A stretch of DNA of 26,086 nt from a virus: positions 1-26,086 of the IMG/VR virus record IMGVR_UViG_3300027996_000144; one strand, written 5' to 3'. Below the pieces are notes generated by a model. That model did not search any database. It worked only from the letters and a program-made list of their open reading frames with translations, and was not told where the DNA came from. Positions 1 to 26,086 of this stretch are shown here, piece after piece; position 1 is the first letter of the stretch, and every line of letters starts with the position of its first letter. Position numbers and translations under genes: made by a program.

Positions 1-343
1 AGGTGAGATCGATATCAACTTTCTTTATATTGCAAAAGATGTACATGCCATCGAACAGTTTGAAATTGCTTATTTGACTGAAGAAGGTATTAGCGGAAAC
101 AAAGAATTAATAATAGATTTGCCTGGTGAATTAGGCGAACAGAAATATGCAATCAATACAGACGAACCTTTGGAAGATAAAAGATTTGAAAATCAGGACA
201 GCTTTTACAAAACAGTTACAGGTGTTCTTACGATCCGAGGTTTTTATTATGTGTTTAAAGGCAGATCAAAACACATTCTATCCATACAAACAAAAATCGA
301 AACCTTTTTAACAGAAGTATTAGCAACGAATACCATCACCTAA
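1..343 (+). CDS. Hypothetical phage protein, 5' end outside window
   Basis: The reading frame is open from base 2 of the window, so the gene begins upstream. The TTG at 74 is an internal leucine codon rather than a convincing start, because the frame upstream (reading EIDINFLYIAKDVHAIEQF) looks like ordinary protein. About 113 residues are visible, ending in TAA at 341-343. No signature is recognised. The visible part is mixed alpha/beta with no signal peptide or membrane segment. It lies two genes upstream of the tail sheath, where myoviruses often keep neck or tail-completion proteins, so a tail terminator or connector role is possible but unproven. The next gene follows after 12 bases. Confidence 0.6.
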   Translation, partial: GEIDINFLYIAKDVHAIEQFEIAYLTEEGISGNKELIIDLPGELGEQKYAINTDEPLEDKRFENQDSFYKTVTGVLTIRGFYYVFKGRSKHILSIQTKIETFLTEVLATNTIT

Positions 344-355
344 TTAGGAGGAGTT

Positions 356-637
356 GTGGGGAAGAAAGATATAAAAGTAGGTTTAATGGAGAACGGAAAA
401 CTTATTGGAACCAAGTCAGGAGCCAAGGGTCAAGAATATCTCCAAGGTACAGGGGAAACTTCAGCTCCAGTGAAACTGAAGAAACCAGGGAGATTGATTT
501 CTAGGAATAACTATCCAGATGAAGTTATCTACCATGAGACAAAAATCATCAGACTTTCCCCCAGAGGAAAAGAGTTGGTGGCCGATATGGATAAAGTTGG
601 AAAACTGCCTAAAGGCGTAATCTTAGTTAAAGCTTAA
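356..637 (+). CDS. Hypothetical phage protein, 93 aa
   Basis: The start is GTG at 356, chosen because a strong AGGAGG (346-351) precedes it, although the spacing of four bases is short. An ATG at 386 is the alternative. The protein is small, basic and rich in lysine and glycine, with no cysteines, signal peptide or membrane segment. I do not recognise the family. Position between the partial gene on the left and the tail sheath gene on the right suggests a minor virion or tail-assembly role. The gene ends in TAATAA and is followed by a clear ribosome site (CAGGAGAT) for the sheath gene, consistent with one operon. Confidence 0.6.
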   Translation: MGKKDIKVGLMENGKLIGTKSGAKGQEYLQGTGETSAPVKLKKPGRLISRNNYPDEVIYHETKIIRLSPRGKELVADMDKVGKLPKGVILVKA

Positions 638-653
638 TAACAGGAGATAGGAT

Positions 654-2654
654 ATGGCTGGAGCTGCTTCAGTAAATTTACAAGAGATCGATCTATCCAC
701 TAGGGTTCCCAGTTTTCCTGGTGTATCTGGTGGGATCGTAGTACCTACTAAGAAAGGCCTAACTGAAGGCCCTCAATTAGTAACTAACGATGCTCAGTTT
801 TTGAGTGTCTTCACCCCCGATGAAACGGTTAAAGTTGGATTTGATTTAGGTCACTTCTCAGCTCTAGCGTTTTTAGAAAAGTCGGATAAACTTTGGGTCC
901 AGCGAGCAATCAAAGATGCTTTCTACTCAGGTGCTTCAGTTAAAACTTTAGCGGCCTCGACCCCTAACCAAGCTCTTCCATCTAACCAGATGATGGCTGA
1001 TCCTAGTGCCTACGTTTTCGATTCCAATGAAGACGTTGCCGCTGTCGCTCAGGTCGTCACATCACAGGTAACCCAGATCGGTTCTTTCTTTGATGTAGTT
1101 GGAGCTGCTAAGGCCGACAGGCTTTGGGATGGCGCAAATGCTCAGCACGATTTTTGGTATAACGTCACAGACGGTGCCAATTCTCAAGTTGATCCTGTCC
1201 TCGGTGGTACAGCGCATCAAGTAGATATCTTAGCCGCTGACACAGCTATTCAGGTAGCCGCTAAATTACAGGCTGTCATAGACGCTCAGGCTGAGTTTGG
1301 AGCCACTGTAGCCACTGACACTGTGACCACTACTAATGCTGTTGCTGGAGTCGCTACGGCTGCTTCTGGAAGTGGTACAAGTACGGCCCATGTAGTCACT
1401 GTGACTGGTGCCGCTGCTGTTGATTTAGTTGATGAGGCTTTACTGATCCACGCGAACTCTCAAGGGGCTTACGGAGATTTAGTTGGTTTTAAATTAACTA
1501 ACAATGCTACCGATCCTGACAAGGTTCCTGAAGTTGATTCCTTCCTTCTTGAGGTTTTCAGAAGTGATAATCAACAGAATCCGATTGAAACTTTTGTTTG
1601 TTCGCGGATCGTTGGGAAAAAAGATGGCTTCGGTAGAAACATTTTTGTAGACGATGTTTTACAAGCTTCTAATTATGTAAGAGGTATCAGTAATCCAGCT
1701 ATCGCAGAAACTATTACTCCGAAAGATCAAGCTACGATCTTATTTATGGCCGGTGGTTCTGATGGTATCGCGGTAACTGATACTGAAATGGTTAGTAATG
1801 CTCAATTAGCTTTTTCAAACAAAGATAAAATTCTTGTCACCTTACTTATGGATGGTGGATTTACTACAGCCGCTTATCAACAGGCTCTAGATGCTATCTG
1901 TCAGGGTCGTCAAGATTCAGTGGCCTTACTATCTAGTAGATTTGCAGATGAGAATACTGCGACCTACATCACAGACATTGTGAATTATAGAAAGACTACT
2001 CTTAACCTTAATTCATCTTACTCAGCCCTCTATACTCCGCACGTAAAGATTTCGGATCGTTTTAATGATCGAGAAATTTTCGTAGCTCCTGATGGATATG
2101 CGGCGGCTGCAATTTCAGAAACGGCCAGTTCGTTCGAATTATGGTTCCCTCCCGCGGGCTTCAAAAGAGGCTTGATCAATGTTCTTGATGTTAAGCGCAG
2201 GTTCACTAATGGCGAGATGACTATTCTTTATAACGCAGGAATTAATCCGATTCGATTCAAGCCAGGTAAGGGTATCGTTATTTGGGGACAGAAAACTTTA
2301 TCATCACGACCTTCTGCTCTCGATAGATTAAATATTAGACTTCTTCTAATTGTTATTGAGCCTTCTGTTTTAGAAGCTCTTGAAGATTTCTTATTCGATC
2401 TAAATGATGAAGCCACCAGAGCTGAAGCCGTAGCTAAGATCGAACCTTTCATGGAACGAATTCAAGCGCGTAGAGGTGTCACAGATTTCCGAGTGGTTTC
2501 TGATGACACAAATAACTCTGCTGAGGACATTGATAACAATAGAATGGTTGTGGACTTATTTATTAAGCCTACCCGCTCTATCGAAGAGATTCCTTTCAGA
2601 GTGGTTATTGTTTCAACAGGCGTGTCGTTTGACTCTGCTCAAACCGCAGTTTAA
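654..2654 (+). CDS. Contractile tail sheath protein (T4 gp18-like)
   Basis: This protein forms the outer cylinder of the tail that shortens to drive the tube into the host. The length of 666 residues is close to T4 gp18 (659). The N-terminus carries the sheath pattern QEIDLSTRVPSFPGVSGG. The C-terminal third carries the most conserved stretch of the family: NPIRFKPGKGIVIWGQKTL, then a DRLNIR element, an NDEATRAEA segment, RRGVTDF, and the IKPTRSIEEIPFRVV ending that forms the inner sheath domain. Residues about 180-270 are an Ala/Thr/Val-rich insertion likely to sit on the outer surface. The start ATG has AGGAG at 642-646. The tail tube gene follows after 11 bases, the usual order. Confidence 0.95.
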   Translation: MAGAASVNLQEIDLSTRVPSFPGVSGGIVVPTKKGLTEGPQLVTNDAQFLSVFTPDETVKVGFDLGHFSALAFLEKSDKLWVQRAIKDAFYSGASVKTLAASTPNQALPSNQMMADPSAYVFDSNEDVAAVAQVVTSQVTQIGSFFDVVGAAKADRLWDGANAQHDFWYNVTDGANSQVDPVLGGTAHQVDILAADTAIQVAAKLQAVIDAQAEFGATVATDTVTTTNAVAGVATAASGSGTSTAHVVTVTGAAAVDLVDEALLIHANSQGAYGDLVGFKLTNNATDPDKVPEVDSFLLEVFRSDNQQNPIETFVCSRIVGKKDGFGRNIFVDDVLQASNYVRGISNPAIAETITPKDQATILFMAGGSDGIAVTDTEMVSNAQLAFSNKDKILVTLLMDGGFTTAAYQQALDAICQGRQDSVALLSSRFADENTATYITDIVNYRKTTLNLNSSYSALYTPHVKISDRFNDREIFVAPDGYAAAAISETASSFELWFPPAGFKRGLINVLDVKRRFTNGEMTILYNAGINPIRFKPGKGIVIWGQKTLSSRPSALDRLNIRLLLIVIEPSVLEALEDFLFDLNDEATRAEAVAKIEPFMERIQARRGVTDFRVVSDDTNNSAEDIDNNRMVVDLFIKPTRSIEEIPFRVVIVSTGVSFDSAQTAV

Positions 2655-2665
2655 GGAGATAAGAA

Positions 2666-3199
2666 ATGGTAGGAATTAGTCAAGACGAATTACGGTCCTT
2701 AGGAGACTACGCTACACTGTGGAGATGGAATTTAATTTTCGCTTCTCTCCCTGCTGTGGGCATACCTGGAGTCGCCGCTTCTCAACCAATTAACTTGCGT
2801 TGTGAAAGTGTGGAGTTACCTAAGAAAACAAACCAAAAAATTGAGGTCCCTATTAGAGGCCACAAGATTTTTCAACCAGGAATTTCGGATTACTCAGGGG
2901 CTATCACAGTGACTCTGACCGAGACTGAGGATAACTTAGTCTCTAATCTAATCCAAGGTTGGCATCAATTAGTTTTCGCTACGAGATCAGGCGAATCATT
3001 TTCTAAAGCAGATGTGGAAGCCACAATTTTAATCCAGAGATTAAACGCACAGAACGAAGCTATTTATCAATATAGTGTTCGAGGTGCTTGGCTAGAAGAT
3101 TACGATCTAGGAACACTAGACGGTAACTCTTCAGACATCATGCGACCTTCAATGACGTTAAGTTACGATTTCTTTACTGAGATTCCACTCTCAGTTTAA
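2666..3199 (+). CDS. Tail tube protein (T4 gp19-like)
   Basis: This is the major subunit of the inner tail tube through which DNA passes. The protein has 177 residues, close to T4 gp19 (163). It shows the family's pattern of a loop with NLRCESVELP followed by EVPIRGHKIFQPG, a beta segment ITVTLTETED, and a final beta strand MTLSYDFF. Position directly after the sheath gene is diagnostic. The start ATG is preceded by AAGGAGAT at 2653-2660, which overlaps the sheath stop codon, so translation is probably coupled. A strong hairpin follows the gene (see 3220-3249), which could protect or separate this message, since tube protein is needed in many copies. Confidence 0.93.
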   Translation: MVGISQDELRSLGDYATLWRWNLIFASLPAVGIPGVAASQPINLRCESVELPKKTNQKIEVPIRGHKIFQPGISDYSGAITVTLTETEDNLVSNLIQGWHQLVFATRSGESFSKADVEATILIQRLNAQNEAIYQYSVRGAWLEDYDLGTLDGNSSDIMRPSMTLSYDFFTEIPLSV

Positions 3200-3219
3200 G
3201 AAGCTCTCTTCTCTCTCAC

Positions 3220-3249
3220 GGGCCCTGGAGGTTTAGGCTTTCAGGGTCC
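3220..3249 (+). promoter_or_regulatory. Intergenic hairpin after tail tube gene
   Basis: Bases 3220-3228 (GGGCCCTGG) pair with 3241-3249 (TCAGGGTCC) in a nine-pair stem that includes two G-T wobbles, closing a 12-base loop. It fills the 62-base gap between the tube gene and the next gene. There is no T-run after the stem, so it is not a standard intrinsic terminator. It may be a 3' stabiliser, a processing signal or a weak attenuator that raises tube expression over the downstream genes. A pyrimidine-rich stretch (3203-3218) lies just upstream. Confidence 0.5.
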
Positions 3250-3261
3250 ATTAGGAATTTA

Positions 3262-3942
3262 ATGGCCCTTTTAAGTTTAGACGGAATTATAGCTTCAACC
3301 CTAGGCCTCGATGAGTTTGGTATAGAGAAGCTGCGTTCAGTTGAGTGGGCCAAAAAACACTTGTGGGCTTTGAAGTTTATTGAGGGTAACGACAATCCCC
3401 CTGCACCTTTTGACCAATTTTTCCCGGCCATAGATGTAGAAGTAGGGGAAGCCTCTCTCGATTCATTTAGTTTTGATCTAGGGGATAACTCTTTTAAGAT
3501 TCCACAGAAGTCCACAGTTAGAGAGATGAGAATAACTTTCATCGATGATGAGAACTTAACTATTTTTAATTGGATTAAAAATTGGATAAGGATTGATTTA
3601 TTAAATAATGGAAAATATATTTCAGCTATTAACGATGACCATCCCAGAGTTAGCGGCCAAGGAAATGTTAAGCCTGTAAGACAGGTGCAAGTAACTAAAT
3701 TAAAATCGAGTAGGTTCCCTAGTATTTTTCCACCTTCTAATTTTAATAGTAGACAGATCGTAAATACTTACGCTGTTTATCCTGAGGGTGTTTTAGAATT
3801 TAGTGGAAGCTCAGAATCAGGAGCCCAAATTTATACAGTTTCGTTTGTGATAGTGGAAGAGAGAGTTCCATTCGAAGCAAGTGATTCTGCGTCTGAGAGT
3901 ATCAAAGGTATAGCTCAGAAATTTATTAGTAGGTTTATCTAG
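3262..3942 (+). CDS. Second tail tube-like protein (gp19/gp54 fold)
   Basis: This 226-residue protein shows the layout of phage tube-fold proteins: an N-terminal WAKKHLWALKF strand, an FFPAIDVEVGEASLDSFSF segment, a VREMRITFIDDENLTIFNW strand and amphipathic helix, and a YAVYPEGVLEFSG strand near the C-terminus. That pattern is seen in tube initiators such as T4 gp54 and in tail tube paralogues. The likely location is the tube or the tube-baseplate junction. The ATG at 3262 has TAGGAA just upstream. The gene lies between tube and chaperone, nine bases before the next start. A tail terminator or a minor tube protein would also fit. The fold call is based on pattern only and is moderate in strength. 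Confidence 0.65.
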   Translation: MALLSLDGIIASTLGLDEFGIEKLRSVEWAKKHLWALKFIEGNDNPPAPFDQFFPAIDVEVGEASLDSFSFDLGDNSFKIPQKSTVREMRITFIDDENLTIFNWIKNWIRIDLLNNGKYISAINDDHPRVSGQGNVKPVRQVQVTKLKSSRFPSIFPPSNFNSRQIVNTYAVYPEGVLEFSGSSESGAQIYTVSFVIVEERVPFEASDSASESIKGIAQKFISRFI

Positions 3943-3950
3943 GAGAAGAG

Positions 3951-4793
3951 ATGACACACCCAAAAAAATCTTCCTCTGGTAATTTTGAGGAAGTTAATAA
4001 TACGCTACCCCAACTTACCATTAAGGTTAAGAAGTTACCCTCAAAATCAATCCCCTACCCAGACAATGCTAGAATCCAGTACAGGCCCTACACATTCGGA
4101 GAGTTACGTTTAATAGCCACCTCCAGAATGGATGAGAAGTCTAGTATGGAATTTGTATTGAAAGGTATCCAAACGAACTTCCCAAAAGAAGACCTCACTA
4201 TGAGCGATCTTATTTATCTGGGACTCATGCGAAAATTATCCACCTTTAATGATATTCAATTTAGAGTGAACTACACTTGTGCAAAATGTAAGAAGAAGAC
4301 TTACGGCAAGTTTACTAAAGACGATATGGAGTTCAGTGACATCCAAGCTGACTCTCTCCCTGCTATGGCAGATTTGTCCGATGGTAATAAGTATGAGTTT
4401 ATGCCTTTAACTGTCGGAGGTTATTTTGCACTATTTGATAATAACCTTCACCATGATCCTACCGCGATGTCAGCTACTCTTTGTAGTAACGTAGAGTTTA
4501 AAAAGTTCTTCGAGTATTTAAATAACTCTGTAGATTATGAAGACACAGAAATTATGGACGAAGTTGAAAAGGTACTAGACCATGGACTCAAGCCTATCGA
4601 GTCTACTTGCAAGTGGAAAGGTTGTGATAAGAAAATGCATCTGGCCTTGGAGCGGAGGCAAGGCCTAATAATGCCGTTTCGTAAAGGAAAAAAATCTAAA
4701 TCAACTAGAGTTTATTTTGGCAAGGGAGATGTCGATATCTCCACCTCATCTGGAGAGGATGGAATACATGAGAGTGAGGGAGCTTCACACTAA
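3951..4793 (+). CDS. Tail assembly chaperone (T4 gp26/gp51 baseplate family), zero-frame product
   Basis: Proteins of the T4 gp26/gp51 family act in baseplate hub assembly and correspond to the tape measure chaperones of other phages. Family features seen: the YRPYTFGELRLIATSRM opening, the LTMSDLIYLGLMRKLSTF helix, then FRVNYTCAKC. Two cysteine pairs (C110/C113 and C220/C225) suggest a bound zinc. At 280 residues it is longer than T4 gp26 (208). The ATG at 3951 has AGGAGAAG upstream. At codons 246-248 the sequence GGA AAA AAA holds an in-phase A-AAA-AAA slippery run. The zero-frame tail after it is Ser/Gly-rich and featureless, whereas the +1 frame holds a conserved-looking extension (separate entry). 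Position just before the tape measure gene matches this role. Confidence 0.82.
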   Translation: MTHPKKSSSGNFEEVNNTLPQLTIKVKKLPSKSIPYPDNARIQYRPYTFGELRLIATSRMDEKSSMEFVLKGIQTNFPKEDLTMSDLIYLGLMRKLSTFNDIQFRVNYTCAKCKKKTYGKFTKDDMEFSDIQADSLPAMADLSDGNKYEFMPLTVGGYFALFDNNLHHDPTAMSATLCSNVEFKKFFEYLNNSVDYEDTEIMDEVEKVLDHGLKPIESTCKWKGCDKKMHLALERRQGLIMPFRKGKKSKSTRVYFGKGDVDISTSSGEDGIHESEGASH

Positions 4794-4857
4794 CCTTCAA
4801 GACTATCTCAAACCCAGCACCACTAAGGGCAAGGGAAATAAAAACGGGAGATTTTAA
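3951..4857 (+). CDS. Predicted frameshift product of the tail chaperone (G-GT type fusion)
   Basis: The zero-frame gene runs through A7 at 4688-4694. The frame whose codons start at 4693 is open from 4672 to a TAA at 4855-4857. From 4693 it encodes 54 residues beginning NLNQLEFILAREMSISPPHL and including ERMEYMRVRELHTNLQDYLK, which resembles the LARE-type core of lambda gpT. Reaching this frame needs a -2 slip (as in phage Mu) or +1. A -1 slip meets TAA at 4697-4699. The fusion would be about 301-302 residues. The TAA directly abuts the TTG start of the tape measure gene at 4858, so the extension fills what would otherwise be a gap. An artefact in the A-run (6 rather than 7 As) would also create this fusion. 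Confidence 0.6.
4688..4694 (+). promoter_or_regulatory. Slippery heptamer A AAA AAA
   Basis: Seven adenines lie in the X XXY YYZ phase relative to the chaperone frame, read as GGA AAA AAA TCT with the AAA codons at 4689-4691 and 4692-4694. This is a known class of slippery site, and can also provoke transcriptional slippage. It lies near the start of the overlapping open frame (4672-4857). No downstream stem-loop was worked out, and phage tail chaperone shifts do not always need one. Confidence 0.55.
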
Positions 4858-6117
4858 TTGGCTGAAAAAGATTTTACTGAGCGGGGTCAACCTGTTAGAG
4901 ATGAGTCTGATCCTCAGATGGGCAGAATATCTGAGTCTATACTTGGGATGACATCAAATATAACTGATTTTAAAGATGAGTCGGGGCAATTTAATGAGCA
5001 GCTTCTAACCTCCTCTATAGATAATCTCTCGGTATCACAGGATCAATTAGAAGCACTTGAAACAAATAACGACCTTCTTTTAGATACAGGTTCAGCTATT
5101 GAGAATCTGAATGAGAGTATTTTAGCTCTCAAGAATATCTCTCCAACACCAGCAGATAATTCTAAACAAGAAGATTTACTTGAGGACATAGCCGACAGCC
5201 TTTCAGGTGAAGACACAGCAGAGAATGTGGCTTCGGGTCTCCCAGGCGTTACCCCTGAACCAGATGAAGGTGAGGCTGAGGAATCTACTTCAGGTTTCTT
5301 CGGTTCTATTTTTGCTGGAGCTAGTAGAATATTTTCTAAGGTCATAGGTAAGAGTAAATTCTTTGGAAAAATATCAGCAGGGTTCGGAAAGTTTTTTTCC
5401 AAGTTCGCCTTCCTAGGAAAGTTTGCAGCTAGGGCCACTAAATTCGCCAAGTTTATTCCAGGCGTAGGTTTGGTTATCTCAGGTGTGATTGGTCTATTCG
5501 ATGCTGTTCGAGGCTTCTTTAATGCTAGTGAAATATCAGGAAAGAGTGAAGAGCTTCTAACTCTAGGTGATAAAGTACAGGCAGCTATATCCTCATTCAT
5601 CTCAGGAATAACTTTTGGATTGGTTGGTCCCGAGTCTGTTTTTTCTACTATTGATAAGGGTATTACATTTTTTAAAGAGACTTTCGGGGATATTTTTTCT
5701 GGTGAGGGACTATTCGGAAAGATTACTAATGGCTTGAGAAGTTTAGCTGACTTAAATCCACTCGACCTCCTACCAGATAGTGTAAAAGAAATTGGTGGTA
5801 GTATTGGTGATTCTATTCGAGGTTTCTTTTCTGGAGACGACAAAGTAGAAGTTGAGTCAGCCTCTCCCGATGTAGCTCCTCCTCCCTCTATCGTAAGGGC
5901 CCAACCAATCAGTGAACCAGTTCGCGTAGATACTAACGAAACTGTTAGAATGTCTAAACTAAGATTTGAAGAAAGACAATCTGAACAAAATCAAACTCCA
6001 GCAGAACCTATTATCATACAAGCGCCTGCTCCTCAGATTACTCTTCCTCCAGTGGAGTCTAAAACAAGTCTTAACGACTTCAGTTTAATGTCTATGAATT
6101 CCCTAACTTTTGAATAG
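4858..6117 (+). CDS. Tape measure protein, short (tail length determinant)
   Basis: A tape measure runs inside the tube, sets tail length and is ejected ahead of the DNA. Support comes from position after the chaperone frameshift and before baseplate tube-cap genes, and from the composition: an acidic helical N-terminus (about residues 20-125), then a Gly/Phe/Lys-rich stretch, two strongly hydrophobic segments (about 197-222 and 241-262), a further amphipathic region, and a Pro/Gln-rich C-terminus. The TTG start at 4858 follows GGGAG at 4845-4849 and directly abuts the stop of the frameshifted frame. At 419 residues it is short for the family (T4 gp29 has 590), which predicts a short tail of about 60 nm at the usual 0.15 nm per residue. 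Sequence conservation is low, so the call is contextual. Confidence 0.72.
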   Translation: MAEKDFTERGQPVRDESDPQMGRISESILGMTSNITDFKDESGQFNEQLLTSSIDNLSVSQDQLEALETNNDLLLDTGSAIENLNESILALKNISPTPADNSKQEDLLEDIADSLSGEDTAENVASGLPGVTPEPDEGEAEESTSGFFGSIFAGASRIFSKVIGKSKFFGKISAGFGKFFSKFAFLGKFAARATKFAKFIPGVGLVISGVIGLFDAVRGFFNASEISGKSEELLTLGDKVQAAISSFISGITFGLVGPESVFSTIDKGITFFKETFGDIFSGEGLFGKITNGLRSLADLNPLDLLPDSVKEIGGSIGDSIRGFFSGDDKVEVESASPDVAPPPSIVRAQPISEPVRVDTNETVRMSKLRFEERQSEQNQTPAEPIIIQAPAPQITLPPVESKTSLNDFSLMSMNSLTFE

Positions 6118-6125
6118 GAAGAAAG

Positions 6126-6764
6126 ATGACCTTTAATATTAATAGCCTCCTATTGAATACTAATTCTGTTATAACTATAATAGGTAGAAATAATTTAAAT
6201 GTAACGAGAGTGAGAGTGCAGGGTATCGTCCAGGGTGAATTTTCCGTGGGGGGCTCTAATGATTTTGATACTCCTTTCGATACAACTAACAAAGACCTAG
6301 GCGGGGGAGCAGTTGGTAAAGTTTTTAATTTTGCTAAGGCCTTCGCTAGTGCCAAGGGTATTTCAACCACGATAAAAGAATTTACCCGAAATGTTTGGAA
6401 GGGATCGGCTCGACCACAGTTCACAGTTCCTATGACATTTATTGCCACGAAGGATGATAGCATTGAAGATGTTACTAAAAAAGTAGCGGCTTTGATGAGA
6501 GGTGTTTATCCTGAAGAGGCTAAGCTAGGAATACTCTCAGCTCCTATGGGCTACGATGCCACAACAGGACGCGGAACTTTTACGATAAGCATAGGTAAAT
6601 GGTTCAGGGCCAGAAAGATGGTTATGAAATCAGTAGACTTTCAATTTTCAGCTCAACACTTAAGATCAGGTAGACCTTTATACGCAGTAGGGTCTATAAC
6701 TTTTGAGCCCTATCAAAATATTTCTATCGATGAATTCGAATCCTACATAAGGAATGCTAGCTAA
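6126..6764 (+). CDS. Baseplate tube-cap / tube initiator protein (gp48/gp54-like)
   Basis: These proteins sit at the junction of baseplate and tail tube and template tube assembly. The 212-residue product has a glycine-rich loop (about 40-65), then a tube-fold core with WKGSARPQFTVPMTFIA, a long helix ending in LMRGVYPEE, the motif LGILSAPMGYDATTGRGTF, an IGKWFRARKMVMKSV strand and a closing YAVGSITFEPYQ strand. This is the pattern I associate with T4 gp48/gp54-type proteins in many myoviruses. The start ATG follows GGAAGAAAG. It is followed by an abutting gene (the A of the next ATG is the last base of this TAA), consistent with coupled translation of baseplate parts. Confidence 0.65.
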   Translation: MTFNINSLLLNTNSVITIIGRNNLNVTRVRVQGIVQGEFSVGGSNDFDTPFDTTNKDLGGGAVGKVFNFAKAFASAKGISTTIKEFTRNVWKGSARPQFTVPMTFIATKDDSIEDVTKKVAALMRGVYPEEAKLGILSAPMGYDATTGRGTFTISIGKWFRARKMVMKSVDFQFSAQHLRSGRPLYAVGSITFEPYQNISIDEFESYIRNAS

Positions 6765-7117
6765 TGGCAAACGACAAACTATTCTTTATTGATTTAGATA
6801 ACACCAGCCCGACTAGATTCGAGCTATCAAAGTTTATGGAGTTCTCAGATAACTTCGATCCTATAACCTCCAATTTCTTTTTTAGATTGAAAGCTCTCCC
6901 TATTGGTGGGCGCTTTGTGGTTCAAGGTGAAGAGGGAAGACCTGATCTTATAGCTTTCAATGCTCTGGGAGATGTTCAGTTCTGGTGGGTGATCCTTTTA
7001 TATAATGACGTTCTGGATGTAGATGATATTGTGAATGGAGATACCCTAAACTACCCAGATCAATCGGCTCTAGAAGATTTTTACTTCTCTTTAAAGACTC
7101 AGGAGCTAGCCTCGTAA
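6764..7117 (+). CDS. Baseplate wedge protein gp53-like
   Basis: The protein has 117 residues. The core GGRFVVQGEEGRPDLIAFNA, then LGDVQFWWVILLYNDVLDVD, then GDTLNYPD matches the gp53/LysM-like family of wedge and tail proteins, in which a tryptophan-rich 'GD..yWW.il..N' segment is followed by 'G..l..P'. In T4, gp53 completes the wedge and holds wedges to the hub. The gene shares one base with the preceding stop and one with the following start (TAATGG junctions at both ends), so it is translated as part of a coupled baseplate set. The length is shorter than T4 gp53 (196), as is common in smaller myoviruses. Confidence 0.78.
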   Translation: MANDKLFFIDLDNTSPTRFELSKFMEFSDNFDPITSNFFFRLKALPIGGRFVVQGEEGRPDLIAFNALGDVQFWWVILLYNDVLDVDDIVNGDTLNYPDQSALEDFYFSLKTQELAS

Positions 7118-8259
7118 TGGCCATAGGAATCGAAAACCAGTTCTTCTTCTCTTTTAGTCTAGAAGGTAAAGAGGATTTTATAGATGAGCCTGATCTGGAA
7201 TCCTTCACTCTAATTGAGGAAGCTGGAAATGTGCTCCCTACTTACGAGCTTAATTTCAACACCACAGACTCTTCTATTCTTCCCTTATTAAATGAGGGAA
7301 ACGATCTCAATATTCAAATGGGAAAGAGTAGAGCCGAACTTAAAGACGTTTCCTTAAATACAATTAAGACCAGCTCAGAACCAGGAAACCAAAACGAAAC
7401 AAGTTTTAGTATTATGGGTATGCTCTCGGCTCTAGATTATATAACCAACTCAGGCATCTCAGTATCAACTAAAAAATCTGGGATCGAAGTTCTTGAGGAT
7501 ATAATTACTCCTTTCTTCAAGCCTGTCTTTAATGTTTCTAAATCCAGAGATAAGCAAAACTGGATCAGACATAATATTTCATCCAAGAAATTTGTTAATG
7601 AATTATGGATGCACTCAGATTTATTAGACTCATTTCCAGCTATCGGAATAACTGCTGACAAAAAATTTATTTTAAAAGACGTAAAAAAAGATTTAGATAG
7701 AAACTTCGCTAATCAATTTGATTGGAAGTTCACAAAGAATCCACTTCTTCCTACAGATATTGGCTACGATGCTAAGCCCAGACTTAAAACTGAAACAGGT
7801 TTTTTAAATAACTGGATTGGTAATGGTCGTGAGCTTCTCGATTATTGTTTAGAAGAGGGAACAGCCAAAGAAATTTTAGAAATGGCTGACCCTATCTTAG
7901 CCTTGACTCAGAAACTCGCTAAGCGATCTTCTTTAGAAAAAAGATTTGCTGGTGTGGGAATGCAGAATGAGAATACACATTTAAAATACTGGCAATCGTA
8001 TTATCATAACTTGGTTAATCTCGCTCTCCTTGGTTCAGTCACATTAGAACTTACATTTCAAAATCGCTTTGTGGATATAAATATTCTCGATTTAGTAATG
8101 TTCAAGGACGATAATGTGGAAGGGGAGATCGGCTCGAATGAGTTCACTTCGGGTTTGTACTACGTGTCAAAAGTATCGAGGACGGTCCAGGCCAGACAAC
8201 TCACTACGAGAATCCAGTTGGTTAGGGAATCTTTAAACCAAATTCAAATCAAACAGTAA
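7117..8259 (+). CDS. Baseplate hub protein (gp27 / gpD-like)
   Basis: At 380 residues this is close to T4 gp27 (391) and P2 gpD. It sits between the gp53-like gene and the OB-fold spike gene, the normal place for the trimeric hub that joins tube to spike. The N-terminus reads as successive beta strands (FFFSFSLEGKEDFIDEPDLE, then the YELNFNTTDSS segment) of the first tube-like domain. The middle holds helices (DIITPFFKPVF) and the C-terminus has a second barrel with LELTFQNRFVDINILDLVMF, followed by a GLYYVSKVSRTV strand as in hub proteins. No enzyme motif is visible. The start overlaps the previous stop by one base. Confidence 0.75.
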   Translation: MAIGIENQFFFSFSLEGKEDFIDEPDLESFTLIEEAGNVLPTYELNFNTTDSSILPLLNEGNDLNIQMGKSRAELKDVSLNTIKTSSEPGNQNETSFSIMGMLSALDYITNSGISVSTKKSGIEVLEDIITPFFKPVFNVSKSRDKQNWIRHNISSKKFVNELWMHSDLLDSFPAIGITADKKFILKDVKKDLDRNFANQFDWKFTKNPLLPTDIGYDAKPRLKTETGFLNNWIGNGRELLDYCLEEGTAKEILEMADPILALTQKLAKRSSLEKRFAGVGMQNENTHLKYWQSYYHNLVNLALLGSVTLELTFQNRFVDINILDLVMFKDDNVEGEIGSNEFTSGLYYVSKVSRTVQARQLTTRIQLVRESLNQIQIKQ

Positions 8260-8289
8260 TTTCCCTCTCTCCTATTTTCCCTATAGGCC

Positions 8290-8985
8290 ATGCTGATAAA
8301 AATCTCTGAATATATTCGACCTACCCGTTCCCTCTCTAAGCGTTTTAAAGGGGTGGTGGTTGACAACGCTGACCCTAAGAAGCTGGGGAGAGTGAAATGC
8401 ACCATAGAGGGCTTCTTAACAGGGGATACAGCTAATCTACCATGGATGTCTCCAGACAAAGAAGCTTTCCTTGGCGGTTCTAACGCAGCATCTAAATTTT
8501 CTGTACCGAATATGGGATCAGAATTAGTTATAACTTTTCCTTTTGATGATATCTATTCTCCTTTTTATCGCGGGGCCTGGGAATCAGCAATGACTCACCA
8601 CCCACTTTTTGATGCCGACTATCCGAACACTTGGGGAATGGCCGACGAAGCTGGAAACGAATTCACAGTTAATAAAACTTTGGGTGAGACAAAATTCAAA
8701 CACCAGAACGGTCACGAAGTTACTTTCGATACCGATGTAAATATTAAGTCTGCTGGAAAATTAGATTTAACCACTGACACCGAATTAACAATTGCGGGTA
8801 AAACTAAAACCACAGTTGGAGATAGTGCAGGCCAAACTTTAGTAAATGGAATTCAAGTTAAGCTAGCAGGTGGAGGAGTTGGAGTAGCAAGAATAGGAAG
8901 CTCCGCTATGGGTACAGGAAATCTTGGAATCCCAGTAGTATCTACAATCGTTGACGGTTCAACTAAAGTTACGGTGGGTGGATAA
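8290..8985 (+). CDS. Baseplate spike protein with OB fold (gp5/gpV-like)
   Basis: The central spike punctures the outer membrane. Residues about 15-95 form the OB-fold domain (KRFKGVVVDNADPKKLGRVK, then NLPWMSP, the PNMGSELVITFPFDDIYSPF segment, and YRGAW), typical of gp5 N-terminal and P2 gpV domains. Residues about 125-190 are repeating beta strands (VTFDTDVNIKSAGKLDLTTD) as expected for the triple-stranded beta prism. The C-terminus GIPVVSTIVDGSTKVTVGG would form the tip. There is no lysozyme domain, so peptidoglycan digestion must be done elsewhere. The ATG at 8290 is the first start after an in-frame stop; only a weak AGG precedes it after a pyrimidine-rich 30-base gap. Confidence 0.85.
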   Translation: MLIKISEYIRPTRSLSKRFKGVVVDNADPKKLGRVKCTIEGFLTGDTANLPWMSPDKEAFLGGSNAASKFSVPNMGSELVITFPFDDIYSPFYRGAWESAMTHHPLFDADYPNTWGMADEAGNEFTVNKTLGETKFKHQNGHEVTFDTDVNIKSAGKLDLTTDTELTIAGKTKTTVGDSAGQTLVNGIQVKLAGGGVGVARIGSSAMGTGNLGIPVVSTIVDGSTKVTVGG

Positions 8986-10433
8986 TGGCTTTTAATTTTA
9001 CAGACCCAGAAACTAAAAAAATAACTAGTGATATTATTCTTCTTCCTATTTTAATTCAGGGAGTGATAGATCAAAAGGCCGCAGTAGAAGCTTCGCAAGG
9101 TGACATCGACGCAGCGGAAACTAATAACAAAACTTTTTTCGATCACTACTTAAATGTAATTGATCAATATAATAATGAGTTACTACCTCTTAACGGAGAC
9201 AGCGAAACTCTTTATGATGAGCAGGATTTGATAGACAGTGCCCCAAGAAATGCTGATCTAGTTCACTTCCCGCATTCTCCTATCTGGTTACCTCTACAAC
9301 CAAAAGTTTTATTATCGAATACGGGAGAGCCCGATAGCAATAGTGGGATTACAGAGTTAACTATCATGACTCCCATTACAGCTAACATAGCTCAACTAAA
9401 AACTGGGTACTCTGACGGGGCCATCGATACTACGGCTTCAATTGGGGTCGCAGGTGGCACAACAGAATCCGCAGTAGGTGGTTTTGTAGCTGGCCAAGAT
9501 ATTGTGATCGATCAGGCTGGTGTTAGTTTAATTGCAAACATCACAAGTACAGCAGGAGTTCCTACAGTAGGCGCACAAGTTTTAACCTACACAGTTTTAG
9601 CGGGAACAGAAACAGGCTTAGGTGTTGGAGCCAGAATAAGAAACTCTCACCCAGGCTTTAATAATGCTGAAAGAGAAGGGACATCAACTCCCGATGCTCA
9701 AGCCGTTTTAGATTATTGGGCTGGCCTAATCGATACAGAGATCGCTCTCTGGGAAACAAATGTAGCTGATCAAAAAACAGCCGTAGATGCTAACGATGCA
9801 ATTGGATCAGAAGCTTCAGAAATATTAGCAGCTCAAGTAAGTGCTCAAGGCGTAGTCGATGATATCGATACCTGGCAAGCAGCTCCGACCACGGGAGCAG
9901 GTGTAGGCCGTTATGGTGATACTCTCCTAGCCACTATCGAGGCACAAGTAACCGCACGAACCACTGAGCACCCTTTAAGACTCGCGGAAATAACAGCAGC
10001 TCTAGGAACACTTTCCCAAAATCCTGATGGGACCTTTAGCGGAGCTGGAAATTATTTTAAATTATTTGGTTGGGTTAATAAAAGAATTAACACAGCTTCA
10101 GGATCACTGGGAAATAGTTTACGTCAAGATATACCTATTCAAGTTCTAGATCAGCAAGCAATAGATTTTCAAGATCAGTTAGATGAATACGAATTAATTT
10201 TTTCTTCGAATGCTACAGATCAAGATATTGCTAGTGATGATTTATTAATACCTTTAGTAGGAGATATAAGTGGTCTACAAGTTGGGAATACTGTTTTACT
10301 CATGGATAACAATAGCAGCGTTTTCACCCGCACTATTGACGCTATCTTCCCACAGTCAATCCAAATTGACACCTCACTTGGTACTAATCTACTCGTTAAT
10401 GACGTTGCGAGAGTTGCGGAGAAGTTAAACTAA
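8985..10433 (+). CDS. Unidentified baseplate-region protein, 482 aa
   Basis: I do not recognise this protein. It lies between the spike and the gp25-like wedge and overlaps the spike stop by one base, so it is probably a virion or assembly protein of the baseplate. Residues about 18-60 are a likely coiled coil (QKAAVEASQGDIDAAE). The residue 130-225 region is Thr/Gly/Ala-rich beta structure. Residues about 240-330 are again helical (ALWETNVADQKTAVDAND), and the last 70 residues read as a small beta domain (DDLLIPLVGDISGLQVGNTV). No signal peptide, membrane segment or cysteine is seen. Possible roles are a spike accessory, a hub-wedge linker or a baseplate-anchored fibre. Confidence 0.72.
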   Translation: MAFNFTDPETKKITSDIILLPILIQGVIDQKAAVEASQGDIDAAETNNKTFFDHYLNVIDQYNNELLPLNGDSETLYDEQDLIDSAPRNADLVHFPHSPIWLPLQPKVLLSNTGEPDSNSGITELTIMTPITANIAQLKTGYSDGAIDTTASIGVAGGTTESAVGGFVAGQDIVIDQAGVSLIANITSTAGVPTVGAQVLTYTVLAGTETGLGVGARIRNSHPGFNNAEREGTSTPDAQAVLDYWAGLIDTEIALWETNVADQKTAVDANDAIGSEASEILAAQVSAQGVVDDIDTWQAAPTTGAGVGRYGDTLLATIEAQVTARTTEHPLRLAEITAALGTLSQNPDGTFSGAGNYFKLFGWVNKRINTASGSLGNSLRQDIPIQVLDQQAIDFQDQLDEYELIFSSNATDQDIASDDLLIPLVGDISGLQVGNTVLLMDNNSSVFTRTIDAIFPQSIQIDTSLGTNLLVNDVARVAEKLN

Positions 10434-10817
10434 ATGGCTACTTTATTTTCAGACTTAAATCAATTCACAGCTTCGACCAAACCTTTATTGATTGATGTCG
10501 AATCTATTTACCAATCGATCATAAATATTTTATCGACTAGAAAAGGTGAGCGCCCTTTCCTTCCTAGATTTGGTGTTGACTTAGACGATACACTTTTCGA
10601 TCTAATGGATGAAGCCTCCTCTCTCGAAGTTCTATCTGAAGTTACAGAAGCAATTGAAGACAGCGAGCCCCGAGTAATTATTGACACCTCTAGAACGGAT
10701 GTTATTCCTGATCCAGATAATAACTCCTTCGAATTAATTCTAGGTTTTAAATTAAAAGGTTTTGAAGATAAGAATTTCGATACTAAAAGTTTCACTATTA
10801 ACCAACTTGCAGCATAG
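10434..10817 (+). CDS. Baseplate wedge protein gp25-like (GPW/gp25 family)
   Basis: This 127-residue product matches T4 gp25 and P2 gpW: an N-terminal IYQSIINILSTRKGERPFLP segment, FGVDLDDTLFDL, an SEVTEAIEDSEPRV helix and the closing FELILGFKL strand. The family has a lysozyme-like fold name for historical reasons but acts structurally in the wedge core, binding gp6 and sheath and helping to trigger contraction. Here it is encoded immediately before its usual partner, the gp6/J-like gene. The ATG at 10434 lies directly after the previous TAA. Confidence 0.92.
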   Translation: MATLFSDLNQFTASTKPLLIDVESIYQSIINILSTRKGERPFLPRFGVDLDDTLFDLMDEASSLEVLSEVTEAIEDSEPRVIIDTSRTDVIPDPDNNSFELILGFKLKGFEDKNFDTKSFTINQLAA

Positions 10818-10827
10818 GATATAAAAC

Positions 10828-12750
10828 GTGTCTTTTATTATTAATCCAAATTCAATAGATAGAAATCAGATTAAGACTGATATTCGAGCCTTTATTGATG
10901 GGCTTCCTGATGCTGCAAAATGGCAGGACTTTTTTGATTCGTCTCAGGGAACTACCATCATCGACATCATGGCGGGTATGGGCGGTTTCTTTGCTTACAA
11001 TACCATCGTTGCTCGAAGAGAAAATTATATTCGAAACGTGACCAATCGATCTTCAGCAGTTGGGATCGCAGGTTACTTAGGTTACTCAGCCTTTCGAGGG
11101 ACTAACTCAAAACTAAAGCTGAATGTCACTCCCAACTTTACAGGGACAATTAATAAGAAAGATATTTTGGGCTCAGTTCAGGACAAGGACATCATAGCTC
11201 TAGCCGATACCCCAGTCACTTCGGGCATAGCTGTTGATATCGATGTCGTAGTAGGGAGCCTTCTATCTGAAGATATAACGGTTCCAAATGCTAAGCCTAA
11301 TTCTTTTCGCTACAGTAAGAAGAATGTATCCAGCGATATTTTCCTCTCACTCAATGGAACAGAAGTCCCCCTAAGCTCTACTTTGATTGATGCCACTAAA
11401 GAAAAATTTGTGGCCATCTCAAATGTTTTTGGATCGGTAGATGTCTTCTATTTAAATACTCCGACCTTCACTACCAAATACGACACAGGCGACACACTTA
11501 CTTTAGAGTGGATCGAGTTAGGGGATTTAACTTTTGCTCTAGCCGATGTCTCTTTTGATTTTGGTACTCTGAATACTTCTGAAGTAACTTCGAATTTTAT
11601 TGTTCAGGAAGATACGGATTCGATAAAAATTAATGCCCCACTTTTTCATGAGACTCAGTTTGTGATTAGGGGCCGAGAAGATTACCTTAAAAACTTTCAG
11701 CTTATCGACACAACTTTATTAGATACGGACTTCAGAGATATTAGTCCCTCTGTAATTGATCTAGTTTATATTCGATCAGACCTATCACTATTTAGTGCAG
11801 CAGAAAAAGCTGTTCTAATAGCTGAGCTGGCCACCTTTAGAAGTATGGGTCTCCAGCCTCCTACCATCAGTGACCCCGTGAGAGTTCCTTTGAGCTTGCA
11901 GGTCACAGCTACCCTAGCCAATGCAGATGGTGACCCTGTTACAGAGATCACAGACAAAGTAAATCTTAGAGAAAATATTCTCCAAAAATTAATTAACTTC
12001 GGCCTTCTCGAAAACGAAATTGAAAGTGCTGCAAATATTTTAATTGCTCGGCCTGTAATTATTTCTGCCACATGGTCAGCAGCTCTGAAAGTTAGAAAAG
12101 GCTCTTACATAACTCCTACAGTTGATAACGGTAGAATCTATCGAGTTAACGAATTCATTTATTTATCCGCTGGAGTAGAGCCTACTTTTCCTGTAGTTGA
12201 AGGTGATCTCATTACAGATGGCGAGATAGTATGGGAAGCCAGAGCACAGCAAAACTTATTAAGATTGGATTGGCTAGCCACTACTCAATACAGAGAAGGG
12301 GATATTGTAGTTCCTACCACACCAAATAATTTTGAATATGTAGCTGTAGATTTTATTAATCTATCAGGAGCTACCGAACCAGTATGGCCACCTCTATCAG
12401 GTCAAACACCTGCCCAAGTTCAAGGCACACTAGTTGAAGACGGTGGAATTTTGTGGATGATGCTCCCTCAAGTAGGAACTCCTGCTGTATGGACTACCGC
12501 CACGAATTATAAAACAGGCTCTTTAATTATTCCTACAAATCAAACCACTTCGGACATGATCGGAGTAATGCTTCAGTGTGTGGGCTTCCTAGGAACTACC
12601 GCTGGAAGTGAACCTGTCTTTCCTACTACCCTAGATGATTTAGTCACTGATGGAAATATTAGTTGGGAAGCTAACGATCCTCAAGCTGATCCTAAGAAAT
12701 TAGGCTTCAATGAGTACTTCACTATAGCGACTACTGTGGTGGCTTCTTAA
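10828..12750 (+). CDS. Baseplate wedge protein gp6/J-like with three tandem adhesin-like repeats
   Basis: Start is GTG at 10828 (AGGAT upstream). Residues 1-100 contain the wedge signature (FFDSSQGTTIIDIMAGMGGF, then a YNTIVARRENYI helix and SAVGIAGYLGYS), as in T4 gp6 (660 residues) and P2 gpJ; residues about 310-410 hold the conserved LQPPTISDPVRVPLSLQVTA region. Gp6 dimers form the iris ring that opens at contraction. From about residue 415 to 615 three repeats of about 65 residues follow the pattern W..A..Y..G..V.PT, then EP.FP or EPVWP, then a DG..W segment. Such repeats are common in phage adhesins and are thought to bind sugars. Finding them inside a wedge protein suggests a decorated baseplate. 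Confidence 0.88.
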   Translation: MSFIINPNSIDRNQIKTDIRAFIDGLPDAAKWQDFFDSSQGTTIIDIMAGMGGFFAYNTIVARRENYIRNVTNRSSAVGIAGYLGYSAFRGTNSKLKLNVTPNFTGTINKKDILGSVQDKDIIALADTPVTSGIAVDIDVVVGSLLSEDITVPNAKPNSFRYSKKNVSSDIFLSLNGTEVPLSSTLIDATKEKFVAISNVFGSVDVFYLNTPTFTTKYDTGDTLTLEWIELGDLTFALADVSFDFGTLNTSEVTSNFIVQEDTDSIKINAPLFHETQFVIRGREDYLKNFQLIDTTLLDTDFRDISPSVIDLVYIRSDLSLFSAAEKAVLIAELATFRSMGLQPPTISDPVRVPLSLQVTATLANADGDPVTEITDKVNLRENILQKLINFGLLENEIESAANILIARPVIISATWSAALKVRKGSYITPTVDNGRIYRVNEFIYLSAGVEPTFPVVEGDLITDGEIVWEARAQQNLLRLDWLATTQYREGDIVVPTTPNNFEYVAVDFINLSGATEPVWPPLSGQTPAQVQGTLVEDGGILWMMLPQVGTPAVWTTATNYKTGSLIIPTNQTTSDMIGVMLQCVGFLGTTAGSEPVFPTTLDDLVTDGNISWEANDPQADPKKLGFNEYFTIATTVVAS

Positions 12751-13400
12751 TGGCTAAGTTAATCGACGCAAGTTCATTCTTTCCTGAAAAGCTTAAAGGT
12801 AACGAGCTTAACATAAAAGCCTCAGAGATTTTAGATTTTCTAATGACTCAGGCCTTTACCGATTTAGATGATACACGATTAAAATTTAGAGGACCTGATC
12901 AAGTTACGATAGAGGTCATCCAAGAAATTTTATTCGAATTAGGTTTTGAAGACCTTTCTAATTTATTAACAGCATCACAGAATATTGATCCGAATGCTAT
13001 TCTAGCTTTTTCTGCCATGATCTTTTTACTTAAAGGACACAGAGATGGTTTAGAAATGGTGTTAAACCTCTTAGGATTTTCATTCACTATTGAAGAATGG
13101 TGGGAGCAAGTTCCAAAGGCCGTACCTGACACATTTCTTTTAGAAATTGTTTTAGACACATCGCAAGTAAGCGACATCTTCGGAACAATTAATAATTTAC
13201 AAAAGTTTATTCAGGGTTATGTCTATCCCATTTTAGACCCTCTGATTTTAGTTATCTCATATCAAGTCGCAGAAATTAATGTAAACGTAGCAGGTTTTCC
13301 TGACAAAGAAGTGCAAGGCACAACACCAGGAACTTTTCCAATTAACGGAATAGCAGGGTTTACAGACAAAGAAGTTACTGGAAGTATAGTTGAACCTTAA
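12750..13400 (+). CDS. Baseplate/tail protein gpI-like
   Basis: P2 gpI-type proteins join the wedge to the tail fibres. This 216-residue product follows the gp6/J-like gene with a one-base overlap, matching the P2 order W-J-I-H. It has the long N-terminal helical region with RFRGPDQ-like KFRGPDQVTIEVIQ, the MIFLLKGHRDGLEMVLNLLG helix pair and a strand-rich end (FLLEIVLDTS). The C-terminus carries two copies of AGFxDKEVxG separated by a short linker (residues about 180-215), a small repeat of unknown meaning. The next gene is a collar-fibre protein with its own ribosome site, TAGGAGAAG. Confidence 0.72.
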   Translation: MAKLIDASSFFPEKLKGNELNIKASEILDFLMTQAFTDLDDTRLKFRGPDQVTIEVIQEILFELGFEDLSNLLTASQNIDPNAILAFSAMIFLLKGHRDGLEMVLNLLGFSFTIEEWWEQVPKAVPDTFLLEIVLDTSQVSDIFGTINNLQKFIQGYVYPILDPLILVISYQVAEINVNVAGFPDKEVQGTTPGTFPINGIAGFTDKEVTGSIVEP

Positions 13401-13415
13401 TAGGAGAAGTACGTC

Positions 13416-14255
13416 ATGGCTGTAATTGGTGTTTTGACAAACGAGGGTATCGTAGAAGCCTTGGCAGCAGAAGCCAATCAGGGTTTTGAAATTAGGCCAA
13501 CATCTTTTGGTGTATCGGCTACTAAAGGAGCCCTAGTTCAGACTAGAGGCATAGCAGATATTAATGCAGAATGGTTTAGTGCTGCAATATCAACTTTCAC
13601 TATCATCGGAACAGATGTGTTGGAGGCTGAGCTAGTCATTCCTCCAGGTGAAAACGGGGGCGTTCCCATTGACGTAGGGGAGATTTACTTAAAAGCGTTA
13701 GATCAAGCTACGAATCCTTTTTTATTAATTCTTGCTCAACCAGACCTGGGCTCAACACCTCTGACCTACGATCCTGATGGCCAGTTAAAAATTAGAGTTC
13801 AAATTCAATTAACGAATGTGAATCTTGCTAATAATTTTAATTTCATTTTTAGTCAGGCCCAAGAAATTGCAGCTCATGATAATAATGAATTCACTCACCA
13901 TACTAATAAAGGACCCTTCACAATTGATAACGATACTATAGGTGGAGCAGGGGTTACAAATATTGCGGGATTACTTTTTAACAACGTAGTTAGTAAGGCC
14001 GCTCGCTTTGATTACTTCATTAGAAGAAAAACAGATACTCAAATTGTTATTGAATATGGTCAAGCTTTCGTTTGGTATGACGACATCGGAGCAGTTTGGG
14101 CCGCAGAGTTTACAAGTAATAACGGTAATGATGCTGGAGCAATTTTAGACATCGACGCAGCTACAGGCCAGATGACTTACAACTCAGATGATTTTACTGG
14201 GGCCAATTACGAAAGTTCCATGGACGTTTATCACATTAAACACATCCTATTATAA
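13416..14255 (+). CDS. Tail fibre / tail-collar fibre protein
   Basis: Phage tail-collar fibre proteins attach receptor-binding fibres to the baseplate, like the N-terminus of P2 gpH. The first 150 residues match the family pattern: an opening with LTNEGIVEALAA, a SFGVSATKG segment, VLEAELVIPPGENGG, then VGEIYLKALDQ and a KIRVQIQLTNVNL strand. The second half (about 150-279) is an elongated beta-rich region ending YHIKHILL. Location after the gpI-like gene is as expected. It has no catalytic motif. At 279 residues it is shorter than most full fibres, so host recognition may be shared with the genes downstream. Confidence 0.75.
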   Translation: MAVIGVLTNEGIVEALAAEANQGFEIRPTSFGVSATKGALVQTRGIADINAEWFSAAISTFTIIGTDVLEAELVIPPGENGGVPIDVGEIYLKALDQATNPFLLILAQPDLGSTPLTYDPDGQLKIRVQIQLTNVNLANNFNFIFSQAQEIAAHDNNEFTHHTNKGPFTIDNDTIGGAGVTNIAGLLFNNVVSKAARFDYFIRRKTDTQIVIEYGQAFVWYDDIGAVWAAEFTSNNGNDAGAILDIDAATGQMTYNSDDFTGANYESSMDVYHIKHILL

Positions 14256-14268
14256 AGGGAGATTATAA

Positions 14269-15111
14269 ATGAAATTCTTATGTACGTTTTTACTCATCTT
14301 ACTAACCTTCTCTAATACTGCGTTAGGAAAGGGACGTTCTTTTAAAGTAGATCAATTTAATTTGGGCGATCCCAGAACTTCCTCAGCCAGTCCTACAGAT
14401 ATTATAGTAGATAAACACGGAAACATAATCAGGTCAGAGGCTACGGGTTGGATTTTCTCTGAGGACGGGGGATCGACCTTCGATAGCCTAGCACCTAAAA
14501 CCCCACAAGAAATTAAGTTTATCAATGGGGCTGGAATACATACACTTTTTGCTTCCACTACAGGTGATGTGAGAACAGGACTACCATCCGCTTCAGGCAC
14601 ACCTGGCGAAGTGTTAAGCCTGAAGGATGCTAACGGAAATACTGAATGGCTACCGCCAGCAGGTGTGACTGTCCAACACGAAGGTTGGAGAAAGTTTGGG
14701 GGCTATGGCGCTACAGATACTAAGATACCCTACGGAATTTTTTCAGCGAGTAGCACTAATCCTGGTGGAGGGCTGTTTACTTTCTCTACCAGCACAGTCT
14801 TTGGAACCACCGTCACCTTTTTAACCGCCAACTTAGAAGTGACTACCTGCTTTAGTTTCGGACAGTCGGGTGAATTTGGATTCACCGTTAATAGTTCCAG
14901 GCTAACCACTAATATTAGTACAATAGCTAACAGCCAGGACTCAGATGAAATTATCGCAATGACTCACGCATCAGGGGCAGGGGGGCAGAATTACAGCAGT
15001 GTATGTTTCACTTTCTTCCCTGGATCGGGACAAGTACTAAGACCTCATACAGTAGGTCAAACACCTAATGCTAATTTCGGGCGATTCAACGTAACAGCAA
15101 GACAAAGATAA
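14269..15111 (+). CDS. Exported fibre-like protein with Sec signal peptide
   Basis: The start ATG follows AAAGGGAG. The first 20 residues (MKFLCTFLLILLTFSNTALG) are a textbook Sec signal peptide with a likely cut after ALG. The mature protein has a SASPTDIIVDKHGNIIRSEA region, an SEDGGSTFD element, and a GTPGEVLSLKDANGNTEWLP motif common in phage fibre knobs, then a Gly/Ser/Thr-rich beta C-terminal domain of about 140 residues with two cysteines. A signal peptide on a fibre-like protein is unusual: it predicts release into the host periplasm or surface rather than direct virion assembly. Roles in receptor masking, superinfection exclusion or late assembly outside the cytoplasm are conceivable. 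Confidence 0.7.
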   Translation: MKFLCTFLLILLTFSNTALGKGRSFKVDQFNLGDPRTSSASPTDIIVDKHGNIIRSEATGWIFSEDGGSTFDSLAPKTPQEIKFINGAGIHTLFASTTGDVRTGLPSASGTPGEVLSLKDANGNTEWLPPAGVTVQHEGWRKFGGYGATDTKIPYGIFSASSTNPGGGLFTFSTSTVFGTTVTFLTANLEVTTCFSFGQSGEFGFTVNSSRLTTNISTIANSQDSDEIIAMTHASGAGGQNYSSVCFTFFPGSGQVLRPHTVGQTPNANFGRFNVTARQR

Positions 15112-15139
15112 ACACCACACACATAAGGAGAACGCACCC

Positions 15140-15364
15140 ATGAAAAAATTTTTATTTTTACTACTGTTTTCATTCACGGCCGAAGCCTTTGATCCAAGCT
15201 TAAACATGGCTTCCACCCACCCACAATTTCCAAAAATAAGGTCAGATATAGAAAGTGTGAACTGCCTAGCAATGATGAACCACACTTTCTTTGACTTTGC
15301 ACCTGTGCAATTTAAAAAGTTTATCAAGGCTTTATGTAGAGTTAAGAAGGGTAAGAATAAATAA
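15140..15364 (+). CDS. Small exported protein, 74 aa
   Basis: The ATG at 15140 follows TAAGGAG. Residues 1-16 form a Sec signal peptide (MKKFLFLLLFSFTAEA) with a likely cut after AEA. The mature peptide of about 58 residues has two cysteines that could form a disulphide in the periplasm and a basic tail (CRVKKGKNK). There is no lipobox, so it is not a typical Rz1 spanin. It lies between two other signal-peptide genes and near the lysis end of the fibre block. A role in lysis, exclusion or the host envelope is possible; I do not recognise a family. Confidence 0.65.
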   Translation: MKKFLFLLLFSFTAEAFDPSLNMASTHPQFPKIRSDIESVNCLAMMNHTFFDFAPVQFKKFIKALCRVKKGKNK

Positions 15365-15393
15365 TACTATTTATATAAAAGGAGATAATACTT

Positions 15394-15822
15394 ATGAAAA
15401 ATTTAATTAAACTTTTAGCTGCTTTGTCACTGTTACTCTTTGCTTCTAGTGCCTATGCTTATACAGTTTTAGGGGAGGTTCCAGGTGATCCGTTAGAATG
15501 GATAAAATGGGCTTATACTCAAGTTCTCTCAGCAAAGGCCTCTTCCAGTGCTGTCAAAGTAGGGTTACTTCTTTGGGCCTTGATAGGTCTATCTAAGTTC
15601 ACTTCTCTTAAAAAATATTTTGATAAGTTAGGCAAGTGGAAATCAGCACTCCCCCTAGTCTTAGGTGCTACTGCGGAACTACTCTACAATATGCCTGATA
15701 AAGCAGGCGTGTCTTCTATCTTCGCTGTGTTACTAGCGGGGGCTAGTGGTTCTGGTCTGATTTCTGTGGCCTGGCACCATATTGTAAAGGCTATTAAACC
15801 TAAAACCGAACAAAAGGTTTAA
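15394..15822 (+). CDS. Membrane protein with signal peptide, holin candidate
   Basis: The ATG at 15394 has AAGGAGAT upstream. Residues 1-22 are a signal peptide with an AYA cut site. Two or three hydrophobic segments follow (about residues 54-66, 82-97 and 105-126), separated by basic loops, ending in a lysine-rich tail (KAIKPKTEQKV). Size (142 residues), membrane layout and a charged C-terminus fit a holin that makes pores for the endolysin at 20800, although the endolysin lies 5 kb away. An alternative is a small exported membrane protein that blocks superinfection. No known holin motif can be named. Confidence 0.6.
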   Translation: MKNLIKLLAALSLLLFASSAYAYTVLGEVPGDPLEWIKWAYTQVLSAKASSSAVKVGLLLWALIGLSKFTSLKKYFDKLGKWKSALPLVLGATAELLYNMPDKAGVSSIFAVLLAGASGSGLISVAWHHIVKAIKPKTEQKV

Positions 15823-15846
15823 TCTAAAAGAAGGTGAGAATAGACT

Positions 15847-16191
15847 ATGGGCGGTGGACAAGGGGCTTTTACGCCCGTATGGTTCAAAGATGATGCTGAG
15901 GTATTGGCTGGTCAGACTAAAGTAGTCCACCAGATTCCTATAGCTCAGTTTCGTTCCGTTAATTATATTCTCACTTTTTTTAATGTGTCAGAAATTAAAA
16001 CACGCAGCTTACAACTCACCGTCATAAAAGAATCTGATATCAAATGGCAGACATTCGGAAAATTAGGGAAGAGTTTAGATATAGACATCTCCCCATCTGA
16101 AAATGCGGGTAACTTAGACCTGTCCATAACTAATAACGAAATTTTTAACATTCAGGTAGAGTTGGCGTTCGCTACTCTCGGTGAAACTTAG
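15847..16191 (+). CDS. Putative virion structural protein, 114 aa
   Basis: The start is ATG at 15847 with AAGGTGAG upstream. The sequence opens with MGGGQGAF and has alternating hydrophobic/polar strands such as VNYILTFFNV and LQLTVIKESD, ending VELAFATLG. It looks like a compact beta sandwich of the kind found in fibre-attachment or decoration proteins in phage tail operons. There is no signal peptide, cysteine or membrane segment. It opens the fibre/decoration block after the three exported proteins and is followed after 11 bases by a larger fibre-like gene. Function is not known. Confidence 0.62.
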   Translation: MGGGQGAFTPVWFKDDAEVLAGQTKVVHQIPIAQFRSVNYILTFFNVSEIKTRSLQLTVIKESDIKWQTFGKLGKSLDIDISPSENAGNLDLSITNNEIFNIQVELAFATLGET

Positions 16192-16202
16192 GAGACTTTG
16201 AG

Positions 16203-17381
16203 ATGGCTCAAGAACTATTTGCAATTGAAAAAGGGCTCTCCCTTGAGGGCGAAAATTCAGACTCGGGTATTAAACTTTTATTCGGTTCCGCTGCCCCAGG
16301 TGGAGACGCGGCTGAACAGGATGCTGCTGAACAGGGCTCCGTCTATTGTCGGACCAATGGTGAATTCTTTCAGAAGGTAACTGCTGGTACGGGTACGGAT
16401 AAATGGGAGCGAATGGCTAAGCTTTCTGATGTGACTTCAGTCACATTTAGAGGTGAAAAAGTTCAGGTAGCCACAGGTGACGCGGCCCCAGTTTTTCCCG
16501 CTGTTATTAACTTCGATACCAATCCCTTTGGTGATGACGATGCCCCTGATTTAGGAAACTCTGATTTAGCTATAGGTGACTTTGTTTTATTCGGAGTAGG
16601 TGGAACACCTGTTCTAGCAGAAGTAACGGCCTCAGGTGCCAGTGATAGAACACTAAATGCGGCTGAATTTCCTCTAGTGGATAATGACTTTTTAATTGTT
16701 AGAAACTACCTACCAGACTCCCCCGATGCTCAAGAGAAATCTGCGATTGTTTTTTATAACGGTTCAGGTATTGAGAAGATCGGTGACCTTAACTGGAACT
16801 TCGCTGATGGTATAAATTTAGAGGCCTCTTATGCTGCTGCCAGTGGAGATGTTACTAATGCTGATACGGTTCAGGAATCTATTCAGAAAGTCGATGGTAA
16901 TAACGATGCCCAGGATACTACTTTAGGAACAGCTCAGGGAGCTACTGACCTCGGTACTTTTTCGGGTGACACGCTTCAAGATAACGTAGCTGTCAAAGTA
17001 GCACTTCAAACTTTGGAAACAGAGTTAGAAGATAAGTCCAGCCAAAATGGTGTGACCACAGAAGTTACACTTGATGAATTATTAGTAGACGACTTCTTAG
17101 CAGCTCAGTGGCTCATTGTAGCTCGCCTAGATTCAGCCCCAGCTAGAGTTAAGACTTTCATAATAGAGGGTGCCCACGATGGCCATGCGGGTGCTGATGC
17201 TGGTAACGCTGATTATACTTCTTACGCCAAATTAAAAATAGGCTCTGGCTTCAATGTCAACCTATCTGTTGATCTTAACGGATCGGGTACAGGCCAAACT
17301 ATGAGATTAAGAGTTGGAGCCAGTGCAGCTATTTCAGTACGGGCCCAGTTAATGTCTAAAGTTAGAGCGCAAGGTTTATAA
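16203..17381 (+). CDS. Fibre-like virion protein, 392 aa
   Basis: The ATG at 16203 is preceded by TAGGAG. Residues about 20-75 resemble the short 'APGGDAAEQDAAEQGSVYCR' head region found at the start of phage fibre proteins, which places a structured unit at the particle. Residues about 210-285 contain fibre-type repeats (SGDVTNADTVQESIQKVDGN, then DNVAVKVALQTLETELED), typical of phage fibres with a trimeric coiled shaft. The C-terminus (about 290-392) is a beta domain with TSYAKLKIGSGFNVNLSVD. It is probably a tail fibre or host-contact protein. It shares the head-region motif with the next gene, suggesting a related attachment mode. Confidence 0.62.
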   Translation: MAQELFAIEKGLSLEGENSDSGIKLLFGSAAPGGDAAEQDAAEQGSVYCRTNGEFFQKVTAGTGTDKWERMAKLSDVTSVTFRGEKVQVATGDAAPVFPAVINFDTNPFGDDDAPDLGNSDLAIGDFVLFGVGGTPVLAEVTASGASDRTLNAAEFPLVDNDFLIVRNYLPDSPDAQEKSAIVFYNGSGIEKIGDLNWNFADGINLEASYAAASGDVTNADTVQESIQKVDGNNDAQDTTLGTAQGATDLGTFSGDTLQDNVAVKVALQTLETELEDKSSQNGVTTEVTLDELLVDDFLAAQWLIVARLDSAPARVKTFIIEGAHDGHAGADAGNADYTSYAKLKIGSGFNVNLSVDLNGSGTGQTMRLRVGASAAISVRAQLMSKVRAQGL

Positions 17382-17385
17382 TTAA

Positions 17386-17844
17386 ATGACGTTTGATAGA
17401 GATAAAGCCTTTGATATAAGTGATGATGGCCTCGGATTTGACGGGGCTATCAATATCACTTCTGGAATTAATGCCCCAGTTCATTCTGCTAATGAAGGTG
17501 ATCTTTATTTTAGAACTGATGGTTCTATTTGGAAAATGATTGAAACTGTGTGGGTTGAAACTGCCTCAGATATTTTTAGAGACTGTTCCAGTAAACCCAC
17601 CTTTCATACAAGCGGTGCCAACGAAGGTGAGTTAGACTTTATAGAATTTTACAAAGGCTTAACTCAAACAACTCCCAATAGAAGAAAAAGGGTGGACATG
17701 ACCTACGATGGAAATTTAAATCCTACTTCAGAAATTTGGAAATTTTACTCTCCAAGTGATGGGACAACTATTTTGAAAACGTTCACAATTACTCACGTTT
17801 GGTCAGGTGTTGATCTTACTAGAAGTGAAGGAGTTTTATCTTGA
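17386..17844 (+). CDS. Fibre-associated virion protein, 152 aa
   Basis: The start is ATG at 17386, directly after the preceding TAA with only a weak ribosome site. The N-terminal half contains GINAPVHSANEGDLYFRTDG, a form of the 'P.G..Y.rtdG' element also seen in the preceding gene, which is common in phage fibre and adhesin proteins. The second half has a beta pattern (RKRVDMTYDGNLNPTSEIWK, then ILKTFTITHVWSGVDLTRSE). There are no catalytic motifs. It overlaps the next gene's TTG start by four bases, so it is probably translated together with it. A short adaptor between baseplate and fibre is plausible. Confidence 0.62.
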   Translation: MTFDRDKAFDISDDGLGFDGAINITSGINAPVHSANEGDLYFRTDGSIWKMIETVWVETASDIFRDCSSKPTFHTSGANEGELDFIEFYKGLTQTTPNRRKRVDMTYDGNLNPTSEIWKFYSPSDGTTILKTFTITHVWSGVDLTRSEGVLS

Positions 17845-19163
17845 GCTTAGAAAGTATTCTAAAAGTTATTAGGGGAATAGTTCGTCTAAGAGGTGCTACT
17901 GATAATACTCTCATCGGTAACGAGAATGACTCGCTTAAAGTTTTCCCCACCAATAAAGAGGATAAGGATTTTAGTGTAGTATCCTTTAGAGACCACATGC
18001 ATGATCGTCTTAGGCGTTTACGTATATCTAATAGGGTAACACTTGCGGAACACGCACACACTTTGGGAAAGGGTGGAAGATACTGGGACGAAAAAATTAC
18101 AGGTGATGCTTCGGCTTCTTGGGATGCTGATAAATGGGCAGTAATCTCTAGTTCAGGTCTACAGGATGGGGCTAAAATAGAGAGACAAACCTTTAGAGTT
18201 ATGCAGTATTTTAAAGGTGCTTCAGCTCTCGCTCATTGGAGTATCAACTTTGTAGAAGCCCGAGCTGGTTGTACTAAATGTTTTATGGTTGGAGATCAGT
18301 TCAATGGTGTGGGCCTTCAGCTTAACGGATCAACTCTTCAGATGCTTATTAGGAGTGATGTATCTGGTTCAGTAGTAGATATAACCGTAGACCAATCAGC
18401 CTGGACTAAGGATAAATTAGACGGAACTGGCCCATCGGGCTTAACCCTAGATGTTACTAAAGAAATTCTTTTTGAAATCAGTTATGCTCATTTAGGTAGT
18501 GGCCCCATCACCTTAGTTATTCATATAGGGGGTAAGAGCGTTGTGGTTCATGAGTTTATTACCTCTAATAGTACAGCTATGCCTTGGGCTAAGACAGGTA
18601 GTCTACCTATGAGAACCGAGATGACGAACACCTCTGTTCAAGGTACAGAAACAACTATGCGTTTAAATTGTGCCTCCTTCGCTTCTGAGAGTGGAGATGT
18701 TACACAGGGTCTAGTGCTTACCCATAGCTCGGGAACGTCTGCCATAAGCGTCTCAGGCACAGATCAGATTATTTCAGGAATAAGGCTTGATCCGAATACC
18801 CGCTACCTATCTCTATTACCGCTAGGTTACAATATGAAAACCGAATCAGGTAACAAGTTTGTATACTGGAAAATTGTTTATCGACCTACTATTGTGGGTG
18901 GAGTCTGGTCAGATATTAATTCCGTTGTGGAGAAATTAGACTCTTACACATCTTTTTCAGGAGGCTTCATTATCGCAGAAGGTCAGTTTGATTTATCTGT
19001 GGGTGAAGTGGATATTATTAATTTGGTTCAGGGTCAACTAAACAGAGATGCATATCTAGGTTACAGCATAGACCACGATCCCGAGGCACTTATCTTAACA
19101 GGTCAAACAGAAAAAGGCTCAGGAAAGGTCTTCTTTTCTACGTTACACCGGATTTTCTTATGA
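17841..19163 (+). CDS. Conserved phage virion protein, 440 aa
   Basis: The start is TTG at 17841 inside the upstream TGA, with GGAG at 17829-17832. The central motif with DKLDGTGPSGLTLDVTKEIL, then VIHIGGKSVVVHEF and SLPMRTEMTNT, is one I recognise from uncharacterised structural proteins of large myoviruses, where it recurs beside fibre genes. The pattern reads as a lectin-like beta sandwich (residues about 80-290), followed by a second beta domain. The N-terminus (about 30-75) is basic and may anchor it. It has several cysteines, unusual in this block. A surface decoration or receptor-contact role is likely but not demonstrated. Confidence 0.7.
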   Translation: MSLESILKVIRGIVRLRGATDNTLIGNENDSLKVFPTNKEDKDFSVVSFRDHMHDRLRRLRISNRVTLAEHAHTLGKGGRYWDEKITGDASASWDADKWAVISSSGLQDGAKIERQTFRVMQYFKGASALAHWSINFVEARAGCTKCFMVGDQFNGVGLQLNGSTLQMLIRSDVSGSVVDITVDQSAWTKDKLDGTGPSGLTLDVTKEILFEISYAHLGSGPITLVIHIGGKSVVVHEFITSNSTAMPWAKTGSLPMRTEMTNTSVQGTETTMRLNCASFASESGDVTQGLVLTHSSGTSAISVSGTDQIISGIRLDPNTRYLSLLPLGYNMKTESGNKFVYWKIVYRPTIVGGVWSDINSVVEKLDSYTSFSGGFIIAEGQFDLSVGEVDIINLVQGQLNRDAYLGYSIDHDPEALILTGQTEKGSGKVFFSTLHRIFL

Positions 19164-19588
19164 CCGATACATCTTTTACAGCCAAAAACGGCCAAGACCC
19201 TAGACTTCAAGGTATGCCTCTAGCCACAGCAACGCCAGGTGATACTGAACACTATTATGTATTTCCCTTCAATTGTAACTTTGAAGGTATTGATTTGTAC
19301 GCTTGGGATTCTAATCCTGGGGATCACATAACCTTCGAAACGGAATACTATGCGGGTGAGACCTACGGTTGGATTAGATATAAAAAGTTTGGAAAAACCT
19401 GGAATGTATTCCCTAATGAAAAAACTAGAATTATACTATTCCCTACTGAACCCTTTTTAGGGAATAGAATTAAATGCACCTATAAAAATTTAGGTGTGAG
19501 TGATGTTAAATTCGCTATAAACTTATTTCAGTTTGTAGATTCTAAAATTGTAAGACCTAGCTATCTTGAAGAAGGGGAAGACTGGTAA
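19160..19588 (+). CDS. Putative virion protein, 142 aa
   Basis: The ATG at 19160 overlaps the stop of the 440-residue protein gene by four bases (ATGA), indicating coupled translation and a probable partnership. The product is rich in aromatics and in beta-strand pattern (HYYVFPFNCNFEGIDLYAWD, then TYGWIRYKKFGKTWNVFP), consistent with a small beta barrel or sandwich. It has two cysteines and no signal peptide. I do not recognise a family of known function. Given the context, a fibre-associated or decoration protein is the best guess. Confidence 0.6.
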   Translation: MTDTSFTAKNGQDPRLQGMPLATATPGDTEHYYVFPFNCNFEGIDLYAWDSNPGDHITFETEYYAGETYGWIRYKKFGKTWNVFPNEKTRIILFPTEPFLGNRIKCTYKNLGVSDVKFAINLFQFVDSKIVRPSYLEEGEDW

Positions 19589-20103
19589 TGCCCTTAGTAG
19601 GCGAGAAGATGCGACTTTTTTATCAAGCTCCTGTAAATCGCGGTGATCTACATATCAGAGCTACGGTTAGAGACGGAGATGACCTTCTTTTAGGAATATC
19701 TCCAGTGACTTTAATTCACGTAGGTCAGGGTCTCTACACAAATAATGATAATCTTTTTCCTAACGTGGATATTATTAAGGCCACGATGGAGATATTTAAA
19801 GATGCTGGATTTAGCCAGTCTTTTAAATCAAGATTTAGTTCCACGATCCAAACCATCGAGAAGGGTTTAGTTTCATCAACGGGGGATGCCTTTATTACAA
19901 CTTCAGTCAATGACACCATCGTAGGGATCACAGAAGATGAGGAATCAATATTAACAGCAGTACTAGAAGAGGTCACAGGGGAAGAGATCATAGGTATCTT
20001 AGAATCACCCGAAGACCTCGTAGCAGAAATTGAAGATCAAGATGAAATAACAGGGACCTTAGATGACTCTGATGACTCTATAACAGGTGAATTAGGAGAA
20101 TAA
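19588..20103 (+). CDS. Putative virion protein with acidic C-terminal repeats, 171 aa
   Basis: The ATG at 19588 overlaps the previous stop by one base. Residues about 1-75 form a beta-rich domain (MRLFYQAPVNRGDLHIRATV, then LIHVGQGLYTNND) of a type often found in phage structural operons. Residues 105-171 are very acidic with short imperfect repeats of the form I-(V/I/T)-G-(I/T)-L-x-(D/E) (for instance ITGTLDDSDDSITGELGE), and almost no basic residues after residue 95. Such a tail may bind divalent ions or a basic partner. Its function is unknown. Confidence 0.6.
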   Translation: MPLVGEKMRLFYQAPVNRGDLHIRATVRDGDDLLLGISPVTLIHVGQGLYTNNDNLFPNVDIIKATMEIFKDAGFSQSFKSRFSSTIQTIEKGLVSSTGDAFITTSVNDTIVGITEDEESILTAVLEEVTGEEIIGILESPEDLVAEIEDQDEITGTLDDSDDSITGELGE

Positions 20104-20104
20104 A

Positions 20105-20692
20105 ATGGCTGTACGGATTAAGAGAAGCGTACCGAAAAAATTTAATTTAAAACTGAGAACTCCTAGCGGTGACCCTCATCCAGGTGTGGAAAGTGCTACA
20201 GAGATCACAATAAAGTTTAAAACTATTGGTGGCTCGCTATCTATTAATACTCAGCAGGTGCCAGCAGATAAGGCCTTCAAGCTTTCAAACAGTGTGACCT
20301 ATACGGCTGCTGTAGCTGGTGTCGCAGGTAACTTAATTATTTTACCTTTCGACGGAATAGAGACAATTGATTCCGTTATAAATACTTGGAACGGGGCTAA
20401 CCCAGGAAATACAGTGGTTAGTGATGCAGCTACCCCTGCTGTCACAGTTCCAGTAGCGGGAACCGTAACTTTAGAAGAAGGCCAAGAAGCTTTTTTCAAT
20501 GTTAAAAAACCTACCCTAGCTAACACAGCTAATTTAGCAATTGTTTTATCTGGGAAAGATACAAAAGATTTAAGGATTGGACCTAATCAATCTATAGATG
20601 TCTTACTTGATAACGATGCAAATTTTCCAGGCGCAGATAATGGTGAAGTAATACCCAACGCAATTAACGTGGTTGAATGTGAATCTATTTAA
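20105..20692 (+). CDS. Putative virion protein, 195 aa
   Basis: The ATG at 20105 lies one base after the previous stop codon. The N-terminus is basic (MAVRIKRSVPKKFNLKLRTP). A central VTYTAAVAGVAGNLIILPFD motif with NTWNGANPGNTVV is a repeat type found across phage structural proteins and resembles inserts in some sheath proteins. The C-terminal third has an extended beta pattern (LRIGPNQSIDVLLDNDANFP). It is the last gene of the fibre block; after it comes the structured leader of the endolysin gene. A decoration or fibre-tip protein is plausible. No enzyme signature is present. Confidence 0.6.
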   Translation: MAVRIKRSVPKKFNLKLRTPSGDPHPGVESATEITIKFKTIGGSLSINTQQVPADKAFKLSNSVTYTAAVAGVAGNLIILPFDGIETIDSVINTWNGANPGNTVVSDAATPAVTVPVAGTVTLEEGQEAFFNVKKPTLANTANLAIVLSGKDTKDLRIGPNQSIDVLLDNDANFPGADNGEVIPNAINVVECESI

Positions 20693-20799
20693 ATTTCTGC
20701 ACTAGTATTGTGCGGGAAGGTCATGGATGGTGACCGTGGGTGTGTTGTTTGGGTCGGGGGCGTAAAAACCCTCGGCCCTCCATACTAAGGAAATAAAAA
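20693..20799 (+). promoter_or_regulatory. Structured leader / intergenic RNA with three hairpins before endolysin
   Basis: Three stem-loops lie in 107 bases. Hairpin A pairs 20694-20702 with 20710-20718 (nine pairs, two wobbles, 7-base loop). Hairpin B, directly adjacent, pairs GGTCA (20719-20723) with TGACC (20731-20735) around loop TGGATGG. Hairpin C pairs 20751-20760 with 20769-20778 (ten pairs, two wobbles, loop CGTAAAAA). It is clearly more G-rich than the surrounding genes. No T-run follows any stem, so an intrinsic terminator is unlikely. Loop B presents GGA within CATGGATG, similar to the CsrA consensus core, and the endolysin ribosome site (AAGGA, 20787-20791) supplies a second GGA. 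Control of lysis timing is an inference. Confidence 0.6.
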
Positions 20800-21459
20800 A
20801 TGTATATTCTAAAGTGGTTTAAAAATATCTTCTGTAAGAAAAAGGTTGTCTCTGTTGAAGCTAGAGTCGAGGAAGTGAAGCAGGAGGATGTCGCTAGAAG
20901 ACTACATAGAAATCGCAGGAGAACAGACTACACTAAAGTAGAGCTATTCGAAAACTACACTAAGCTCTGGTTATCCCTGGAATTTAAAAGGTTTTACGGA
21001 ATAGAGGCAGTGGTAGCAATTTGTCACAAGAATAAAAAGAGATACAAAGAAGTGGGAGATAGAGCTGGGTTCCCTTGGTACTTAGTGGCTATCATCCACT
21101 CTTTAGAATCAAGAAATAATTTTGAAAGAGGTCTCCATAATGGTGAAGCTTGGAACAAAAAAACAACTAAAGTCCCCAAAGGTTTAGGTCCATTTAAAAG
21201 CTGGGAAGATTCAGCCGTAAATGCTCTAGGCCTAGTTGATGCTCCAGAAGATTTCACCCACATTGAAGACATCCTACACTTTCTAGAAAAGTATAACGGA
21301 ACAGGATACAGAAAGAGGGGAATTAATTCTCCCTACCTGTGGTCTTATTCTAATCATTACACCTCTGGAAAATATATTAGAGATGGGAAATATGATCCCA
21401 ACGCAGTATCCAAACAGATAGGAGCAGCAATCTTACTAAAAGAATTAAAGGAGGATTAA
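20800..21459 (+). CDS. Endolysin, lysozyme-like fold
   Basis: This peptidoglycan hydrolase should degrade the cell wall at lysis. The core runs from about residue 68 to 215: FPWYLVAIIHSLESRNNF carries the likely catalytic glutamate E103, then a GLHNGEAW segment, GPFKSWEDSAVNALGL, then YNGTGY, SPYLWSYSNHY and a YIRDGKYDPNAVSKQIG end. This pattern is typical of phage-encoded lysozyme/transglycosylase-like endolysins. The first 65 residues are a basic, partly amphipathic extension (MYILKWFKNIFCKKK) without a clear signal peptide, perhaps a membrane-associating or outer-membrane-crossing segment. The ATG has AAGGA at 20787-20791. A structured leader precedes it. Confidence 0.8.
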   Translation: MYILKWFKNIFCKKKVVSVEARVEEVKQEDVARRLHRNRRRTDYTKVELFENYTKLWLSLEFKRFYGIEAVVAICHKNKKRYKEVGDRAGFPWYLVAIIHSLESRNNFERGLHNGEAWNKKTTKVPKGLGPFKSWEDSAVNALGLVDAPEDFTHIEDILHFLEKYNGTGYRKRGINSPYLWSYSNHYTSGKYIRDGKYDPNAVSKQIGAAILLKELKED

Positions 21460-21474
21460 GCTTAAGCTGTAACT

Positions 21475-21497
21475 GTCTCTACTCAAACAAGAGAGAC
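21475..21497 (+). promoter_or_regulatory. Hairpin occluding the ribosome site of the phosphoesterase gene
   Basis: GTCTCT (21475-21480) pairs perfectly with AGAGAC (21492-21497) around an 11-base loop. The 3' arm is the only purine-rich ribosome-site candidate before the TTG start at 21502. Folding would hide it and lower translation, which is already weak because of the TTG codon. Function is inferred. Confidence 0.35.
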
Positions 21498-21501
21498 TCA
21501 C

Positions 21502-22860
21502 TTGGTAGATGGTAAAAAAGAAAAGTCAAACCCCAAAAAAATCCGTAAAGAATTACTCAAAGCCTACACAGACTTAAAGAAACAAAACCCTGCACAGGAG
21601 ATTATGCGGGATGGTTTTCTACGTGACGTTCCAGGCTGTACACGCCATAAAATATCCTTGGCCTTTAATAGCTTTGCCCACTTAAAAAAAGAGGGGGACG
21701 AAGCCTTTTTTAATTCCCTCCCAGTAGGCCACAGAGCCTTATTGTGTGAAAGAAAAAAAATATATGATCCGCTAACCACTTCTGAAGAGTGTATCGAAGA
21801 CCTTAGAGAGCTTCAGTTAGAGCATGACGGAAAAGAGATCACCAGAAACTTTTATCGATTAAATGGTAAATATTCTGACTCTACTTGGAATCAATTTTTT
21901 GGAACTTTCCTAGAGTTTAAGAGACAAGCTGGCCTCCAGCTAACTAGGCACCAGCATAAATTAGAAAGAGAACTAGCTAAACACGCTTCACACGATCACT
22001 ATAGAAAGTTTTTTGAAACCGAAGTAATGCCCTACCACCAAAAATATGATCAGTATAATTTGGAGAAAGAGGGAATAGCCTGTGTGGTTGTGGCCAGCGA
22101 TATGCATGACAGGTACATAGATGAGTTTAGTCTATCGATCCTAATTGATCGGTGCCGCATACTCCAGCCCGAGGTCATCTGCTTGAATGGTGATATTTTC
22201 GACCTATACGAGTTCTCAAAGTTCTCACAGGACCCTAGAAGATGTGACTTAGTTGACCGCTTTAAATTTGTTCACGAAAGAATTTTTAAGCCACTAAGAA
22301 AAGTTTGCCCAGATTCTCGGATAGACTTAATTATGGGAAATCACGAATTCCGTTTATTACGCCATCTCAGTGATCGTAGTCCCTACATGAAAGTCCTGAT
22401 GTCAGATTGGCTCGATCTACAATTCAAGGATATCTTTAAGCTCGATGAATATAGAATTAACTGGGTTTCTAAACTTGACCTCTCAGCCTGGACTAAAAAG
22501 AATGTCAATGATGAGTTGAAGAAGAACTACGAAATTTATTTTGACTGTTACGCGGTATCACATATCCGTGATCTAGGGTTCAAAATGAGTGGTACTAATG
22601 GCCACCACCATACCTTGGACATGATATCCACTTTTTTCCTTGATAGGGGGCCCTGTACATGGGTTCAGACGCCTGGAATGTGTGCAAGGGACGAAGAGTA
22701 CTTAGATGGGATGTCAAAGTGGAATACGGGCTTTGTGGAGGCCTACATAAATACGAGCACTAAGGAAGTGGTACAGTGTCCCATTTTGACGCACAAGGAT
22801 TGGTGTATGATAGACGGGAAGCTCTACAAACGGTCGGATTTATGGGATCAGGAAATTTAG
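21502..22860 (+). CDS. Metallophosphoesterase with duplicated N-terminal helical motif
   Basis: Calcineurin-like phosphoesterases hydrolyse phosphate esters or nucleic acid with two metal ions. All metal ligands are visible: D200-M-H202, GD231-I-F-D234, GN280-H281-E282 and GHHH (367-370). Residues about 36-65 (MRDGFLRDVPGCTRHKISLA and on) and 113-145 (ITRNFYRLNGKYSDSTWNQF and on) look like two copies of a small helix-turn-helix unit of the kind that accompanies homing endonucleases and phage DNA-binding proteins. A nuclease or DNA-linked phosphatase is therefore plausible. The TTG at 21502 is chosen as the start because no ATG lies near it in frame. At 452 residues it is larger than the bare catalytic domain. 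Confidence 0.82.
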   Translation: MVDGKKEKSNPKKIRKELLKAYTDLKKQNPAQEIMRDGFLRDVPGCTRHKISLAFNSFAHLKKEGDEAFFNSLPVGHRALLCERKKIYDPLTTSEECIEDLRELQLEHDGKEITRNFYRLNGKYSDSTWNQFFGTFLEFKRQAGLQLTRHQHKLERELAKHASHDHYRKFFETEVMPYHQKYDQYNLEKEGIACVVVASDMHDRYIDEFSLSILIDRCRILQPEVICLNGDIFDLYEFSKFSQDPRRCDLVDRFKFVHERIFKPLRKVCPDSRIDLIMGNHEFRLLRHLSDRSPYMKVLMSDWLDLQFKDIFKLDEYRINWVSKLDLSAWTKKNVNDELKKNYEIYFDCYAVSHIRDLGFKMSGTNGHHHTLDMISTFFLDRGPCTWVQTPGMCARDEEYLDGMSKWNTGFVEAYINTSTKEVVQCPILTHKDWCMIDGKLYKRSDLWDQEI

Positions 22861-22865
22861 CACCC

Positions 22866-23093
22866 GTGACAAAGTTAACACTTGTCCACAGAAAAGACCT
22901 CGATGATATTGAGAAGGGTGACTATTTTTTTGGTCAGCTAGAAGACCTTTTAATAGAGTATGCCTCCTGCAATGCTGAAGATGAGAGAATCTGTAATGCT
23001 TTGGATCGCTTGAAAGAATCTAAGTATTGGTGGGATCATTTCTTTGAGGACCCTGATACAGATGATGAGGAAGAGGAGGACGATCAGTCTTGA
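22866..23093 (+). CDS. Small acidic protein, 75 aa
   Basis: Starts at GTG 22866 (protein MTKLTLVHRKDLDDIEKGDY and on) were preferred because an AGGA lies upstream and this avoids overlap with the phosphoesterase gene. GTG at 22776 (with AAGGA at 22762-22766) and ATG at 22842 are in-frame alternatives that would lengthen it to 105 or 83 residues but overlap the previous gene. The last 20 residues are nearly all Asp/Glu (EDPDTDDEEEEDDQS). It has two cysteines and no signal peptide. It ends in TGA at 23091-23093, overlapping the convergent gene's stop. Acidic tails can mimic DNA or bind a basic partner, such as the histone-like protein nearby, but that is a guess. Confidence 0.6.
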   Translation: MTKLTLVHRKDLDDIEKGDYFFGQLEDLLIEYASCNAEDERICNALDRLKESKYWWDHFFEDPDTDDEEEEDDQS

Positions 23094-23278
23094 GTTCTGG
23101 TCACTCTCCACGCTTCACCTAGATCAGGAGAGGTCTCTTTAGGAATAAAATAAATCTCTTCATTAATTTTTAATCTAAGATGGTTAATTTGCGTAAACAT
23201 ATATCTTTTATTATTCTCACCTAAAATTATTCCACTTCCAGGTTTTAAGAAAACCACCTTACCCCTCATCTTCTTCAA
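23084..23278 (-). CDS. Small cold-shock-like OB-fold protein, 64 aa
   Basis: The sequence RGKVVFLKPGSGIILGENNK, then RYMFTQINHLRLKINEEIYF, ending in EAWRV, follows the cold-shock domain plan (G-K-V-x-F, G-x-G-x-I in RNP1 position, an aromatic strand in RNP2 position, and a final A-x-x-V strand). The usual aromatic residues of RNP1 and RNP2 are mostly lost, so it is a divergent member. Such proteins bind single-stranded RNA or DNA. The TTG at 23278 is chosen over the ATG at 23269 because GGAG (23285-23288) sits six bases upstream of it. It overlaps the preceding gene on the - strand and is last in that operon, ending inside the convergent + strand gene. Confidence 0.6.
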   Translation of the reverse strand: MKKMRGKVVFLKPGSGIILGENNKRYMFTQINHLRLKINEEIYFIPKETSPDLGEAWRVTRTQD

Positions 23279-23672
23279 TCTTATCTCCTTGATCGATTAC
23301 TACGCTGGCCCATGCAGTTTTAAAACCACAGGCTTCACATCTTTGGACAGTCACATCATCCTCTTCACTATATTCATTCACCAAATACTCAGCCTCACAA
23401 TTTGGGCAATCTGCCTCTTCAATATTTTCTAAAGTATCCAACTCTTCTTTACTAAAACTTCTATTCTGACAAACATAAGTCCTACACTCTAGGGGAAAAT
23501 CAGACGTTCCCCAAAGTTCACATTTATCATCTTTATCTAAAGCAGAGCATTTTGTATTATAAGAATCGGTAGTTCCAAAATTATCTAAATAGTCTTCTGG
23601 CTCAAGTTCTTCGAAAGGTCCTGGACCTGTTTTACAGCAGATGCTTTTACAATCTTTGCAGGAGTCAATCAT
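23259..23672 (-). CDS. Cysteine-rich metal-cluster protein (YkgJ/UPF0153-like) with zinc ribbon
   Basis: The N-terminus holds the YkgJ-like cluster CxxCxxxCC (C5, C8, C12, C13) followed by C42, C51, C63 and C68, a set proposed to bind an iron-sulphur cluster or zinc. A second unit, C89-x-x-C92 and C112-x-x-C115, forms a zinc ribbon. The first 70 residues are strongly acidic. The ATG at 23672 overlaps the preceding stop by one base (TGATG), with AGGGG upstream; a TTG three bases earlier is an unlikely alternative. It lies between a zinc-binding gene and a cold-shock-like gene. The function of YkgJ-type proteins is not established; nucleic-acid binding or redox sensing are possibilities. Confidence 0.75.
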   Translation of the reverse strand: MIDSCKDCKSICCKTGPGPFEELEPEDYLDNFGTTDSYNTKCSALDKDDKCELWGTSDFPLECRTYVCQNRSFSKEELDTLENIEEADCPNCEAEYLVNEYSEEDDVTVQRCEACGFKTAWASVVIDQGDKIEEDEG

Positions 23673-24049
23673 CAATATCCCCTCACACAGAATTTACAAA
23701 TACCAGAATTGACATGGTACTGCTGTGGGAGTTTAGCTTCGAAGCAGGATGAGCAAACTAGATAACCAATTTTAGTTAACTCATTCCCTATATCTTTCCG
23801 ACTATAAGACAGAGGGGCTAACATCCCCTTAGCTACAAACCATCGATCCTTATTTTCTGTCTCCACTAAATAGTGTTGACTAATTTCTTCGATTAAATAA
23901 ACCTCTTGGTTCGAGTCCAGCCTCTTTGTGACGTAGTTTCCAGCAGAACTAACAAATCTAATTTCTAAAGGTTCGACGTTTCTTCTAATACTAAAAGGAA
24001 ACGATAACTTTTTAGACTTCTTGTAATGTGGATTTTCTACGTGACGCAT
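23672..24049 (-). CDS. Zinc-finger-containing hypothetical protein, 125 aa
   Basis: The protein has an N-terminal region of basic beta strands (KKSKKLSFPFSIRRNVEPLE) followed by an EVYLIEEISQHYLVETENKD segment, and a C-terminal four-cysteine finger C99-x-x-C102 and C118-x-x-C121 (VCSSCFEAKLPQQYHVNSGI and on). The finger type is common in phage-encoded nucleic-acid-binding proteins and in HNH-associated proteins, but no catalytic HNH motif is present. The start is ATG at 24049 with GAGGG about ten bases upstream. The stop overlaps the next gene. It may be a transcription or DNA-processing accessory; the function is not known. Confidence 0.65.
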   Translation of the reverse strand: MRHVENPHYKKSKKLSFPFSIRRNVEPLEIRFVSSAGNYVTKRLDSNQEVYLIEEISQHYLVETENKDRWFVAKGMLAPLSYSRKDIGNELTKIGYLVCSSCFEAKLPQQYHVNSGICKFCVRGY

Positions 24050-24078
24050 ACTTTATAACCCTCGATCAGAATTTAGTT

Positions 24079-24119
24079 GGGCCCTAGGCTTGGTTCATTG
24101 ACCTAGGACCCTACTAGGT
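24079..24119 (-). promoter_or_regulatory. Pair of mutually exclusive hairpins downstream of the histone-like gene
   Basis: On the - strand, GGGTCCTAGG (24111-24102) pairs with CCTAGGGCCC (24088-24079): ten pairs with one wobble, 13-base loop. A competing hairpin pairs ACCTAG (24119-24114) with CTAGGT (24106-24101), 7-base loop. The second arm of the small hairpin overlaps the first arm of the large one, so they cannot both form. Together they occupy most of the 75-base gap. No T-run follows either, so it is not a plain terminator. A switch or a processing site is possible. Confidence 0.45.
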
Positions 24120-24124
24120 AAAGC

Positions 24125-24382
24125 CTACTTGTTAGCAGGGTTACCTTTTTTCGCTGGAAGTTTCTTAGCTACGGTATTATTAGCTGGAAGTTTCTTAGCT
24201 ACTTTCTTAGCTGGAGTCTTCTTAGCTACTTTCTTTTTAGCCGCTTTCTTAACGGGCTTCTTCTTGGCGACTTTTTTCTTAGCCACTTTCTTAACTGGTT
24301 TCTTCTTAGCTACTTTTTTCTTAGCTACTTTCTTCACTGGTTTCTTCGCTGTTTTCTTAACAGGTTTCTTAACTGCTGTCAT
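24125..24382 (-). CDS. Histone H1-like lysine-rich DNA-binding protein
   Basis: The 85-residue protein is built from (P/V)KK(V/T/A)AKK-type repeats, with 38 lysines (45%), alanine, proline and valine, and almost no acidic residues. This composition matches the tails of eukaryotic histone H1 and bacterial H1-like proteins such as HctB and AlgP. It should be a disordered polycation that coats and condenses DNA. The ATG at 24382 follows a strong AAGGAGG that overlaps the thymidylate-kinase stop. The coding DNA is a mosaic of short direct repeats, so its length probably varies among relatives. A virion role in DNA packing or a role in host nucleoid remodelling would both fit. Confidence 0.8.
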   Translation of the reverse strand: MTAVKKPVKKTAKKPVKKVAKKKVAKKKPVKKVAKKKVAKKKPVKKAAKKKVAKKTPAKKVAKKLPANNTVAKKLPAKKGNPANK

Positions 24383-24392
24383 GGTAACCTCC

Positions 24393-24989
24393 TTATGACA
24401 TTAATAAAATTAAATTATCTGCGTTTCGTTCTGGAGTTAAATTAAAATCGTTAACAAATCCAACCACAGGAATATCTAAATGTTTTTCTGCAAAGTGTAA
24501 GGCTTTATCAAATCCTACTTTGACCTTCTGGAAGAACTCATCTGACTCCTCATCGTAGATATCCCCTTCAGTGACATTAACTTTTCTCTTAGGTGTGGTA
24601 ACCATAACAACTACCTCAGGCAAAACCTTGATGGCCCTTTTTCCCATCATCCACCAATCAAAGGGATCAAGGTCAGCACAAACAGAGGCGTAAGCCATTC
24701 CCGAAATAAAAGACCTGTCACTAACCACCTGCACATCTCTCTCTAGGAGAGTTTTAAGATGCTCAGTGGAGATTGCCCTATTAGCCAGGTGTAAATATTC
24801 CCGCCCTTCAGGATTTAAATGATTCTTCCATTTCTCCTGCAAAGCGATCTCACGTAGGAGCTTAGTTATCTCCAGGCTACCATCAGGTTCAAAGGCGTAG
24901 TGATAACCAGATTTCTTAGCTACATTTTTAGCCAGGGTTGATTTCCCGCATCCATCTAGTCCCTCTAATGCTAAGTAGTCATATCTCAT
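24393..24989 (-). CDS. Thymidylate kinase-like deoxynucleoside monophosphate kinase
   Basis: This enzyme would phosphorylate dTMP (or another dNMP) to the diphosphate with ATP. It has a P-loop GLDGCGKST (residues 10-18), an FEPDG segment (residues 33-37) equivalent to the substrate-binding REPGG of Tmk, and the DR motif at D91-R92 (VVSDRSFISGMAYAS) that positions the base. At 198 residues it is close to the usual 205-215. The lid region is short, typical of phage members. It starts at ATG 24989, overlapping the CsrA-like gene's stop by four bases (ATGA), so it is translationally coupled. The usual phage role is raising dTTP for replication. Confidence 0.9.
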   Translation of the reverse strand: MRYDYLALEGLDGCGKSTLAKNVAKKSGYHYAFEPDGSLEITKLLREIALQEKWKNHLNPEGREYLHLANRAISTEHLKTLLERDVQVVSDRSFISGMAYASVCADLDPFDWWMMGKRAIKVLPEVVVMVTTPKRKVNVTEGDIYDEESDEFFQKVKVGFDKALHFAEKHLDIPVVGFVNDFNLTPERNADNLILLMS

Positions 24990-25165
24990 TCGTCTTCCTT
25001 TTCGTTTTGGTTCGTGGGGATACTATATTCTTCAGGAGCTTCGATACCCAGAGTAATTTTTTTACTCTTCGATCTAAGCTCTTTAATCTTAACCTTAATT
25101 CTGCCCTTCTCTCCCTCAATGTAGATCGACTGGCCTTCGGTAACTGTTAAAACTAACATACTCAT
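24986..25165 (-). CDS. csrA: CsrA-like RNA-binding protein, 59 aa
   Basis: Bacterial CsrA is a dimer that binds GGA-containing hairpins near ribosome sites to control translation and mRNA stability. Here MLVLTVTEGQSIYI aligns with the N-terminal strand MLVLTR..GE.I.I, and the invariant strand ITLGIEAPEE matches VRIGIEAPKE. The protein starts at ATG 25165, immediately after the MazG stop TAA (no gap), and ends in TGA overlapping the next ATG. Departures: the family arginine at position 6 (counted from the second Met) is valine, and the VHREE region around R44 has become SIPTNQ, so both main RNA-contacting arginines are missing. The protein ends in an acidic tail (NEKEDE). It could be a dominant-negative partner, a protein-binding decoy or an altered-specificity regulator. 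Confidence 0.85.
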   Translation of the reverse strand: MSMLVLTVTEGQSIYIEGEKGRIKVKIKELRSKSKKITLGIEAPEEYSIPTNQNEKEDE

Positions 25166-25567
25166 TTAGAAAGCCTTGTTACCATGGCGATACTCACGTT
25201 TATTATTATAACTAAGCTTAAGGTCTAAAACATTATTAAGGTTCCAGCCTTTATAAGCAAAATAATCCATAGCTCTAACAATACAGTCAACCACTTCCAC
25301 AGAAGCCCCCTCAGGTTTATACTCTCCTGTAGATGCGAATTCGAACATTTTTTCCATTGAGATATCATCGAGGGTGAAAACTTTTTTAGTTTCTTTGTGT
25401 ACAAGGTACAAGTCAGGTTTATTATTCCTAAACTCTTCCAGTGCCTCAGAAAGCTCGCTCACCATAAGCATTAAAAATGTGCCATCTTCCCTAGGTGTAT
25501 CATACCAGCCTTTAAGTTGGGCTGTGCTGTGTATTTCTAGGGCATAATCACTCGGTGTCATACTCAT
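25166..25567 (-). CDS. MazG-like nucleotide pyrophosphohydrolase
   Basis: MazG-type enzymes cleave NTPs or dNTPs to monophosphate and pyrophosphate. The 133-residue product shows the paired metal-binding motifs E38-LS-E41 (in VSELSEALEEF) and E91-VV-D94 (in VEVVDCIVRAMDYF), separated by about 50 residues in a helical fold. The ATG at 25567 was preferred over ATG at 25606 because GGAG (25574-25577) lies six bases upstream of it. It overlaps the end of the patatin-like gene by 20 bases and its TAA directly precedes the CsrA-like ATG. Phage MazG proteins are often proposed to change host alarmone or nucleotide pools; whether this enzyme prefers ppGpp or a dNTP cannot be told. Confidence 0.75.
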   Translation of the reverse strand: MSMTPSDYALEIHSTAQLKGWYDTPREDGTFLMLMVSELSEALEEFRNNKPDLYLVHKETKKVFTLDDISMEKMFEFASTGEYKPEGASVEVVDCIVRAMDYFAYKGWNLNNVLDLKLSYNNKREYRHGNKAF

Positions 25568-26086
25568 CGTCTTCTCCATTGAAACGAGAAAAGAATGTAT
25601 AGACACCCTTCTTCCCGCTATCCATTAATTTATGTTTATCTTCTAAAGTTAAATCAAAATCTAAAGCTGAGTATCCTATAGAGTCGATGTAAATAGTTCT
25701 TTCATACTCATGGTACTCTCGATATTTTCGATAGGATGAAGCCGATTTTAAAACGCGCTTACTATAATCCACTAGGCCTTTTAATTTTTTACACCTTTTG
25801 TAGTAATCCACATTGGAATACCTATCAATCTGATCCATGGGTTCAATCACCATGCCTAAGGTGTAACCATGATAAGTTTGTTTATCAAAAATTCTAATAG
25901 GGTAGTTACTTGTGATCCCCCCATCTGCATACACTCCATCTAGACCATGTTCTCGATAAGGAACTGGGGTAAAAACCCAAGGAATAGCCATCGACATTCT
26001 TAGAGCAATCCAAATAGGTAAATTTGGTGTGTGTTTCTGAGAACAAATTTCAGGTTTTCTGGTTTCAATATTAGAAACGACTACAT
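25548..26086 (-). CDS. Patatin-like phospholipase, 5' end outside window
   Basis: The frame is open to the window edge; about 179 C-terminal residues are visible. The segment NLPIWIALRMSMAIPWVFTP followed by VYADGGITSNYPI is the conserved second half of the patatin domain, and DGG carries the catalytic aspartate of the Ser-Asp dyad. The N-terminal GxSxG serine motif should lie upstream in the missing part. The ATG at 25995-25997 is internal, not the start. Patatins cleave acyl chains of membrane lipids. It heads the visible part of the leftward operon with MazG, CsrA-like and kinase genes. A role in lipid remodelling, entry or release is possible. Confidence 0.85.
   Translation of the reverse strand, partial: VVVSNIETRKPEICSQKHTPNLPIWIALRMSMAIPWVFTPVPYREHGLDGVYADGGITSNYPIRIFDKQTYHGYTLGMVIEPMDQIDRYSNVDYYKRCKKLKGLVDYSKRVLKSASSYRKYREYHEYERTIYIDSIGYSALDFDLTLEDKHKLMDSGKKGVYTFFSRFNGEDDEYDTE

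Follow-up and report, generated by a model that had tools for sequence, protein, structure and literature searches.

Phages and plasmids carry working copies of CsrA, for which a role in seizing control of host translation or in suppressing CRISPR-Cas has been proposed. The RNA pockets of CsrA are built from strands β1 and β5 of opposing monomers; R44A abolishes regulation by the protein, and full repression of glgC requires both pockets (PMC7652899). Saturation mutagenesis of C. jejuni CsrA placed R44A, E46A, R6A and L4A among the strongest losses, and the R6-E46 salt bridge was described as indispensable to both the structure and the activity of the protein (PMC6692469). In RsmA this bridge is an inter-subunit contact (PMC3791407).

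Several described proteins resemble the one reported here. Canonical CsrA and RsmA (PF02599; phage copies occur for example in Vibrio phage 1.232.O and Pseudomonas phage F116) share its small size, the MLVLT start of β1 and the GIEAP corner between β4 and β5. Plasmid RsmQ is likewise a CsrA homologue on a mobile element, and it heterodimerises with RsmA and RsmE of the host (PMC9928087). RsmN/RsmF of Pseudomonas aeruginosa is a rearranged CsrA relative with a truncated C terminus, whose R62A variant (equivalent to R44A) is still a dimer, with its RNA binding weakened more than 1,000-fold (PMC3791407). Finally, R44A subunits of CsrA have been used for one-pocket dimers (Mercante 2009), in which, as far as they are described in PMC7652899, the loss of R44 disables a pocket.

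The present protein differs from canonical CsrA/RsmA in having a 5-residue insertion before β2 and in lacking R6, R7, R31, K38, H43, R44, E46 and the C-terminal helix. RsmQ is a GGA binder with the VHRE/D site preserved; here the site is missing. RsmN/RsmF carries an extra helix of about 16 residues between β2 and β3 and keeps R8, E64 and R62; all four features are absent here, with no such helix between the two strands and a Thr at the position of R62. In comparison with the R44A subunits, as the later account presents them, it is a natural protein and has lost residues of both β1 and β5, which would affect each of the two pockets in a mixed dimer. What is new, judged from these residues, is a CsrA-family variant without the residues that grip RNA; the family itself is known.

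The locus and its CsrA-family gene

The window, meaning the whole 26,086-base virus record that was analysed, is probably a fragment. Its plus-strand genes, among them those for sheath, tube, baseplate and further structural proteins, are those of a phage with a contractile tail, and the nearest relatives of the sheath belong to large Vibrio, Rhizobium and Thermus myophages. At the right end is a run of minus-strand genes, encoding in order patatin-like, MazG-like, CsrA-like, dTMP-kinase-like and lysine-rich repeat proteins (Table 1). The initial annotation had placed a 59-residue gene in an operon with MazG and a kinase, and this is borne out by the profile matches of the two neighbours.

Table 1 Features of the window discussed in the text, with the residues of the CsrA-family gene numbered as in E. 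coli CsrA.
Feature	Position	Strand	Remarks
Metallophosphoesterase	21502-22860	plus	Weak N-terminal homing-endonuclease-associated repeat; large viral contigs encode relatives
Lysine-rich AKKxVAKK repeat protein	24125..24382	minus	Next downstream of kinase; HC2 21 bits, below cut-off of 40
dTMP-kinase-like gene	24393..24989	minus	Pfam PF02223, 5.6e-17
CsrA-family gene, 59 aa	24986..25165	minus	Lacks equivalents of R6, R7, R31, K38, R44 and E46 and the C-terminal helix; basic β2-β3
MazG-like pyrophosphatase	25166..25606	minus	PHROG 3301, 4.8e-23; directly upstream of CsrA-like gene
Patatin-like phospholipase, 3' part	25548..26084	minus	Pfam PF01734, 4.4e-10; first visible operon gene, cut by contig end

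The CsrA-like frame, read on the minus strand from 25165 to 24986 with the TGA stop included, encodes MSMLVLTVTEGQSIYIEGEKGRIKVKIKELRSKSKKITLGIEAPEEYSIPTNQNEKEDE. Its ATG is abutted by the TAA stop of the MazG-like gene, and its TGA overlaps the ATG of the kinase by 4 bases, an arrangement that supports both co-translation and the annotated frame. A frameshift hiding an RNA-binding motif was ruled out, since the other frames have no profile match and the overlap backs the frame. Scans for promoters and terminators gave no excess over shuffles. The C-terminal part of the patatin-like phospholipase had no counterpart in the phage collection. The lysine-rich protein has 85 residues with AKKxVAKKP repeats, is histone H1/HC2-like, and adjoins nucleotide-metabolism genes.

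Residues 3-49 of the window protein match the Pfam CsrA profile (PF02599) with 37.2 bits (E 2.8e-9, cut-off 27), and a profile made from 130 relatives, with the window protein left out, gives it 38 bits. The NCBIfam equivalog cut-offs are however missed by far (20.4 against 70.1 bits for TIGR00202, and 21.5 against 73 bits for NF002469). On these matches the protein is a divergent member of the CsrA fold family, and no equivalent of CsrA. Its nearest phage and bacterial matches have about 44-47% identity across the aligned core.

The fold signature (MLVLT, GIEAP) had been described as intact. This holds for the motifs themselves, but structure prediction did not back it. The AlphaFold2 monomer, run with 36 sequences after leaving out rows from annotated phage records, has a mean pLDDT of 55, compared to 81 for a canonical phage CsrA run with the identical sequence set. 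The low-confidence model contains no helix, whereas the control has one at 45-56. Either the isolated place of the protein among the aligned sequences or a genuine change of fold or stability may lie behind the low pLDDT; the fold is therefore assigned from sequence similarity.

Residues lost and kept

In E. coli numbering, the changes are R6V, R7T, R31T, K38E, H43P, R44T, E45N and E46Q. The equivalent of R6 is V8, as initially noted, and the five basic positions of the RNA surface (6, 7, 31, 38 and 44) are occupied by V, T, T, E and T. The VHREE region had been read as SIPTNQ; the loss of R44 stands, but that alignment is off by one, since an ungapped alignment from GIEAP pairs V42 with I, H43 with P, R44 with T, E45 with N and E46 with Q. 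Both partners of the inter-subunit R6-E46 salt bridge are gone (V6 and Q46). The protein ends in NQNEKEDE, with nothing like the C-terminal helix following β5. It contains just two arginines, R22 and R31 in its own numbering, so that an insertion shifting an arginine back into the RNA site, which was checked for, is ruled out: there is none beyond residue 31. The proposed loss of the canonical RNA pocket is thus well supported, and goes further than first stated, because R7T, R31T, K38E, E46Q and the missing helix are added to it. Of the residues lining the pocket, L4, T5, A36 and P37 are retained; L2 is also kept, and the change of V42 to I is conservative.

We surveyed CsrA homologues for the same substitutions. 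The set of 119 distinct members draws on 80 loci from a scan with patterns favouring HR, which are hence biased, and on 38 loci and phage records chosen with no requirement for R44. At positions 6, 7, 31, 38 and 44, the number of basic residues is between three and five in the 118 other members, and zero in the window protein. In order to remove the bias, 59 Planctomycetota genomes were searched with the Pfam profile, and the resulting 51 CsrA domains include most of the 17 matches that one genome contains. All 50 domains that aligned at position 6 have R6, and all 49 that aligned at position 44 have R44. One paralogue, L193, has a C-terminus that could not be aligned, where R44 is apparently missing, and it keeps R6. 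Across the survey and the 51 domains, the combined loss of R6 and R44 is found in the window protein only.

Some of the homologues encountered are unusual in other ways. A phage CsrA (L097) has S in place of R6 (MLILTSRVGE), with R44 and E46 intact. The genome with 17 profile matches (G073, contig 1, Planctomycetota) includes a frame, L194, that holds two partial CsrA domains. A 595-kb uncultured phage record (L014) encodes at 2001-2180 a CsrA with a basic β2 insertion like that of the window protein, and with an intact pocket.

The evidence base for the gene is one sequence on one fragment. Neither a single-protein scan of IMG/VR nor the phage collection yielded a close relative; an alignment scan returned seven relatives only, all of them distant and canonical, and plasmid collections gave weak canonical matches only and no close relative. 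The gene was not found in the relatives reached through MazG, dTMP kinase, sheath, phosphoesterase and virion protein, most of these records being fragments. A weak CsrA match in a Rhizobium phage was attributed to chance, there being no CsrA-like ORF there.

The pattern of loss was compared with that expected from decay. The window protein keeps 19 of 25 conserved structural positions under an unfavourable placement of gaps, and has lost all five of the charged contact or bridge positions (6, 7, 31, 44 and 46). MAFFT puts two mismatches in β2 (V22 and V25), both of which would be restored by a β2-β3 turn longer by two residues; these were omitted from a first Fisher test and scored as lost in a worst-case version and in the simulation, for which five real csrA genes were decayed neutrally to about 43% identity. 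The results are indicative only, being post hoc and using identity to the nearest known relatives and not to the true ancestor: the Fisher P for charged positions against core is 0.001-0.006, at least 19 structural positions are kept in 0.6% of simulations with open frames (P about 0.006), and 1 of 1,500 simulations both keeps at least 19 and loses all five charged positions. Since the core positions persist, a selective loss of the pocket would appear more likely than random decay.

Possible functions of the window protein

We propose that a CsrA captured by the phage would have retained the small β-strand core of the dimer, and lost the charged residues from both halves of the pocket for ANGGA RNA (R6 and R7 in β1, R44 and E46 in β5), together with R31, K38 and the C-terminal helix. 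The window protein very probably does not bind canonical GGA hairpins with an affinity like that of CsrA. We suggest, with modest confidence, that it would act through pairing between proteins, and most likely join freshly synthesised host CsrA in mixed dimers. Each pocket combines β1 of one subunit with β5 of the other. Since the window subunit has defects in β1 as well as in β5, a mixed dimer would be left with two damaged pockets, whereas a classical R44A subunit damages only one.

Poisoning of a putative host CsrA by mixed dimers is plausible, and we tentatively place it first among the readings. It draws on the 37.2-bit family match, the absence of all five basic contacts and the 19 of 25 core positions kept. 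There are precedents in the RsmQ heterodimers (PMC9928087) and in a helix-less CsrA core that, when linked to full-length CsrA, still assembles as a dimer (PMC5864733); the two-strand pockets (PMC7652899), the dimeric RsmN R62A (PMC3791407) and the correlation of phage CsrA with the presence of host CsrA (PMC8450108) also count for it. A more specific proposal, rather doubtful, is that of a two-pocket poison subunit, which would fold together with host CsrA, knock out the two RNA pockets simultaneously and so shut down post-transcriptional control in the host. Several observations count against mixed dimers. The missing R6-E46 bridge is itself a contact between subunits; V6 and Q46 would leave unpaired charges on the host subunit and may favour self-pairing; in Serratia, CRISPR-Cas goes up when RsmA activity is lost (PMC8450108), with no obvious benefit to a phage; L4, T5, A36 and P37 of the pocket are retained; the pLDDT is 55 against 81 for the control; and no other phage searched carries such a protein.

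The paired loss of R6 and E46 could equally mark a homodimer that pairs with itself and avoids host CsrA, as expected of a self-compatible V/Q pair. Such a homodimer would have abandoned the RNA surface and have a new ligand, another nucleic acid or a protein, bound by the basic β2-β3 region (EKGRIKVKIKELRSKSKK). The insertion before β2 fits this somewhat doubtful alternative, as does the stretch from I14 to G33, which has 9 K/R and a net charge of +6, the K/R count being the highest of the 119 members (mean 2.8). However, a comparable insertion and a net charge of +6 in this region also occur in the CsrA of the 595-kb phage record, where R6 and R44 are still in place; a basic β2-β3 thus does not require loss of the pocket. 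Continued RNA binding by the window protein, with a changed or weakened specificity, is unlikely. Recognition of GG is largely through the backbone (PMC6692469, PMC3791407), and the retained L2, L4, T5, A36 and P37, with a conservative Ile at 42, agree with such binding; but all five basic contacts are lost, one of them by charge reversal, equivalent single R44 mutants lose most of their affinity (PMC3791407, PMC7652899), and H43P puts a proline into β5.

For a decaying and functionless copy of a captured csrA speak the singleton status, with no counterpart in the relatives searched, and the low AlphaFold2 confidence; the open 59-codon frame says little in itself, since a frame of this length stays open by chance in 6.5-30.5% of neutral simulations at 35-47% identity. 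We consider this quite improbable, because the structural positions are kept far better than in simulated decay, the charged contact residues are all lost together, and the tight coupling to mazG and tmk is intact. Proteins that bind CsrA directly are known, and a decoy for them might be imagined. But FliW binds the C-terminal helix (PMC7829508), and CesT needs this helix and R31, K38, H43 and R44 (PMC5864733); the window protein has none of these, and a decoy role is rejected as extremely improbable. With the RNA contacts, the residues needed by CesT and the helix all missing, canonical RNA binding is not expected of it, and nor is a decoy role towards these two proteins.

Whether by mixed dimers, our preferred reading, or otherwise, a copy of CsrA without its grip on RNA would represent the opposite strategy to that of the working copies, or a fold reused for another ligand. 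In this single example, the phage protein may jam or redirect host CsrA instead of copying its role. It would also be a compact natural tool with which to test whether a defect inside the dimer is enough to break CsrA control.
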